A stretch of DNA of 64,000 nt, taken from NCBI GenBank assembly GCA_001874305.1, contig MPCU01000002.1:372001-436000 (forward strand), given 5' to 3'. The notes under the pieces are model-generated. The model did not search any database. It was not told the DNA's origin and worked only from the letters and a program-made list of their open reading frames with translations. The first letter of the stretch is position 1, and every line of letters starts with the position of its first letter. Below, in pieces: positions 1-64,000 of the stretch. This stretch comes from Bacteriovorax sp. MedPE-SWde (lineage in GTDB: Bacteria > Bdellovibrionota > Bacteriovoracia > Bacteriovoracales > Bacteriovoracaceae). Position numbers and translations under genes: made by a program.

Positions 1-535
1 TTAGTTGAGACTGAATAACTTCAATCTTATCAACTTCACTTGCCTTGCTATATTCTTCTAATGTCGTATTACATAGACCAATATGTTTTATCTTTCCATC
101 GATCTTGGCCTTGGCCAACACCTCAAGAGTCTTTCTTATATCCACTCTTTCATCAGGCCAGTGAACCATATAGAGATCAATATATTCGCTTTGAAGATCT
201 CTCAAGGATTGCTCTAGCATCTTTTGGGTAACCGCCGGGTCATTACTCATATCAACACGCTTATTTTCATGCCAAGTAACACCAGACTTAGATACTAAGA
301 AGACATCCTCTCTATTTTGTTTAAAGGCCTTGCCCATCCTTATTTCAGAGCTTCCAAAACCATATATTGGCGCAGTATCAAAAATACGTACCCCTCGCTC
401 AACAGCGTAATTTAGTAAAGAAATAGCATCATCTTCAGATATATTGCCAAATCCGTAACCGGCCCCTTCACCAGAGATGGAAGCACCACCAAATGCTAGA
501 GGATGTTTTGATAAATCTTTCAATATTCCGTACAT
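1..535 (-). CDS. Aldo/keto reductase, C-terminus cut by window edge
   Basis: About 178 N-terminal residues of an NAD(P)H-dependent aldo/keto reductase are visible; the rest lies beyond base 1. The family reduces aldehydes and ketones with a catalytic Asp-Tyr-Lys-His tetrad in a TIM barrel. Seen here: a FDTAPIYGFGSSE stretch holding the conserved Asp and Tyr, a VSKSGV strand with the catalytic Lys, and LYMVHWPDE with the His. The ATG at 535 is preceded by TGGAG at a good distance (GGAGTATTTATG), so the start is firm. It is divergent from the phosphorylase-like gene at 618. Substrate cannot be read from sequence. Confidence 0.88.
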   Translation of the reverse strand, partial: MYGILKDLSKHPLAFGGASISGEGAGYGFGNISEDDAISLLNYAVERGVRIFDTAPIYGFGSSEIRMGKAFKQNREDVFLVSKSGVTWHENKRVDMSNDPAVTQKMLEQSLRDLQSEYIDLYMVHWPDERVDIRKTLEVLAKAKIDGKIKHIGLCNTTLEEYSKASEVDKIEVIQSQL

Positions 536-617
536 AAATACTCCAAAAAATCATTTCTTTACGATCTCAGTCATCATATATATAGAAAGGTTATACTTTT
601 GAAAAAGGCACTGTGTC

Positions 618-1634
618 ATGAAACTCTTAGTTTTCGCTCACCGAGGTGAGGCCCAGACATTTCTAAAATATCTCGATGTAAAATCTGTAAAAGATATGAA
701 TGATCTCTATATTGGAGATGAAGTGTCAGTACTGCTTTGTGGTGAGGGAATCCTGCAAGCAAGTTGTAAGCTATCTTTTGCTCTTGGAAAGCTTGCGAAC
801 CGCCCAGAAGTCATAAATATGGGAATCTGCGGGGCACTTGATCAGGACGTAGCACTAAACTCAATTCATCATATCAGAACAATATATGCAGAAGATGAGT
901 TTAAATCATTCTCCAGTGAACAACATACTAAAATAGACTTGATTACAGCTAAGAAGAGAGCTCTCAATTTAGATGACTCAAAAAAACTAAGTATCATATC
1001 TCAGCTTGTTGATAGAGAAGCTTGGGGTCTGGCCCATACATGTAAGGAGCTGGGAGCTAGCTTTAAAGCAATTAAACTAGTTTCTGATCACATAACAGAT
1101 GCTGAAGTTTGTAAGATGATTAAAGATCAATCTGAAGTCTTTAGCGATATGCTCTTTGAGCATTATCAAGAGCTAGTAACTAAAAGTGAAGAAGGTGAAG
1201 GCGCTGAGGACATAGAATACATGGAAATCTTTAGTAACAAAGACTTCTACCTAACAGTCTCTCAAAAAAGACAATATAAGAATTTAATTAAGGCCATAAT
1301 TACTAAAGAAGGTATTACTGAGAAGCAAATAGAGCTCTCAGAGTTTACTTCTCTTGATAAGACACCAAAAGAGCGAACAAAGCTTCTCTTAAGTTCATTA
1401 AATAGAAGGTTATTTCCATTTAAGACAAAGATTCAAGATAGATTAGAGTCTCTTACAAATGAAATGAAGTTCAATGGTGCAGACTTTAAGTTTGATAAGA
1501 ATTTTGAGAAAGTATCTTTTAACTTTAGTGCACATATTGACAGTGAGAAAGCTAAGGATCATATGTCTGAACTTCTAAAAAAGTTTTCTTGGAGTGACTT
1601 TGAAAAAGTAATGAAGGGTGAATTAGATGTTTAA
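618..1634 (+). CDS. Nucleoside phosphorylase-like protein with C-terminal extension
   Basis: A 338-residue protein whose first ~190 residues resemble the PNP/UDP phosphorylase superfamily (purine nucleoside phosphorylase, MTA/SAH nucleosidase, futalosine hydrolase). Seen: a VLLCGEGILQASC segment, a NMGICGALD glycine-rich loop and VDREAWGLAHTCKELGA followed by KLVSDHITD, the usual order of substrate-loop Glu and catalytic Asp. The remaining ~140 residues are charged, helical and match nothing I know. The stop overlaps the start of the radical SAM gene at 1627 by 8 bases, so the two are translationally coupled. The known family chemistry is cleavage of N-glycosidic bonds; what this member cleaves, and whether it acts on products of its partner, is inference. 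Confidence 0.7.
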   Translation: MKLLVFAHRGEAQTFLKYLDVKSVKDMNDLYIGDEVSVLLCGEGILQASCKLSFALGKLANRPEVINMGICGALDQDVALNSIHHIRTIYAEDEFKSFSSEQHTKIDLITAKKRALNLDDSKKLSIISQLVDREAWGLAHTCKELGASFKAIKLVSDHITDAEVCKMIKDQSEVFSDMLFEHYQELVTKSEEGEGAEDIEYMEIFSNKDFYLTVSQKRQYKNLIKAIITKEGITEKQIELSEFTSLDKTPKERTKLLLSSLNRRLFPFKTKIQDRLESLTNEMKFNGADFKFDKNFEKVSFNFSAHIDSEKAKDHMSELLKKFSWSDFEKVMKGELDV

Positions 1635-2637
1635 TAAGATCTTCATTGAAAAAGATATTATTGAAAATCAGTTTGCAAAACGCATAACCGATAGCTTTAA
1701 GAAATCTACAATTATAGAAATTGATAATTACTACGACTTCTTTGGAAAAGTAAAAAAACCCTACCTTCAAAAGCGCGATAATCTCAATTTATTCATTGCG
1801 AATAAGAAAGGTGCACTTTTAAAAGAAGCGCCTGACGCCTATGGCCTCTCTGGCGAGCCACACTTCTACTATGTTCATGCCTATAATTGTATTTATGAAT
1901 GTAGCTATTGTTATCTACAGGGTTACTTTAACTCTCCAGACTTAGTACTCTTTGTTAATCATGAAGAAATCCTCAAGGCCATTGAGGAAGAAATAGTTAA
2001 ACATACAAAGTCTTCAGATAAAGGAATCTGGTTTCATGCCGGTGAATTTAGTGACTCTCTCGCTCTTTCCCATATAACTGGTGAGCTACCACTTTACTTT
2101 GATTTGTTTAAAAAGCATCTAAACGCATATTTAGAGCTGAGAACAAAGTCGGCCAATATAAAAGAAATTGAAAAGATTGCTCCTTCTCCAAATATAGTGA
2201 CATCATTTTCACTATCACCAGATGAAAGGATTAAAGCGCATGATTATAAGACACCAGGGCTCCGTGCAAGATTAAAAGCAATTGAAAAACTGCATAATCT
2301 TGGACACCCTATTGGTATTCACCTTGATCCGATAATATATACTACTGATCTTGAAGACTCTTATATTCAGTTATTAGATCAACTTAATGAGATCATTCCT
2401 CTTAAAGATATAGAATATATCTCAGTTGGAGTTGTGCGCTTTACAAAAGATGTCTACAACCAAGTTAAAATGAATTACCCGGAGAGCGAATACTTTTACT
2501 CAGAATTAATCAAAGGGCATGATGGAAAAATTAAGTATCCAAGACCTATGAGACATTGGATATTAAATAAAGTAAGACATCTGTGTATTGAGCGAGGGGC
2601 CAACGCTGATAGCGTTTATCTTTGTATGGAAGACTAG
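1627..2637 (+). CDS. Radical SAM protein of the spore photoproduct lyase (SplB) family
   Basis: 336 residues. The radical SAM cluster motif CIYECSYC is at residues 88-95 (C88, C92, C95, CX3CX2C as in spore photoproduct lyase), and the order of later strands (FHAGEFSD, LRTKSANI, TSFSLSPD, IGIHLDPI) follows the SPL TIM barrel. In Bacillus SPL a Cys in a FEAACTSD-type segment donates the hydrogen atom; the equivalent here (residues 136-144) reads HAGEFSDSL with no Cys. A C-terminal Cys is present at 333. The protein may be a non-canonical SPL-like enzyme, not a spore photoproduct repair lyase. Start overlaps the phosphorylase-like gene; stop overlaps the convergent gene at 2634. Confidence 0.8.
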   Translation: MFNKIFIEKDIIENQFAKRITDSFKKSTIIEIDNYYDFFGKVKKPYLQKRDNLNLFIANKKGALLKEAPDAYGLSGEPHFYYVHAYNCIYECSYCYLQGYFNSPDLVLFVNHEEILKAIEEEIVKHTKSSDKGIWFHAGEFSDSLALSHITGELPLYFDLFKKHLNAYLELRTKSANIKEIEKIAPSPNIVTSFSLSPDERIKAHDYKTPGLRARLKAIEKLHNLGHPIGIHLDPIIYTTDLEDSYIQLLDQLNEIIPLKDIEYISVGVVRFTKDVYNQVKMNYPESEYFYSELIKGHDGKIKYPRPMRHWILNKVRHLCIERGANADSVYLCMED

Positions 2638-3560
2638 TTGTCTTCTTGAGCGAAACTCTTAAATCTTCTATTCATAATGTATCTTATATCTTCACTAATT
2701 TGGTCTAGCTCTTCAAAATAGCCTTCAAACTTCTCAGCTGGTGAATAGATTTTTTTTGAATCCTGAATCTCGTCAAAGAAGTTATCTTCATATGAAGAGA
2801 TTCTGCCGTAAACATCATCCAGTTCACTATAGTACTCTTCTGTTTGCTTAGAGCTCGTACCTACGAGACGAAGTATATTTAGTGAAAATAAAAGATTATC
2901 AGGAAGAACATCTGACTCCAGAGAGTTGCTTAGCATACCTAGGAGAGCAGAGTTGAACTCCTCCACTTCTTTTTCAGACCAATTATCCTTCATGGCCTCA
3001 TATGCACTCTCAAGAAATAGGCCAGTGTCGGCGCCTCTGCAAATTAAAGACGATCTCAATGTGTTAAAAAAGAGGTCTGCCTCAACATCAGATTTGTCTT
3101 TATAAAAATTTTCAAATGTTAATAGTGCACTTGAAGAAACTTCACGAGTTAAAATTTCAGTGAAAACATCAACAACCTTAGCTGTCACCCTTTCAGGAGA
3201 TCTGAAAATCTCATTTTCCGGATCAATTATCTCTTCATTTGGTAGTGCCTTAGCAAGGAATGCTTCACACTCTTTATGTCTCTTATCTAGAGCTTTAAGT
3301 GCCTCTTTTATCTCAGCAAGGCCATTTCCATTGCCTTTAATGATAACTTTCTCAGGGTCAGCTTCTTTTTCATATTCAGGTAGCTCTTCATGCATAAGCT
3401 CTCGCCTAGTGAACTTAAGCTCTCTTCTTTTGTACTTTACCTTCTTGTAAAATTTTCTTTTACTTTCAGGTATGTAGTCCCCTTCTAGATAGTCATAAAT
3501 AAAATAACCAACCAGAAGGATAACGATTAGAATAGATATATTTCTAAGAGCTTTCTTCAT
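2634..3560 (-). CDS. Membrane-anchored helical protein of unknown function
   Basis: 308 residues with one N-terminal membrane segment (about residues 7-25, ISILIVILLVGYFIYDYL), then a basic stretch (KRKFYKKVKYKRRELKF) and a long acidic, helix-rich domain. No family is recognised. Its ATG overlaps the stop of the large secreted protein at 3557-5956 by 4 bases (ATGA), so both are made from one message. The orientation predicted from the anchor puts the helical domain in the periplasm. The gene order, large exported protein followed by small anchored helical protein, recurs at 25231-27791 and 27959-30307. Convergent with the SPL-like gene, overlapping it by 4 bases. Confidence 0.75.
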   Translation of the reverse strand: MKKALRNISILIVILLVGYFIYDYLEGDYIPESKRKFYKKVKYKRRELKFTRRELMHEELPEYEKEADPEKVIIKGNGNGLAEIKEALKALDKRHKECEAFLAKALPNEEIIDPENEIFRSPERVTAKVVDVFTEILTREVSSSALLTFENFYKDKSDVEADLFFNTLRSSLICRGADTGLFLESAYEAMKDNWSEKEVEEFNSALLGMLSNSLESDVLPDNLLFSLNILRLVGTSSKQTEEYYSELDDVYGRISSYEDNFFDEIQDSKKIYSPAEKFEGYFEELDQISEDIRYIMNRRFKSFAQEDN

Positions 3561-5956
3561 CTACGTGAATTCTTCCTTTTCTCTCTTATTAGTCTATTCT
3601 GAACGAAGAAATATTCAAGTGAGCAAGTCATTTCATCTCGACTTTTTCTCACTCTATAAGGGAAGATTCTCAGCCCCTTACCTTTCTTATAAACAAAGTC
3701 GTTCCACTTTAGAGTCGGACCATCTTTAAATTCATTTAGCACACGTCCTTTACAACTCTTATAGATTTTATGGATGAACTTTCTTCCATCTTTGCTTTCA
3801 TCTAGAAATGGAAGGACTCTAAAACAAAGCTCGCTCTGTACTCTAGAAGAATTGTCACCTTTAGCAATCGTTTTTTCTAGCTTCTTTTTAAAGACGTCAA
3901 AGAAAAGCCCCATCGTTTTTCTCGTAATATCTTTACTAGAGTCTAGTCCCGTAAGGATTTGACCAACAGAAGCATTTGGATTCCCACTATAAGTACGAGA
4001 CAGTCTATCAATTAAGTCATCTCTGGTTGCTCTAAGGACATCTTCCATTTTCTCGTCAAATTCACCTCTATTTAATTTTAGCTGAAGTTCCATAGAGACC
4101 ATATTTCTAACTTTATTAAAGAATATATCGTTCCCTCTTTCTGATAACTGAAGAAGGTTTGTAATACATGTACTTAAAATAAATGCTTTCTCTTTACGTT
4201 CATTGTCTAGGCTAAAGCTAAACTCTGAGTCTTGAGAACTGCGACACTCAATAGGAATATTAGCATCGGCAATACTTCTTGGGTTAGAAGATTCTAAAAT
4301 AAGCCCCATAACAGTCTTCGTTAGAGCAACTGTTTCTTGTACATCTTCAATCTGTAGAGAGTAGCTATTTATCCAATTTGGAACACCATCATCACAATAC
4401 TCAGGCTCCTCATCACAAGCGACATCTTTTATATAGGCCTCAACTCTCTTTCCATTCTTGAGAACTTGCTTAAGCCCTTCGATCGCATTTGGTTTATTAT
4501 TATAAGATCTTCTCGCTTGAACAAATAGTCCAACAGGATCAAATGAGACTGCTCTTGCTCTTTGAATATTTACGAGTCTCAGTGTTTCAGCAACAATGGC
4601 CTGAGCATTCTTATAAGCATTTTCCCAGTCTTCCTTTGTAAACTTAACTCTGTTTTCTTGAATATAAGAAATTAGCTTTGCACAAACAACTTGATTTCCA
4701 GATGATGTACAAGCTCTAGGGATTTCGTTTTGCCCAATAAGTTGAAAGAGTAAAAGTGTCTTTGTCCTAGCAGTGAAGATTGGGTTTTGAATATCAGAGT
4801 TACAGTTTGAGTAACACTGCCCTTCAGAAGTACTTGGACTTAGAACTTCAGGATTATTCATTATATTTGAAACACCAACAAGTGCTCCATAAATAGCATT
4901 TGAGATAGAGTTTTGATCAGACAAAATTCCCATCTCTTCATCTTTAATTCTCTTATAAGCTTGGAGGTAGCGATTAACTCTCCCCATTAGCTCTGCTTGT
5001 AGAATTGGCTTCTCTCTATCCGTTAAATCACCTTGTGATGTAATAGGAGAACCAGCAAGAACTTGTACAAGCCATTCATCTAAACCAAGAAGGTAGTAAT
5101 TTATAAGATCAATCCCTTTAAAGATTGTTCTGTCTCCTGTTTGACCAGTTAAGTAATCATCATAGAGTTTCTGCGTTTGCAATGCTCCACAGTAGTTCTT
5201 TGTCATTGCTTCAGAAACACAACGGATTGCCTCAGGCCAAAGAACACTATCTGCCTCATTAATGAGTGAAGTATATTTAGCATCATATAAGAATGAAGAA
5301 ATTGACTTAACAACTGATCCTGCCATTGAAAGGTAGAGTGAATTTGCTGGGGATGCAAATAAACTCGCCATAGAAAGACCACTTCCTAAAAGTGTACTAT
5401 ACATACTTTGAGTCTTATCCAAGCACTGCTTTGATCCATTGATAGAACCAAGTAGGTCATCAAATGAGTTTAGAAACGAGCTAGCACCTTGTTCAAAACC
5501 TTGTCCCATATGTTCAAATCGAACAATTTCAGAATCAAGTGCAACAATTGAAGTCTGGTTAGAAAAGATTTCTCCTTCAATGAACGCTATTTGAGATGGC
5601 GTCAGATTCATTTGATTCTGGGCCAAGTATAATGTGTAATCTGCAATCTTCTGTTCTTTTTGCTGCTTATCTAGTTTAGAGTTTCTATACAGCTCATAGT
5701 CAGTATACGAGTTTTCAAAATTACTAAGTCCTGCAAGGCCACCTGAGACACCATAACAATTCTCTCTTTCTTTAAGTTCAAGTAGAACATTCTTAAAAGA
5801 ATTGAGCAGTGCTTGAGAATTCCCTGTAAAACTTACAACATTTGGACATTGTGAACGATAAGAATTCAGTAAGAGTTCGGCCGGATCAACAGACGCCTTT
5901 GATGAGAATGTGAACAAAGAAAATGAGATGATACTCATTAGTATTTTAGATTTCAT
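3557..5956 (-). CDS. Large secreted protein of unknown function
   Basis: 799 residues beginning with a clear signal peptide (MKSKILMSIISFSLFTFSSKAS, cleavage near residue 21). The mature part is mostly alpha-helical with about 15 Cys, several in near pairs such as ECYSNCNS-like and ACDEEPEYCDD-like patterns, suggesting disulfides formed in the periplasm or outside. I recognise no catalytic motif or domain. It is the first gene of a two-gene unit with the anchored protein at 2634. A promoter is visible just upstream on the same strand. Could be a structural or effector protein of the envelope; this is only suggested by its export. Confidence 0.8.
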   Translation of the reverse strand: MKSKILMSIISFSLFTFSSKASVDPAELLLNSYRSQCPNVVSFTGNSQALLNSFKNVLLELKERENCYGVSGGLAGLSNFENSYTDYELYRNSKLDKQQKEQKIADYTLYLAQNQMNLTPSQIAFIEGEIFSNQTSIVALDSEIVRFEHMGQGFEQGASSFLNSFDDLLGSINGSKQCLDKTQSMYSTLLGSGLSMASLFASPANSLYLSMAGSVVKSISSFLYDAKYTSLINEADSVLWPEAIRCVSEAMTKNYCGALQTQKLYDDYLTGQTGDRTIFKGIDLINYYLLGLDEWLVQVLAGSPITSQGDLTDREKPILQAELMGRVNRYLQAYKRIKDEEMGILSDQNSISNAIYGALVGVSNIMNNPEVLSPSTSEGQCYSNCNSDIQNPIFTARTKTLLLFQLIGQNEIPRACTSSGNQVVCAKLISYIQENRVKFTKEDWENAYKNAQAIVAETLRLVNIQRARAVSFDPVGLFVQARRSYNNKPNAIEGLKQVLKNGKRVEAYIKDVACDEEPEYCDDGVPNWINSYSLQIEDVQETVALTKTVMGLILESSNPRSIADANIPIECRSSQDSEFSFSLDNERKEKAFILSTCITNLLQLSERGNDIFFNKVRNMVSMELQLKLNRGEFDEKMEDVLRATRDDLIDRLSRTYSGNPNASVGQILTGLDSSKDITRKTMGLFFDVFKKKLEKTIAKGDNSSRVQSELCFRVLPFLDESKDGRKFIHKIYKSCKGRVLNEFKDGPTLKWNDFVYKKGKGLRIFPYRVRKSRDEMTCSLEYFFVQNRLIREKRKNSRR

Positions 5957-5983
5957 ATATTTACCCCACTATTTGTGTCCGGT

Positions 5984-6012
5984 ATTAAACCACTGAGCGA
6001 GACACCTGTAAA
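5984..6012 (-). promoter_or_regulatory. Sigma-70-type promoter for the 5956 gene
   Basis: On the minus strand TTTACA (6007-6012) and TTTAAT (5984-5989) are separated by exactly 17 bases. Transcription would start near 5977, about 20 bases before the ATG, with a GGGG ribosome-binding element between. Confidence 0.5.
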
Positions 6013-6069
6013 GAAGGCCGAGAGCGCAGCGCGCAATAGAAAATTAATTAAATCTATGAGAATTGGTCC

Positions 6070-6098
6070 TTGCAATTTTGGATTATCAAGTTTATATT
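6070..6098 (+). promoter_or_regulatory. Sigma-70 promoter of rpmB
   Basis: TTGCAA (6070-6075), a 17-base spacer, then TATATT (6093-6098). Predicted start near 6105, 45 bases before the rpmB ATG. This is one of the best consensus matches in the window. Confidence 0.65.
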
Positions 6099-6149
6099 CT
6101 TCAACCTGAAACCACTAAATAGTAATAGCAAAATAATAAGGAAGTAGTT

Positions 6150-6383
6150 ATGGCACGCGTATGTGATTTAACTGGTAAGAGAAGACTTGTTGGTAATAAA
6201 GTTTCTCACGCTAAAAACAGAACTAAAATGACTCAGAAGCCAAATCTTCAAACGAAGAGAGTTTTTGATCCAGTAACTGGTGAAACAATTAAGCTTAGAC
6301 TTTCAACAAGAGCAATTAGAACTCTTGATAAAGTAGGATCTCTTTCTAAGTTCCTAAAGAAGTACAAGCACCTTTGGCAATAA
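6150..6383 (+). CDS. rpmB: 50S ribosomal protein L28
   Basis: 77 residues, the normal length for L28. The N-terminus MARVCDLTGKRRLVGNKVSHA and the C-terminal LSTRAIRTLDK...FLKKYKHLW follow the family. It binds 23S rRNA in the large subunit. Only one Cys is present in the N-terminal loop, so this is the zinc-free (C-minus) form. SD AAGGAAG lies eight bases upstream. Monocistronic: own promoter at 6070 and terminator at 6421. Confidence 0.96.
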   Translation: MARVCDLTGKRRLVGNKVSHAKNRTKMTQKPNLQTKRVFDPVTGETIKLRLSTRAIRTLDKVGSLSKFLKKYKHLWQ

Positions 6384-6420
6384 TTCTTTAATAACTCTTT
6401 TTAAGAGAAGTTAAATATAT

Positions 6421-6446
6421 AGCCCACTTTTTAGTGGGCTTTTGCT
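6421..6446 (+). terminator. Intrinsic terminator after rpmB
   Basis: Perfect 8-bp stem AGCCCACT / AGTGGGCT with a TTTT loop, followed by TTTGCTGTTT. It sits between the convergent genes ending at 6383 and 6451. Confidence 0.85.
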
Positions 6447-6450
6447 GTTT

Positions 6451-8394
6451 CTACTGACCATTAATAACATCGTCCATATCTATCTCGTAAACAACATCGC
6501 GCTTTGTTCGAGACACTTCCTTCATTGGAAAGCCAAGTCTCTTATACAATCTGCCATGAATCTTCGATGTATAAACATAGAGCTTATCAATATTCTTCTC
6601 ACCTTCTACGGTTTTAAGAAGAATATCCAGAAGCCCTTTCATTAGCTCAGGGTCTTTCTTGCCAACAGTTAAGCGAACAACCTCGGCAACCCTCTTTCCT
6701 TTTTCACGTGGAATACTGATTCCCGTCGCCTTTTCAAAGGGCATCTTGTCTACAGACTTAGAGGATGTAACTAATGCGACTCCACCATTAACATTCTTAA
6801 GTGAGCGCTTTTCAGTATTTAAGACCAATGTTGTTCTGCTGGCCATTTCATTACTACTTTTAATGAATGACTTTATTTCTTCAGGGGATAACTTCAGTCT
6901 GTCGTTATAAATCCTAGCTACATAATTCCAGTAGTCTTCACTAACATTTCCATATTTCTTAGATGCATTAGACTCATTGACATTAAAAACAAAGAAGTCA
7001 CCACGATCAGATGTACTAAGCTTAAATCCAACATCATCAACAGTGTTTCCATTGATTGGACCTTTGGAAACTGTGTGTTTTAGCTCATCAAGATCTCTTG
7101 CATTAAAGATTTTATTAGTCTTATCAAATTGTTTAAGAAAACGAAGGGACTTTACAAGTTTTATTGAAGCATCAACCGATGTAAAAGAAGCTTCCACTAC
7201 AGTTAATAGAGAATCTCTCTGGTAATCTGAAGCACAACGTTTAAAGTCATAGTAATCATAGCGACTACCTTCCCTATAAAACTTTGAAAGCTTCTTATTA
7301 CAAATATCTTTCTTGTCTTTAAGATCTACCAGAGACTTGGCAAAATAACCTGCACTAACACCGCTAGTCGTAGCTCTAAGCACTTTAGACATAGCATGTT
7401 CTTTAACACCCCACTTTGCAAGATTAGTGGCCCTTAAGCCCCATGCTCCTACTCTAAAAAGAGGGCCTGCCATCATTGGGCCAACAAGCATCGCTACATC
7501 TAAAGAAGTATCTTTTATACCTTTAATTCTTTGATGTGACTTAAGTTGAGAGTAATACTCACAAACGACAGGTCTATAGGCACTTGATTCAATCTCACTA
7601 TTCCAATCCAGTTCGGCCAAGAAGTCGTTTATAAAGTAATCTTTTTCTTCTTGAGCTTGGTCGATTTTATTAAAGTATTCATCCTGTCTAATTTTCTCAG
7701 ATTTAGGTCGTGAGGTTTTTAAGAATTCATACTGGGAGTCTACCGGTTTTAAGAACTTATCTATTTTCCCTATCTCTTCTTTTATTCCAGAAAAGTAATC
7801 AGTATATGTTTTCTGTAAAGATTTCTTGAAGGCCTCCTCACTAATTTCTTTTTCAAAATTATCTAGTAAGAGTTTTTCAATTTTAGGACCAGCTAGAATT
7901 GGCCTCTTCGCTAATAGACCCATTTTTACAAGTTGTGCATTTTTAATGGCGTCTTCAGTCTTTACTCTCGTATAGGCAGAACATAGCTTATAACAAAGGT
8001 TAAGTTTATTATTTAATATTTCAATATGTTCTGTGATTTTTCTTAGATCTTCAAAGTCATTGGAAATATTCTTGAACTCATTTTCATGCCACGGCTTGCT
8101 ACTATCATCATATACTTTTCCATCTCTAAGAAAACGAAACATATTCTTGTGTTCGTCTAGTTCAGCTTCTAGCACTTTCTTCTTTGCGGCCACTCTCGTA
8201 GAAATCCAAGTCCACTTAGTTAGTAGTTTAAATGAAGATTGGTTTAGCTCAATAGGAAGAGAAGGGTTCTCAGTATAGCAGTCAGAGGATTTAAACTTGT
8301 GCTTATTCGCACAGACTTCATCAACTCGACTAACGGCCATCGATTTACTGTTAACCAGCAAGATAAATGAAAGACTGATGAAGTGTTTAATCAC
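6451..8394 (-). CDS. Exported protein with a C-terminal GNAT/N-acyltransferase-like domain
   Basis: 647 residues from a GTG start at 8394, chosen for the strong SD GAGGAG eight bases upstream. Signal peptide at residues 1-20 (LSFILLVNSKSMA). Residues ~30-320 are charged helices with Cys pairs (CYKLC); a small hydrophobic region near 300-345 contains VAMLVGPMMAGPLF. The last ~110 residues (VALVTSS...AEVVRLTVGKKDPELMKGLLDILL...LYVYTSKIHGRLYKRLGFP) have the strand-helix order and the R..LGF end typical of GNAT or FeeM/autoinducer-synthase-like acyltransferases. An acyltransferase fold behind a signal peptide is odd because acyl-CoA or acyl-ACP is cytoplasmic. Domain call is by eye and moderate; function unknown. 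Confidence 0.65.
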   Translation of the reverse strand: MIKHFISLSFILLVNSKSMAVSRVDEVCANKHKFKSSDCYTENPSLPIELNQSSFKLLTKWTWISTRVAAKKKVLEAELDEHKNMFRFLRDGKVYDDSSKPWHENEFKNISNDFEDLRKITEHIEILNNKLNLCYKLCSAYTRVKTEDAIKNAQLVKMGLLAKRPILAGPKIEKLLLDNFEKEISEEAFKKSLQKTYTDYFSGIKEEIGKIDKFLKPVDSQYEFLKTSRPKSEKIRQDEYFNKIDQAQEEKDYFINDFLAELDWNSEIESSAYRPVVCEYYSQLKSHQRIKGIKDTSLDVAMLVGPMMAGPLFRVGAWGLRATNLAKWGVKEHAMSKVLRATTSGVSAGYFAKSLVDLKDKKDICNKKLSKFYREGSRYDYYDFKRCASDYQRDSLLTVVEASFTSVDASIKLVKSLRFLKQFDKTNKIFNARDLDELKHTVSKGPINGNTVDDVGFKLSTSDRGDFFVFNVNESNASKKYGNVSEDYWNYVARIYNDRLKLSPEEIKSFIKSSNEMASRTTLVLNTEKRSLKNVNGGVALVTSSKSVDKMPFEKATGISIPREKGKRVAEVVRLTVGKKDPELMKGLLDILLKTVEGEKNIDKLYVYTSKIHGRLYKRLGFPMKEVSRTKRDVVYEIDMDDVINGQ

Positions 8395-8422
8395 TTGAGA
8401 TCTCCTCTAATATACACCATAT

Positions 8423-8452
8423 ATTTTATCGCTTTGGGCGCTTTGGGAACAA
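8423..8452 (-). promoter_or_regulatory. Promoter with a tandem 9-bp repeat filling its spacer
   Basis: On the minus strand TTGTTC (8447-8452) and TAAAAT (8423-8428) lie 18 bases apart. The spacer is essentially two exact copies of CCCAAAGCG (8430-8438 and 8439-8447). Predicted transcript start is near 8416, about 20 bases before the GTG at 8394. Confidence 0.5.
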
Positions 8453-8506
8453 GTGGGAAGAATCAACAAACTTAGTATGTAAGTATGATTTCAATAGTAT
8501 AGGAAA

Positions 8507-8534
8507 TAAAAAAAGCCCTCAAAAAATGAGGGCC
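8507..8534 (-). terminator. Intrinsic terminator after the subtilase gene
   Basis: Minus-strand reading: GGCCCTCA, loop TTTTT, TGAGGGCT followed by seven T residues. Located about 30 bases after the stop codon of the protease at 8562. Confidence 0.85.
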
Positions 8535-8561
8535 TTCTTATTATAGAATTTAGTTTTTTAA

Positions 8562-10244
8562 TTAGTACTGAACATCTACTTCAGAGATTGCAAATCCCCA
8601 TTTATTTACTGATCTATCAGACTTAAAAGTTACTTGAAGAGTACTTCCAGCTCCGAAGAAACCTTCAAAGTTCTCACCTTTACCTGAAACTTTTTCGATT
8701 AGTGCACCACTAGCATCTCTAACTTCTAAGTAGTCATACTTATTTTCAAGATCATACTTTGATACTCTTAATCTGATGAACTTAGCACCTTCAACTGTGA
8801 AAGTTCTTGTTTCAGAAGCATTATCAGCATATGGGTGAGCTGATTCCCAACCTTCTACAGCAACTGTTTGCCACTTAGATGGATCTGGTTCGTTTCTATC
8901 TGGATTAGTATTCGTTAGTAGATTGAAAGCGTTAATTCTACCACCGTTGATTGTCTTACCTCTTAGGGCAGCAATAGGGTCAGATGTACTCATAACTCTA
9001 TCTCTAATCTCTACTGGAGTTAATCCACTTTCATGAGCAAGAAGAAGTCCAATTACACCAGATACGTGTGGTGTTGCCATTGAAGTTCCAGAATACTCTT
9101 CGTATCCACCATTTTTAGTAGTTGAAAGAATTTTGTGCCCTGGAGCACCAATATGTACTGTTCTTCTACCGTAACAAGAGAAAGAAGCAAGATCGTCAGC
9201 AGCAGTTGTTGCTGCAACAGAGATTACGTTTTCTACTTCATAGTTTGATGGGTAGTGTGGTCTTGAATCATTATTTGTTGAAGAGTTACCAGCTGCTGCA
9301 GTGAATACGATTCCTGCATTATTAGCTCTTTCAATTGCCTCTTTAAGTGCTTCGGAACGTCCTCCTCCACCCCAAGAGTTTGACATAAGATCTACACCAA
9401 CTTTCGTTGCATAATCAATCGACTTAATTGCGTTTTCAGTTGTTCCTGATCCTGAATCTGTTAAGAACTTAATCGCAACAAATTCAACATCTCTCATTAC
9501 ACCGGCAACACCGATAGCATTATGTGATGCTCCGATTGTACCTGCACAGTGAGTACCGTGTGAGTGACCATCTCTTGGGTCTCCATCACTATTTGCAAAG
9601 TCATATCCATGAATATCATCAATATAACCGTTTCCATCATCATCAACACCTTCTTCACCGTTAAGCTCAGCGTCGTTTACCCACATTTGATCTACTAAAT
9701 CAGGGTGTCTGTAATCAATCCCTGTATCGATAACTGCGATTTTTACTGCTCTACTACCTTGAGTAATATCCCAGGCCTGAAGTGCTTTAACGTCAGCTCC
9801 AGCAACACCTTGAACTCCAGAAGGAGCATTGTCACCAGTATTATTTAGTCCCCATAGACGACCAAACTTAGCATCAACCGGTGTATAGTAAGCACCATTT
9901 GTTTCTACTTTTAAAATATCTTTTAATACACTAGTTGTTTCAACAACTGGCTTTACGATTGAATAAATAAAGTTAGGTTCTGCGTACTCAACTTCAGGCA
10001 TATTACTTAATGTCCCCTGAATTCCTTGAATACCTTTTTGTGTCTCATCAAACTTAACTACGAATAGATCAGATTTGATAGTTCTATCAAGTTGTACTCC
10101 ATTTGATTTTTGAGAGAAGAAAGCCGCTTTGTTAACGCCTTCTTTAAGCTTAACAATAAGCTCTCCAGGTACGTGATTTGCTGCGTGTGCTGTGGTTGCT
10201 AAAGCTCCTAAAAGCCCAAGACTAATAGCCTTTTTAAAATCCAT
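8562..10244 (-). CDS. Secreted subtilisin-like serine protease (S8) with propeptide and C-terminal beta domain
   Basis: 560 residues. Signal peptide 1-21 (ends AHA-A), an I9-type inhibitor propeptide about 25-95, and the S8 catalytic domain about 125-445. Catalytic residues seen: Asp173 in VIDTGIDYRHPDL, His229 in HGTHCAGT, Ser387 in GTSMATPHVSG, with oxyanion Asn320 in AAAGN. An acidic loop DDDGNGYIDD (201-210) is the usual calcium site. Residues ~460-560 form a beta-rich C-terminal domain (FIRLRVSKYDLENKYDYLEVRD) resembling a CUB/P-like module. Strong SD AGGAGG six bases from the ATG suggests high expression. A secreted endopeptidase of this type would suit degradation of prey or extracellular protein. 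Monocistronic. Confidence 0.95.
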   Translation of the reverse strand: MDFKKAISLGLLGALATTAHAANHVPGELIVKLKEGVNKAAFFSQKSNGVQLDRTIKSDLFVVKFDETQKGIQGIQGTLSNMPEVEYAEPNFIYSIVKPVVETTSVLKDILKVETNGAYYTPVDAKFGRLWGLNNTGDNAPSGVQGVAGADVKALQAWDITQGSRAVKIAVIDTGIDYRHPDLVDQMWVNDAELNGEEGVDDDGNGYIDDIHGYDFANSDGDPRDGHSHGTHCAGTIGASHNAIGVAGVMRDVEFVAIKFLTDSGSGTTENAIKSIDYATKVGVDLMSNSWGGGGRSEALKEAIERANNAGIVFTAAAGNSSTNNDSRPHYPSNYEVENVISVAATTAADDLASFSCYGRRTVHIGAPGHKILSTTKNGGYEEYSGTSMATPHVSGVIGLLLAHESGLTPVEIRDRVMSTSDPIAALRGKTINGGRINAFNLLTNTNPDRNEPDPSKWQTVAVEGWESAHPYADNASETRTFTVEGAKFIRLRVSKYDLENKYDYLEVRDASGALIEKVSGKGENFEGFFGAGSTLQVTFKSDRSVNKWGFAISEVDVQY

Positions 10245-10405
10245 AAGATCCTCCTAATCGTTATGTCTCATTATTTCGTGATGCAATAAAATGCATAGAA
10301 AAGAATGTAAGATATATATAAATGCTAGCTCTTTCTTACAGCTTGCGTCATAGGTAATTTTTGCCAAAGGCCTAAAAACATGCAAAATCTCGTGGCCGTG
10401 AGAAA

Positions 10406-11269
10406 ATGTTAGATATGATACATGGAAACAGCACAGACCCAGTTTTAATTAAAAAGATCTCTCTAAGAGTTTGGACCCTTCGTGATGAAGTAGAGGCAGT
10501 TATAAAGAGCCGCTATAAAGACGTTGAGAATCCCCCATCAATTGATGACCTACTTGTTGAATATAAGACAACAGGCTCATTTGGAGATGCAGGTGGTGGC
10601 GACGATGGCGAAGGCGGTGTAAAAGACGCAAGTGAACTCGATGATTCAGGTGAAGATGAAATGGCAATGGCCATTGCCCAGGCCGAAGCAGAAGAGGCGG
10701 CGAAAGCTGCCGGAGAAGAAGCGCCTGAGGCCGAAGGAGAAACTTCAGAAGGTGAAGAAATATCAGAAGATGGGACTATCGCTGAAGGTGATATCGAAGA
10801 AGCAAGTAGTGAAGCAAAAGTACTCAAACTGGTAACTTCTCCTGAAGAACTTGATGGTAAGACAATTGTGAAGCAACGCCTACCAGAAATCCCTGATGAC
10901 AAAGTTGCGAGTGGTAGAGCAATCCTTTCAGAGATATATATGGATCAGATGTACTTCTTTTCTCAAAAAGAGTACCTCGTTGGACAATCAATCGTTTTAG
11001 AGTTTCTAGTTCCAAAGAAATTCCTAATGAACGCTAGTGTTGTATTTTGTAGAACATATAATATGAAATCTCGCATAATTTCTAAGAATAACCTCCCTTT
11101 TAGAGTTGGAATTAAATTTTCATACTTAAAAGAAGGAGAAAGAACTATTCTTAGAAACTTCGTTCAGTCTATTGAGCCAGATGTGGAAGTAGTTCAAGTT
11201 GAAGAGAAGAAGTCAGAGGACTCTGGCGGTGGAGACGAGTTCGATATCTTTGACGATCTGGACGATTAG
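10406..11269 (+). CDS. PilZ-like domain protein with an acidic low-complexity linker
   Basis: 287 residues. The N-terminal ~55 residues are a short helical domain (LRVWTLRDEVEAVIKSRYKDVENPP), residues ~60-140 are an Ala/Glu/Asp/Gly-rich linker, and ~150-260 look like a PilZ-type beta barrel: GQSIVLEFLVPKKFLMNASVVFC...FRVGIKFSYLKEGERTILRNFVQ. The RxxxR arm and (D/N)xSxxG motif that bind cyclic di-GMP are not evident, so binding is doubtful. The C-terminal tail is again acidic (DEFDIFDDLDD). The start ATG has no clear SD. The next gene follows after 16 bases. Confidence 0.55.
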   Translation: MLDMIHGNSTDPVLIKKISLRVWTLRDEVEAVIKSRYKDVENPPSIDDLLVEYKTTGSFGDAGGGDDGEGGVKDASELDDSGEDEMAMAIAQAEAEEAAKAAGEEAPEAEGETSEGEEISEDGTIAEGDIEEASSEAKVLKLVTSPEELDGKTIVKQRLPEIPDDKVASGRAILSEIYMDQMYFFSQKEYLVGQSIVLEFLVPKKFLMNASVVFCRTYNMKSRIISKNNLPFRVGIKFSYLKEGERTILRNFVQSIEPDVEVVQVEEKKSEDSGGGDEFDIFDDLDD

Positions 11270-11285
11270 TCGTTAAAATAGATCC

Positions 11286-12299
11286 ATGTCTACAATCAAC
11301 AGAAATAGTATATCTACATTTATATTGGGCGGCTTCATGGCCGTCCTTATTATTACCTCTCTTGTCAGTGAATTCTTTCAAGCACCAATCATCTCTTCTA
11401 AAGAGTTATCTAAGTTACAATTTCTATTTACTCAAGAGCAAGTCAACTCTATTAGTAATGTGAAGATCGAATCAGAACTTGGTAAATACCAGTTAGAAAT
11501 GAATGAGAAGAGAAAGTGGACTCTTATATCACCTCGATCAATTGATGCTAATACAGCTCTAGTTAATAAAATCCTAGCAACACTAAGAGAAATTAAAATT
11601 AAGAAAATCTATCCAAAGGATGCAATTAACCTTGCAAACTTTTCTTTAGATAATCCAATTTCCACAATGACGCTTCAAAATGCGGCCGGTGAATCAAAGA
11701 AGATCTCCTTTGGTTTAGTTAACCCAATTGATAACTCAACATATGTATCACTTGAAAATGAAAAAGCTATTTATCATGTAAATAACTTAAATATTCCATT
11801 TGAAAGAATAGAACTCTCTTCACTTATTGACTCTCGAATATTTGATATGAACTGGAAAGAGATAAAGAAGTTTAAACTATTCTCTCAATCCTCAAAGTCC
11901 CCTTCCCTATCATTCACTAAAGAGAAGAATCTATGGATATCGGGAAAGAAACAATTACAAGAGAATAGAATGATAAAGTACTTAACTGAACTTACATCTC
12001 TAAAATCGACATTCATTCTAGACGAGCGTACCGAAGCTCTAAATAAGAAGCTAGAAAGGTACACAAAGAAGCCTTTCTTTAATTTACAAATTCAAACCTC
12101 TTCTGGAGAAGAGATTGATTATAAAGTTTCATACATAATTAGCTCCCTTCCAGGAATAAAAATGGAAAAGAAACAAAACTTCATTATCAAGGCATCAAAT
12201 AGACAACACCCCTTTCTTGTTAACAAAAGTTTCATGAAACTCTTTTACAAGAGAACATCTTCATTCAAACCAATTCCAATAAAGAAACTGATATACTAA
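11286..12299 (+). CDS. DUF4340-type membrane-anchored protein
   Basis: 337 residues with one N-terminal membrane helix (FILGGFMAVLIITSLVSEFF). The repeated pattern of GKYQLEMNEKRKWTLISP...ALVNKILATLREIKI and ISFGLVNPIDNSTYVSLENEKAIYHVN is the signature of DUF4340 proteins, which often sit beside GldG-type ABC transporter components. No such transporter gene is adjacent here. The long beta-rich domain is predicted to be periplasmic. Likely in one transcript with the upstream PilZ-like gene and the downstream metal transporter (10-base gap). Precise role unknown. Confidence 0.7.
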   Translation: MSTINRNSISTFILGGFMAVLIITSLVSEFFQAPIISSKELSKLQFLFTQEQVNSISNVKIESELGKYQLEMNEKRKWTLISPRSIDANTALVNKILATLREIKIKKIYPKDAINLANFSLDNPISTMTLQNAAGESKKISFGLVNPIDNSTYVSLENEKAIYHVNNLNIPFERIELSSLIDSRIFDMNWKEIKKFKLFSQSSKSPSLSFTKEKNLWISGKKQLQENRMIKYLTELTSLKSTFILDERTEALNKKLERYTKKPFFNLQIQTSSGEEIDYKVSYIISSLPGIKMEKKQNFIIKASNRQHPFLVNKSFMKLFYKRTSSFKPIPIKKLIY

Positions 12300-12309
12300 G
12301 GATTCACTT

Positions 12310-13197
12310 ATGGGCCATGGACATTCACACGGACATCACCATCACCACCATGGCTCTAAAAATATACTCCTGGCATTTGCACTCAACTTCTTTTTTGCAA
12401 TCATTGAATTCATTGGCGGTTATTTAACAAACTCTGTTGCCATCTACTCAGATGCTATTCACGATTTAGGAGATTCCCTGGCCCTATTATTTGCATACTT
12501 TGGTGATAAGTATGGCGATAAAGAACCAGACGAGAAGTTTACTTATGGATATAAACGTTTCTCAGTTCTCTCTGCTTTAATTAATGGTGTTATTCTTATA
12601 TCTGGATCACTCTTTGTTATCATGGAGTCTATTGAGAGATTTAATAGTCCGGAGCCTGTAAACCCACAAGGAATGCTTCTCCTTGCGATATTAGGTGTAT
12701 GCATAAATGGTTTTGCGGCCTTTAGACTCTCCAAAGACGAAGGTATAAATCAAAAAATGGTAATGCTACATCTTCTTGAGGATATACTTGGATGGATTGC
12801 TGTTCTCATTGTTAGTATCGTACTTCTATTCAAGCCATGGTTCATACTAGACTCAATTCTCTCCATCTTAATTTCTCTGGTAATTCTTAGAGGTGTTTAT
12901 AAGAACTTCATGTCCATTGGACAAATTTTTCTACAAAGCTTTCCTAGTTCTATAAATATAGAAGAGCTGCTTAGTGAAATTAAATCAATAGACCCGATTA
13001 TCGATGTCCACTGTCTCAAAGGCTGGGCAATTGACGAATCGAACTCTACAATGAGTCTTCATGTGGTTGTTCCTGGATCGCAGACGATCTGTGACACAGA
13101 CTTGATTAAGACAAAGATAAAGAAAATTCTTGAAAGTAAGAATGTAAAATTTTCTTCAATAGAATTTGAAAGTGATTCTTTTGAATGTAAGGAATAA
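12310..13197 (+). CDS. Cation diffusion facilitator (Zn/Co/Cd efflux)
   Basis: 295 residues, six predicted membrane helices plus a C-terminal cytoplasmic domain: the CzcD/ZitB-type CDF layout. Metal-site residues expected in TM2 and TM5 are present as His51/Asp55 (AIYSDAIHDLGD) and His154/Asp158 (LHLLEDILGW). The N-terminus has a natural run of histidines (GHGHSHGHHHHHHG), a common metal-sensing feature of the family. CDFs export divalent metal against proton influx across the inner membrane. Substrate most likely Zn2+, by family resemblance. Stop codon abuts the stop of the convergent HD-GYP gene with no gap. Confidence 0.92.
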   Translation: MGHGHSHGHHHHHHGSKNILLAFALNFFFAIIEFIGGYLTNSVAIYSDAIHDLGDSLALLFAYFGDKYGDKEPDEKFTYGYKRFSVLSALINGVILISGSLFVIMESIERFNSPEPVNPQGMLLLAILGVCINGFAAFRLSKDEGINQKMVMLHLLEDILGWIAVLIVSIVLLFKPWFILDSILSILISLVILRGVYKNFMSIGQIFLQSFPSSINIEELLSEIKSIDPIIDVHCLKGWAIDESNSTMSLHVVVPGSQTICDTDLIKTKIKKILESKNVKFSSIEFESDSFECKE

Positions 13198-14616
13198 TTA
13201 TCCGACTTTTTGCTTGTTCTGATCCTTAAGCTTTGAAGGATCAACAAAGACCTTAATAAAGTTTTCAAGAATCATAGAGTTATACCTGGCCACTTGATCA
13301 CGATCTGTAATCATCTTCTTTAAGGCATCTGTTGGAGATAGCTCTTCGTCTAGCATAATATGTACAAAGTCATCTGCGATACAAACAATATTTGCAAGAG
13401 TTAGAATCTTGCTCGACTTAATTCCAAAAGGAAACCCAGTACCATTATACGCTTCGTGATGTTGCATAATAATCTGTTTAACTGAATTATTAATCATTCT
13501 ATTATTTTCTACAAGCTCAACACCAAACTCCGGATGCTGCTTGTATATTTCCATCTGCTCGTCATCCATTTCTACTGGTCTTAGATCTAGAATCTCACGT
13601 GGAATTTTCATCTTACCAATGTCATGAAATAAGCAGGCCAAAGCAGTAGCTTCGATTGTAATTTGAGACTGCCATTCGAATTGTTTAATGATTGAAGTAG
13701 CAAATACAGAAACCATAAAACTATGCTCATACAGCTTAGGATCGAATGCTTCGAAATCCTTTAATAACTTATGAAGATCATCTTGCTTCTCAACGAAGTT
13801 AAAAATATTATTTACAACTTCCTTACCCTGATCGATTACCTGAGGCTTCATACCTTGTGTATAAACCTCTTCCAAGTACTTATCAGTGACATTCTTTAAC
13901 TGATTAATTCTCGTTGCACCGGAGATGTTATTTGTATTAATCAGCTTCTTAGCAATAAAGTTATTAAACTGAATATACTTTCTTCTATCTTTCTTATGAA
14001 AATATAAATACTCGACACCTTTATCATTCTTATACTTATCAATTCTCTCTTTAGAGAAGTTGTCTCCAGCATGGAGTATCTTTACATATCTTCCACTCCC
14101 CAGCTTAACAAAGACATCAAAGAGAACAGCTTGAGATGAGTAAAATTCATCAATCCTTATTCCAGTAAAGTCATCATCAGCTTCTTTTACTTCAACTTCT
14201 TCAGACGTTCCCTTCTTTCTTGGAAGAGCACCTACTAAGTCACCTAAGGACTGATGTCCCTCTAAAAGGTCAGCTAATTCACTAAGCTCAAAAGGTTTAA
14301 TGGCAACCTCATTGGCCCCCATCTTCTTATACTTCTCTTTACCTTCTTCGCCACCACAGATTCCCTCATTTTCAAAAACAAGGACTACTTTTTGGCTTGG
14401 GTGATTAGTACGGATAAACTTAAGAACTTGTGAACCTGAATGGTTCTTTACTGAATAATTGAGAACAACTGCGAAGAACTTCTCATTATAGAGTGCTAAT
14501 TGCGCGTCTTTTCCATTATTAACAGCTTTCACAGTATACATCTGCTCTTTAAAAAAGCCCGATGCCGTGTGAAGCCATTCTTCATCTGGATCAATAACTA
14601 GTATATTTAACGCCAA
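13198..14616 (-). CDS. HD-GYP domain protein with degenerate receiver
   Basis: 472 residues using the TTG at 14616, which lies six bases after GGAG; a TTG at 14628 is also open but overlaps that SD. Residues 1-~120 are a receiver fold (NILVIDPDEEW) in which the phospho-acceptor is Asn53 (VVLNYS), while the KP pair (IKPFE) is kept. A middle domain about 155-215 (FYSSQAVLFDVFVKLGSGRYVKI) precedes the HD-GYP domain with LFHDIGKMKIP (H331, D332) and HHEAYNGTGFP. This keeps the metal ligands expected of a cyclic-di-GMP phosphodiesterase, with GFP in place of GYP. Same architecture as the genes at 21686 and 23040. Confidence 0.85.
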   Translation of the reverse strand: MALNILVIDPDEEWLHTASGFFKEQMYTVKAVNNGKDAQLALYNEKFFAVVLNYSVKNHSGSQVLKFIRTNHPSQKVVLVFENEGICGGEEGKEKYKKMGANEVAIKPFELSELADLLEGHQSLGDLVGALPRKKGTSEEVEVKEADDDFTGIRIDEFYSSQAVLFDVFVKLGSGRYVKILHAGDNFSKERIDKYKNDKGVEYLYFHKKDRRKYIQFNNFIAKKLINTNNISGATRINQLKNVTDKYLEEVYTQGMKPQVIDQGKEVVNNIFNFVEKQDDLHKLLKDFEAFDPKLYEHSFMVSVFATSIIKQFEWQSQITIEATALACLFHDIGKMKIPREILDLRPVEMDDEQMEIYKQHPEFGVELVENNRMINNSVKQIIMQHHEAYNGTGFPFGIKSSKILTLANIVCIADDFVHIMLDEELSPTDALKKMITDRDQVARYNSMILENFIKVFVDPSKLKDQNKQKVG

Positions 14617-14649
14617 AACTCGCTCCAATAAGGAATAAACCTAAACTCT

Positions 14650-14655
14650 ATTATA
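14650..14655 (-). promoter_or_regulatory. Consensus -10 element of the HD-GYP gene
   Basis: A perfect TATAAT on the minus strand 34 bases before the TTG start at 14616. No good -35 hexamer lies 16-18 bases upstream (AGATAT at 17), so strength is uncertain. Confidence 0.4.
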
Positions 14656-14731
14656 TATCGGAATCTGAAATGATATCTTGACCTAAATATTGGCCCTAAG
14701 CTATTAAAAATACAATGATCAGGTATAAAAA

Positions 14732-14752
14732 AAGCCCCCAAATAGGAGGCTT
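14732..14752 (-). terminator. Intrinsic terminator after rpmG
   Basis: Minus strand: AAGCCTCC, loop TATTT, GGGGGCTT followed by TTTTTTT. It lies about 27 bases after the rpmG stop codon. Confidence 0.75.
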
Positions 14753-14778
14753 ATTTTATAAAGTAATATATAGAAAAA

Positions 14779-14955
14779 TTACTTAATTTCTTTATGAACT
14801 GTGTGCTTTCTTAGGAATGGATTAAATTTCTTAATCTCAATTCTTTCTGGTGTAGTCTTCTTGTTTTTAGTAGTTGTGTAACGAGAAGGTGTTTTCCCCA
14901 GTTTTCTGGCCTCTGTACATTCTAATGTGATTACAACTCTAGGTCCCTTAGCCAT
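14779..14955 (-). CDS. rpmG: 50S ribosomal protein L33
   Basis: 58 residues starting [16 protein letters not shown] and ending [15 protein letters not shown], a full-length L33. The ATG at 14955 follows GGAGG by five bases; an in-frame TTG 12 bases earlier would sit on top of that SD and is rejected. The CxxC pairs of zinc-binding L33 are missing, so this is the zinc-independent form. Followed by its own terminator. Confidence 0.95.
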
Positions 14956-15019
14956 AATATCCTCCAAATTTTTTATAACGTATATTTATAATTATTAAAT
15001 ATTGTTTTTTAGCTAGTAA

Positions 15020-15349
15020 ATGAGATCAAAACTTACTAAAAATCCGTTGCCATGGCAAGTGCTAACTGATAAAAATTCATTCATGTCTCTAAATCTTACA
15101 AACTGGAATTATTCATATTACAATAGCGAGCACTTCAAGGCCCTCATCTCCATCGTAGGTGCCCAGAATAACGACGAGGTTGCCCTAATGTACTGTCCGA
15201 CAGTACTAGACGAGGAAGATACTGAAATCTTTCAAAAAGACTTCCTAAAGCTTGAGGATGCCATATCTTTTATAAATAATAAATATGGGCACTGGAGCTT
15301 TATCGACCCAACCATGAAAGATGGATGTAGTAGCTGTAGCGCACACTAA
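15020..15349 (+). CDS. Small hypothetical protein ending in CSSCSAH
   Basis: 109 residues, no signal peptide and no family recognised. It is rich in aromatic residues near the N-terminus (NWNYSYYNSEHF) and ends with a Cys-Ser-Ser-Cys-Ser-Ala-His tail that could bind metal or form a disulfide. No clear SD precedes the ATG; a second Met at residue 22 (15083) is an alternative start. It lies between the zinc-free L33 and zinc-free L31 genes. Coding is supported by an open frame with normal codon use, not by a family match. Confidence 0.55.
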   Translation: MRSKLTKNPLPWQVLTDKNSFMSLNLTNWNYSYYNSEHFKALISIVGAQNNDEVALMYCPTVLDEEDTEIFQKDFLKLEDAISFINNKYGHWSFIDPTMKDGCSSCSAH

Positions 15350-15449
15350 TTAGGCTTGACAAAAGAGAGCAAATCAGCGAAATTGCTTGCACTTATATAT
15401 TTACAAAATCCCGCATTGTAACCATCAATGCAATAATAAAGAGGTAATT

Positions 15450-15713
15450 ATGAAACAGGGAATCCACCCAGATTATAGAGAAGTAGTTTTCAAAGATGTA
15501 TCTTCTGATTTCGAAATTCTTACAAAATCAACAATGAAAACAGATCTTACAACAACTTTCGAAGGTAAAGAATACCCGATGATCAAGCTTGATATCTCAA
15601 GTGCATCTCACCCATTCTATACTGGTAAGCAAAAAATCCTTGATACTGAAGGTAGAATTGAAAAATTCAAAAAGAAGTTTGGTTCAAGCTACGCTTCACT
15701 TGCAAAGAAATAA
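15450..15713 (+). CDS. rpmE2: 50S ribosomal protein L31, type B
   Basis: 87 residues. [19 protein letters not shown] and [27 protein letters not shown] are diagnostic of type B L31, which lacks the zinc-binding cysteines of type A. The start at 15450 follows AGAGG by six bases; the frame stays open upstream to 15387 but without an SD. In several bacteria the type B gene is induced by zinc shortage through Zur; no convincing Zur box was identified here, only an imperfect ATTG-N12-CAAT dyad around 15415. Confidence 0.95.
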
Positions 15714-15741
15714 GAAAATATCTAATTTTTTTTCAAAATAT

Positions 15742-15768
15742 AAAGGCCACGAGAGTGGCCTTTTTTTG
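15742..15768 (+). terminator. Terminator between rpmE2 and the receiver gene
   Basis: Stem AAAGGCCAC / GTGGCCTTT with a GAGA tetraloop and a run of seven T. On the minus strand it is followed by TTTATATTTT, so it may serve both convergent genes. Confidence 0.88.
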
Positions 15769-15775
15769 TACCTAA

Positions 15776-16144
15776 TTAATTTGTTACTTCGACAATCGCC
15801 TTAATTAAATCCTCAATCATATGAGGTTTAACCATTACTTTATCTACTTTACCATTGATAGTCTTCAATACATCCGCAGTTAGAAAAGCACTTGAAACAA
15901 TAATTGGTGTACTGTAATTCATGTGCTGAGGATTGCACTTTATCGCTTTGATAAGCTGATCTCCGGAACCGGCCGCTAATTTAATATCAGTTACAATCGC
16001 ATCAAACTTTTGGTTCTTTGCTTTTGTTACTGCTTCGACTAATTTCATTGAATGAATATAAGAATAGTCTTTAGAATTAAACTCAGAAGTTACTAATTCA
16101 GCTAATTCAATCTCATCTTCTACATATAATATTTTTTTTCCCAT
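15776..16144 (-). CDS. Single-domain response regulator (CheY-like)
   Basis: 122 residues from the ATG at 16144: MGKKILYVEDEIELAEL. The acidic pocket (Glu9-Asp10), phospho-acceptor Asp53 (AIVTDIKL), the Ser/Thr switch (IVSSAF) and the Lys of VMVKPHM are all present, so it should be phosphorylatable. There is no output domain, so it would act by protein contact or as a phosphorelay shuttle. No SD precedes the ATG; a TATACT box seven bases before it suggests a leaderless message. No kinase gene is adjacent. Confidence 0.85.
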   Translation of the reverse strand: MGKKILYVEDEIELAELVTSEFNSKDYSYIHSMKLVEAVTKAKNQKFDAIVTDIKLAAGSGDQLIKAIKCNPQHMNYSTPIIVSSAFLTADVLKTINGKVDKVMVKPHMIEDLIKAIVEVTN

Positions 16145-16151
16145 AAATGGA

Positions 16152-16157
16152 AGTATA
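16152..16157 (-). promoter_or_regulatory. -10 element placing the transcript start at the receiver ATG
   Basis: TATACT on the minus strand, separated from the ATG (16144) by seven bases. No SD is present. The -35 region is weak. Confidence 0.35.
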
Positions 16158-16246
16158 TGCAGATTTATATTTTTTAAAAGACAAAACAAACGGAAATACG
16201 AAAAAGAATGACACTAACAAAATATCATAACACTTTGTAATATTTT

Positions 16247-17302
16247 TTATTTCTTATTAACAATTTTTTCTAATACTTCAGGGGTTAACTTAACTCTCCA
16301 ATGATTCGATTCTATTTTCTTATCAATGGTAAAATCAATTTCGTAACCAGTACTCATAGACTCAAGCGCTTTAACTTCTTTTTTCTTATAAATTTTTTTC
16401 ATCAACTCTATTCTAACGAGCTTCATTTCACCTGCATCTTCAAAGCAAACCTCCCACAAGAAAGCATGCTTTATATTCTTAACAAGCCTCACAACTTGGT
16501 ACTTACGATTATTTTCAACCTTATCTTTTGTATAGACATGAATTATCGCAGGCATGGTCTTTCTATCAAGTTTGATAAGTTGGCTTAGACGCTCAATCGA
16601 ATCATCTAGCTTAGTTCTCACAACTTGATGACACCAATCATCTTCATCTAATTTAATAATTGGGCACTCACCTTCACCACTACAAGGATAAATAACTTTA
16701 TATCCATCCTTAATCATTCCAGACCTGAAGCTAGACATTTCTTTAAAAGAGGATTTCGTTCCGGGTTCAATACAAATTACAATGTCGGCTTTATTTCTAT
16801 TAACAAGCTTTAGGCCAGTATAGTGTCCCATCTCATTAAGAGAATTTCCAAAGATGTAGGTCTTTCTCCCTGGAAGCTTTGGAATATCAGAGCGCCAAGT
16901 AATATCGGAACAGGGATAGAGTGATTGATGGATTTTCTCCGCTTGCTTCAACATCAAGGGGCTATGATCTACACCAATAAACGAAGTCATTTCACAGTTT
17001 AACTCTTCCAATAGACCAAATAAATAAGTCCCCGGCCCAGTCCCAACTTCAACAACAGTCGAGTTCTTAATCCCCTCAATTAGCTCATTAGGCAATTGCT
17101 TTAATAAGAATGCCATCTTGTACATATTAGTTGGAAGATAGAAAGAAGCGTAGCTACTGATGTGCTTAGGCGAAGCATAGACATCATCAATCTTATGACG
17201 AGACTGTGTAAAGGCCTGGCTCAGCTCTTTAAGGCATTTCACAATTTCTCCTTCTGTCATTTCTTCGAGAAGGGCGGGCTTTAGTTTATTAAAAGAGATC
17301 AT
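16247..17302 (-). CDS. Rsm22-family rRNA methyltransferase-like protein
   Basis: 351 residues. A class I SAM-binding motif EVGTGPGT is at 85-92 with GVDHSP as motif II. The stretch PCSGEGECPI...DDWCHQ (C207, C213, C224) plus C286 matches the cysteine set of the Rsm22/METTL17 family, whose members associate with the ribosomal small subunit and are reported to carry an iron-sulfur cluster. By analogy it would act on the small subunit during assembly. It is expressed from its own unit between gltA and the receiver gene. Start ATG at 17302 lies just after the gltA terminator. Confidence 0.8.
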   Translation of the reverse strand: MISFNKLKPALLEEMTEGEIVKCLKELSQAFTQSRHKIDDVYASPKHISSYASFYLPTNMYKMAFLLKQLPNELIEGIKNSTVVEVGTGPGTYLFGLLEELNCEMTSFIGVDHSPLMLKQAEKIHQSLYPCSDITWRSDIPKLPGRKTYIFGNSLNEMGHYTGLKLVNRNKADIVICIEPGTKSSFKEMSSFRSGMIKDGYKVIYPCSGEGECPIIKLDEDDWCHQVVRTKLDDSIERLSQLIKLDRKTMPAIIHVYTKDKVENNRKYQVVRLVKNIKHAFLWEVCFEDAGEMKLVRIELMKKIYKKKEVKALESMSTGYEIDFTIDKKIESNHWRVKLTPEVLEKIVNKK

Positions 17303-17327
17303 AATTAGTTTGAGTTGAGGTTAAAAA

Positions 17328-17350
17328 AAAGCCCTCTTTCGAGGGCCTTT
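17328..17350 (-). terminator. Intrinsic terminator after gltA
   Basis: Minus strand: AAAGGCCCTC, loop GAAA, GAGGGCTTT with an eight-T tail, eight bases after the gltA stop. Confidence 0.9.
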
Positions 17351-17357
17351 AATTTTA

Positions 17358-18632
17358 TTATCTTTCTGAGATATCTTTGTAATTTCTTTCTGTCTCACCA
17401 ACATATACTTGGCGTGGTCTTGCGATCTTAGCGACTTTATCTTCTCTAAGCTCTTTCCATTGAGAAAGCCAACCAGGAAGTCTTCCAAGAACAAACATTG
17501 CAGTGAACATATTTGTTGGAATTCCAAGTGCTTTATAAATAATCCCTGAGTAGAAATCTACATTTGGATATAGGTTTCTTTGAACAAAGTACTCATCTTT
17601 TAAAGCAGCTTGTTCAAGACCTTTTGCAATTTCAAGAAGAGGATCCTGTACATCTAGTTTTTCTAAAATAGTATCACAAGCAACTTTGATGATTTTAGCT
17701 CTTGGGTCAAAGTTCTTATAAACTCTGTGTCCAAATCCCATTAGCTTAAATGGATCATTCTTATCTTTTGCTTTAGCGATAAACTTCTCGTAGTCACCAC
17801 CGTCATTCTTTATTTCTTCTAGCATTTCAAGAACTGCTTGGTTAGCTCCACCGTGTAATTGACCCCAAAGAGCATCTACACCAGATGAAACAGAAGCAAA
17901 GATATTTGCTTGAGACGACCCAACAACTCTAACAGTTGAAGCTGAACAGTTTTGCTCATGGTCAGCGTGAAGAATTAGAAGAGTATCAAGTGCACTTGCT
18001 ACTTCATCATCAATTTCACCATCAAACATCATGTTTAAGAAATCTTTTGAATATCCTAACGCAGGGTTAGAATCAACAGGATCTTTTCCTATAGTCTTTC
18101 TATAGAAGTTCGCCATGATTATTTTAACTTGGGCCATTAGTTGTGTAATGGCCTTTTCCTTGATTTCATCAGTAGCTTCAGGGTTAAGAAATTCCGGGTA
18201 GAAACAACTTAGAGCTGAAACAGTTGAAGAAACAACACCCATTGGGTGAGCATCTGCAGGAAATTGGTTTAAGATATTTTTTACACCATCTGGTAGGCTA
18301 GCAAACTTAGAGATATCAGCATAGAAAGCGTCACTCTGAGCTTTTGTAGGTAACTCACCATTATATAGTAAATATGAAACTTCTACGAAGTCAGACTTAT
18401 CCGCAAGTTGCTCAATTGGATAGCCTCTATATCTTAAAATCCCCTTCTCTCCATTAAGAAAAGTTACAGATGAAAGACAAGAACCTGTATTCATAAAACC
18501 ATTATCTATAGTTATTAAGCCACTAGTTGCACGGAGTTTTGTTATATCAATTGCCGATTCTTTTTCAGAACCAGTAATGACAGGTAATTCATAAACTTCG
18601 CCTTTAAACTCTAATTTAGCGTTATCAGACAT
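17358..18632 (-). CDS. gltA: Citrate synthase (type II)
   Basis: 424 residues, typical of the hexameric type II enzyme. It condenses acetyl-CoA and oxaloacetate to citrate, entering the TCA cycle. Catalytic residues are seen as His260 (WGQLHGGAN), His302 (MGFGHRVYK) and Asp359 (NVDFYSG). The HADHEQNCSAST block at 222-233 is also typical. SD GGAGG six bases before the ATG is strong. It is monocistronic with its own terminator. Confidence 0.97.
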   Translation of the reverse strand: MSDNAKLEFKGEVYELPVITGSEKESAIDITKLRATSGLITIDNGFMNTGSCLSSVTFLNGEKGILRYRGYPIEQLADKSDFVEVSYLLYNGELPTKAQSDAFYADISKFASLPDGVKNILNQFPADAHPMGVVSSTVSALSCFYPEFLNPEATDEIKEKAITQLMAQVKIIMANFYRKTIGKDPVDSNPALGYSKDFLNMMFDGEIDDEVASALDTLLILHADHEQNCSASTVRVVGSSQANIFASVSSGVDALWGQLHGGANQAVLEMLEEIKNDGGDYEKFIAKAKDKNDPFKLMGFGHRVYKNFDPRAKIIKVACDTILEKLDVQDPLLEIAKGLEQAALKDEYFVQRNLYPNVDFYSGIIYKALGIPTNMFTAMFVLGRLPGWLSQWKELREDKVAKIARPRQVYVGETERNYKDISER

Positions 18633-18745
18633 AAAACCTCCAAATATATATGTGTGTATAATCTATCAAAAATTACTGATTAGTTATGTGTAAATACATG
18701 TAAATAATTAGAATGTCGACACGAGCTGCGTCTAAACTAGTCCTC

Positions 18746-19363
18746 TCAAGACCAAGATTCTGGGTCTTTCTGCCATTCAAGCAAGAGATTGTAGTCTTCT
18801 TCATCAATTATCTTCTCAGTAAGAGCTGTATCGACAAGATCACGAAAATTAATTAGAGAAAAATAGTCTACTTTCAATGATCCTATATACTTACGTGCAT
18901 TTTCCATCTGATAATCCACAATACATAGAGCATTATTAACGACCATTCCCTGATCTCTTACACCCTCTATAACTTTGCCTATACTTGAGCCCTGATTGAT
19001 TAAGTCTTCCACGAGCAATAAGCTTTGTCCCTGACTTATATCACCTTCAACCATTCTTCCTTGTCCGTGTCCCTTGGGTTTACTTCTTACATAAACCATT
19101 GGCTCTTCACGAAAGTGGGCCAACATAGTTGCATGAGTAATCCCCGCAGTAGCAACACCTGCGACAAAGTCGTATGACAATTTCTTTGAATCAATTATAC
19201 TTGAAAATTCTTTGGCGACCAATTCTCGTAACTTAGGATGGCTTGGAATGAGTCTATTATCACAATAAATTGGGCCTTTTAATCCGGAGGCGTAAGTGAA
19301 GGGGTCTTTAGGTGAAAACTGGATACATCCAACTTCAATCATTCCCAAAACCAATTCTCTCAT
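18746..19363 (-). CDS. pyrE: Orotate phosphoribosyltransferase
   Basis: 205 residues from the ATG at 19363, one base after the stop of the upstream sensor kinase and preceded by AAGGGGAG. The longer open frame to 19396 is rejected. PyrE joins orotate to PRPP to give OMP in pyrimidine synthesis. Seen: SGLKGPIYCDNR substrate loop, AGVATAGITHA, YVRSKPKGHGQGRMVEG flexible loop, and the PRPP motif LLLVEDLINQGSS. The usual VEDVxTTG is VEDLINQG here. Being translationally coupled to a histidine kinase and an RNA methyltransferase-like gene is unusual for pyrE. Confidence 0.94.
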   Translation of the reverse strand: MRELVLGMIEVGCIQFSPKDPFTYASGLKGPIYCDNRLIPSHPKLRELVAKEFSSIIDSKKLSYDFVAGVATAGITHATMLAHFREEPMVYVRSKPKGHGQGRMVEGDISQGQSLLLVEDLINQGSSIGKVIEGVRDQGMVVNNALCIVDYQMENARKYIGSLKVDYFSLINFRDLVDTALTEKIIDEEDYNLLLEWQKDPESWS

Positions 19364-19364
19364 G

Positions 19365-20651
19365 CTACTCCCCTTCTTCGGCCTCTTCATCATCAAATGA
19401 AATCAATGGTAGGCGGATATCAAATTTTACGTTTGGACAATTCTGATCTACAGAAATGTCCCCATTAAAGCGTTTTAAAATTTCTTTACAGATACTCAGC
19501 CCTAGGCCAGTACCCTTGCCAGGATCTTTAGTAGTAAAAAATGGCTCCATTATATTATCTACAATTTCGTCACTTAACTTTTGTCCTGCATCAGTTATAG
19601 AAAGTATTGCATTGCTTCCATCTACAACAGTTTCAATTTTAACCCAGCCTTTTAGTCTTTGACTAGTTAGCGAGTCATATGAGTTATTTAAAAGATTTGT
19701 TAAAACTTGGGAGAGCTGTCCGGGCTTACACTCTACGAGCAACTCACTAGAACTTAAGCTTGATTGAATATCAACAGAGTCCATTTGAAAACGGTCCTTA
19801 CTAATATCAATAGTTCTTTTTATAATCTCGTTAAGATCAAATACTTCGAATTCATCCTTTTCAGAGTTTCGAGACATCAGCCTTAGACCTTCAACTATAT
19901 TTGTAACTTTCTTACAATTCTTTTCGATCATATCAAGACAGACTCTTGTCTCATCCGATTTTTCTAGAATTTCACCTTCGTTCAGAAGTTGCTCTATACG
20001 TGTTGAAAAGCCACCTATTATAAATATAGGGTTGTTTATCTCATGTGCGATTCCCGCTGCCATCTTCCCAAGAGCAGTCATTCTCACAGAGTGATCATCA
20101 ACTAACTTATGTGATTCGACAAGATTCGTATCATGAATTCCAAGGTAGGATCCAAGCTCATTCGCCACAATTTGCAATCGGTCGACTGTCCCATCTGTTA
20201 CAAAGTCTCGCTCTGTTAATACATCGTGAACAGTGATAGTTCCCCACAGCTCATTATTAACAAAGATTCCAACTGATAAAACAGACTTTATATCTGAGTC
20301 TTCATAGAACTCTTTTAAAGATTCATCCTGGATGAGATGAAAGTCCCTTTTATGAATGATCATTGGTTTTTTTACAGCGATTGTCGTTGAATAGATTTTG
20401 TAAATATCATCTACATAGAGTCTTCGACTAACATTAGATCCCATGTAACGAGAGCCCGCGCAGTCTTCAAACCATTCGTGAAAGAGTCCCGCGTAAATCT
20501 TCTGGGTCTTTTCATCAACGTCTTTTTTAGAGGTAATAATTCTATGAACACCAAGAAACTCGGCGATAAGAGGAGCGGCAAATTCCATAGCAACTCTAAC
20601 GTTCTTATACTTATTTAGAACATTCTGAACTTCTAGAAATGTCTTAAACAT
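19365..20651 (-). CDS. GAF-domain sensor histidine kinase
   Basis: 428 residues, soluble. Residues ~15-170 are a GAF-like sensory domain. The H-box GKMAAGIAHEINNPIFIIGG places the phospho-accepting His at 203. The catalytic domain shows the N box (LTNLLNNSYDS), the G1 box (SITDAGQKLS) and G2 (GKGTGLGLSI) with FFTTKDPG between. No partner receiver is next to it. It sits two bases after the methyltransferase stop and one base before pyrE, so all three form one operon. Input signal unknown; a nucleotide-related ligand would be a guess from context. Confidence 0.93.
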   Translation of the reverse strand: MFKTFLEVQNVLNKYKNVRVAMEFAAPLIAEFLGVHRIITSKKDVDEKTQKIYAGLFHEWFEDCAGSRYMGSNVSRRLYVDDIYKIYSTTIAVKKPMIIHKRDFHLIQDESLKEFYEDSDIKSVLSVGIFVNNELWGTITVHDVLTERDFVTDGTVDRLQIVANELGSYLGIHDTNLVESHKLVDDHSVRMTALGKMAAGIAHEINNPIFIIGGFSTRIEQLLNEGEILEKSDETRVCLDMIEKNCKKVTNIVEGLRLMSRNSEKDEFEVFDLNEIIKRTIDISKDRFQMDSVDIQSSLSSSELLVECKPGQLSQVLTNLLNNSYDSLTSQRLKGWVKIETVVDGSNAILSITDAGQKLSDEIVDNIMEPFFTTKDPGKGTGLGLSICKEILKRFNGDISVDQNCPNVKFDIRLPLISFDDEEAEEGE

Positions 20652-20653
20652 GA

Positions 20654-21544
20654 TTATCGCCTTCGGAAAATGCAGATTTTAACTCCATTCTCCTTATTTT
20701 CCTCTTCGAATTCAGCTGGTGAATAAAGAGTATTTACATAATCAAAGTCTTGCAACTCATTTCTATATAAATCTACAATAAACTCAGATTTTTCAAAAGG
20801 ACTATTCAAGCAAGAAATCACATATCCGCCAGATTTCACGACCTTTGGTAGCTGTCGAATTACTTTTTGATAGTCTTTGGCGTAGTCAAAGCGAGATCTC
20901 TGAAAGCTTGGAGGATCATAAACTACCACATCAAATGGTCCCTTCTTTGATAACCAGCCCATGGACTTAAGAACATTCTTCTTATGAAAGAAGATTCCCT
21001 CTGTGTCCTGACCATTTAAATGATGATTCTCTCTTCCCCATTCTAGAAATGACTTAGATACATCTACATTATGAACTTCAGTAGCACCAAACTTCTTGGC
21101 CACTACTGAAAAAGAACAAGTGTAGGCAAAGAGGTTTAGAACCTTCCCTCCACTTATCTTATCTTGGATAAATTTTCTACCTTCCTTCATATCAAGGAAG
21201 AAGCCATGATTTTGGTTCTTACCCATTTTTAACTTATATTTTAGATCATCCTCAACTGCGACCACTTCTCTAGCTTCGTCTTCAGTTATATCAAAGAACT
21301 TAAAACTATTTTCATAACGAAGGTGGAGAACAACTGGCTTACCAAATTTTTCAATCAAAAGCTTAGGAAGATTAAGCTCCCCTAAGTTATCCTCAGCATA
21401 AAACTTTATATAGAATACTGGAGAAAACCAATCCACTGTAATGTGTGAGTAATCAGCATATCGACCGCCTCTGCCGTGAAAAAGGCGACATGACTCAAGC
21501 TCAGGCCTATAACTATTTTTAATTTGATTCAAAATAAAGTTCAT
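20654..21544 (-). CDS. Class I SAM-dependent methyltransferase, RlmK/RlmI-like
   Basis: 296 residues from ATG 21544; an in-frame GTG 12 bases upstream is an alternative and neither has a clear SD. The N-terminal part (ESCRLFHGRGGRYADYS...ITVDWFSPVFYI) resembles the region preceding the catalytic domain in RlmK-type enzymes. The Rossmann domain shows LNLFAYTCSFSVVAKKFGA (motif I), HNVDVSKSFLEW and VVYDPPSFQRS (motif IV), the pattern of 23S rRNA m5C/m7G methyltransferases. Likely target is rRNA; the exact base is not determinable. First gene of the operon with the sensor kinase and pyrE. Confidence 0.85.
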   Translation of the reverse strand: MNFILNQIKNSYRPELESCRLFHGRGGRYADYSHITVDWFSPVFYIKFYAEDNLGELNLPKLLIEKFGKPVVLHLRYENSFKFFDITEDEAREVVAVEDDLKYKLKMGKNQNHGFFLDMKEGRKFIQDKISGGKVLNLFAYTCSFSVVAKKFGATEVHNVDVSKSFLEWGRENHHLNGQDTEGIFFHKKNVLKSMGWLSKKGPFDVVVYDPPSFQRSRFDYAKDYQKVIRQLPKVVKSGGYVISCLNSPFEKSEFIVDLYRNELQDFDYVNTLYSPAEFEEENKENGVKICIFRRR

Positions 21545-21685
21545 TTCATCACACACTTTTTGGGCATCTAGGATTAATTCCTAATCTTAAGTTATACTAT
21601 TAATAATGTATTTTAAACTACTTACATAAAAATTTGTGAGCTATCAAGCCCTAGGCCATAATAACTCGCTGGAGAACATTAGAGA

Positions 21686-23050
21686 ATGAAAGCACTATAT
21701 ATTTGCGATGAAAAAGAGGAATGGAATCATATCAGAAACCTCTTCGCGTCACATTTTCCTAAAGTTGAACTTATCTGTGTGACAGATGGAAGCGACGCTA
21801 TTGAATACTTAAGTTATGAAGGGCCATTTGGACTGATTCTAGTTGAAGCGGCCATGAAGTCTGACGATCCGTCTGAACTTACGAGAAAAGTCATTTCCCT
21901 CGCCGGGGAAAGGCCTATTATATTTGTAGGGGCCCAAGCCTTTATTACAGATAGAATTGATGAAGAGTTTTATATAAAGAGTGATACAAATGATCTTTTA
22001 ATTCGACCAATTGAAATCGAAAGCTTTAAAGACACCGTTAAGAAGGCCATTGGTTGGGCCGAAGAAGAAGAGTTTGAAAAATCAATTGAAGAAATAGATA
22101 GAGAAGAACTCTTACCAATGAAGCTTAGAAACTTTTATCTTTTTGAGTCTCTTCCTTATGATGTTTACCTTGAGCTTACTCAAACAAAATTTATAAAAAT
22201 AATCTCGGCCAATAAACGCTATTCACATAGTGATATAAACGCCTATGCGAAGAAGAATGTAAAGGTTCTCTACTTACAAAAGAATGAATATTTAAAGTTC
22301 CTTGAAGATGGAATAGAAAAGCTACTCATGATCTTCGATGGACAAGTAAAGCTTTCGACGAAGAAGATAATTGCCAATCAGATACGTTCTGTTCTCATAA
22401 TTCATCAATATGTACAAACTGTTGGTGTTTCACAAAATCTCATAAAACTATGTGATCGAGTAATTGCGGTTACAAGAGAAGTTACTTTAGAGCATAAGAA
22501 GTTTAAAAATATATTACCATTCTTTCCAAAGGCCCACGCGGATCTTGCTGAACAAGCGGTCATGACACTATATCTTTCTGAAACTATTCTCACCGCCCTT
22601 GGCTGGGCAAGTGAAACATCAAGAAAGAAACTTGGACTGGCCTCTCTCTTATATGATTCAATGTTAACAAATGATGATCTATCAAAGATTCGCTCTCTTG
22701 AAGATCCACAGCTACAAATGTTTACAGTTTCAGAACAAGAAGAGTTTAAGAACCACCCTTTAAAGGCCGCGGAAATGGCACAGTACTTTCAAGGCTATCC
22801 AGATACGGACTTTATTATAGCTCAGCAACATGAACGCCCTAAAGGAGATGGCTTCCCGAGTAAGTTAACAAATAATAAGCTAACAGCTCACTCGTGTGCA
22901 TTTATTCTTTCTAATAATTTTGTTACCAGGCTTGTAACTGATAACAAAAACCAGGGTGCTCTTCTCAATATTTTTAGAGAGATAAAAAGTGTGTATAATC
23001 AAGGAAACTTTAAAGATCCTCTTTCTGCTTTACAGAGGTCTATAGTTTAA
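21686..23050 (+). CDS. Degenerate receiver / degenerate HD-GYP protein
   Basis: 454 residues with the same layout as the HD-GYP proteins at 13198 and 23040: receiver-like domain (MKALYICDEKEEW; phospho-acceptor position reads ILVEAA, no Asp), middle domain (FYLFESLPYDVYLELTQTKFIKI) and HD-GYP-like domain. The HD pair has become Tyr-Asp (SLLYDSML, near 322) without the GK, while QQHERPKGDGFP keeps part of the GYP segment. Loss of metal ligands predicts no phosphodiesterase activity; a ligand-sensing or scaffold role is inferred. Overlaps the convergent paralogue at 23040 by 11 bases. Confidence 0.8.
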   Translation: MKALYICDEKEEWNHIRNLFASHFPKVELICVTDGSDAIEYLSYEGPFGLILVEAAMKSDDPSELTRKVISLAGERPIIFVGAQAFITDRIDEEFYIKSDTNDLLIRPIEIESFKDTVKKAIGWAEEEEFEKSIEEIDREELLPMKLRNFYLFESLPYDVYLELTQTKFIKIISANKRYSHSDINAYAKKNVKVLYLQKNEYLKFLEDGIEKLLMIFDGQVKLSTKKIIANQIRSVLIIHQYVQTVGVSQNLIKLCDRVIAVTREVTLEHKKFKNILPFFPKAHADLAEQAVMTLYLSETILTALGWASETSRKKLGLASLLYDSMLTNDDLSKIRSLEDPQLQMFTVSEQEEFKNHPLKAAEMAQYFQGYPDTDFIIAQQHERPKGDGFPSKLTNNKLTAHSCAFILSNNFVTRLVTDNKNQGALLNIFREIKSVYNQGNFKDPLSALQRSIV

Positions 23051-24398
23051 GCGTCTCGAGAGATTTCGTAATTTTCACGTAAGTGTGTTTTGAAAAGCTT
23101 TGTTTTAAAAACTCTAGAATTACCGGAATCTCTACCTTCTCTCCACGCTGAATTGTTTTAAGCATTTCCTCAGTAAAAGCTTCTGAGATAATCATAACTT
23201 TTGCTAAGGGAGAGATATCATCTTTATAGTTTGTAGCAAAACCTAAACCATTTGATGTCCCATGATGCTGTCTAATAATTGCTTCAACCCCCATAGGGCA
23301 TTTAGGGTATCTCTTTATGGCATCGGCCGCTTGAGCAGCGTGAGAGATCACAATCTCTTTTTCATCTTCCGTTAAATTACTATCAAATATTAATTTATCT
23401 TCGTATGAAAGCTCGGGATGATTCTTATAGACACTCGTTAAGTACATATCATGAAAGAATAGCACAAATTTAAGTTTTTCCTTATGTGACTCTCCACCCC
23501 ACTCAATATTATCAAGAGCATGAGAGGCCACAAAACCAGCAATAATTGAGTGACTATATAAGAAACCGGACTTATTTGCAGTTAACTCTTTTAGAATTCC
23601 TTTTAGATCTGGCACATCATCTAATACCTCAACTATTGTATCCATACACTGATTAGAAAGTTCGATAACTTCCTTAGTCATTTCACCATCAAATATTTGT
23701 TCCGCTACAGTCTCAATCCCCTGTTCAACCTTATCTAGCTTAACGCCGACCTTAGTCTTAGGGTCTTCTTTAATTCCATTTAAATCATCTATGAGCTGTG
23801 TTGTTACTTGCTTTGCAAAAGAAAATCTCTGTTCTGATGGTACATAGAGAGTGCTAATACCTTCATCCAAATAGTCTTTTACCTTCGGCCAGATTGCTTC
23901 ATCTTTTACAAAGATTTTATGATAAGAAAATTCACCATTTTCTTCTCTAACTCTATAGAAGGTATCACAAGGTGTAAGTGTGAGTGAGAAATACATTCTA
24001 ATTGGCATTGGATAAAAGTCAGGCATATCCTTTTCGGCCATATCCTTAGCAGTTACTCCAAAAGTATTAGCGGCAGACTGAATAATTCCTCTAATATCAT
24101 AAGGGTTTCCAACGACAGAAACTTCATCTGGAGCTTCACTTTGATTACCTATCACAATAATCGGTATCTCTCTCTCGTTTTCAATCAGATGGTGGTAAGC
24201 TAGTAGTGCTGTATCTTCTTCATCAATCATACAAAGCGAATAGACTAGATCAATTTCGTTTTCATGATTTTCGATATGTTCAATTGCATCCTCTAAGGAC
24301 TTACAAGTTACAACTTTTGAATCAGTGTATATTTTTAAGTTAACTGTATATAGTGAATTTAAAACCTCATTATCTGAGATTATTAGAATATTAGACAT
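23040..24398 (-). CDS. Degenerate receiver / HD-GYP-like protein
   Basis: 452 residues from ATG 24398 (SD GGGGAG eight bases upstream; the frame's earlier start at 24416 has none). The receiver-like domain (NILIISDNEV) lacks the phospho-acceptor Asp (LVYSLCMID). The middle domain (FSLTLTPCDTFYRV...GISTLYVPSEQRFSF) matches its two paralogues. The HD-GYP-like domain keeps His-Asp in VLFFHDMYLTS but not the following GK, and QHHGTSNGLGF replaces HHExxxGxGYP. Catalysis is uncertain. Divergent from sfsA, convergent with the 21686 paralogue. Confidence 0.8.
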   Translation of the reverse strand: MSNILIISDNEVLNSLYTVNLKIYTDSKVVTCKSLEDAIEHIENHENEIDLVYSLCMIDEEDTALLAYHHLIENEREIPIIVIGNQSEAPDEVSVVGNPYDIRGIIQSAANTFGVTAKDMAEKDMPDFYPMPIRMYFSLTLTPCDTFYRVREENGEFSYHKIFVKDEAIWPKVKDYLDEGISTLYVPSEQRFSFAKQVTTQLIDDLNGIKEDPKTKVGVKLDKVEQGIETVAEQIFDGEMTKEVIELSNQCMDTIVEVLDDVPDLKGILKELTANKSGFLYSHSIIAGFVASHALDNIEWGGESHKEKLKFVLFFHDMYLTSVYKNHPELSYEDKLIFDSNLTEDEKEIVISHAAQAADAIKRYPKCPMGVEAIIRQHHGTSNGLGFATNYKDDISPLAKVMIISEAFTEEMLKTIQRGEKVEIPVILEFLKQSFSKHTYVKITKSLETLKL

Positions 24399-24501
24399 TA
24401 AAGTTACTCCCCACAATATTGTATCAAAATATAGAAGTATTAAAACAACTTTTGGCCAGAAACGAAGTGCTTTGGTAGGCTATTTAAGAACTGGAGATCT
24501 A

Positions 24502-25236
24502 ATGAAATTTGAGAAACCTATAGTTAACGGAATCATACTTAATAGATATAAACGATTTTTAGCGGACGTAAAACTCTCAGAAGACTTTCTTGAGCATAAG
24601 AAGGGAGAGGTCATTGTTGTCCATACGGCCAACACTGGGAGCATGAAAACTTGCTGGGAGCCTAATTGGCCATGTGCAATTAGTTTTCACGACAATCCCA
24701 AGAGGAAGTTAAAGTTCTCTCTCGAAATGACTCACAATAAGAATACCTGGATTGGAATCAATACTTCTCTACCTAATAAAATTGCAGTTGAAGCAATCGA
24801 AGATGGAACAATAAAAGAACTTCAGGGCTACCAAGGCATAAAGCCAGAAATAAAAATTGGAAAAAGTAGAATTGATATTCTTCTCTACGATGGAGATGAT
24901 CATAAAAATACAACAAGGCGATGCTATGTTGAAGTAAAGAATGCCACAATGCTAGGAGAAAATGGAGCAGTAATCTTTCCAGACTCTGTTTCAGAAAGAG
25001 GACAAAAGCATTTAAGAGAGTTAATTGAGATCGTTGAATCTGGAGATCGAGCTTGTATGCTTTATATAGTACAAAGAGAAGATGTCGATCACTTTAGTCC
25101 AGCGAAGGATATTGATACTGAGTATGCAAGGCTCCTAAATGAAGCAGTATCAAAAGGAGTTGAAGCCCTTGCCTATATTTGTACTGTAAACCCCGACGGA
25201 GTTAAAGTTACAAAACCTATAGAAGTAAGATTATAA
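24502..25236 (+). CDS. sfsA: SfsA family protein
   Basis: 244 residues from ATG 24502, six bases after GGAG; the frame is open further upstream but that part overlaps the divergent gene. SfsA was named for sugar fermentation stimulation in E. coli and has an OB-like N-terminal part plus a nuclease-like fold. Seen: RYKRFLADV, HTANTGSMKTC, ELQGYQGIKPEIKIGKSRIDILL, CYVEVKNATML and FPDSVSERGQKHLREL, all characteristic. The Glu-Val-Lys (VEVKN) matches a PD-(D/E)xK-type active site. Ends 6 bases inside the convergent gene at 25231. Confidence 0.95.
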   Translation: MKFEKPIVNGIILNRYKRFLADVKLSEDFLEHKKGEVIVVHTANTGSMKTCWEPNWPCAISFHDNPKRKLKFSLEMTHNKNTWIGINTSLPNKIAVEAIEDGTIKELQGYQGIKPEIKIGKSRIDILLYDGDDHKNTTRRCYVEVKNATMLGENGAVIFPDSVSERGQKHLRELIEIVESGDRACMLYIVQREDVDHFSPAKDIDTEYARLLNEAVSKGVEALAYICTVNPDGVKVTKPIEVRL

Positions 25237-26004
25237 TCTTGCTCTATGATCATAACGATCCAGAGAAGCCTTTAGATTTCTGCGAACACGTGAACCTTTT
25301 GGAAGACTTTCCAGGATATCACCATATACATTTCGGCTATCTTCATTAACAAAGCGATAGAGACCTTTTGCTAATGCTTCTTTTACCATTAAGCTTCCTG
25401 TTGAGAAGTTATTGACGAAACTCTCTTTGATAGAGACTTCATATTGATCATCTTTATACTTTTCAAGTTCCATTAGAGCTAGACCAACTAGGTTAGCATC
25501 ATGATACTCAAGTACATTATTAACAATAGAGTCTAGGTTCTCTTGAGAAGGCCCCTGAGTACTTATTAAAAGCAATGCAGCTTCTTTTACATGACCATTA
25601 GAGATTTTTAGAAAATCTCTAGCAATACTAGAAACGCGCTCATCAACAATCTCATTAGTAAGAACTTCTTCATAGAAATTTAATAGTTCCTTCTTTAGAG
25701 ACTGTCCAACACTTAGATCATACTCTCTAGAGTCAACAGAAGAGAACTCACATTTTTTAGTATAGCAACCTTTTAATGTTGCGAGCTTTTCAATACGATT
25801 CTCAATTCCAACGACCTTCTTATTAATTTCTTCCTTCTTAACTAGTACTTCACCTTTGCCAATACTTGCAGGCTTTCTTGAGTAAGGATTCTTTCTATCA
25901 AAGAAGTCAGTCGAAACTACTTTATCTTCACTTGTATTGTAGAAGTTAACTCCTACTATTATTGAGAATAGCGATACACCCGCTATGGTCATTTTTTTTA
26001 ACAT
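25231..26004 (-). CDS. Membrane-anchored helical-repeat protein, partner of a lytic enzyme
   Basis: 257 residues. N-terminal anchor or uncleaved signal (MTIAGVSLFSIIVGVNFY), a charged linker, then an all-helical domain with HEAT-like rhythm (VKEAALLLISTQ, LVGLALMELEKYKD, MVKEALAKGLYRFV). A Cys pair GCYTKKCEF is near residue 80. It lies eight bases after the exported transglycosylase-like gene at 26013, so is co-transcribed. The protein at 29396 has the same plan (anchor, linker, Cys pair SKCVAEHCG, helices). No database family is recognised. A partner or self-protection role for the lytic enzyme is a hypothesis from context. Confidence 0.72.
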   Translation of the reverse strand: MLKKMTIAGVSLFSIIVGVNFYNTSEDKVVSTDFFDRKNPYSRKPASIGKGEVLVKKEEINKKVVGIENRIEKLATLKGCYTKKCEFSSVDSREYDLSVGQSLKKELLNFYEEVLTNEIVDERVSSIARDFLKISNGHVKEAALLLISTQGPSQENLDSIVNNVLEYHDANLVGLALMELEKYKDDQYEVSIKESFVNNFSTGSLMVKEALAKGLYRFVNEDSRNVYGDILESLPKGSRVRRNLKASLDRYDHRARL

Positions 26005-26012
26005 ATAATTCC

Positions 26013-27791
26013 TTAGTAAACCTTAACGTACTGCTGCTTAATCCATCCAACTTTTCCGGATTGCTCTACTTTAAGCCATCCATTCTTGTTCTCATAGATC
26101 TTCAACTTCTTCTTTGTAAGACGAGGTCCTCTTAGAGTTCCGGCCTTCTTACAGCTTGTACTTGGACAACTATAAATCTTTTTCCACCAGATACTTTTAC
26201 TTAAGCGCCCTGTCTTAACAACTGGCTTTGGTGGTTCTGGTGTAGGATTTGGAGTATCTACTTTCTTAGTAATTTTAAAGAAATCATCATGTGTATAAGG
26301 GTTTAGAGAACCAGCATAGAAATGATATGAACTACCATCAACATCTAATTCATAATTAAGGCTTAGGTCTACATTATAAGTTACTCCAAGAACTTCATAC
26401 GCTTCACCGTTAATTAGGTTTACAGATGAATCATCCATTGAAGGAAGATTCTCAAATGAACTTACATAGTTCCCTACTTCAGCGATTTTTTGATAACTTA
26501 AATTACTATTGCTAATTGAGGCCCATGAACTATAGTCTGACTTATCACCAGCATAGACATAACCAACTTTACTTCCGAATGATATTTGATAATATCTCTT
26601 TAAAGATTTTGCTTCAGTTACTTCATAAGAAAGAACTTGTGCAGTTTTACCGCTAGAAATAACACCTAACTTATCACCACCAGGCGTTCTTCTTACATTA
26701 ATATTCTTCTTTAAAGAAATTCGAGACCCAGGTTTGATTAGCCCCTCGACTGTTGAGCAAATCCCTTCAACCTCGGCTTGCTCTACAGGATAAGTATCCC
26801 ATTCATCTTTAAAGTTACCATAGGAAACATTTCTAGTACTTCCATCATAGATTTTATGATGAAGACATTGAGCAAACCTTTCTTGAGTACACAAGAATTG
26901 ATCCGCACTATCATCATATACACAGTTTCCATTTTCATTAGACCTGTAAATGACATTTACTCTTGGAAGACTATTATCACTTCCATCATTTTCACAGTTG
27001 GTACCACCTGAAATGATACATCCAATATCTACGAAAGATGGAACCTCAAAATCAGTAATATAGTTTTCCCACTGACGATTATCATACTTAGCTTTAAACC
27101 CTTTATCATTTCTCGCCCATTTATCTCTTGGGTTTGTCCAACGACAAATTCGAGATGCACCACCATTATAAGCACTGTAGGCACTTCGAGATATTGCATA
27201 CCAGTCAGTCGGACTATTTACACACTTTTGAGAAGGTGCTCTTTCCCAGGCATCATAGTATTCTTCAAGAGAATAGACGATATTAAGAATAAGGTTCGCT
27301 CCCTTTCCTTGATTGATAGCTGTAAAGTGCCACCTATCATCAACTTGCATCATTCCATGTCCATGACCGTAGTCACCTCTCATGAACTGCATTCTTCCAT
27401 TAGATGGTTTTCTATAATGAGACCAATAACTTTCCTGATGTGCTATTGCATATGAAGACTTAACAAAGGCTTCAATTTCATCTTCTTCGGCCTCTGGTTT
27501 TCTTGAAAGAATATAGTAGCGAGCAGTATCTCTGATCACTCCATACATATACGTCATATACTCTTCTCTTTCAGCATCAACATTTGAGCTGTCATCGAAA
27601 ATGACTTTTGCAAATTCGTTCTTAACGTACTCAGGGTCCACAAAGTGATGCACATCACACACGTTTGGCGCCCTTCCGAAATTCCAGGATCCACCTGACT
27701 TATTCGTACATTTCCAATAATCCTGAGTATCCGTAAAACCGGCAAAACTCGACATAGTTACAAACAAATATATTATCGCTATCTTCTTCAT
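26013..27791 (-). CDS. Secreted lytic-transglycosylase-like protein with SH3b domains
   Basis: 592 residues, signal peptide 1-17 (ends SSFAG). The N-terminal ~250 residues carry the three marks of the SLT/lysozyme fold: Glu120-Ser121 in AIAHQESYW, GHGMMQVDDRWH (144-155) and SAYNGG (206-211). These belong to lytic transglycosylases, which cut the MurNAc-GlcNAc bond of peptidoglycan. After a Cys-rich segment there is an SH3b-like domain (INVRRTPGGDKLGVISSG...GYVYAG, about 365-415) and, after a Pro-rich linker (NPTPEPPKP), a second SH3b-like domain at the C-terminus (KKLKIYENKNGWLKVEQSG). Exported and cell-wall-binding by design. First gene of a unit with 25231. Confidence 0.85.
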   Translation of the reverse strand: MKKIAIIYLFVTMSSFAGFTDTQDYWKCTNKSGGSWNFGRAPNVCDVHHFVDPEYVKNEFAKVIFDDSSNVDAEREEYMTYMYGVIRDTARYYILSRKPEAEEDEIEAFVKSSYAIAHQESYWSHYRKPSNGRMQFMRGDYGHGHGMMQVDDRWHFTAINQGKGANLILNIVYSLEEYYDAWERAPSQKCVNSPTDWYAISRSAYSAYNGGASRICRWTNPRDKWARNDKGFKAKYDNRQWENYITDFEVPSFVDIGCIISGGTNCENDGSDNSLPRVNVIYRSNENGNCVYDDSADQFLCTQERFAQCLHHKIYDGSTRNVSYGNFKDEWDTYPVEQAEVEGICSTVEGLIKPGSRISLKKNINVRRTPGGDKLGVISSGKTAQVLSYEVTEAKSLKRYYQISFGSKVGYVYAGDKSDYSSWASISNSNLSYQKIAEVGNYVSSFENLPSMDDSSVNLINGEAYEVLGVTYNVDLSLNYELDVDGSSYHFYAGSLNPYTHDDFFKITKKVDTPNPTPEPPKPVVKTGRLSKSIWWKKIYSCPSTSCKKAGTLRGPRLTKKKLKIYENKNGWLKVEQSGKVGWIKQQYVKVY

Positions 27792-27859
27792 GTCCTGTTT
27801 ATCGACATTGGAAAGCTTTACTTAAGACTTTCAATATATTTTTTTTTCGTATTATCCTG

Positions 27860-27886
27860 TAGTTAAACTATGTAGTTCCTACATAG
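27860..27886. promoter_or_regulatory. Overlapping palindromes between two divergent lytic modules
   Basis: A perfect inverted repeat CTATGTAGTTCCTACATAG (27868-27886, 8-bp arms) overlaps a second palindrome TAGTTAAACTA (27860-27870). TGTAGTT occurs twice, 12 bases apart. The site is 15 bases upstream of a plus-strand -35 element and close to a possible minus-strand -10 (GATAAT, 27853-27858), so a shared operator is plausible. Confidence 0.45.
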
Positions 27887-27900
27887 GTGATTACAAATGA

Positions 27901-27929
27901 TTGCGCAACGCATCAATTGTCGATATTAT
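27901..27929 (+). promoter_or_regulatory. Sigma-70-type promoter of the 27959 gene
   Basis: TTGCGC (27901-27906), 17-base spacer, TATTAT (27924-27929). Predicted start near 27936, 23 bases before the ATG. Confidence 0.5.
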
Positions 27930-27958
27930 TCATCGAACTTAAAAACCGAGGAAAAAGA

Positions 27959-29344
27959 ATGACTATTGTAAAGAAAGGCCTGTCCCTACTCGTTATTGGA
28001 ACTACTCTAACTAGCTGTATTAACAGTGCTTATGCTCAGACAAGTACAGTGGGAACCAGTAACCTAATTACAACAAAATCCAACTCTGCAAGTGACTCAA
28101 ACGTCATAGAAAGACAAAAATGGTTGGATAAAATGTTCTATTCTATTAACGACGAAATAAAGTTAGATGCACCCGTATGGAAGAACCGTGAAGCGGACAA
28201 AAATGCCTACGGTGAAGTATATATGAAGACCTTAATTCAAGAGGCACATAAGATTGGTAAACACTATCTTAAGTATGGCGATCACCAGGCATATAACTCT
28301 TTTATGATGTTGGCGCTAACTTTCCCTATGCATGAAGGTCTCTACATGAGTTATAGGCAAACAAATGATCAAAAAGGTCTATGCTATAGAAAAGCAAATA
28401 ATGGCGATATCATGTTTGTACAAAGTAAGGAAAAGATCTTTAATCATGTTGCAGAAAACTTAGAGTCAGATATTCTTACAGCTCAAGAGAAATCAGAGCT
28501 AGAAAACTTAAGCGAAAAGAGTAACGAGGAATTTGAGCAAAGAAGAGCTCAACTCGTAGATGACTATACAACAATCCTACTTGAAGAGAAAAAAGAAAGA
28601 ATTGCTAATACAGATAAAGCATCTAACTACAGACACTTTGTTAAGTACTTAAAGTCTGCAGATTCTCCATTCATTGCCGAGTGTGATGATATTAAAGACA
28701 ATCAAGTTATCAGACAAATTATTAGAGGTGCTGATGGTACAGATATTGGACCAGTGCAACTATCTCTAAGATGGCACTATGATAAGTTCCTTGCAAAGAA
28801 AATGTACCTTTCTCTAAGAGATACTTTTAACTACGGTTTAAAGTATATACACTCGGGATTCAAAAAGATTTATTACGATGCCGATAAAATTAAAAATAGT
28901 AAGAGTAAGGTTAAAAAGAGTTCTTACGGATGTCTTGTAAGTGATAAAAAAATTAATTTTAAAAAACTTGTTCGTGGAGCATGGGCCGGTAAATATAACC
29001 AAGGTCAAACCTACAAGTCTTGTAGAATTTCAGATGTTGAAAAGATTGAACTTCTACAAGAGCTAAAGAAGAAATTATTCAAGTCTAGAAAAGTTAAAAA
29101 GAAGATTGCAGCACTTGAAAAAGAAGTTGGTATGATGTCACTTAAGAGACACCCTGATTATCACTTCAAAAATAACTTGGCCAAAGCCATTAGCTTTGTA
29201 AAGTCTGACAGAATTGGTTATAGCAACTCACTTTCTTTCAAACTAAGTCCAAGTACTCGTTTGGCTGTCAACGAAATTGTTAACAATTTTAACAATGGAA
29301 AACCAACTGGGCAAGTTCACAAAGAAGTTTCAAATCTTAAGTAA
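27959..29344 (+). CDS. Exported divergent lytic-transglycosylase-like protein
   Basis: 461 residues from ATG 27959, eight bases after GAGG; the upstream GTG at 27887 is rejected because it precedes the promoter. The N-terminus has a lipobox-like LTSC (Cys20) and also a signal-peptidase-like AYA-Q site, so lipoprotein versus secreted is unresolved. Motifs in the order of the 26013 protein: FPMHEGLYMSYR (Glu126), GADGTDIGPVQLSLRWH (257-273, sharing the Q....RWH pattern) and GAWAGKYNQG (340-349). A ~110-residue helical insert lies between the first two. Divergent member of the same fold; activity is inferred. Its neighbour at 29396 is the anchored partner. Confidence 0.7.
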   Translation: MTIVKKGLSLLVIGTTLTSCINSAYAQTSTVGTSNLITTKSNSASDSNVIERQKWLDKMFYSINDEIKLDAPVWKNREADKNAYGEVYMKTLIQEAHKIGKHYLKYGDHQAYNSFMMLALTFPMHEGLYMSYRQTNDQKGLCYRKANNGDIMFVQSKEKIFNHVAENLESDILTAQEKSELENLSEKSNEEFEQRRAQLVDDYTTILLEEKKERIANTDKASNYRHFVKYLKSADSPFIAECDDIKDNQVIRQIIRGADGTDIGPVQLSLRWHYDKFLAKKMYLSLRDTFNYGLKYIHSGFKKIYYDADKIKNSKSKVKKSSYGCLVSDKKINFKKLVRGAWAGKYNQGQTYKSCRISDVEKIELLQELKKKLFKSRKVKKKIAALEKEVGMMSLKRHPDYHFKNNLAKAISFVKSDRIGYSNSLSFKLSPSTRLAVNEIVNNFNNGKPTGQVHKEVSNLK

Positions 29345-29356
29345 TTAATCTAAAAT

Positions 29357-29382
29357 AAGGGGAGTTAATACTCCCCTTTTTT
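29357..29382 (+). terminator. Terminator between the two genes of the module
   Basis: Perfect 9-bp stem AAGGGGAGT / ACTCCCCTT with TAAT loop and a six-T tail, ending only 13 bases before the ATG of the next gene. It should lower or condition expression of the downstream gene. Confidence 0.88.
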
Positions 29383-29395
29383 GTGAAGAAAGCTT

Positions 29396-30307
29396 ATGAA
29401 AACTAAAGTAATCATTATAATCTCAATCATCTCAATCTCTCTTTATTTCTTGTTTAAAAATAAATCCACAACTGGCAAAGATGTGTCGGGCCAGACGAAT
29501 AAAACAAGGGTTACTCCAGCTGGTTCCCCTCAAAAGAATGAATTTAAAGCGGCACCACAAGTCAAAGATCTTGAAGTCCTTGCTAAATCAATATCAAAAG
29601 AAGTATCTAAAACTACTTTCTGGGAAAGTACTATTGACTTTAGTCTTAGCGAAAGGCAAATTCTGAAAAAAATAGATCCAATGAAAGTGTATACTCACTC
29701 AAAGAATGTCATTTCGAATTTATCAAAGTGTGTTGCTGAACACTGTGGTTTAAGGCCAGATGAAGATGGTTTCTTTGATCCGGCAAATACAACAGCAGAT
29801 AAACTTCTTGCAAGAAATTTAAAGCTTCTCAATCTTGTACATGATGAAACGACAATTTTTGATTTCAATTTAGAAGGAATAGAGTTTGATGATATTTTTT
29901 CATCTAAAAATAGTGATGTTCAACTTAATGGACTCATATTATTTCTTAAGACTAAGGACTCTCCAGAAGATATCCAATACCTATTTAAAAGAGCGTCCCT
30001 CTTTGATGATACAGTTAAAGGGCAGTTCTTTTCTCAGATGGATGATGTTACGAAACAGTCTCCTGAGTTAAGAAATACGTATGTAGGAACAATCACAAAT
30101 ATGCTAAACAATGAAAATGGAAACTCTGTAGTTGAGATTTCAGAGAACCTAGGAAATTTAAATTTAGATATCGAAGAGCTCCAAGTCATTATTAAAGGCT
30201 CATGTAATCAAGATTCTGAACGTATACAAAATGTATTAAGAGTTAACTTTAATGAATATTTGTCAAAGAAAAATCTAAATCTAACTTATGAAGAGGCCTG
30301 TAACTAA
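29396..30307 (+). CDS. Membrane-anchored helical protein, partner of the 27959 gene
   Basis: 303 residues with an N-terminal membrane segment (VIIIISIISISLYFLF), a polar linker to about residue 60, a Cys pair (LSKCVAEHCG, near 106-112) and a helical C-terminal domain with further Cys near the end. The layout parallels the 25231 protein. An SD (GAAGAAAG) lies close to the ATG, but the gene starts just after a strong terminator, so it must depend on read-through or a weak internal promoter that I could not identify. Stop overlaps the convergent TPR gene by 4 bases. Function unknown. Confidence 0.72.
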   Translation: MKTKVIIIISIISISLYFLFKNKSTTGKDVSGQTNKTRVTPAGSPQKNEFKAAPQVKDLEVLAKSISKEVSKTTFWESTIDFSLSERQILKKIDPMKVYTHSKNVISNLSKCVAEHCGLRPDEDGFFDPANTTADKLLARNLKLLNLVHDETTIFDFNLEGIEFDDIFSSKNSDVQLNGLILFLKTKDSPEDIQYLFKRASLFDDTVKGQFFSQMDDVTKQSPELRNTYVGTITNMLNNENGNSVVEISENLGNLNLDIEELQVIIKGSCNQDSERIQNVLRVNFNEYLSKKNLNLTYEEACN

Positions 30308-30858
30308 ACAGCTGCAACATAGACAAGGGCCTTTTCACAAATGGAAATAAGGGCCAGGTCCCCTTTTACTATTCTTAACTCGAGGCACTCACTGAATAGC
30401 TTTTCAGCTTCTTCAGCATTCTTTTGCCAAAGTTTACTTAGGCCTAGAGCAAAGTAGACATGGTCAATTAACTTGATGAGATGCTTATCTTTACTCTTTA
30501 AAGAAGATTCTAGCGCCTTATTCAAGAAATCATCGGCTTTAGAAAATCTTTCTTGATAAAGGTATGTTAGACCTAGCCTAAATTTTGCTATAACAGCTGG
30601 AACAAATAATTCAAGCTCTCTAAAGTCTTCAAAGGCATGAATTAACTGCCCTTCTGAATCATCTAGTTGATTAACTATTCTCAAATATTTTCCAGATAGG
30701 GAATGTAGGGAGGCCCTAACCGCTCTACTCTCTTCCTGATCTACCTTAGCTAGTATGAAGTCTATTCCCTTGCGCATTTCATCAAAGTCACCAGGCCTTT
30801 CCTTGAGACTGCCATCAACTAAGATTTCCATGTTAAACGGAATATCAGATATTCTCAT
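30304..30858 (-). CDS. TPR-like protein
   Basis: 184 residues, soluble, no signal. Two to three tetratricopeptide-like repeats are visible (AKFRLGLTYLYQERFSKADDFLNKAL and HVYFALGLSKLWQKNAEEAEKLFSECL). TPRs mediate protein contacts; no partner is indicated. The ATG overlaps the pyrD stop (ATGA), so translation is coupled. Confidence 0.7.
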   Translation of the reverse strand: MRISDIPFNMEILVDGSLKERPGDFDEMRKGIDFILAKVDQEESRAVRASLHSLSGKYLRIVNQLDDSEGQLIHAFEDFRELELFVPAVIAKFRLGLTYLYQERFSKADDFLNKALESSLKSKDKHLIKLIDHVYFALGLSKLWQKNAEEAEKLFSECLELRIVKGDLALISICEKALVYVAAV

Positions 30859-31892
30859 TTCTCTTCCTTTAAAATCAAAAGAAGTTCTTCAAGGTTTTGA
30901 GTTCTATATTTTTCCATCAGTCCTACTATTCTAGACTGTATATCGGATAGAATTTGAGGGCCCTGAAAAATAAATGAAGAATAGATTTGTAGTGATCTCC
31001 CACCACAACGCCAATAGTTTTCAATTTGGTCGAAGTTTGAAAATCCACCGACTCCAATCAATTCAATATCTGATGATGCTGTAGCGTCTAAGCACTTTTG
31101 TCGAATTTTTTGAGATTTATCAAATAGTAACTTTCCAGAAATTCCACCGACACCACGATCTTTCATAATCGTTGTATTAGTAGCGATAATTCCAGTTGCA
31201 CCATACTTTCCAACACACTCAACGATATCGTTTACTGAATCAAGATCAATATCAGGAGAAATTTTAACAAAGAGATCACAATCACTTTCACGTCTATTTA
31301 GTTGTGAAAGAATAGATTCTAAGCCCATTTTACTTTGGTGCTCTCTTAATCCAGGAGTATTAGGCGAAGAGACATTTACTACAATATAGTCCGCCTCAGC
31401 TTTAAACTGATCATATAATGAGACATAATCCTCAAAGGCAGTTTCATCTGGCGTAATTTTGTTCTTGCCTATATTAATACCTAAAGGAGGGCCCTTACAT
31501 TTAATGCGTGAAATATTATCATGCATAAGCTGTGCACCGCCATTATTGAACCCCATACAGTTTCTAAGAGATTGCTCATTCTTATACCTAAATAGCCTTG
31601 GCCTTGGATTTCCCGGCTGAGCAAGAGGTGTTACGGTACCAATTTCTACAGCTCCAAATCCTAGAGATGAAAAGAAATCGTAACATTGCCCATTTTTATC
31701 TAGTCCAGCTGCTAGACCAACAGGAAAGTCCCATTTAAGATTACCAACCTTTAGCGATAAGTCTTGAGTTAGGTCTTTTCGGCCAATGAACTTCGCCCAG
31801 TGTGGATGTTTTGAACAGAAGTCGATCGTTTGGTCATGAACAAATTCTGGATCTAGTGAAAACGCAATGGGCTTAAATATTTTATATAACAT
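30855..31892 (-). CDS. pyrD: Dihydroorotate dehydrogenase, class 2 (quinone-dependent)
   Basis: 345 residues with the N-terminal helical extension (MLYKIFKPIAFSLDPEFVHD) that anchors class 2 enzymes to the inner membrane. It oxidises dihydroorotate to orotate using FMN and passes electrons to quinone. Seen: VGLAAGLDKNG, GAVEIGTVTPLAQPGNPRPR, NCMGFNNGG, and VNVSSPNTPGLR with the catalytic Ser of class 2 (175/176). The conserved GxxT/S at the FMN phosphate end reads GRSLQIYSSFIFQGP. It begins right after the stop of the upstream lipoprotein gene. Confidence 0.95.
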   Translation of the reverse strand: MLYKIFKPIAFSLDPEFVHDQTIDFCSKHPHWAKFIGRKDLTQDLSLKVGNLKWDFPVGLAAGLDKNGQCYDFFSSLGFGAVEIGTVTPLAQPGNPRPRLFRYKNEQSLRNCMGFNNGGAQLMHDNISRIKCKGPPLGINIGKNKITPDETAFEDYVSLYDQFKAEADYIVVNVSSPNTPGLREHQSKMGLESILSQLNRRESDCDLFVKISPDIDLDSVNDIVECVGKYGATGIIATNTTIMKDRGVGGISGKLLFDKSQKIRQKCLDATASSDIELIGVGGFSNFDQIENYWRCGGRSLQIYSSFIFQGPQILSDIQSRIVGLMEKYRTQNLEELLLILKEEK

Positions 31893-32813
31893 TTAGTATA
31901 ACTGTACGAAGTCTCCCTCGTGTACAGAACCTCCAGAATGTAGAATTGCAATGGCAGCATCAGGGCCAACGTAGTCAATAATCTCGACAGTCCCTTTTAC
32001 TTCACCCTTTGCTACCCCAATTAGCGCACCAGTTTCCGGGTCAAAAATCTCAACCCCTTCCGTTACGACTTTTAAAATATCTCCAATATTAATACCAGAA
32101 GTTCTTCCTGCATTAACATATATTTTATTTCCAACTATTCTTGCGACTCTCCCAACCCACTCAAGTTTTTCAGCGAGTGCAAGAATACGTGGAATCGATT
32201 TTCTAATAGCTACTTTTACAACATATCTTAGTAAATCTCTTCTGTACTCAAGCTTGGATTCTCTATCGGCAGCAAAGAACCTGAAACTACTGTCATCAGC
32301 GAATCCACGAATGGTCTCAGTATAGATTTCCTTATTTGAGTTAACATCAAAAATTCTAATTTCAACCTTAGATTCAGTGTATGCCTTGGTTTGTCTTACA
32401 ACACCAATTTCATCTGATTTTTCACGAATTCTGGCCTCAATAACTCGTCCAAAGACTACAAAGTTTACTCCGTTCATCTTGGCCTTTCTTGCCATTTGGA
32501 CAAGTTTAACTCCACCACCAGAATATATTTCTTTAGAACTTCCAAATATTTTTGACCCCATTCTATCTAGTACAAAGCCCTGTGTACGATGAAGTTCTTT
32601 TCTTAACTCTTCAGTTGCCGTAATACTTAAGTCCTCCCCTCCATATGGAGATTCGTTAAAGAACTTAAGAAGAGCTACCTTCTTTTTTACACCAGTGAAA
32701 TACGGGCGCGCTTTTTTACGTGGACTCTTTCCATGATTACTTCTTTTTATAACTCCTGTTGAACAAGAGACAAGTGAAACAAGAGAAAGACATACTACAA
32801 AGTACTTAATCAT
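31893..32813 (-). CDS. Lipoprotein with CsgG/LpoB-like and FlgT C-terminal-like domains
   Basis: 306 residues from ATG 32813, nine bases after AGGAG; a TTG six bases upstream is too close to the SD. Signal with lipobox LVSC (near residue 18). Residues ~45-200 follow the CsgG/LpoB-type fold (KVALLKFFNESPYGGEDLS...ELRKELHRTQGFVLDRM). The last ~85 residues (GRVARIVGNKIYVNAGRTSGINIGDILKVV...GTVEIIDYVGPDAAIAIL...GDFVQLY) match the FlgT C-terminal domain pattern. FlgT builds the H-ring of polar sheathed flagella in Vibrio. Likely outer-membrane associated; a flagellar or surface role is inferred with the neighbour at 32826. Confidence 0.75.
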   Translation of the reverse strand: MIKYFVVCLSLVSLVSCSTGVIKRSNHGKSPRKKARPYFTGVKKKVALLKFFNESPYGGEDLSITATEELRKELHRTQGFVLDRMGSKIFGSSKEIYSGGGVKLVQMARKAKMNGVNFVVFGRVIEARIREKSDEIGVVRQTKAYTESKVEIRIFDVNSNKEIYTETIRGFADDSSFRFFAADRESKLEYRRDLLRYVVKVAIRKSIPRILALAEKLEWVGRVARIVGNKIYVNAGRTSGINIGDILKVVTEGVEIFDPETGALIGVAKGEVKGTVEIIDYVGPDAAIAILHSGGSVHEGDFVQLY

Positions 32814-32825
32814 TATCAAAATCTC

Positions 32826-34214
32826 CTATACGTCTTGATTCTGTGTTGAAGAATCATCAGACTCATTTTTTTGATCAACAATATTGAAAACAAATGGAAG
32901 TTCACTATCTCTTTTTACAACTCTATCTTGAGAGACTTGTTCGGAAATCATTTTTGTTAACACACCTAGTGCTCTTTCTTTAAGTCCTGAATACTCTACA
33001 AGAACTTTTACTTCACTCCCAATAAGCGTTTCTACTTTAGGATTGAAATAATAAAGAAGGCCCTTTTCTTTAAGTTTTTTAGTAAATCCAAAAACCTCAT
33101 TTACATTCTTAGTTCCCTTAATAATGATCTCAAAAGAGTTCTTATTCTTAACATTTTCCTCAACAATCTTTCTCATCTTTTGAATTTTAGTCATTGGAAG
33201 ACGATAGACAATACTTGCAATATTAGAGCTAAGAGTGTGTTGATCAATATTTTTGAATGACGATTTCTCTGGTACGAAATCAAGGTGAGTTATAATAGAC
33301 TTGTCTTTCAGGTCATTTAGGATAAGACCGCCAGAGAATTTGATATCTAGCTTTTTAAGCCCTTCATCTGCTCTCTCTTTCTTTATGAAAACTTCAACAT
33401 TCATATAAAGAGAATCAGACATTCCACTATCATCCCCGTCTATTAAACTCACATTAGATGAGCGAAGAAGTGCTAATGGTTTTTTTAGTCTTTCATTTAT
33501 TTGTGAACGGATAGAATCATCAACGATCACAACACCATCAGTAAAAAGGTTACCTGCGCTAGCAGTTAGTTTCTTTTGCCAATGATCATTTACTACATTT
33601 ACGAAGTCGCCTTCTGTTTCAACCCCAAGCTCAATCCAATTAGTATTTTCTAATGAGTATCTTACATCAAGAAATAGTTTTCTAAATGTTCTGAATCTAC
33701 TTATGCCAATGAACTTATAGTAAATATCAGTTAGCTTTTTTCTATTAACTTGAGCGCTCACATTAATATAATGAGAGTTTGGCATACGGATAGATTTAGA
33801 TAGTTTCTTTATTGAATATGATTTGATCGCACGACCTAAACGGCCAAACTTTGCTTTTGATACAAGACGCTTTTTTCGAAGAGACTTTTCTAGTCTTTCT
33901 TTCTTTGCCTCAGGAACCTTTCTCTCATCCCCTTCACCCTCTTCATACTTTTCAGTTACTGCTGTTCTAATTGGAGAAAAGTGTTCTTCAAATTTAGAAT
34001 TATAGTTATTCCAAAAAGTGACAGAGTCTAGTCCCATTTCTCTTATTTCAAGATCAATGATCTTCTTGAACGCATTGGAAAGAAGTTGCTTCTTTACGAA
34101 AGAGACTGAGTCTTGATCAGTTGAGAGAAACTTACCTTCCCCTTCAATCGATTTGGCAGAGGCCACATTTGAAATAAATAAACTTAACGTCGCTACTAAA
34201 AGTAACTTTTTCAT
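32826..34214 (-). CDS. Exported protein with a FlgT N-domain-like start
   Basis: 462 residues from ATG 34214 (AAGGA six bases upstream); two earlier in-frame starts give a non-signal extension into dnaE and are rejected. Signal peptide MKKLLLVATLSLFISNVASA. The mature N-terminus (SIEGEGKFLSTDQDSVSFVKKQLLSNAFKKIIDLE) resembles the repeated AR..A..dA helix of FlgT-N. The middle is basic, then alpha/beta segments follow; the C-terminus is acidic and disordered. With the following lipoprotein it could form a split FlgT-like pair. Similarity is by eye and moderate. Confidence 0.6.
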   Translation of the reverse strand: MKKLLLVATLSLFISNVASAKSIEGEGKFLSTDQDSVSFVKKQLLSNAFKKIIDLEIREMGLDSVTFWNNYNSKFEEHFSPIRTAVTEKYEEGEGDERKVPEAKKERLEKSLRKKRLVSKAKFGRLGRAIKSYSIKKLSKSIRMPNSHYINVSAQVNRKKLTDIYYKFIGISRFRTFRKLFLDVRYSLENTNWIELGVETEGDFVNVVNDHWQKKLTASAGNLFTDGVVIVDDSIRSQINERLKKPLALLRSSNVSLIDGDDSGMSDSLYMNVEVFIKKERADEGLKKLDIKFSGGLILNDLKDKSIITHLDFVPEKSSFKNIDQHTLSSNIASIVYRLPMTKIQKMRKIVEENVKNKNSFEIIIKGTKNVNEVFGFTKKLKEKGLLYYFNPKVETLIGSEVKVLVEYSGLKERALGVLTKMISEQVSQDRVVKRDSELPFVFNIVDQKNESDDSSTQNQDV

Positions 34215-34245
34215 ATCCATCCTTAGATTAAAAAATAAAATGTAA

Positions 34246-37200
34246 TTACTGACTCGAGACTTCTTCAACCCTTCCATCAACAATAAAATTCACAGCATTG
34301 GTATCAAATATTTCATTTACCTTTGCCGCTAATTGCGGAGTCGGATTTACCAGAAATCCATTTCCTAAAGGCAGTCTTGCTCTTCCATTCTCATGTTCAA
34401 AAATGAGATGAAGAGGAACACTCCCCCTATAGCCAAGAAGAGTCTGCTTAAGTCTATTTAAGCGACCTTCATTTAACCCTTTCATTTTAACATTAATTCG
34501 CACAGAGGTAACTCTTTCTTCTGCCTGATCCTTTAATTTTTGAATCTTGCTAGGAAAAAATTTCCTAGGCTCTTCTGCTAAGTTAACTTGTCCAGTCATT
34601 ATCAGTGGGTCATCACTGGCGAGAATCTCGCTATACTCGGCAAATGTCTTTGGAAATACAATACACTCGATCTTTCCGGTCATATCCTCAAGAGTTGCAA
34701 AGCACATCTTATCGCCCTTCTTAGTCATGATGTCTTTCTTTTCGACTATCATTCCGGCAATAACCATCTCTCTCTTTGTCTGACCATCGATGTCATGTAT
34801 TTGAGCAATTGGCATTGATGCTAGTTGTTCGATTACACCCTGGAATCTATCAAGAGGATGTCCTGAAACGTAAATCCCCATTAACTCAGCTTCATAGAGA
34901 AGTTTATCTCTATCGTCGAAGTCTTCCGTATGATGAATATCTAACATATCCACAGGTCTCATTGAATCTTCAGACTCTCCACCCATATCAAATAGGTTTA
35001 CTTGCCCAAGTTCTTTTTCAAGCTGACGTTTTTGTGCATAACTAACAACGATCTCCATATTCTCGAGCATCGTTCGTCTGTTCATATCTTTTTCACAGTC
35101 ACTAAAAGCACCAACTTTAATAAGTGCTTCAATAACTCTCTTATTTATACTCTTAAGATTTACTCTTTCGCAGAAGTCAATAAACCCAACAAAAGGTCCA
35201 TTTTCTTCCCTTTCTCTAATCATCTCTTCAACTGCACCATTTCCAACACCTTTAATGGCACCCATACCAAATCGTAAATTTCCTTCAACGACATTGAATA
35301 GCCATAGAGATTCATTTACATCTGGAGCAAGAACTTCGATGTCATAGTTTTTCGCATCATTGATATAGATCGTAATTTTATCTGTATTTGATAATTCAGT
35401 ACTGAGAAGACCAGCAAAGAACTCCGCAGGGTAATAATACTTTAAGTAAGCTGTCTGATAAGAAATATATGAGTAAGCAACAGCATGGGATTTATTAAAC
35501 CCGTACTCTGCGAAACTCGCCATAAGACTATAGAGATCATCGGCCTTCTTTTCGTCATGCCCTCTTTCACGGGCTCCATTTAAGAAGATTTCCCTATGCT
35601 CTTCAATTAGAGAAATTTTCTTCTTACCCATCGCCTTTCTGAGAATATCGGCCTGTCCCAAAGAGTAACCAGCCAGCTCTCTTGCGATATTCATAACCTG
35701 CTCTTGATAAATAACAATACCGTATGTATCTTTTAGAAGAGGGCGAATTTCTTCAAAGGCATATGTTTCAGGTTTTCTACCGTGCTTAATCTCAACGAAC
35801 TCATCATGCATTCCCGAGCCCATAGGTCCAGGTCTATAGAGAGCGTTAATCGCAGTAATATCATCAATTGAGTCTGGTTGAATTCTCTTACAAAGATCTA
35901 TCATCCCCGAAGACTCGAGCTGGAAAACACCTGTGGTATGCCCATCCCCTACAAAGTCATAAACTTTCTTATCTTCATAATCAATTTCTTCAATATCAAA
36001 GTCAGGGATATGATCACGTTGAATAAACTTTGAAGCATAATCAATTACAGTAAGTGTTTTTAGTCCAAGGAAGTCGAACTTAACAAGTCCAATCTCTTCA
36101 CTAAAGTCCTTATCAAATTGAACAACCTTCTCTCCTTTTGATCCTTTGAAAAGAGGACAATATTCAACAAGAGGTAGGTTCGTGATAATTACACCCGCAG
36201 CGTGAATACCAGCATGGCGATATAGACCTTCAAGTCTCTTCGAAATTTTAAATATCTGTTTAATTTTCTGATCTGTTTCTATTAACTCCGTAAGCTTAGG
36301 CTCCATCTCAAGGGCCTTATCCAGAGTAATACCGATCTCATCAGGAATAAGCTTTGAGATCATATTCGCTTCAGCGAATGAAAGGTCATATACACGGGCA
36401 ACATCTTTTACGACGGCCTTGGCCTGTAACTTACCAAAGGTAATGATCTGTCCTACTTTATCTTCTCCATATTTCTGCGTTACATATTCAATAACTTTCT
36501 GTCTTCCGGCCTGACAGAAGTCGACATCAAAATCGGGCATTGAAATACGCTCAGGGTTGATAAACCTTTCAAAGAGTAAATTATATGGAAGAGGGTCAAT
36601 ATTTGTAATAAGAAGTGAGTAAGCAACGAGAGAACCTGCACCTGAACCACGACCAGGACCAACAGGAATTCCATTATCCTTTGACCACTGAATAAAGTCA
36701 GCAACGATTAGGAAATACCCGGGGAACCCCATCATATTAATCATATCGATTTCATACTGGAGTCGCTCATAATACTGTGGTTTAAGTTCTGTTTCCCAGT
36801 TCTCTTCAAGGATCAGCTTTCTAAAATGTGGACCTGTAAACCTTTCCTCAAGGCCTTCTTTACTAACTCTCTCAAAGAAGTCATTCATCGACTCGCCGGT
36901 ATCAATCGGAAAGTCAGGAAGATGATAAATTTGATTACCTTTTTCATCAGTCCAATTCAATTCAACATTACATTTATCAGCGATTTCTAAAGTGTTGTCA
37001 CATGCCTCTGGGCAGTAGTGAAAAGCTTCACGCATTTCTGCAGGAGTCTTGTAGTAGAATTCACTAGAAGTCATCCTCATTCTATTTTCATCTGCGTAGG
37101 TTTTACCTGTTTGGATACAAAGTAGAACCTCTTGTGCCGTTGCATCCTCTTTGGTCATATAGTGAGAGTCATTTGTTGCAACAAGTTTTATGTCATTACT

Positions 37201-37860
37201 CTTTGCGTACTCAATAACTCTTTCGTTAACAATCTTTTGCTCAGGGATTCCATTCTCTTGAATCTCAAGATAGAAATCGTCTGGCCCAAAAACATCTTTA
37301 AGTTTCTCGATTGCCTTAATTGCCTTATCATCCTGTCCTGTAAAGAAGTTGTATCCAACTTCTCCTTTTAAACAAGCTGTCGTACAAATAAGTCCTTCAG
37401 AGTATTCTTTTAGGATTTCAATATCAGCACGAGGCTTATAATAGAAACCTTCCATGTAAGCGCGTGAAAGAAGCTTACACAGGTTTTGATATCCAGTATT
37501 ATTCTTCGCTAAAAGTATGAGGTGGTGGATCTGTCTTGAGGACTCTTCAGCATCTTGTGAACCAACAGTTTTGGCCCTTTTTGCAGAGAGACGATCATGT
37601 CTAGATCCAGGAGTAAAATATATCTCAGAACCTAAGATTGGTTTAATCCCGGCCTTCTTACATCGCTTATAGAAATCAATTGCACCAAACATATTCCCAT
37701 GATCGGTTTGAGCTATTGCAGGAACACCTAACTCTTGGGCAGTAGGAATTAAATCCTTTAACCTAATCGCTCCATCTAGTAATGAATACTGAGTGTGCAG
37801 GTGTAAGTGAACAAAACTATCTTTGTGAGTCTCTTTAAACGATTGTGGTGTGTTATCCAT
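34246..37860 (-). CDS. dnaE: DNA polymerase III alpha subunit
   Basis: 1204 residues, full length for DnaE1. It is the replicative polymerase catalytic subunit. N-terminal PHP domain (FVHLHLHTQYSLLDGAIRLKDL), C-family palm with SMPDFDVDFCQAGR carrying two catalytic Asp (about residues 440-450), fingers with YRPGPMGSGMHDEFVEIKHG and YGIVIYQEQVMNIARELAGYS, a helix-hairpin-helix region (NLKSINKRVIEALIKVGAF), and the OB domain near 1010-1090 (MVIAGMIVEKKDIMTKKGDKM). The stop is 31 bases before the FlgT-N-like gene on the same strand. Confidence 0.98.
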   Translation of the reverse strand: MDNTPQSFKETHKDSFVHLHLHTQYSLLDGAIRLKDLIPTAQELGVPAIAQTDHGNMFGAIDFYKRCKKAGIKPILGSEIYFTPGSRHDRLSAKRAKTVGSQDAEESSRQIHHLILLAKNNTGYQNLCKLLSRAYMEGFYYKPRADIEILKEYSEGLICTTACLKGEVGYNFFTGQDDKAIKAIEKLKDVFGPDDFYLEIQENGIPEQKIVNERVIEYAKSNDIKLVATNDSHYMTKEDATAQEVLLCIQTGKTYADENRMRMTSSEFYYKTPAEMREAFHYCPEACDNTLEIADKCNVELNWTDEKGNQIYHLPDFPIDTGESMNDFFERVSKEGLEERFTGPHFRKLILEENWETELKPQYYERLQYEIDMINMMGFPGYFLIVADFIQWSKDNGIPVGPGRGSGAGSLVAYSLLITNIDPLPYNLLFERFINPERISMPDFDVDFCQAGRQKVIEYVTQKYGEDKVGQIITFGKLQAKAVVKDVARVYDLSFAEANMISKLIPDEIGITLDKALEMEPKLTELIETDQKIKQIFKISKRLEGLYRHAGIHAAGVIITNLPLVEYCPLFKGSKGEKVVQFDKDFSEEIGLVKFDFLGLKTLTVIDYASKFIQRDHIPDFDIEEIDYEDKKVYDFVGDGHTTGVFQLESSGMIDLCKRIQPDSIDDITAINALYRPGPMGSGMHDEFVEIKHGRKPETYAFEEIRPLLKDTYGIVIYQEQVMNIARELAGYSLGQADILRKAMGKKKISLIEEHREIFLNGARERGHDEKKADDLYSLMASFAEYGFNKSHAVAYSYISYQTAYLKYYYPAEFFAGLLSTELSNTDKITIYINDAKNYDIEVLAPDVNESLWLFNVVEGNLRFGMGAIKGVGNGAVEEMIREREENGPFVGFIDFCERVNLKSINKRVIEALIKVGAFSDCEKDMNRRTMLENMEIVVSYAQKRQLEKELGQVNLFDMGGESEDSMRPVDMLDIHHTEDFDDRDKLLYEAELMGIYVSGHPLDRFQGVIEQLASMPIAQIHDIDGQTKREMVIAGMIVEKKDIMTKKGDKMCFATLEDMTGKIECIVFPKTFAEYSEILASDDPLIMTGQVNLAEEPRKFFPSKIQKLKDQAEERVTSVRINVKMKGLNEGRLNRLKQTLLGYRGSVPLHLIFEHENGRARLPLGNGFLVNPTPQLAAKVNEIFDTNAVNFIVDGRVEEVSSQ

Positions 37861-37934
37861 CTCTCGATTTTCCCTTGAATACTATGTTGTGTGCACTTTT
37901 ATAGTTCCACATAAGATACAAATTGTCAGCGAGA

Positions 37935-37958
37935 TTTGCCTAAATAACGCTAAGCAAA
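37935..37958. promoter_or_regulatory. 24-bp imperfect dyad upstream of the sigma-54-type promoter
   Basis: Half-sites TTTGCCTA and TAAGCAAA (7 of 8 positions complementary) separated by eight bases. It lies about 147 bases upstream of the -24 element, a common position for an enhancer-binding activator. Confidence 0.35.
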
Positions 37959-38104
37959 CACACTTCATCGATCTCTTGAGTACCTATAAGTTCTTAATAA
38001 TCTGAACGTCTAAGTAAAATGATAATTCTTTATACAACCCTCCACATCATTAACACCTTAATGTCAGCTAAGCCCCTGATTTTATTTTACGGATTTTTTA
38101 TAAC

Positions 38105-38121
38105 TTGGCACAAGTAATGCA
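38105..38121 (+). promoter_or_regulatory. Candidate sigma-54 (-24/-12) promoter
   Basis: TTGGCAC (38105-38111) and ATGCA (38117-38121) with the obligatory GG-N10-GC spacing. It agrees with YTGGCACGRNNNTTGCW at all but two non-core positions. Transcription would start near 38132, about 29 bases before the ATG. Confidence 0.6.
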
Positions 38122-38160
38122 GCACACAATTTAATCATAATTTACGAATAGGAGAAGTTA

Positions 38161-39105
38161 ATGAATAAGCTATTTATTGTCGCACTAAGTTTAGTATCAC
38201 TCACAGCTACTGCCCAAGTAATCAAGTCATCGGGTAAAAAGGTCGTGATTAAAGATCAGCTACAGCTTAACTACAATGTCGGTAATAAAGTATTATTCAA
38301 AAACTCAATGGGACAAAATCAAGGAATAGGAACAATTACTAAAACTAAGAATAATCTTGCGTTAATTGTTCTGCAAGAAGGCCAGGCCACTGACATCTAC
38401 AGAATCATTGCTTCTACAGAGGTGCAATCAAGCCAAGTTATTACACAAAAGAAAACAGCAAGTACTCGCTTTGGAGTAAACGTAGCCTTTGAAAATAGAA
38501 CAGCACAAGAGATAAAGACCGAAGGAGAAGTTGCAAAAAGAGACGAAATCAAGTCAGCTGATGACTTTGCGAGTATGTCGGATATTTTAGACCATAAATC
38601 TGTTGAAATATTAGGAGAAGCTGAGTTTCAACTAAATAATGGCTTCTCTACAAGTACCATGATTGGAGCGTCCTTTTCACCTAATAACGAATCTATAAGT
38701 TATACCGATGGACCAGTAACGGCCAAGATAGAAAATAAATTCTTCGAACCTAAGATTATGCAAAAGTTATCCTATACGACGGAGCTAAATAATATAAAAG
38801 TAAAACCCTTTGCTCTCATTGGAGCTGGTCTATACAGTAACACAATGACACTTACTGTAGATGCTCCAGGTTTTACAGATGTTTCAGAAGTTATAGAAAC
38901 AAAAGTAACAGGTAGAACACTATATCTCGGAGCTGGTACACAAGTTAGTATTAACGAAAATATGTCAGTATTTGCTCAATACAAAGTAGATAAAGTAAGT
39001 AACTTAGAAGCTGAAACTGATGGAGTAAAAGATGAAGATGACAACTCATCAAGTGACTACCTTCAACACTCAACACTAAGTCTTGGACTAAATTATATGT
39101 TTTAA
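38161..39105 (+). CDS. Predicted outer-membrane beta-barrel protein
   Basis: 314 residues with signal peptide MNKLFIVALSLVSLTATAQ. After a short alpha/beta N-terminal part (~20-105), alternating hydrophobic strands follow (RFGVNVAFEN, VEILGEAEFQLNNG, STSTMIGASFSP, VKPFALIGAGLYS, GRTLYLGAGTQVSIN, MSVFAQYKVDKV) and the chain ends LSLGLNYMF with the terminal Phe required by the Bam machinery. Resembles OmpA/OprF-type 8-strand barrels. SD AGGAG at six bases. Own promoter and terminator. Function unknown; porin-like or adhesin-like possible. Confidence 0.75.
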   Translation: MNKLFIVALSLVSLTATAQVIKSSGKKVVIKDQLQLNYNVGNKVLFKNSMGQNQGIGTITKTKNNLALIVLQEGQATDIYRIIASTEVQSSQVITQKKTASTRFGVNVAFENRTAQEIKTEGEVAKRDEIKSADDFASMSDILDHKSVEILGEAEFQLNNGFSTSTMIGASFSPNNESISYTDGPVTAKIENKFFEPKIMQKLSYTTELNNIKVKPFALIGAGLYSNTMTLTVDAPGFTDVSEVIETKVTGRTLYLGAGTQVSINENMSVFAQYKVDKVSNLEAETDGVKDEDDNSSSDYLQHSTLSLGLNYMF

Positions 39106-39113
39106 AAATACCA

Positions 39114-39147
39114 TGGTCACCTCACTTATAGGTGACCTATTTTTTCT
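39114..39147 (+). terminator. Terminator after the barrel protein gene
   Basis: Perfect 8-bp stem GGTCACCT / AGGTGACC around a 7-base loop, then TATTTTTT. Its tail extends onto the stop codon of the convergent PhoX gene. Confidence 0.85.
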
Positions 39148-40732
39148 ATCCCTTCATCAGCTTATCTAATAATTCACCTCTTATTTGCACAACAGAAGGC
39201 CTAGGTATTGAGTTGCCACCATCTGGCCAGTTACTAGTCAGCTTATCCATCGATTTTGATTTCTCACCAGGATGTTGAACAGAAAGAAAGAGAGTTTTGT
39301 AATCCTCTGAAAATGTTACTCCGGTCAGTTCAGCATCATTTGGAGCAGAAGCTACCTGAAAGGTCTTACCTGCATTCTTTCCAGAAAGAGGAATATAGTA
39401 GAGTCCATTATTTTTAAACTTCTCATAAGGAGGCTTATTCATAAGGCTTCCGGAAATATCATTAGTTACCCAGAGGTTTCCAAGTTTATCAAATGCTAGA
39501 TTATCTGGACAAGCAATCCCACTTTCTTCTCCACCAATAACGGCATCACTTGAAGAGAAGTTCATTGAGAGGTGATCTCCATTTTCAGGACTAATTTTTA
39601 AAACTTTTCCAAAGAAGTTATTCTTAGAATTCTTTAGATCCTTTCGATTGTAATTATTAGTCAAGGCCACAAAGACTTCCCCAGAAGTTGGATGGATCTC
39701 AATATCCTCAGGTCTATCACAGGGAGTAGCACCAATTAAGCGTGCCGCCTTTCGACAGTGGATTTGGATTTCTAACTGATCTTTAAAAGTAGATTTAAGA
39801 ATCTTATTCTTGTTAATATCAAGAGAAAGCCATTTTCCATTTATAATATCTGCTACAAATAATTCACCGACTTCAAGAGAATCTTTTTTTGAAGAGACAA
39901 ACTTATATATAAACTCATTTGCCCTATCATCTCCAGAGTAAGCTACAACGGTTCCATCTTTCGATCTAGTCACTGTACAACACTCATGGGCGTATCTTCC
40001 AATCGATGTTAATTTCTTCGATTCTCCTGTTCTTGGATTAACCTCTACTACCCATCCATAATGATGCGGATGATGATCCTTTGAGAAGTTCTCCCAACCT
40101 AGGCGACTACTTTCTTTTCTTCCATCGTGATGAAGTTCGCCAACAAAAGCATCGTAGTTTTCTTCACAAGTAAGAATAGTTCCCCAGGGAGTAACACCCC
40201 CTGCACAATTACCAAAAGTTCCAACACCAAAATCCTTTCCAGCAATCTTTCGAGGAGCTGCTAGAGGTATTTTTGTTTTTGCTGTTAGCCTTCTGTTGTA
40301 TTTAGAATTCTCGACTTGTTTCCAATCACCAGATTTATCTTGTTTAATTTCAACAATACTTCCGCCTAGAGCATACATCTCTTTATCGACTTGCTTCAAA
40401 GTTCTCGGTCCACCTCGTCTGTATCCACTAACAAAAAGAGGGTCAGCATACTCATGATTAACCCACATAAGAGAGCTACCATTCTCGAGAGGAACTAGCG
40501 CAGTATAGTCATTATTAAAACCAAAAGATTCACCATTGCCTAGATCATCGCCCCACTTTAAAAGTAGTTTGTAGTCTAGACCATCGGCCAAAACAAGATT
40601 GTCTAAGTTAGTTGGAGATATTCCAAAGCTGGCCTCACTTCTTTGACAAGAAATTAAACCAAAAATTCCAGGAGCGACAGCAAAGGCTCCCCCCATAAAC
40701 TTTACAAAACTTCGACGATCTAGATTTTTCAA
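39146..40732 (-). CDS. phoX: PhoX-family phosphatase with Tat signal
   Basis: 528 residues. TTG start at 40732 with GGAG five bases upstream. Twin-arginine signal DRRSFVKFMGG (Arg6-Arg7) and a lipobox-like LISC at Cys29, so it may be a Tat-exported lipoprotein. PhoX motifs: VNHEY, TCEENYDAFVG, HHYGWVVEVNP, YAHECCTV, AYSGDDRANEFIYKF, RPEDIEIHPTSG and ACPDNLAFDKLGNLWV. PhoX enzymes are calcium/iron-dependent alkaline phosphatases acting on phosphate esters in the periplasm or at the surface. Monocistronic. Substrate specificity is not determinable, and some family members (DUF839) have no proven phosphatase activity. Confidence 0.85.
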   Translation of the reverse strand: MKNLDRRSFVKFMGGAFAVAPGIFGLISCQRSEASFGISPTNLDNLVLADGLDYKLLLKWGDDLGNGESFGFNNDYTALVPLENGSSLMWVNHEYADPLFVSGYRRGGPRTLKQVDKEMYALGGSIVEIKQDKSGDWKQVENSKYNRRLTAKTKIPLAAPRKIAGKDFGVGTFGNCAGGVTPWGTILTCEENYDAFVGELHHDGRKESSRLGWENFSKDHHPHHYGWVVEVNPRTGESKKLTSIGRYAHECCTVTRSKDGTVVAYSGDDRANEFIYKFVSSKKDSLEVGELFVADIINGKWLSLDINKNKILKSTFKDQLEIQIHCRKAARLIGATPCDRPEDIEIHPTSGEVFVALTNNYNRKDLKNSKNNFFGKVLKISPENGDHLSMNFSSSDAVIGGEESGIACPDNLAFDKLGNLWVTNDISGSLMNKPPYEKFKNNGLYYIPLSGKNAGKTFQVASAPNDAELTGVTFSEDYKTLFLSVQHPGEKSKSMDKLTSNWPDGGNSIPRPSVVQIRGELLDKLMKG

Positions 40733-40808
40733 TTACTCTCCAATATTAATATATTGAAAGTAGTTTAACTCTAGAAGGTGATTACTAAAAGTCAGAATTT
40801 ATAAACTA

Positions 40809-40955
40809 TCAAGGGATAGGTCTAGCATGGGGAAGTCTCTCAAGATGAAGTGCTTGAACTCTGTCTACAATGGACGAAGTAGAGCGTCCTTTAGAGTTAG
40901 TTACACAGGAAATACACATACCAAAAATCAATGTCATAAATATTATATTCTTCAT
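40809..40955 (-). CDS. Small lipoprotein-like ORF (48 residues)
   Basis: A short frame beginning MKNIIFMTLIFGMCISC: Lys, a hydrophobic stretch and a Cys at position 17 in a CISC context that approximates a lipobox. The mature part is 31 polar residues (VTNSKGRSTSSIVDRVQAL...). No SD is visible, but TATAGT (40961-40966) lies five bases before the ATG. Supported only by this signal-like start and its promoter; not recognised as a known family. Confidence 0.42.
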   Translation of the reverse strand: MKNIIFMTLIFGMCISCVTNSKGRSTSSIVDRVQALHLERLPHARPIP

Positions 40956-40960
40956 ACTTG

Positions 40961-40966
40961 ACTATA
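40961..40966 (-). promoter_or_regulatory. -10 element for the small lipoprotein ORF
   Basis: TATAGT on the minus strand, five bases before the ATG at 40955; no good -35 at 17 bases. Confidence 0.3.
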
Positions 40967-41030
40967 TCGGTACACTATCTAAAAACTATGAATTAATGTG
41001 AAAAAATTACATAGATATCAACATGTTAGC

Positions 41031-41058
41031 TTGCTTTAAATTCATATTTATATATTAT
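41031..41058 (+). promoter_or_regulatory. Promoter starting transcription at the ATG (leaderless)
   Basis: TTGCTT (41031-41036), 16-base spacer, TATTAT (41053-41058). The expected start falls at or next to the ATG at 41065, with no room for an SD. Confidence 0.45.
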
Positions 41059-41064
41059 GCGATT

Positions 41065-41973
41065 ATGGTATTTCAAAGAAAGAAAAAAGAGGCCAAAAAT
41101 AGGGCCCAAATGGAGTTTGAGTTCCCTCGTGATCGAGAGAATGACAGAAATTTCCACCTCGGTGGGAAGAGCTTCTATTTCTTTGATTTAGATGACAATG
41201 TGGTCTTCTTATCTACACCTATTGTTATCTTCAACAAGCATAACGGCGCGGAACACTTTCTAACAAGCCATCAATTCGCGAGACACAATAAGATCATCGG
41301 TAAAGAAGGTCTTTATAAAGACTATACAATGGACTTTTGTGACTTTAATGGATCATTTAGAAACTTCCGTGATCAAGACTTCTCTATGGCCCAAAGAATT
41401 ACTGGAAAGAGACAGTCTTTTGTTAAAGATATTGAGCACGCTCTAAATAACCAAGACCATATTTGGAAGGCCCCAAGCTGGAACCACTTCTTCCATGCTA
41501 CATATAATAACCGTCCTGTTTCTATTATTACGGCCAGAGGTCACAGAGAAGAGACAATTAGAGACGGGATCGATCTTATCGTAAAAGAAGGTCACCTACC
41601 AAATACTCCAAATTTTCATACAATATATGCAGTTTCTAATCCCGAAACGAGAGAACGTCTAGGTGGCTGTAGAGAAGATTATAATGTTCCTGAGCTTAAA
41701 TATAAAGCCATTATAGAATCAGTTGAAAAAGCGATTAAAGAATACGGGTACAGCGACTATCACAGATTTGGTATGAGTGATGACGATCCAGGTAATATTG
41801 ACCTCATAACTGATGCAATGGTCGAGCTAAAGCAAAAATTTCCAAGAATGTCTTTCTTTGTTATTCAAACATATGACAATGGCTTTGAAAGAAGAGAAGT
41901 TCTTACTAATGAAATTAAAACAATTGTTTCTAAGAGTGAGTCACGCTTAGATCAATTAAATCTCTTTGCCTAA
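41065..41973 (+). CDS. HAD-like hydrolase
   Basis: 302 residues from ATG 41065; an ATG at 41023 would add a hydrophobic 14-residue extension but precedes the -10 element. HAD motifs: FFDLDDNVVFL (motif I, DxDxN), SIITARGH (motif II, with Thr in place and an Arg) and GMSDDDPGN (motif IV). A His-rich stretch (WNHFFHATYNN) and a Cys (GGCREDYN) lie between. The fold acts as phosphatase or related phosphotransferase on an unknown substrate. DLDDN instead of DxDGT is a recognised variant. No operon partner. Confidence 0.68.
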   Translation: MVFQRKKKEAKNRAQMEFEFPRDRENDRNFHLGGKSFYFFDLDDNVVFLSTPIVIFNKHNGAEHFLTSHQFARHNKIIGKEGLYKDYTMDFCDFNGSFRNFRDQDFSMAQRITGKRQSFVKDIEHALNNQDHIWKAPSWNHFFHATYNNRPVSIITARGHREETIRDGIDLIVKEGHLPNTPNFHTIYAVSNPETRERLGGCREDYNVPELKYKAIIESVEKAIKEYGYSDYHRFGMSDDDPGNIDLITDAMVELKQKFPRMSFFVIQTYDNGFERREVLTNEIKTIVSKSESRLDQLNLFA

Positions 41974-42034
41974 CACCTCCTACATATAAAAAACAAGTTC
42001 CTCTAAAGTCTATCTATCTATAGCACTGATTTTA

Positions 42035-42064
42035 TTGATAATTTTTCAAAAAAAGTGATATAAT
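42035..42064 (+). promoter_or_regulatory. Sigma-70 promoter of the regulator/giant kinase operon
   Basis: TTGATA (42035-42040), 18-base spacer, perfect TATAAT (42059-42064). Start near 42071; leader about 72 bases. Confidence 0.65.
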
Positions 42065-42143
42065 TTCATAAGTATCAATGTTTCTTCATATATATCGCAC
42101 TAGCTTTTACTATAATGATTATAAAAAGAAAAAGGTAGTATTA

Positions 42144-42647
42144 ATGAATATAAGAATCCTCATTACAGATGACGATCAGGCCATTCATGAAGTCTTTCAG
42201 CTCGGTCTTGAAATGGCACTTAAATCTGTGAAAAGTTCAGAGGGAAGCTCTGCGCTCTCTAGACTTACAAATAGAAGTGAATCAAATGACATAAACCTAA
42301 CAATAGACCATGCCTACTCTGGAGAGCAGGCCATTGAAATGGTTTCGAGCTCTATAGAAAATAGTACTCCATACACACTTATACTCATGGATATAATGAT
42401 GCCTCCAGGAATTGATGGACTTGAGGCCATTCAAAAAATTTCTAACACGCACGATGATCAACAATTTATAATTTGTACGGCATATCATACTAGAGACGAA
42501 AATGAACTTAGAGAAGCATGTATTAAAACAAAGAGAAGTTTTCTACTCGCAAAACCTTTCAATCTAAACTACTTTGCAAAATTAATTCAAAATGTAATTT
42601 TTCGTAATGAAATAAAGCCAGAGTTTCAAGAACTACTAATTCTTTAA
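42144..42647 (+). CDS. Response regulator (receiver) coupled to the giant kinase
   Basis: 167 residues from ATG 42144 (AAAGG upstream). Receiver pocket ILITDDDQA, phospho-acceptor in ILMDIMMPPGIDG, Thr in ICTAY and Lys in LAKPFN are all present. The domain holds a ~30-residue insert (SVKSSEGSSALSRLTNRSES) between helix 1 and strand 2, seen in receivers of hybrid sensor systems with HD or GAF domains. No output domain. It lies 11 bases before the 1719-residue kinase, so is the likely phosphate acceptor of it. Confidence 0.88.
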   Translation: MNIRILITDDDQAIHEVFQLGLEMALKSVKSSEGSSALSRLTNRSESNDINLTIDHAYSGEQAIEMVSSSIENSTPYTLILMDIMMPPGIDGLEAIQKISNTHDDQQFIICTAYHTRDENELREACIKTKRSFLLAKPFNLNYFAKLIQNVIFRNEIKPEFQELLIL

Positions 42648-42658
42648 TTGAGGAAGAT

Positions 42659-45600
42659 GTGAATAAAGCAAAACTAAAACTTGTCGAAATAATTTCGAAG
42701 GGCCCAAATTTTTCAATTAAGAGACTAGAAGATCCTAAATCTGGTAAGACGTATATTGAAAAAACTCAACTTCACAAAAAAGCTGACCTCATCAACGAAA
42801 TTAACATTCTCAAAAAAACGAACTATGCACTAGATTTGGTATCCTATAATACAAAAGAATTTCCTAATCATATTTTAATCAATGACTATGAAGGAGAGCA
42901 ACTCTCAAAGGGAAATTACTCAACACTCTCTTCAATTGAGAAGGCAAAAATATTTCTTCTCATTTCAAAGTCAGTTAAAGATCTACACGAATGTGGAATA
43001 ATTCATAAGAACTTAAATTCGTATAATATTCTACTCTCAAATAACTTTGAAAATGCAAAAGTTATCAATTTTAGGTTGGCCCAGCATGTAAGTTCACAAC
43101 GAGTTCCATTCACACCATTAAAACAGCTTCAGTCAGATATAAACTATATATCTCCTGAGTTAACAGGAAGAATCAATAGAAATGTAGATACAAGATCTGA
43201 TCTTTACTCTTTGGGTATCACCTTCTTTGAAATCCTCACGGGAGAGCTTCCATTTAAAGCTGATAATGAAGTGGATACTCTCTTTATGCACCTTACACAG
43301 GATATAGTCTTTGATGAGACTATTGATATTCCTGTTGCACTTACAAACATCATCAATAAGCTTACGGAAAAGAGGCCAGAAGACAGGTATCAGAATATAA
43401 ATCAATGTATAAATGACTTAAGTCTATTTATAAATTCAAATGATACGACTCAGAAAAAAACACTTAACAATACAAGTTATCATTCAGAAGTATTCCAAGT
43501 ACCAGAAACAATTTATGGAAGAGATGATCAAATTAAGAAAATGTTTAATATCTATTCTGAACTCTCTAATTCTAAAGAGTCAATTTTTCTAACAGGCCCC
43601 TCCGGTATTGGAAAAACAGTCTTAGTACAAGAGCTGTTCAAACCTCTAACTAGAGATAATGGACACTTTGTTTCGGGGAAATTTGATCAAATCAAAAAAG
43701 ATGATATGAGTGGTGCATTAATAAGTGCACTCAATGACTTTTTTAAAAATTTACTATCAGAACCCGACAATATTCTACAAGAGTGGAAACATGCACTAAA
43801 AAAGAGATTAGGAATTAATGCAAAAGTAATTACAGACATTATTCCTGAAATAGAAGCTATTATAGGAAAACCAAATCAACCCGCATCCCTTGGGCCATCT
43901 GAGTCTCAAACTCGTTTTGAAATAATGTTTGTGGATCTCTTTAAATTGATTGGTGAATTTGATGACAGACCACTCATTGTCTTCATAGATGATTTACAAT
44001 GGGCCAGTGCAAGAAGTATTGATTTACTGAATAAAATCTTATCAGATAGGACTATTAAGAATATTCAATTTATCGGAGCTTATAGAGACAATGAGGTAGA
44101 TAGCTCTCATCCGCTACAGCTACTTATTAACGAGAATAACACAGTAAACTCAACTTTATTAAATTTACCTGCTTTTAACATTAGTACCACAAAGAAGCTT
44201 GTCAGTGACACTCTTGGAGAGACACAAGCACAAGGTAGTTTCGCCAAACTAATTCAAACGAAGACAGCAGGTAATCCATTTCATGTTAAGCAATTTCTAC
44301 TTCATCTTTATAGAAAGAAGTTAATTAATTACGACAAAGAAGCACAACAATTTAAATACAACCTCGAAGATATTGAGGCACAGTCTTACACTGAGAACGT
44401 TGTCGACCTACTCATTACACATATGAGAAGCTTACCTGCAGAGGTTCAAGACTTTATTTCTTATGCTGCGGCCTTAGGTAATAAGTTTAAACTCGAACAC
44501 CTATCATATTTAACAAAGCTTGGACATGGAGAGATTTTCGATATCTTAGAAGTTTGTATTTCAGAAAACTATCTATTCCTTGAAGACTTTGAAACATCAA
44601 CTTATAAATTCGCCCATGATAGAATCCAAGAAGCATCATATAACTTGCTAAGTGACAGTGAAAAAGAAAGGTTACATTATAAAATTGGAAACTTTTTTAA
44701 AGAACTGAAGGCACAAGCAGATCTTGCATGTACTCTCATCACAGGTCATTTAAATAAGGCCATAGGTCTACTAAAAGATGATGAGTTTCTACCTCTAATC
44801 AAACTTAATATTGAATCATCCCTGGCCGCGAAGAACTCAACGGCGTTTAAAGAGTCTCTCAATTATATTGATATAGCAAATACCCTCTCTAAGAAAACGT
44901 CTCTAATTTCAGAGGATTTAAAATTCACAATAAATGAAGAAATGTCTAACCTACTCTACCTCAATGGTAGGTATGATGAGTGTGAGTCGTTTACACTAAA
45001 AGCGCTTAAGAACTTTACAAGTGGAATTAACGCGACAAAACTCTACAATCAATTAATTATTCAATATACAGCGCAAGGTCGTTACGAAGATTCAATATCA
45101 ATAGGTAGAAAAGCACTAAAGATTCTAAATATTGAATTGCCTGAAACAGAGCTTGAAAAATCAGTTCAAGAGGAACTTAATATCGTTCATAACTTAGTGA
45201 AAGGAATATCCATTCCCGATCTTGCGAAAATGGAAGAGATGAAAGATGAAGAAAAGAGAATGGCAATGGCCCTCTTAATCAATCTAGACTCTCCTTGCTA
45301 CCTTAGTAATGTTGAACTTTATTGTATTGTCGTTGCAAAGATGGTCCAGCTTTCTATCAATTATGGACCTGTCCCTGAATCGGCAAAGGGCTATGCCTCA
45401 TATGGTATTGTTCTTTGTGCTTATAATGAATTTAAACTCGGTTATTACTTTAATCAACTAGGTATAGATATTGCGGATAGATATCAGCACCTTGGTCAAG
45501 TTTGTCGTGCAAACCACACAATGGCCAACCATGTTCAATTTTGGACAAAGCATATAGAAGAAGGTGACGAATGCAATGATAAAGGTTTTATAGCTGGACA

Positions 45601-47818
45601 TGATGCTGGAGAATACCTCTGGGCCGGATTTATAAAACTCTTTAAGCCAAACAACCAATTTTGGCGAGGAAGAAATCTTCAAGAGCTGATGAGGGATATC
45701 GATACAGGACTACACTACTGTAAAGAGCATCCTAACCAAATTGGAGTCGATACACTAACAGGTCTCAAACTTATCTCATCTTCACTCACAATCAATGAGA
45801 GTAGTAATGAATTAACAGAGAAGACATATATAGAAAACTGTAAATCACAAAATAGTTTAATGTCTTTAAGTATGTTTCTCTCCGTTAGAATATTTACACA
45901 TATTATAAATCAACGATACGATTTAGCGAAAAAGCATATAGATGAATCTATTTCATTACTACCCTATTCATTTTCAGTTGTGACTAATGCGTATGATTAC
46001 TTTTCAAAAGCATTCTTGCTTGCTCGTATAGCAGAAAGATCCTCCGAACAAGAGACTGACTACAAAGAGAACCTTAAACATATGGAGATCTGGAGTGACT
46101 CGTGCCCAGAGAACTTTAAACACCTCTATCTTATAATTATAGGTGTTAATGAATCTACAAGAGGAAATACTTTAGAAGCTACTAATATTTTTGAAGAAGC
46201 AGCTGACCTGGCCACTCAATCAAATTTCCCTCATATCCAGGGACTGGCATATGAGTTGATTGCAGATGCATGGGCACAACTTGATAAAAGAGATATCTCC
46301 AAACTTTACTATCTCAAGGCCATTGCTTCGTTTGAGAAATGGGGAGCAACAGCTAAAGTTAAGTCGATAAGAGAAGTTCATAATCTTGATACTCAGACTA
46401 ACTCCTCTGTAGAGGATCAAGAAGAGATAACATCAAATATAGACACATCTGTGCTTCTTAAAGCCTACAATGTTATGGGAAAGGACCTTAATAAAGCACA
46501 ATTACTTAAAACAATGCTTACAATTATGGTTGAGAACTTAGGTGCCACTTCTGGTGCTATATATCTTAATTCAAATACAGGGCTCAAGTTAACAGAGTCT
46601 TCCAATTATAAAGATGGACATATCTTTCAACACTTAATTAGTTACACATTCAGAAAGAAAAAACATATTTGTATCTCTCAAAAGAACTTCAATGACTTAA
46701 AATTTTATGAAGATCTAAAACATCACAAAAAATCTGTACTATCCTTTCCTCTAGTTAATGATGGTGTAATATATTTAGAAAATAGTTTTCACGCAGATGC
46801 ATTTAGCAAATCTAAAGTTGAAATACTAGGTCTTCTATCTCGACAGCTAAACACTGGACTTGAACATTTAGAAGCAATAGAGCAAGCTAAAGAGTTTAAT
46901 GTAAAACTAGAAAAAGAAGTCAGTGTTCAAACAGCAAAACTACTTGAAGAGCGTGATAATGCTAAAGAGATTACTAAGAACCTTCAAGATGCTCAAAGAA
47001 AGTTAGTAACCTCTGCAAGAGATGCTGGTCGTGCAGAAGTAGCCTCAAATGTACTACATAACGTTGGGAATGCTGTCATGACCTTAACTGGTCATGTCGA
47101 GTTGTTAGAAGCAAGGTTGCTAAATGAAGAATCTGAAGAGATTTTCAAGGCTTTATTAGAAAAGATAAAATCATACTCTAGTTTCGAAGATTTCTTAAAG
47201 AGAGATGAGGTTGGAAAGGACTTTTATGGCCTTCTAAATGACACAAGTGAATTAATTACAAGTCAAAACACTAAGAACAATAAATCTATTGAGAAAATAC
47301 GCCAAAAAATTGAACTCGTCATCAAGCTGATAAAATCAGAAAGACAAAGTATTGCCTCTAATTCTAAGGTTGTTGAAAATATTGACCTAGAGAACCTAAT
47401 TGATGAAGCCGCGATTATATCTGATATAGATTCAAGTTGTAAGCTTACTAAAAACCTAGAAGTTCACGATCAGCTTGGAATTGAATATGACAAAGTTAAA
47501 AACATTGTCATCAACTTTTTTTCAAATGCCAATAAAGCATGTGAAGATAACTCCAAGCAAGCAGAAATTTATGTCTCTGCCTATACAGAAGATAATTTCT
47601 TGTTTATCGAGGTAGAAGACAATGGGAAAGGAATGACCGAAGAGGTTTGTTCAAGGGTTTTCAACCCAGGTTTCTCGACGAAAGGAGTTGAGGGCTCAGG
47701 CTTTGGCCTTCATAATAGCGCCGTAGTTACCAAGTCAATGGATGGAGAGATAAGTGCCTTTTCAAACGGACCTGGTCTAGGAGCTAAGTTCATTTTAAAA
47801 ATCCCTCTAAATCTTTAA
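42659..47818 (+). CDS. Giant pseudokinase / AAA / GAF / histidine kinase hybrid
   Basis: 1719 residues, GTG start at 42659 after TGAGG. Domains in order: a protein-kinase fold (about 1-260) whose HRDxxxxN reads HKNLNSYN (116-123) and whose DFG reads NFR (137-139), so phosphotransfer is unlikely; an AAA/NTPase (about 285-600) with Walker A GPSGIGKT (313-320) and Walker B VFIDDLQWA (~440); a long TPR-like helical region (~700-1260); a GAF-like domain (~1290-1400); a coiled coil; then a histidine kinase with VLHNVGN H-box (about 1466) and ATPase motifs VEDNGKGM and EGSGFGLHNSA. This is the STK-AAA-GAF-HK architecture seen in predatory and myxobacterial genomes. Signal unknown. Confidence 0.9.
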   Translation: MNKAKLKLVEIISKGPNFSIKRLEDPKSGKTYIEKTQLHKKADLINEINILKKTNYALDLVSYNTKEFPNHILINDYEGEQLSKGNYSTLSSIEKAKIFLLISKSVKDLHECGIIHKNLNSYNILLSNNFENAKVINFRLAQHVSSQRVPFTPLKQLQSDINYISPELTGRINRNVDTRSDLYSLGITFFEILTGELPFKADNEVDTLFMHLTQDIVFDETIDIPVALTNIINKLTEKRPEDRYQNINQCINDLSLFINSNDTTQKKTLNNTSYHSEVFQVPETIYGRDDQIKKMFNIYSELSNSKESIFLTGPSGIGKTVLVQELFKPLTRDNGHFVSGKFDQIKKDDMSGALISALNDFFKNLLSEPDNILQEWKHALKKRLGINAKVITDIIPEIEAIIGKPNQPASLGPSESQTRFEIMFVDLFKLIGEFDDRPLIVFIDDLQWASARSIDLLNKILSDRTIKNIQFIGAYRDNEVDSSHPLQLLINENNTVNSTLLNLPAFNISTTKKLVSDTLGETQAQGSFAKLIQTKTAGNPFHVKQFLLHLYRKKLINYDKEAQQFKYNLEDIEAQSYTENVVDLLITHMRSLPAEVQDFISYAAALGNKFKLEHLSYLTKLGHGEIFDILEVCISENYLFLEDFETSTYKFAHDRIQEASYNLLSDSEKERLHYKIGNFFKELKAQADLACTLITGHLNKAIGLLKDDEFLPLIKLNIESSLAAKNSTAFKESLNYIDIANTLSKKTSLISEDLKFTINEEMSNLLYLNGRYDECESFTLKALKNFTSGINATKLYNQLIIQYTAQGRYEDSISIGRKALKILNIELPETELEKSVQEELNIVHNLVKGISIPDLAKMEEMKDEEKRMAMALLINLDSPCYLSNVELYCIVVAKMVQLSINYGPVPESAKGYASYGIVLCAYNEFKLGYYFNQLGIDIADRYQHLGQVCRANHTMANHVQFWTKHIEEGDECNDKGFIAGHDAGEYLWAGFIKLFKPNNQFWRGRNLQELMRDIDTGLHYCKEHPNQIGVDTLTGLKLISSSLTINESSNELTEKTYIENCKSQNSLMSLSMFLSVRIFTHIINQRYDLAKKHIDESISLLPYSFSVVTNAYDYFSKAFLLARIAERSSEQETDYKENLKHMEIWSDSCPENFKHLYLIIIGVNESTRGNTLEATNIFEEAADLATQSNFPHIQGLAYELIADAWAQLDKRDISKLYYLKAIASFEKWGATAKVKSIREVHNLDTQTNSSVEDQEEITSNIDTSVLLKAYNVMGKDLNKAQLLKTMLTIMVENLGATSGAIYLNSNTGLKLTESSNYKDGHIFQHLISYTFRKKKHICISQKNFNDLKFYEDLKHHKKSVLSFPLVNDGVIYLENSFHADAFSKSKVEILGLLSRQLNTGLEHLEAIEQAKEFNVKLEKEVSVQTAKLLEERDNAKEITKNLQDAQRKLVTSARDAGRAEVASNVLHNVGNAVMTLTGHVELLEARLLNEESEEIFKALLEKIKSYSSFEDFLKRDEVGKDFYGLLNDTSELITSQNTKNNKSIEKIRQKIELVIKLIKSERQSIASNSKVVENIDLENLIDEAAIISDIDSSCKLTKNLEVHDQLGIEYDKVKNIVINFFSNANKACEDNSKQAEIYVSAYTEDNFLFIEVEDNGKGMTEEVCSRVFNPGFSTKGVEGSGFGLHNSAVVTKSMDGEISAFSNGPGLGAKFILKIPLNL

Positions 47819-47839
47819 TAGTATAATCAGAAGGTAATG

Positions 47840-48058
47840 ATGGAAAGAGACTCAAAACTTAAATCACTTATAGTTATTCTTTTTGGAATAGTTGGATTAA
47901 TCTATCTTCTCAATCCAACCGCGGGGTTATTTGAAATCATTCCAGATAACTTACCAGTAATTGGAAATTTAGATGAAGCAGGGGCAGTCATGCTCATCAT
48001 AGCAGTATTTAGATATTTTGGTTTTGATCTGTTTAAAAAAATAAAAAGAAAGAAATAG
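47840..48058 (+). CDS. Small membrane protein, DUF1232 (YkvA)-like
   Basis: 72 residues from the second ATG, 47840, which is five bases after AAGG. Two hydrophobic helices with the DUF1232 core YLLNPTAGLFEIIPDNLPVIGNLDEAG. Inner-membrane location expected. The family has no established enzyme role. Twenty-two bases after the giant kinase, so perhaps part of that operon. Basic tail (KKIKRKK). Confidence 0.7.
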   Translation: MERDSKLKSLIVILFGIVGLIYLLNPTAGLFEIIPDNLPVIGNLDEAGAVMLIIAVFRYFGFDLFKKIKRKK

Positions 48059-48067
48059 AACTTTCAA

Positions 48068-48097
48068 AAAAAAGGCCAATCTAGAATGATTGGCCAT
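48068..48097 (-). terminator. Terminator after guaA
   Basis: Minus strand: GGCCAATC, loop ATTCTA, GATTGGCC followed by eight T. Reading plus strand the tail is poor (ATATAGTCTT), so it serves guaA chiefly. Confidence 0.85.
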
Positions 48098-48112
48098 ATA
48101 GTCTTCTTTAAT

Positions 48113-49666
48113 TTATTCCCATTCAATAGTTCCTGGAGGTTTAGAAGTAATATCGTAAACGACCCTCGTAACTCCGGTCACTTCATTTGTAATTCGACTC
48201 GAAACTTTTGATAAGAATTCATGGGGCATATCTGTCCATGTAGCAGTCATTCCATCAGACGAATTTACCATTCTTAAGCATATAACTTCTTCATAAGCTC
48301 TGGCATCACCTTTTACACCCACAGTTTTTACAGGAAGTAGAACTGTCAAAGCTTGCCAAGTTGAAGCATAGAGATTTGCTCCATGAAGCTCTTCAAACAG
48401 TATCTGATCACTTTCTTGAACTTTTCTAATTCTTGCATCAGTTACCTCTCCTAGCACTCTAATCCCAATACCTGGTCCAGGAAACGGATGTCTATGTACC
48501 CACTGATGCTTAAGCCCTAGTTTTTCGCCAATTGCTCTTACCTCATCTTTGAAAAGGTAACGAAGAGGCTCTAGTAGCTTTAGTTTCATTCGTTCAGGAA
48601 GCCCACCCACATTATGGTGAGACTTAATAGTTACTGACTTCCCATCTTCTGTATGTGGAGAAAATGATTCTATAACATCAGGATAGAGTGTTCCTTGGAG
48701 AAGGTAATCAAATTTTATCCCATGATTCTCCTGATACTCATTAACCTTTTGTTCAAATACCTCTATGAAGGTATTACCAATTATTTTTCTCTTTGCCTCT
48801 GGCTCATCAACACCATCAAGCTTAGAAAGAAAGATATCTTTTACATCTACAACTTCAATATTTAAATCTGTTTCTTTTTTCAGTGTTTCAATATGACCAT
48901 AGTCTTGTGGTCTTAAGAGTCCATTATCAACAAAGAAGCAGTACAAGTTATCACCGATTACTTCATGAGATAGCTGAGCAGCAACAAGAGAGTCTACGCC
49001 ACCAGAAAAAGCACAGAGAACCTTTGATTTTTCAATACCTCTCACAAGGTCTTTGGCCTCATCAAGCATTTCGCTAGCCGACCAATCATTTTCTAGACCT
49101 GCAATATCTTTGAAGAAATGATTTAAAATGTCTTTTCCATGTTCGCTATGCTCAACTTCAGGGTGAAACTGTAGGCCTAAGATTGGCCTCAAATCATGCT
49201 TAATGGCAGCAACCAGAGAGTTATGACTCTCCATTACTAGTGAAAAGTCTTTAGGTAATTCACTTATATGATCAGAGTGACTCATCCAAACATTTACTTC
49301 ATTTGGAACACTATCCATAGAGAATGAATTCGTACAATGAATTTTTGCATGTCCATATTCTCCAATAGTCCCCTTTTCAACTTTTCCACCAAAGTACTTC
49401 CCCATCAGTTGCATTCCATAGCAAACCCCAAGAATTGGAAGATCTTTTTTATCAAAAACAAAGCTATAGTCTGTACTATCTTCAAAGACAGATTGTGGTC
49501 CACCTGAAAGGACTAATGCCTTTGGTTTCTTACCTTCAGAAAATAGCTCCTTCGCCTTCTTTACTGTTATAATCTCACTTGAAAAGCCAAGCTCTCTGGA
49601 TTTTCTCGTTATTAATTGTGTGTACTGTGAACCAAAATCTACGATCCATATTTGTCTTAAGCTCAT
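48113..49666 (-). CDS. guaA: GMP synthase (glutamine-hydrolysing)
   Basis: 517 residues. Converts XMP, ATP and glutamine to GMP. The class I amidotransferase domain has LGVCYGMQLMG (catalytic Cys82) and the FHPEVEHSEHG His/Glu; the ATP-pyrophosphatase P-loop is FSGGVDSLVAAQ (about 220-231); the C-terminal dimerisation domain ends TSKPPGTIEWE, the universal GuaA terminus. Follows guaB by 12 bases. Confidence 0.97.
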   Translation of the reverse strand: MSLRQIWIVDFGSQYTQLITRKSRELGFSSEIITVKKAKELFSEGKKPKALVLSGGPQSVFEDSTDYSFVFDKKDLPILGVCYGMQLMGKYFGGKVEKGTIGEYGHAKIHCTNSFSMDSVPNEVNVWMSHSDHISELPKDFSLVMESHNSLVAAIKHDLRPILGLQFHPEVEHSEHGKDILNHFFKDIAGLENDWSASEMLDEAKDLVRGIEKSKVLCAFSGGVDSLVAAQLSHEVIGDNLYCFFVDNGLLRPQDYGHIETLKKETDLNIEVVDVKDIFLSKLDGVDEPEAKRKIIGNTFIEVFEQKVNEYQENHGIKFDYLLQGTLYPDVIESFSPHTEDGKSVTIKSHHNVGGLPERMKLKLLEPLRYLFKDEVRAIGEKLGLKHQWVHRHPFPGPGIGIRVLGEVTDARIRKVQESDQILFEELHGANLYASTWQALTVLLPVKTVGVKGDARAYEEVICLRMVNSSDGMTATWTDMPHEFLSKVSSRITNEVTGVTRVVYDITSKPPGTIEWE

Positions 49667-49678
49667 ATTTATTCCTAA

Positions 49679-51154
49679 TTAATCTAATTGATAGTTTGGT
49701 GCTTCTTTTGTCACCATCACATCATGTGGGTGACTTTCTTTTAAAGATGCTGCAGTTATAGTTATAAACTCGGCCTTCTCTTGAAGTTCATCTATAGTTT
49801 TCGAACCAACGTATCCCATTCCTGAACGAAGACCACCTACTAATTGATAAATATTACTAGCAAGAGAACCTCTATATGGAACCTGTCCTTCAATCCCTTC
49901 TGGAACAAGTTTTCTATCTTCTACTGAAGCTTGACCATAGCGATCCTTTGATCCTAGCTTCATTGCCCCTAAAGATCCCATTCCTCTATAAACTTTATAA
50001 GTTCTACCTTGATAAAGAATCATTTCTCCAGGTGTTTCATCACACCCCGCAAACATGGATCCAAGCATGACACAACTAGCTCCGGCAGCAATCGCCTTGA
50101 CCATATCTCCAGAGTACTTAATTCCACCATCTGCAATAAAAGGAATTCCCGCTTTCTTACAAACAGAAGCGCACTCCATAACAGCAGAAAGTTGAGGTAC
50201 ACCTATTCCTGCTACAACTCGAGTTGTACAAATAGACCCTGGTCCAATTCCTACTTTTACACCATCAACGCCTGCTTCAATCAACGCTTCACAGGCCTTT
50301 GCTGTTGCAACATTTCCAGCAACGATATCTAAAGACTGACCACTTGGAACTAAGGACCTGATTGTTTTAACCATATCGATAACACCTTTAGAATGCCCAT
50401 GAGCGGTGTCAATGATTATACAGTCAACATTTGCTGCCATAAGAGCTTGTGCTCTTTTAACTTCTTTTTCACCAACTCCGATAGCTGCCGCAACACGAAG
50501 TCTTCCAAATTCATCTTTATTAGAGTTTGGATAATTAATATTTTTAAGAATATCTTTTATTGTTATAAGCCCTTGTAACTTTCCTGATTTGTCGACAACA
50601 AGTAGCTTCTCAATTCTATGCTCATGTAAGATTGATTTAGCTTTCTCTAGCTCAATACTAGATTCTGCTGTAATCAATCTATCCTTTGGAGTCATAAGGT
50701 CTTTAACTTTTTGAGAGAGATTACTTTCAAATCTCATATCTCTACTTGTTAAAATTCCAACAAGGTTTTCATTCTTATCTACAACTGGAACACCGGTAAT
50801 ATTATGTTTATCAGTTATTTTTACAACTTCACTCAGAGAGTCTTCTGGTCCAACAGTGACAGGATTCATAACAATCCCTGACTCAAACTTCTTAACCTTT
50901 TCCACTTCCCATGCTTGCTCTTCTGCAGACATATTTTTGTGAATAACACCAATTCCACCCTCTTGGGCCATAACGATTGCAGTCTTAGATTCAGTAACTG
51001 TATCCATGGCCGCAGAAACAATTGGTATTGTTAATGAGATATTTCTTGTGAACTTTGTTTCGAGAATGGCATCACTTGGGAGCACCTCAGAGTAACCTGG
51101 CCTAATGAGAACATCATCATAAGTTAGAGCATTGTCAGTGAGTACTTTTGACAT
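49679..51154 (-). CDS. guaB: IMP dehydrogenase
   Basis: 491 residues. Oxidises IMP to XMP with NAD+, the committed step to GMP. Has an (alpha/beta)8 barrel interrupted by two CBS domains (about residues 95-205, e.g. [16 protein letters not shown] and [14 protein letters not shown]). The active-site loop is GPGSICTTR with the catalytic Cys near 305, and the mobile flap carries [25 protein letters not shown] lies five bases before the ATG but is part of a long inverted repeat (51158-51227). Confidence 0.97.
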
Positions 51155-51157
51155 AGA

Positions 51158-51227
51158 AAATCCTAGTTTATTTAAGTAATAATAATTGTTTTAAATAGTT
51201 GTTATCACTTATATTTTACTAGGATTT
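51158..51227 (-). promoter_or_regulatory. Long inverted repeat over the guaB ribosome-binding site
   Basis: Arms AAATCCTAGT (51158-51167) and ACTAGGATTT (51218-51227) are perfectly complementary; inside them AAGTAATAA and TTATCACTT pair at 8 of 9 positions. In guaB mRNA the proximal arm contains the SD, so folding would mask it. The same DNA could instead be a paired operator. Confidence 0.5.
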
Positions 51228-51256
51228 CGAGATTTTTTTGAGTGCGAAATTATGAC

Positions 51257-52396
51257 CTAATAAGACTCTTTATAATCCTGATCATAACTCTTTAAGTCTT
51301 TGATCAAGCTATTGATTTCCTTACTATGTCTCATTTGTTTCTTATATTCGTTTAAGAGTGAGCTTTCAAAAGCATCTTTCTTAACTTTTACCTGAGGATT
51401 CAGGTCAATCATTGAAGCTGGCTTTCTTGTGGCCTTTACTGGTGCACGATAAACTTTGTGTCCCTTTGAGGCAGGAGTTCTTTTCTTTCCCTGTCCGTAA
51501 ACCTTAACAATAACTTTCGATTTCTTTGAGTAGTCTGGCTTAAACTTATAAGGTTTCTTCTTGTATTTTTTTGCAAGAGTTGTCACTTTTGATTTATAGA
51601 AATTAAGCAGACTTGAATCTCTCTTAGATCTATCTACTTTCTTTTCTTTAATAATTATTAGTGAGCCACCTGACTTCTTATCTTTTGAATCTATCGAAGC
51701 AATTTTTCTTCCTGATTGTCTCGAGTCATTCCCTCTCATTGGAAACTTTTCGATACTTTCAACTGGAGATTTCTCGTGTCTCATTGGTTTTACTTCGTCA
51801 AAGAGAGAAATAACCGTTGTATATGCCGTTGAGCCTATTGGAGTAGGAATTCGAGGTGCTCCATTTTCATATTTTTCAACAACAAAGGAAAACTTTCCTG
51901 TGCTGATTTCCTCTTTTAAGTATTCATGAACATTATTCTTAAATATGTGTGTCCCTTTAATACTAAGTAGTTGAGTTTTTCCACTCTCAGTATCATACGA
52001 AACAACAAACTCACCATGTGTGAATGATACCGTTGAGTTAACTGTTTGCACGTGGAAATGATCAGTTGTATTTTCCATTGATTGCGCCCAAAGGTATCCG
52101 CCTTTTAACTCAATCATTTTATTTAGAATTGAAACATGTCCAGACCCAGACAAGTGATATGTGTGATCAAAGTAATCATTAAATGATACTTGGGCTCCTA
52201 CTTCAGTAAATATTTCATCGAAGTCGTAGACGTACTCACCTGGACTAACTTTCTTAGTCACTCCATTTGATGTCTTGAAAACATTCCCCTTAACAGCGCT
52301 AATAATCGCTTTAGGAGATTTTCCAAATGCAGCATAACTAATAAAGATTAGTATTAGTAGCTTAATTAGATTTGTATTTCTGTACGATCTTTTCAT
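51257..52396 (-). CDS. Exported FecR-domain-like protein
   Basis: 379 residues from ATG 52396 (a GTG at 52405 is also open). Signal peptide about 1-26 (LIKLLILIFISYAAFG). Residues ~30-165 follow the FecR beta domain (AIISAVKGNVFKTSNGVTKKVSPGEYVYDFDEIFTEVGAQVSF...VQTVNSTVSFTHGEFVV). The C-terminal half is highly basic (KKYKKKPYKFKPDYSKK) and probably disordered, which could contact peptidoglycan or LPS. The start lies within the 3' end of the upstream TPR lipoprotein gene, so the two are coupled. Function unknown. Confidence 0.75.
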   Translation of the reverse strand: MKRSYRNTNLIKLLILIFISYAAFGKSPKAIISAVKGNVFKTSNGVTKKVSPGEYVYDFDEIFTEVGAQVSFNDYFDHTYHLSGSGHVSILNKMIELKGGYLWAQSMENTTDHFHVQTVNSTVSFTHGEFVVSYDTESGKTQLLSIKGTHIFKNNVHEYLKEEISTGKFSFVVEKYENGAPRIPTPIGSTAYTTVISLFDEVKPMRHEKSPVESIEKFPMRGNDSRQSGRKIASIDSKDKKSGGSLIIIKEKKVDRSKRDSSLLNFYKSKVTTLAKKYKKKPYKFKPDYSKKSKVIVKVYGQGKKRTPASKGHKVYRAPVKATRKPASMIDLNPQVKVKKDAFESSLLNEYKKQMRHSKEINSLIKDLKSYDQDYKESY

Positions 52397-53072
52397 AATG
52401 CCCACTTAAAATATTCCACTCTGGAGTGTTTCTATATTTCTTTCTGAACTCTTCAACTACAGCAAAGAACTCTTTTTCTTTTCCTTGTTTTAGGTATGAC
52501 ATTCCAAGCCACAGTTTTGAACCAAGATAGAATTTTGAAGTTGGATACTTTTCAACAAGTGATCCAAAGTACTTCTCACTCCACTGGTAGTGCTTACCTG
52601 CTTCAAATGAAGCAACACCGGCTTGAAATAGAAACTTATCATCTAGTGCTTCATCATTAGGAAAGTGTGTAGAGAACTCCTTGAAGAACTGTGCACTCTT
52701 CTCATAATTCTTTCCATCAAATTCTTTTTCAGCAATTGCTAACATCTGATGAGGCTTCCACTTATAGACATCAAACTTTACAAGATCATCAGCATTAACT
52801 TTCCTAACGCTCGCAATAGTTCTCTGTGTAGGCTTACCCTTATTCTGTAACTGAGATTCAAGATAGAAATTTCTACTCTCTACAGACTTAAGCTTAAACT
52901 TAAGTTGCATAATCTCATTTCGCTGGGCCTGATTCTTCTTATTAAGGACTAATACTTTGTCCTCTAAAGAGTTTAGAACTCCAGCTCTTCTTTCAACGTG
53001 ATCCATAAATCCGCATGAAGTCAGAGAAGTAAGTAATGTTAAAAAGACTGTTGTTTTAAATAAATTTTTCAT
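52362..53072 (-). CDS. TPR lipoprotein, CpoB/BamD-like
   Basis: 236 residues. Lipobox LTSC (Cys20) after a short signal. Residues ~30-85 form a coiled coil (LEDKVLVLNKKNQAQRNEIMQLKFKLKSVE), then TPR-like helices to the end (AEKEFDGKNYEKSAQFFKEFSTHFPN, KYFGSLVEKYPTSKFYLGSKLWLGMSYL). This coiled coil plus TPR plan is that of CpoB (YbgF), a periplasmic coordinator of Tol and cell-wall synthesis. The lipid anchor differs from CpoB. Overlaps the FecR-like gene. Confidence 0.78.
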   Translation of the reverse strand: MKNLFKTTVFLTLLTSLTSCGFMDHVERRAGVLNSLEDKVLVLNKKNQAQRNEIMQLKFKLKSVESRNFYLESQLQNKGKPTQRTIASVRKVNADDLVKFDVYKWKPHQMLAIAEKEFDGKNYEKSAQFFKEFSTHFPNDEALDDKFLFQAGVASFEAGKHYQWSEKYFGSLVEKYPTSKFYLGSKLWLGMSYLKQGKEKEFFAVVEEFRKKYRNTPEWNILSGHYEKIVQKYKSN

Positions 53073-53145
53073 GGACTTGGTCCTAGCTCCTATACATTTC
53101 GTCTATTAACTAATCGGATGCCTTACCAAATTGTTTAATTTTTCT

Positions 53146-53162
53146 TGTCTAAAGCTTAGACA
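53146..53162. promoter_or_regulatory. Palindrome in a divergent promoter region
   Basis: TGTCTAA and TTAGACA are perfect 7-bp arms around AGC. It lies between the TPR lipoprotein gene and the DUF1176 gene, a likely operator position; no regulator can be named. Confidence 0.35.
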
Positions 53163-53261
53163 GGAAGTTTTTTCTATAAAATCTGTATATATTTTTCAAA
53201 TTAAGATCAAAAGGTGCTTCTTTCTGATAAATAAAATTAATCATTTAACTAGGAAGAAAGA

Positions 53262-53762
53262 ATGAAGAAGCTTATTCTATCGGCGATTGTATCAATTTCG
53301 ACACTTGCCTCAGTAACAAACATAACAGACACAATCACTCAACAATATAAGAGAGATTTTAAAGACTTGTGCTACGTAGACGAGTCACCAGAAAAATATT
53401 CAATCTCAGACATAGCAACTCTTTACCAATTCACCTGTATGTATGCTGCTTATAATATTTCTAGCGTTTTCTATATAGAAGAAAAAGGTAGTATTACGTC
53501 CCTTACATTTAGCGCGCCTAGGGTTAGCGATGGAAAAATAGCAGGCTTTAGCTCTTCTCCATATTTGACCGGTGCCATGTTTGATGCCTCAACCAAAGAA
53601 ATTACAACATATACAAAGTATCGTGGAATTGGTGATGCATATGACTCCCTTACTTATAAGTACCTAAACACTGATGAAGGTTTTTCTCTTGTAAAATTTG
53701 AAGTTGACGACTCTTATGATGGTGAGATTAACCCTACTATAATTAGAGACTACTCAAAGTAA
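53262..53762 (+). CDS. DUF1176-like exported protein
   Basis: 166 residues with a signal peptide (MKKLILSAIVSISTLAS). The pattern YQFTCMYAAYNISSVFYI...PYLTGAMFDASTKEITTYTKYRGIGDAYDSLTYKYLNTDEGFSLVKFE follows DUF1176, whose typical core is C..GAYN and KGRGxGDCG. Here the second Cys position is Ala-Tyr, and the protein is about half the family's usual length. SD AGGAAG precedes the ATG. Own terminator. Role unknown. Confidence 0.72.
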   Translation: MKKLILSAIVSISTLASVTNITDTITQQYKRDFKDLCYVDESPEKYSISDIATLYQFTCMYAAYNISSVFYIEEKGSITSLTFSAPRVSDGKIAGFSSSPYLTGAMFDASTKEITTYTKYRGIGDAYDSLTYKYLNTDEGFSLVKFEVDDSYDGEINPTIIRDYSK

Positions 53763-53768
53763 AGAATT

Positions 53769-53800
53769 AGGGCCCACTATATCGGGCCTTTATTTTTTTA
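53769..53800 (+). terminator. Terminator after the DUF1176-like gene
   Basis: Stem AGG(G)CCC / GGGCCT with a loop of about eight bases and one bulged G, followed by TTATTTTTTT. Confidence 0.75.
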
Positions 53801-53870
53801 ATTTCTTTTCAACCCTATTCTACTTATGTCATCATTTCTAAGTACTTAAAATAACTTATTGAGATATATA

Positions 53871-54569
53871 ATGAGAATAGCATTTGTAATCATGGGCAGA
53901 ACGCCTGGTTTAAAGCAAGCAAGAAACCGTCTTTCACGGACTACAAATAGAGAATTCGCGACTGACTTTTATAATCACAGTCTAAACGCAACAAGAGACC
54001 TTGTCCTCGAAGTCACTAAGAATAATTCAGATATCGAACTTGTCTGGGCAGTAGAAGAGAAAGAAGGACTAAGATCTGACTACTGGAAGGGTCACCGTAC
54101 AATTTACCAAGGAGATGGCGGTCTTGGAGACAGACTTGATAAAGTATATAAGAGTTTACTCAAGGAATATGATGCAGTTTTTCTAATGCAGCCAAACTCA
54201 GCACAACTACCCGCTGAAATTTTTGAATATGACACACTTAACTTTCTCACAAGTGACTATGACTTTCTCCTAGGAAAAACAGATAAGGGAGATTTTTATC
54301 TATTTGGGGGCTCAAGTAAGATTCCACTCAATGCATGGATCGATGTCTCCTACTATTGCGAGTCTACTTATAGTGAACTTAACTCCTCTATAGCTAGGTT
54401 TGGTAAAGTTCTTGAGATCACTGAAAGCTTTGGAGTTCTAGAAAAGAAAGATCTTGATAGTTATAAAGAGATACCTACAGATGGAATGCTAGAGTCACAA
54501 GAAAAACTACACGAACTTGTTACGCAGACTAAGTTCAAAGATCGATTTGCCGATCTTGTTAGACTGTAA
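53871..54569 (+). CDS. DUF2064 glycosyltransferase-like protein
   Basis: 232 residues from ATG 53871 (an in-frame start 12 bases earlier gives no better SD). IMGRTPGLKQARNRLSRT is the N-terminal PGxxKTRL-like loop, IYQGDGGLGDRL is the glycine-rich motif, and FLMQPNSAQLPAEIF replaces the usual GSDxPxL segment. DUF2064 (TIGR04282, selenodomain-associated transferase 1) folds like nucleotide-sugar transferases. Asp in GSDxP has become Pro-Asn here, so catalysis is in doubt. Convergent with the 54574 gene, four bases apart. Confidence 0.75.
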   Translation: MRIAFVIMGRTPGLKQARNRLSRTTNREFATDFYNHSLNATRDLVLEVTKNNSDIELVWAVEEKEGLRSDYWKGHRTIYQGDGGLGDRLDKVYKSLLKEYDAVFLMQPNSAQLPAEIFEYDTLNFLTSDYDFLLGKTDKGDFYLFGGSSKIPLNAWIDVSYYCESTYSELNSSIARFGKVLEITESFGVLEKKDLDSYKEIPTDGMLESQEKLHELVTQTKFKDRFADLVRL

Positions 54570-54573
54570 ACAC

Positions 54574-55359
54574 CTACTCTCTCCACCTCTTAAAGTGATT
54601 AAGAATAATCTCAATTCCTGAAATAATTGGAGCAGGGCCAGGCTGTAGGAATACTTCAGGTTCCAGTTCATAAACCCTGTCATTTTTAATAGCTTGAATT
54701 TCACTCCACCCAAGTCTATTTCTAATTGAATCTATTTCAACTTTCTTTCCACACCAACAAGCAAAAATAATGTCAGGATTTTTAGATATGACATCGCGAC
54801 TATCGACATAGCGATCTTTTGCCATTGGACCAAGCTCTGACTCATTAAAGACAACCTCTCCCCCACATAGCTCAACAATTTCATTGAACCACTTAATACC
54901 GGCAATCATTGGTTCATCCCACTCTTCAATATAGACAAGCGGTTTATTCACTAAAGTCTTTGCAAACTTCTTCGCTTCAATAACTTTATCTTTTAATGAA
55001 GTAATATATGCGGCGGTCTTTTCCTTAGCATCAACAAGGTTGCCAAGCATCTCAATATATTCGAATATTTCATCAATAGATCTATGGTTTGCTATATAGA
55101 CATTAAGCCCCTCACCTATTAAATCTTTGGCAAGATCCTTTTGGATATCAGAGAAACCAATTACAAGGTCTGGCTTAAGTCCCTTAATTTTATTTACGTG
55201 TCCACTGAGAAATGCAGAAACAACAGGAAGCGAAGATACCTCAGGGGGCCTCCTTGCATATGCTGAAACTCCGACAATTCGATGTCCCTCTCCTATTGCA
55301 AATAAAGTCTCTACAGACTCTTCCGTTAGGCAAACGATTCTTCTAGGAAAATTTGTCAC
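54574..55359 (-). CDS. BtuF-like periplasmic-binding-fold protein without signal peptide
   Basis: 261 residues from a GTG start at 55359, seven bases after AAGG. The frame upstream has no other start before its stop, so there is no signal peptide. The class III binding-protein fold of BtuF/FepB is visible: RIVCLTEESVETLFAIGEGHRIVGVSAYARRPPEV, GLKPDLVIGFSDIQKDLAKDL, YIEEWDEPMIAG and IKNDRVYELEPEVFLQPGPAP. Such stand-alone cytosolic members are annotated as cobalamin-binding. No ABC permease is nearby. Ligand not proven. Divergent from the DsbD-like gene. Confidence 0.85.
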   Translation of the reverse strand: MTNFPRRIVCLTEESVETLFAIGEGHRIVGVSAYARRPPEVSSLPVVSAFLSGHVNKIKGLKPDLVIGFSDIQKDLAKDLIGEGLNVYIANHRSIDEIFEYIEMLGNLVDAKEKTAAYITSLKDKVIEAKKFAKTLVNKPLVYIEEWDEPMIAGIKWFNEIVELCGGEVVFNESELGPMAKDRYVDSRDVISKNPDIIFACWCGKKVEIDSIRNRLGWSEIQAIKNDRVYELEPEVFLQPGPAPIISGIEIILNHFKRWRE

Positions 55360-55492
55360 TAATAATACCTTCTGTTTTTGTCGATTCAGTTCATATATAG
55401 GTTAGTTAAAAGTAAAATCTTCGTCAAAACTGATGTGAAACAATGTCTTAATGGAGATTTTTTGCTAAAATTTGATAAAAAAAGGAATATAT

Positions 55493-57697
55493 ATGTCATT
55501 TTTAAGACTCATAGCTTTTATCTTATTTACCCTCTCGGCTTTTGCTGAAGATATACCAAAAGAACTCTTAAAGCTAAATGTTCAAGTTTCAAGAAATAAC
55601 GACCAAAACCTACTGGCTGTTAACTTCAAAAATCATCCAGGTTGGCATACATATTGGATAAATCCTGGTGACGCAGGTCTACCTATTGAAGCAAAGTTTA
55701 ATATTAATGGTAAGGACACAAAATTAGATACGTTAGAGTGGCCAATTCCTCATCGTTATATTGAAAAAGGAGATATCCTTACTTTCGGTTATTCTAAAGA
55801 CTACACTCTCTTTTACAAACTACCAAAGGACCTTAAGAAGGCCGATATCAAAGCTCACTTCAAGTGGTTAATCTGTAAACATGTTTGTATTCCTGGTGAA
55901 AAGAAACTTGATATCAAGCTTGCCAACAATAAGGTCGAAGCGGCCAATGAGTTCCAGGTAACCCCAGAATCTATAGAAGAGAGAAAGTTGGCCCTACCTA
56001 AGCAAAGGGAAGTTCCGTCATATATAGACTTAAGTTTAATAAAGTATAACGAGGGTCTAGCATTAATTTATACAGTAAAAGGTGATCCTAAGAATCTCGT
56101 AACAACAGAGAACTTAATCACGCCATTTCTAGTTGAGCCATTTTCATTTAGAAGGGAAAGTCTATTTCGCGATAAGAAGAATAATGTCTATGGTAGATAC
56201 ACTATAGACTGGGATGGCGAGTACCTTGAGCCAGAGTTACCTCTTCCAGCAGATGGAAAGTTTTTAAAGCCATTTAATCTTAAACTATTAATTCATGACC
56301 CAATCTCTGGTGAAGTTTATATTGTAAATAAGAAATTTTCTTCTTTTGCCGTTGATGGTCAAAAGAACTTCTCTTCATTCTTTGCGATCCTTACTCCAAT
56401 AAAAGCAGATCACAACGGTCCAGGAGCTAAAGGAGATACCCAAAAAGAAACAAAAGAAGAGAAGACTGTAAAAAGCCTTATCAATACAACAATGATATAC
56501 TTTGCAGTTATGGCCTTCTTAGGCGGACTAATTCTCAATATTATGCCATGTGTACTTCCTGTAATATCTATAAAGCTGTTTGGTCTTATAAGACATAGCA
56601 ATGAAGATAAGAAATCTATAATGAAGCACAATCTTGCATACTCTGCAGGAGTAGTGATTACATTCTTAGTGCTAGCATCTGTCGTCAATATATTTAAGAG
56701 TACGGGTGAGCAAGTTGGATGGGGGTTTCAACTACAGTCCCCCCTATTTGTTGCGATAATGTCAGTTATCATATTTATCATGTCTCTCAACCTTTTTGGA
56801 CTCTTTGAGTTTAGAACACCAGGCGGATCCTCTCTTGGGAATGTTGAATTAAGAGATACTTTCATTGGAGACTTCCTTGGAGGCGTGTTAGCAACAATAC
56901 TATCGACTCCTTGTTCAGCTCCTTTTTTAGGAACTGCACTAACTTTTGCGTTTAGCGAATCAATCCTCACTATTTATGTAATCTTCATTTTCATAGGGCT
57001 TGGTCTTGCATCACCTTTTATTTTAACGGCATTCTTTCCTTCACTTATTAGGTTTCTACCTAAGCCAGGAATGTGGATGGAACATGTTAAGAAATTCCTA
57101 GGTCTGACACTAGTCCTTACTACTTTATGGTTGTTAGATGTTTTTATGGCCTTAACAGAGTCCTCAACTGCTCTATTAAAGATCAATACATCTCTTGCTC
57201 TAATTTTCTTTATCATCTATATGCGAAAGAAGATTAGTAAGAATATTGCAATATCTATTCTATTTCTAATACCAACCTCTCTTCTCTTTATTCAAGCAGT
57301 AGAAACTAAGGTAGCCATTGAATCAACGGGCTCAGGGCTAATGAGAGATAAACAAAGAGAAGGACTTCCTTGGCAGAAGTGGTCTGAAGAGAAAATGACA
57401 GAGCTACAAAGCTCAAAGAAACTTACTTTTATAGATTTCACTGCCAAGTGGTGCATAACTTGTAAAGTAAATGAAAAAATAGTTCTTGATACAGATTCAT
57501 TCTCTAAACTAGTAAAAGACAGAGGTATCAACCTCTTACTCGCAGACTGGACCAAGAGAGATCCAGTAATTGGTAGCTGGCTAAAGTCAAAAGGCTTTGT
57601 CGGTGTTCCTGCTTACTTCGTTATAAATACTAAAGGTGAACTTGTAAAACTTGGAGAGACAATCTCTCTAGGCGAGCTAAAGAGAGTCCTTAAGTAA
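55493..57697 (+). CDS. DsbD/ScsB-type thiol:disulfide interchange protein
   Basis: 734 residues from ATG 55493, eight bases after AAAGG. Signal peptide MSFLRLIAFILFTLSAFAE. The N-terminal periplasmic domain has WLICKHVCIP (about 125-134) as in ScsB-alpha/DsbD-like domains. The eight-helix core contains the transmembrane Cys pair IMPCVLPV (about 353) and STPCSAPF (about 474) that carries electrons across the membrane. The C-terminal thioredoxin domain has FTAKWCITCKVN (about 650-660), DsbD-gamma. It takes electrons from cytoplasmic thioredoxin to reduce periplasmic disulfides. Stop abuts gpsA. Confidence 0.93.
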   Translation: MSFLRLIAFILFTLSAFAEDIPKELLKLNVQVSRNNDQNLLAVNFKNHPGWHTYWINPGDAGLPIEAKFNINGKDTKLDTLEWPIPHRYIEKGDILTFGYSKDYTLFYKLPKDLKKADIKAHFKWLICKHVCIPGEKKLDIKLANNKVEAANEFQVTPESIEERKLALPKQREVPSYIDLSLIKYNEGLALIYTVKGDPKNLVTTENLITPFLVEPFSFRRESLFRDKKNNVYGRYTIDWDGEYLEPELPLPADGKFLKPFNLKLLIHDPISGEVYIVNKKFSSFAVDGQKNFSSFFAILTPIKADHNGPGAKGDTQKETKEEKTVKSLINTTMIYFAVMAFLGGLILNIMPCVLPVISIKLFGLIRHSNEDKKSIMKHNLAYSAGVVITFLVLASVVNIFKSTGEQVGWGFQLQSPLFVAIMSVIIFIMSLNLFGLFEFRTPGGSSLGNVELRDTFIGDFLGGVLATILSTPCSAPFLGTALTFAFSESILTIYVIFIFIGLGLASPFILTAFFPSLIRFLPKPGMWMEHVKKFLGLTLVLTTLWLLDVFMALTESSTALLKINTSLALIFFIIYMRKKISKNIAISILFLIPTSLLFIQAVETKVAIESTGSGLMRDKQREGLPWQKWSEEKMTELQSSKKLTFIDFTAKWCITCKVNEKIVLDTDSFSKLVKDRGINLLLADWTKRDPVIGSWLKSKGFVGVPAYFVINTKGELVKLGETISLGELKRVLK

Positions 57698-58735
57698 TTA
57701 CTCAATTTCAAATTTTGCAGGAGTAGTCATAAGAGTATTGATTACTTCTGCTGCGTTAACCTCATTATATAAAACTTCATAGAGACCATTAAAAATTCTA
57801 GCTCTAATCTCATACTTTTCACAGATTAAATGAGCTGCTTTAGTAGTCTTATAACCTTCTACAACAGTTCTTTGAGAGTTTATAATATCTAAAGGCTTTC
57901 TTCCTTTTGCTATTTCAAGTCCAAACTGCTTATTTCGACTGAGTCCACCTGTTGTAGTAAGAATGAGATCACCCATTCCACTTAATCCATAAAAAGTTTC
58001 AGGTCTCGCATTAAAGACACGACCAAACCTTAACATTTCCACAATACCTCTCGTGATCATTGCAGCTCTTGTATTATGATTGTAGCCAAGTCCTTCGATT
58101 ATACCGCCAGATATGGCCAGAACGTTCTTAAGGGCCCCTCCAAGAAGAACACCTTTGATGTCATAACTAGGTAGTGCTTTAAAGTATGGTGTCTCCAACA
58201 TCCTAGAAACATTTGTTAAAACTTTTCGTGATCTTCCTGCCAAGGTAACAAGAGTGATTTGCTCTTGCATAATCTCTTTGGCAAAACTTGGACCAGACAG
58301 AAAAGTAATAAATTCTTTATGGTGCGGAAAGAATTCAAAGAAGAGGTCATCACTAAGCTCAAGACTCTCAGGGTCAATCCCTTTAGAAAGAGATATAAGA
58401 GGGATCTCTCTCTTAAAGTATCCCTCAAATCTTGTATGGTTCTCAGCGAAGAAAGACTTTATCCCTGCTGTTGGAAGACCAGACACGATTAACTGCAGCT
58501 CTTTTTCATGATCGATATCAAACTCGCTCCAGTCTTTTATGGCGCGTATATTTTTTGCTAATTTTATACCTGGAAGATAAACAGAGTTTTCTGCTGAAAA
58601 ATTTATGGCCTGATAAACATCGTCACTTCTTACTTTGACAATAACATTTTCAAAACGATTAGCTAAAATAGAAGCAATTGATGTTCCGAAAGCTCCGGCC
58701 CCAACGACGAGTGCTGTATGAAATTGATTAGTCAT
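57698..58735 (-). CDS. gpsA: Glycerol-3-phosphate dehydrogenase [NAD(P)+]
   Basis: 345 residues. Reduces DHAP to sn-glycerol-3-phosphate for phospholipids. Nucleotide-binding GAGAFGTS is at the N-terminus; ISLSKGID, FLSGPSFAKEI, KNVLAISGGIIEGLG (catalytic Lys) and FYGLSGMGDLILTTTG are standard GpsA blocks. SD GAGG eight bases from the ATG. It follows the DUF493 gene by 23 bases on the same strand. Confidence 0.95.
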   Translation of the reverse strand: MTNQFHTALVVGAGAFGTSIASILANRFENVIVKVRSDDVYQAINFSAENSVYLPGIKLAKNIRAIKDWSEFDIDHEKELQLIVSGLPTAGIKSFFAENHTRFEGYFKREIPLISLSKGIDPESLELSDDLFFEFFPHHKEFITFLSGPSFAKEIMQEQITLVTLAGRSRKVLTNVSRMLETPYFKALPSYDIKGVLLGGALKNVLAISGGIIEGLGYNHNTRAAMITRGIVEMLRFGRVFNARPETFYGLSGMGDLILTTTGGLSRNKQFGLEIAKGRKPLDIINSQRTVVEGYKTTKAAHLICEKYEIRARIFNGLYEVLYNEVNAAEVINTLMTTPAKFEIE

Positions 58736-58758
58736 TTAATATCCTCTTATAAAATTAA

Positions 58759-59013
58759 TTATAGAGATATAATACCAGATATTTTCGAAACATTTTTGTA
58801 TATAGCGATTACATCTTCACTTTTTAAGATTTCAACAGTAAATGTGAAGCTGATATACTTTCCCGACTTTGAAGGTCTTTCGCTACTTGGTTCAGTACCT
58901 ATGACTTTGATAAGCTCATCTCTATGTCCTTCATTCCCGACAAATTTAAACGAATATTTGTCCGGCCAAGTATATTGTGAATCTAGTAGATCCTGTAGTT
59001 TAGAAAAATCCAT
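58759..59013 (-). CDS. DUF493 (YbeD-like) protein
   Basis: 84 residues. WPDKYSFKFVGNEGHRDELIKVIG...KSGKYISFTFTVEILKSEDVIAIYKNVSKISGIISL follows the small ferredoxin-like DUF493 family (E. coli YbeD). SD GGAGGATAT precedes the ATG. Likely co-transcribed with gpsA. A regulatory (ACT-like) role is presumed for the family, not proven. Confidence 0.85.
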   Translation of the reverse strand: MDFSKLQDLLDSQYTWPDKYSFKFVGNEGHRDELIKVIGTEPSSERPSKSGKYISFTFTVEILKSEDVIAIYKNVSKISGIISL

Positions 59014-59108
59014 ATATCCTCCGATTAGCTAAAATATAGACTAAGACTATCTGTGTCAAGCCAAAGTTTCCTCTCATTAATTTAATGAATTATTAAATAA
59101 ATTACTGT

Positions 59109-59114
59109 TATAAT
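59109..59114 (+). promoter_or_regulatory. Extended -10 element directly before the ATG
   Basis: CTGTTATAAT is a perfect extended -10 (TGnTATAAT). Six bases separate it from the ATG at 59121, so transcription is expected to begin at or beside the ATG; no SD is present. Confidence 0.55.
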
Positions 59115-59120
59115 AAGAAT

Positions 59121-59828
59121 ATGGAAAATAATTTAAAGAATAAAACAGCAGATGAGTTAGTAGAAGGTTTTTCAAAGTATTATGCACGTGAGCAGCATGA
59201 TATTATGAGCTCTGTCGCACATGACGTAAAAAACCCACTGGGTATAATTGAATTATCTCTAGGACTAATGGAAGATAAAGTTGAGGCACTACTTGAGGGT
59301 GCTGATGAAAAGCTAGAAAAAAAGATAAGAAGCTTCTTTGGAAATATCAATATTGGACTTGAAAGATGTCAGGATATCTTAGATGCAACACTTGATGTTC
59401 AAAGAACTGATATGCCAGATTCTCCAGATGAAATCTCTGACTTAAAAGAGTTTTGTGATAAGTTCTATATCTTTGCAAAGCCAAAATTAAAAAGGGCAAA
59501 GATTAGTTTTGAAAACTCTATTGAAGAAGGTATAACAATTACGACTATTCCACATTTGCTAGCAAAGAGTCTTATTCACTCAGTAAGCTTCTGTGCCATA
59601 AACACAGCATCAGAGACAGGCTCTATGATGAACCTATCATATGACGGAACGAATTTCATTTTTAAACTTACTCCAAAATCTGAAGGTGAAACCAAACTTA
59701 GTAAGTTGAAGACTCATGATAATGACGTCTTCAACGAAAGATTTAGATTAATTAGAGAAGAGCTTGGTGCTGATTTTTCTATAGAACAAGATGATAACAG
59801 CGTTGTTGCAAAACTGGGCCTTAGTTAA
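59121..59828 (+). CDS. Minimal histidine kinase-like protein with degenerate ATPase domain
   Basis: 235 residues, soluble. The H-box SSVAHDVKNPLGIIELSL places His34 in a HisKA helix pair (to about residue 100). The following ~130 residues have the size of an HATPase domain but the N box, DxGxG and GxGLGL motifs are missing. It could be a phosphotransfer (Hpt-like) or receiver-docking protein that cannot use ATP. No receiver gene is adjacent. The stop lies one base from the stop of convergent kdsC. Confidence 0.75.
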   Translation: MENNLKNKTADELVEGFSKYYAREQHDIMSSVAHDVKNPLGIIELSLGLMEDKVEALLEGADEKLEKKIRSFFGNINIGLERCQDILDATLDVQRTDMPDSPDEISDLKEFCDKFYIFAKPKLKRAKISFENSIEEGITITTIPHLLAKSLIHSVSFCAINTASETGSMMNLSYDGTNFIFKLTPKSEGETKLSKLKTHDNDVFNERFRLIREELGADFSIEQDDNSVVAKLGLS

Positions 59829-59829
59829 A

Positions 59830-60402
59830 CTAAGGCCACACACTTTTAAAATCAATTGGCGTATCGTCGAAATCTAAAACTTCCGGAACAATACCGCGAG
59901 CATATCTAATAACTTCGATAATTTCTCTTACGGCAGCATGTCCCCCTTCTTTAGTAGTAACATAGTCAGCAAAACTTTTTACTTCAAACGGAGCCCCGGG
60001 AACAGTTACAGCAAAACCGGCCTTCTTTAAAAGAGGGACATCAAAGAACTCATCCCCCATAAAGAGAATTTCTTCTGGTTTATAACCATCGTCCAAAATT
60101 CTTTGAAATGCCTTTCTCTTATCTTCATCACCAAGATAGGCAAAATCAAGTTTTAGGTTATCAATAAATCTTTGACGTACACCAACAGAATCTCCACCAG
60201 AGATAACACCAGTTCTGATACCATTTTTCATCAATAACTTTAATCCATAACCATCACTTGTATGGGTACTACGATTAAAGCCAATTGTGTCATCTTGGTA
60301 CCATACATGGCCAGGAGTGAGCACTCCATCAATGTCAAAAGCACAAACTTTAATTTTCTTTAGTCTATCTTCAAATTTCTTAGCGACTTCAAATAAGTTC
60401 AT
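59830..60402 (-). CDS. kdsC: 3-deoxy-D-manno-octulosonate-8-phosphate phosphatase
   Basis: 190 residues, the size of KdsC. HAD motifs VCAFDIDGVLTPGHVWY (motif I), TGVISGGDS (motif II), KRKAFQRI-type Lys and MGDEFFDVPLL (motif IV) are all present. It removes phosphate from Kdo-8-P. Last gene of the kds operon, following kdsA after three bases. Confidence 0.93.
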   Translation of the reverse strand: MNLFEVAKKFEDRLKKIKVCAFDIDGVLTPGHVWYQDDTIGFNRSTHTSDGYGLKLLMKNGIRTGVISGGDSVGVRQRFIDNLKLDFAYLGDEDKRKAFQRILDDGYKPEEILFMGDEFFDVPLLKKAGFAVTVPGAPFEVKSFADYVTTKEGGHAAVREIIEVIRYARGIVPEVLDFDDTPIDFKSVWP

Positions 60403-60405
60403 GAT

Positions 60406-61212
60406 TTATCCTTTTACAGCATTGTGAATTCTTAAAAGAGCAGAAATAATCTCATCTGCTTTATCTAGAGGTAAACTCGTTGCAGAGTCAGATTTTGCCT
60501 GATCAGGGTTAGGATGAACTTCCATAAAAATTCCATCAGCTCCTGCAGCAACGGCTGCTCTAGCAAGAGTTAAAATCTGCTCTCTCTTACCACCTGTAGT
60601 TTTTCCAAGACCACCAGGTCTTTGAACACAGTGAGTAGCGTCGTGAATTGCCCTAACTCCAAAACTCTTCATAATTTGGAAACTTGCCATATCAACAACA
60701 AGATTATTATATCCAAATGAAGTTCCTCTTTCAGTAAGAAGAATTCTATCTTTAGGAAGAAACTCTTCCGCTTTAGCTACGATATTTCCAGTTTCTTCAG
60801 GAGAAAGAAATTGCCCTTTTTTTATTTTAAGTTGACCACCATGTTTCTTACAGGCCTCTGCTCCAGCAAGAATCATATCTGTTTGACGACAAAGAAATGC
60901 TGGTATTTGCATTGTATCGACAACACTTGCAACTTCCTCAGCTTGAGCTGGTTGATGAAAGTCTGTAATAACAGGAAGCCCAAGTTCACTCTTAACCTTT
61001 CCAAGTATTTGAAGCCCTTTATCAATTCCAGGACCTCTAAAAGAATCAATAGAAGATCTATTGGCCTTATCGAAGCTACCTTTATAAGTGAAGTTAACTT
61101 GATCTTTATATTTATCAAAAATTTCTTTTAAGTGAGAAGCAACATCAAAACACATTTGCTCACTTTCTATTACACAAGTTCCTACGAAGAAATCAAATTT
61201 CTTATTTTCCAT
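60406..61212 (-). CDS. kdsA: Kdo-8-phosphate synthase
   Basis: 268 residues. Condenses PEP with arabinose-5-phosphate. Blocks seen: FFVGTCVIESEQ, TYKGSFDKANRSSIDSFRGPG, PVITDFHQPAQAEEVA, IPAFLCRQTDMI, LTERGTSFGYNNLVVDM, DATHCVQRPGG and MEVHPNPDQAKSD. The usual D(V/I)H in PVxTDVH is DFH here. Metal-type (class II) features (NxL versus C) are not decided. Overlaps pyrG by 11 bases. Confidence 0.95.
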   Translation of the reverse strand: MENKKFDFFVGTCVIESEQMCFDVASHLKEIFDKYKDQVNFTYKGSFDKANRSSIDSFRGPGIDKGLQILGKVKSELGLPVITDFHQPAQAEEVASVVDTMQIPAFLCRQTDMILAGAEACKKHGGQLKIKKGQFLSPEETGNIVAKAEEFLPKDRILLTERGTSFGYNNLVVDMASFQIMKSFGVRAIHDATHCVQRPGGLGKTTGGKREQILTLARAAVAAGADGIFMEVHPNPDQAKSDSATSLPLDKADEIISALLRIHNAVKG

Positions 61213-62809
61213 ACTGATCAGCCTTTTCTATAAATGATTTAAATAATGGGTGTGGTCCGTGCGGACGAGATTTAAACTCTGGGTGATACTGACAAGCGAC
61301 AAAGTGAGGATGATCAGCTAACTCGACAACCTCAACTAAATTTAGATCTGTATTTCTTCCAGAGATCACAAGTCCACTTTCTTCAAGCTTATTTGCATAT
61401 AAATTATTAACTTCTAATCTATGTCTATGTCTTTCACTTATGCTCTTCTCTCCGTAGATTTCTCTCGCTCTTGAGCCTTCTAAAAGATCACAGTCATAAG
61501 CACCAAGCCTCATCGAGCCACCTTTACTAGCTGTTTCAGACTGACCTTCCATATAATGAACAAGAAGTTCTCCACCTGTCGAGAACTCTTCAGAAGTAGC
61601 TTCTTTAAGGTCACAAACATGTCTCGCAAATTCTATGATTGCAAGCTGCATACCTAAACATATACCAAAGAAAGGTACCTTGTTTTCTCTAGCATACTTA
61701 ATCGCCTTAATCTTTCCTTCAGTTCCCCTTTGGCCAAAACCACCAGGAACGAGAATTCCTTGAATCCCTTCAAGTAACTTTTCTCCACCATCTTTATCAA
61801 TCTCTTCAGCGTCCAGATAAACAGGCTTAAGTTTTACTTGAAGATTAATTGAAGCATGATTTAGAGCTTCATCGAGAGACTTATACGACTCCACTAGCTC
61901 CATATATTTTCCAACTATTCCAATTTTTACTTCTCTTAAAGGATTATCAAAATTATAAACAACATTCTTAAGATCTTCCACGTTTGGACGACTTGCCCAA
62001 ATCCCTAAGAGTTCACTAATCTTTTCATCAAGCCCTTGCTCATGAAAATTAAGAGGGACTTTATATATCGAATCAAGGTCTATAGATTGAAAGACGTTAT
62101 CTTTTGGTACATTACAGAACAGAGAAATCTTCTCAATAATACTCTCTTCAACATCTCTATCACTTCGACATAGAATCAGATTAGGAAATAACCCTTGAGA
62201 TCTAAGCTCTTTTACAGAGTGTTGGGCCGGCTTAGATTTTAACTCTCCTGCAGCACCTAAGTACGGAATTAAAACAAGGTGAATGAAGAGAACATTCTCA
62301 TGCCCCACATCATGTGCAAACTGTCTTATCGATTCAACATATGGAAGAGATTCAATATCTCCCACTGTTCCACCAATTTCTCCAATCAGTAAATCAGCAT
62401 CTTCTGCTGCGATATTAATTCTTCTCTTTATTTCATTTGAAACATGAGGAACAACTTGAACAGTTTTCCCAAGATACTTCCCTTCTCTTTCATTCTCAAT
62501 AACCTGCAAATAAACTTGACCAGTTGTGAAGTTACTTTGCTTGGAAAGAGTTAGTGAGGTAAAACGCTCATAATGACCTAAGTCTAAATCCGTTTCAGCT
62601 CCATCATCAGTAACAAAAACTTCCCCATGTTGAGTAGGACTCATTGTCCCTGGATCAACGTTTATATATGGATCCATCTTCAGCATATTGATCTTAATTC
62701 CTCTTCTTTCAAGAAGAGCTGCAATACTAGCTGCGGCCAATCCCTTACCTAGAGAGCTCGAAACTCCCCCAGTTATAAAGATATATTTCTTCTGTTGATT
62801 ATTTGCCAC
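61202..62809 (-). CDS. pyrG: CTP synthase
   Basis: 535 residues. Makes CTP from UTP, ATP and glutamine. Amidoligase P-loop FITGGVSSSLGKG and DPYINVDPGTMSPTQHGEV; glutaminase GVPFFGICLGMQLAIIEFARH with the catalytic Cys and YHPEFKSRP with His/Glu. It sits between kdsB and kdsA, overlapping both. CTP is the direct co-substrate of KdsB, so the grouping makes metabolic sense. Confidence 0.97.
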   Translation of the reverse strand: MANNQQKKYIFITGGVSSSLGKGLAAASIAALLERRGIKINMLKMDPYINVDPGTMSPTQHGEVFVTDDGAETDLDLGHYERFTSLTLSKQSNFTTGQVYLQVIENEREGKYLGKTVQVVPHVSNEIKRRINIAAEDADLLIGEIGGTVGDIESLPYVESIRQFAHDVGHENVLFIHLVLIPYLGAAGELKSKPAQHSVKELRSQGLFPNLILCRSDRDVEESIIEKISLFCNVPKDNVFQSIDLDSIYKVPLNFHEQGLDEKISELLGIWASRPNVEDLKNVVYNFDNPLREVKIGIVGKYMELVESYKSLDEALNHASINLQVKLKPVYLDAEEIDKDGGEKLLEGIQGILVPGGFGQRGTEGKIKAIKYARENKVPFFGICLGMQLAIIEFARHVCDLKEATSEEFSTGGELLVHYMEGQSETASKGGSMRLGAYDCDLLEGSRAREIYGEKSISERHRHRLEVNNLYANKLEESGLVISGRNTDLNLVEVVELADHPHFVACQYHPEFKSRPHGPHPLFKSFIEKADQYGK

Positions 62810-63557
62810 TTAAAACTCCCTCTATGTGTTCAATATCTTCAGGTGTATCTACACCGCAAAGGTACATATCTGTAGGAACAGCACCAATGGAAAATCCATT
62901 ATCTATCATTCTCAATTGTTCTAGACACTCTATCTCTTCATACTGACTCGGCCTTAGTGTACAAAAACTTTTAAGCACCTCTGGTTTAAAAGAATAAATA
63001 CCAATATGCAGAAACCACGACAGACCTTCTGTATTATTTCGATTATGAGGAAAAGAAGAACGTGTAAAGTAATGACATTTTCCAGATGTATTTGAATAAA
63101 TGGCCTTAACCTTATTGATATCTGTGTAACCAGAGTCAGTCATTGGCATTTTCTTAACAACTGTTCCAACATCAAATCCTTCAGTATCTTGAAACACTAA
63201 AAGTTCTCTTAAAAGTTCACCATTTATCAAAGGCTCATCACCTTGGACATTAACGATATAGTCGAAATTCTGGTCTTTAAAATAACGTTCATAAGCAATC
63301 TGAATTCTTTCCGACCCGCTAGGAACATCGTCATCAACCCTAACAACATGACCTCCAAAACCCTTTACTGTTTCTTCGATCTCATCATTATCGGTTACAA
63401 CGCAAACCACTGAGTCCTTCCAGTCTTCAACAATAGATTTACATCCATCATATACCCACTGAACCATTGGCCTATCAGAAATCTTTGCAAGAGGCTTCCC
63501 TGGAAACCTTGTAGAGGCATATCGAGATGGTATCAATACCAAAGCTTTTTTATCCAT
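62799..63557 (-). CDS. kdsB: CMP-Kdo synthetase (3-deoxy-manno-octulosonate cytidylyltransferase)
   Basis: 252 residues from ATG 63557 with AGGA upstream; the frame upstream to 63608 lies inside the promoter and is rejected. Activates Kdo with CTP for lipid A glycosylation. Blocks: IPSRYASTRFPGKPLAKI, VVTDNDEIEE, VNVQGDEPLI (Mg-binding Asp) and GIYSFKPEVLKSF. First gene of kdsB-pyrG-kdsA-kdsC. Confidence 0.95.
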   Translation of the reverse strand: MDKKALVLIPSRYASTRFPGKPLAKISDRPMVQWVYDGCKSIVEDWKDSVVCVVTDNDEIEETVKGFGGHVVRVDDDVPSGSERIQIAYERYFKDQNFDYIVNVQGDEPLINGELLRELLVFQDTEGFDVGTVVKKMPMTDSGYTDINKVKAIYSNTSGKCHYFTRSSFPHNRNNTEGLSWFLHIGIYSFKPEVLKSFCTLRPSQYEEIECLEQLRMIDNGFSIGAVPTDMYLCGVDTPEDIEHIEGVLSGK

Positions 63558-63579
63558 TATCCTATCCTTAGACGTCAAA

Positions 63580-63608
63580 ATTTTATCACTCAGAGTGATT
63601 TTTGGCAA
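63580..63608 (-). promoter_or_regulatory. Promoter of the kds operon with a spacer palindrome
   Basis: Minus strand TTGCCA (63603-63608), 17-base spacer, TGATAAAAT extended -10 (TAAAAT at 63580-63585). A perfect 15-bp palindrome ATCACTCAGAGTGAT (63585-63599) fills the spacer. Start near 63573, 16 bases before kdsB. Confidence 0.6.
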
Positions 63609-63627
63609 AGTATGATATTATCAATTG

Positions 63628-63987
63628 ATGAAATATTTTATGATTACCTCATGTGTCATTCACTCTCTCTTAATTAGTAACGCGGCAGCATATACTAGTG
63701 CACAAAATATTCAAGAGGCGATCATTACAGACCCTTCAATTTCAAGGCGATGTGAGAGTTTAGTTGGTAATCGCAAAAAGAAGATAAAGCACCGACAAAG
63801 ACTTACTTACCTTTCTCAAAGAAATAAGAAACTATTAAAGATCGCACCTAAAGAAAAGATATCTATCAAAAAGGTATTAAAAGAAAATCAAGAATCTATA
63901 TTAAAAGAGATGCGACTCACCAACCTAAAAATACAAGATATTGAAGAAAATATCATAAGGCGTGGTTGTCCAGGAATAAGTCTATAA
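63628..63987 (+). CDS. Small exported protein of unknown function
   Basis: 119 residues from ATG 63628 (a TTG three bases earlier is also in frame). Signal peptide MKYFMITSCVIHSLLISNAAA. The mature part is basic and helical with two Cys (RRCESL near residue 40 and RRGCPGISL at the end) that could form a disulfide. No family recognised. Divergent from the kds operon. Confidence 0.62.
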   Translation: MKYFMITSCVIHSLLISNAAAYTSAQNIQEAIITDPSISRRCESLVGNRKKKIKHRQRLTYLSQRNKKLLKIAPKEKISIKKVLKENQESILKEMRLTNLKIQDIEENIIRRGCPGISL

Positions 63988-64000
63988 ATAACACACTGAC

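Follow-up and report, generated by a model that had tools for sequence, protein, structure and literature searches.

The gating of read-through messages by hairpins formed over ribosome-binding sites is already known from phages and mobile elements. In bacteriophage T4, long upstream-initiated transcripts carry the lysozyme gene e with a closed Shine-Dalgarno (SD) sequence, and the gene's promoter lies inside the 5' strand of the occluding structure such that its own transcripts are made without that strand and are well translated, an arrangement that is also found for soc, 49 and I-TevI (PMC3014915). The guaB leader described here, from a Halobacteriovorax-like host (Bacteriovoracaceae, a family of marine predators), resembles gene e in having an SD that is predicted to be closed in long transcripts (pairing 1.00), and conserved -10 motifs suggest that RNA from its own promoter would lack the anti-SD strand. 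It differs in that guaB is a housekeeping gene for nucleotide synthesis on a bacterial chromosome, in having an ordinary sigma-70-like -10 rather than a phage late promoter, and in that its predicted hairpin is retained through a bacterial family even as the arm sequences turn over. In the transposase genes of IS10 and IS50 the read-through RNA folds over the ribosome-binding site and the own-promoter RNA does not, which is also the state predicted for guaB, although there a mobile element guards against activation by its neighbours whereas guaB is a core gene. A further relation is with pyrC and pyrD of E. coli and Salmonella, where nucleotide pools select starts a few bases apart and an SD-occluding hairpin is present in the longer message only. 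Like guaB, these are nucleotide-biosynthesis genes with such a hairpin near the 5' end, but the arm at guaB lies mostly upstream of the -10. A search for literature on guaB leaders in Bdellovibrio-like bacteria found nothing, and the locus would represent a device of a familiar type in an apparently unreported place. The reading preferred here, with a probability of about 0.57, is that the hairpin, with the predicted guaB promoter nested in it, is a gate of the T4 gene e type that silences read-through messages.

The window, by which is meant the whole 64-kb stretch of DNA that was analysed, carries guaB 102 nt downstream of its neighbour on the minus strand, where the leader ends ...AAATCCTAGT AAAATATAAGTGATAACAACTATTTAAAACAATTATTATTACTTAAATAA ACTAGGATTT TCT ATG. 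An earlier note on this DNA had described perfect ten-base outer arms around a near-perfect inner pair, positioned so as to hide the guaB SD, and this description is confirmed. The outer arms are 100% complementary over 10 nt and 50 nt apart, and when read on the minus strand they extend to 11 pairs including one G-U, while the inner stem joins TAAGTGATAA with TTATTACTTA, again with one G-U (Table 1). The repeat folds as RNA at -18.1 kcal/mol (z = -4.6), a stability equalled by none of 200 shuffles, and the stem over the SD has p = 0.002 against shuffles. A bare 10-bp repeat is itself not rare, as the window contains six distinct perfect inverted repeats of this length when loops as long as 60 nt are allowed, and the question therefore becomes whether coverage of the SD is kept in relatives. 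What makes the repeat notable is that the SD is covered and that this is retained with compensatory change. The sequence ACTAGGATTT occurs 12 times in the genome against 17 for the reversed control, and in showing no excess it is not a repeated operator.

Table 1. Features of the guaB leader and its surroundings in the window.
Feature	Position	Strand	Basis
guaB, IMP dehydrogenase with two CBS domains	49679..51154	-	ORF; Pfam IMPDH E 2e-161 and CBS; ATG at 51154
SD (AGGA) of guaB, 6 nt before ATG	51161..51164	-	sequence
Outer stem, proximal (3') arm, containing the SD	51158..51167	-	repeat search, fold
Outer stem, distal (5') anti-SD arm	51218..51227	-	repeat search, fold; compensatory changes in genus
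Inner stem, 3' arm	51173..51182	-	sequence, fold
Inner stem, 5' arm	51202..51211	-	sequence, fold
Predicted -10 TAAAAT, within AGTAAAAT, between the arms	51213..51218	-	by homology; start predicted near 51206
Upstream gene, co-directional, 382 aa	51257..52405	-	ORF; C-terminus ...DYKESY conserved beside guaB family-wide

guaB was detected in 107/129 genomes of the family, and close relatives as judged by this gene are Bacteriovorax sp. DB6_IX, at 90% protein identity, and Halobacteriovorax. Upstream DNA was collected and oriented, with start codons picked by rule, to give 100 leaders for the statistics. These are referred to by arbitrary genus numbers, of which g1 denotes the six genomes of the window's own genus. 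For each leader the best uninterrupted stem with a 3' arm overlapping the SD, its energy taken as an approximate nearest-neighbour sum, was compared with those obtained after dinucleotide shuffling of the stretch that precedes the SD, and 189 genes with an upstream gap of at least 60 nt, drawn from 20 family regions and the window, served as controls. The SD stem beats the shuffles in 46% of guaB leaders at p<0.05 and in 35% at p<0.01, as against 6.9% and 2.6% of controls, and when genus medians are taken 14/41 and 11/41 fall below the same thresholds (binomial p 3e-7 and 6e-9 relative to the rate among controls), with stem energies that also separate guaB from controls at the genus level (p = 2e-6). 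Outside the family, 5% of 42 guaB leaders reach p<0.05 and none reaches p<0.01, and the stem is not significant in five leaders that come from other families in the phylum. SD sequestration is therefore a feature of guaB in the Bacteriovoracaceae and is not universal. About half of the leaders and two thirds of the genera have no significant hairpin when taken singly, and a single genus, g24, contributes 20 of the 46 significant leaders. Within g1, p is about 0.01 or lower in four of the six members and compensatory change is seen, which speaks against the window repeat being an accident whatever its relatives show. An accident would fit with the abundance of such repeats in the window and with the two g1 members, L011 and L012, that are not significant, but it is considered improbable.

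The manner in which the arms vary bears on whether they act as RNA or as DNA. Between genera the arms are wholly different (for instance GCTATCC, CTCCAAA, CCTCAGGC and ATCCTAGT) yet complementarity is kept, and the distance between them ranges from 3 to 57 nt. In g24, with 19 distinct sequences, 94% of cells are paired and 10 cells are changed on both sides, a level of covariation reached by none of 500 shuffles, and G-U pairs are frequent. Across g1 and g11, where the arms were aligned by hand as a MAFFT alignment of the seven leaders was misaligned and was not used, both sides are changed in three of ten pairs and G-U forms occur in four. The compensatory changes that the earlier note had proposed to look for in relatives are thus present, and such turnover of the arms, with compensatory and G-U changes, argues for RNA pairing with the SD. 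The same note had allowed for a pair of DNA operators, and a repressor that binds both arms around the promoter would suit the way in which the predicted -10 is bracketed by the repeat, the usual place for an operator. Against this, neither a conserved half-site nor a fixed spacing was found among the genera, whose arms vary freely in both respects while complementarity to the SD, with its G-U pairs, is maintained, so that an operator seems quite unlikely. Its proposal of an RNA switch controlled by GMP fares still worse. A riboswitch for guanine nucleotides would be favoured only by its position before guaB, and no Rfam match was found in a scan of the whole window, in keeping with the note's own remark that no known purine riboswitch could be recognised. 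Conservation of the loops was sought within a genus and none was found, which argues against a small-molecule pocket, and with neither a known covariance model nor a conserved ligand core to be seen in what is a simple stem with no junction, this explanation is very improbable. Two leaders have palindromes of their own. In L013 (G002) a perfect 16-17 bp palindrome, TTAAAATATAAGCAATTATTTTGCTTATATTTTAA, lies 60 nt upstream of guaB inside the g1 repeat and spans the predicted -10; it is longer than closure of the SD requires and may be an RNase III substrate in read-through RNA. In L024 (G038) the SD hairpin is replaced upstream of guaB by TTGCGGTG-TATAAT-CACCGCAA, which is perfectly palindromic about the -10 and has the look of either a DNA operator or a small hairpin.

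Fundamental to the preferred reading is the placement of the promoter. Of about 35 exact TATAAT matches in 250 nt, 24 fall in a peak 30-59 nt ahead of the ATG, and the motif AGTTANNAT (AGTTA[ATG][AT]AT), carried by g1, g11, g3, g33 and G042, has 13 matches at -30 to -80 and 0 elsewhere in the 250 nt examined. The window's copy, AGTAAAAT, occupies the same position between the arms, one T short, with a weak -10 (TAAAAT) and the poor -35 of g1. The anti-SD sequence is found just upstream of the -10 in g72, g8, G078 and others and directly after it in g6, g33 L128, G020 and G042. In g24 a TATYCT in the 5' arm is invariant (21/21), and beyond an unconserved stretch there is a second conserved block at -23..-17, giving a spacing of about 16-17 nt. 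A TAAAT in the same genus was considered as the -10 and is disfavoured, since it would leave a spacing of only about 7 nt to the conserved block upstream. From these motifs the guaB -10 appears to be placed between the arms in g1 and other genera, or inside the distal arm in g24, and with a start 6-7 nt after the -10 the predicted own-promoter RNA would lack the anti-SD arm wholly or for the most part in every arrangement. The predicted pairing of the SD has a median of 1.00 in read-through RNA against 0.56 in own-promoter RNA, with a value of 0.57 for control genes folded from -30. For L026, L128, L137 and L144 the SD of the own-promoter RNA is also predicted to be mostly paired, and the count of arms upstream of the predicted start, 37/42 against 31.7 expected from shuffles, is only a slight excess. 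A transcription start inside the repeat, the finding that the earlier note had set against its own interpretation, is what the conserved -10 predicts; with such a start the idea of a hairpin acting on the own-promoter guaB message is refuted, and a role in blocking read-through is suggested instead. A more general warning follows: since a promoter may be nested within it, a stable SD-occluding hairpin found in a sequence is not necessarily one that acts on the gene's main transcript.

The source of any read-through would be the upstream gene, which is co-directional in 44/46 loci with long flanks and mostly without a terminator. It is usually one and the same gene, with a DYKESY-like C-terminus, at gaps of about 54-176 nt, and is replaced in g24 and g5 by a different gene ending GYVLRI. 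In the window no terminator was found on the guaB strand from 53300 to guaB. The window's upstream gene has no Pfam match, and it stays beside guaB in dozens of genera. Where the leader is preceded by a terminator, a strong stem-loop or an opposed neighbour the hairpin is significant in 1/11 cases as against 45/89 of the others (p = 0.01, or p = 0.09 without g24), though the list of 11 was drawn up after the data had been seen and two of its cases (L014 and L032) were judged by eye, such that the contrast is suggestive only. The first test, of terminators alone, was not significant (p = 0.21). Within g8 the contrast can be seen directly, the hairpin not being significant in L015, where a stem-loop lies upstream, whereas a perfect 8-bp GC-rich hairpin is found in L133 and L135, both of which lack a stem-loop.

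The repeat, its enrichment in the family, the compensatory changes, the conserved -10 and the co-directional neighbour are all computed, and from them we infer where transcription starts, that a read-through RNA exists and how translation is affected. With the guaB promoter sitting between, or inside, the arms, a polymerase reading through from the upstream gene would generate a message with both arms, in which the SD would be shut away by the hairpin, while the own-promoter message would begin downstream of the anti-SD arm and, having no outer stem, would be translated. In this process guaB, and probably guaA too, would be made dependent on the guaB promoter, with read-through being filtered out. 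A different role for the hairpin, as a regulatory element of a normal guaB message that starts further upstream and in which the structure is opened or stabilised by temperature or by an RNA-binding protein, be it GuaB acting via its CBS domains or some other, would account for its great stability and its coverage of the SD, and would be helped by an AT-rich CATAAT that precedes the repeat in both the window and L010, and by the inner stems of g1, which extend pairing across the -10 region. It is rather unlikely, in view of the conserved -10 inside the repeat in several genera and of stems and loops that hold no conserved sequence for a protein to recognise. Start-site switching of the pyrC/pyrD kind, with nucleotide pools choosing between starts a few bases apart so that only the longer message holds the anti-SD arm, would find a place where TATAAT is followed immediately by the arm, which there borders on the predicted start (g6, g33 L128, G020, G042), but most genera, the window's included, have the arm upstream of the -10 and beyond the reach of a shift of a few bases, and the mechanism is considered quite improbable.

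If the read-through gate is real, it would mean that chromosomes insulate core genes from upstream operons in this manner, here for a gene of central metabolism, family-wide and with arms that diverge yet remain complementary. A wider proposal, which is tentative and on balance doubtful, is that the gate ties the GTP synthesis of these predators to guaB's own promoter, possibly under growth-phase or nucleotide control, with transcription of the envelope-type operon upstream falling in a different phase, such as the non-growing attack phase. Pairing would then be selected while sequences turn over, with each genus re-evolving its own anti-SD arm. Any importance for predators would lie in this distinction between attack and growth phases.

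Strong stems over the SD also occur among other genes of the family. A ribonuclease E/G-like gene, so assigned by sequence reading, has an 11-bp SD-covering hairpin (L212 11200-11260, G124; shuffle p 0.005), which recalls the autoregulation of RNase E through its leader. Two control genes likewise have strong SD-covering stems, one of 13 bp (L214 13870-13950, G132) and one of 11 bp before an ABC-F-like ATPase, as judged by sequence (L207 17155-17232, G012). Finally, one genome contains a second IMPDH/GMP-reductase-like gene (L002/L003, G000:C12:157101-158111), with 45-48% identity in two segments, which is probably a GMP reductase or a CBS-less paralogue.
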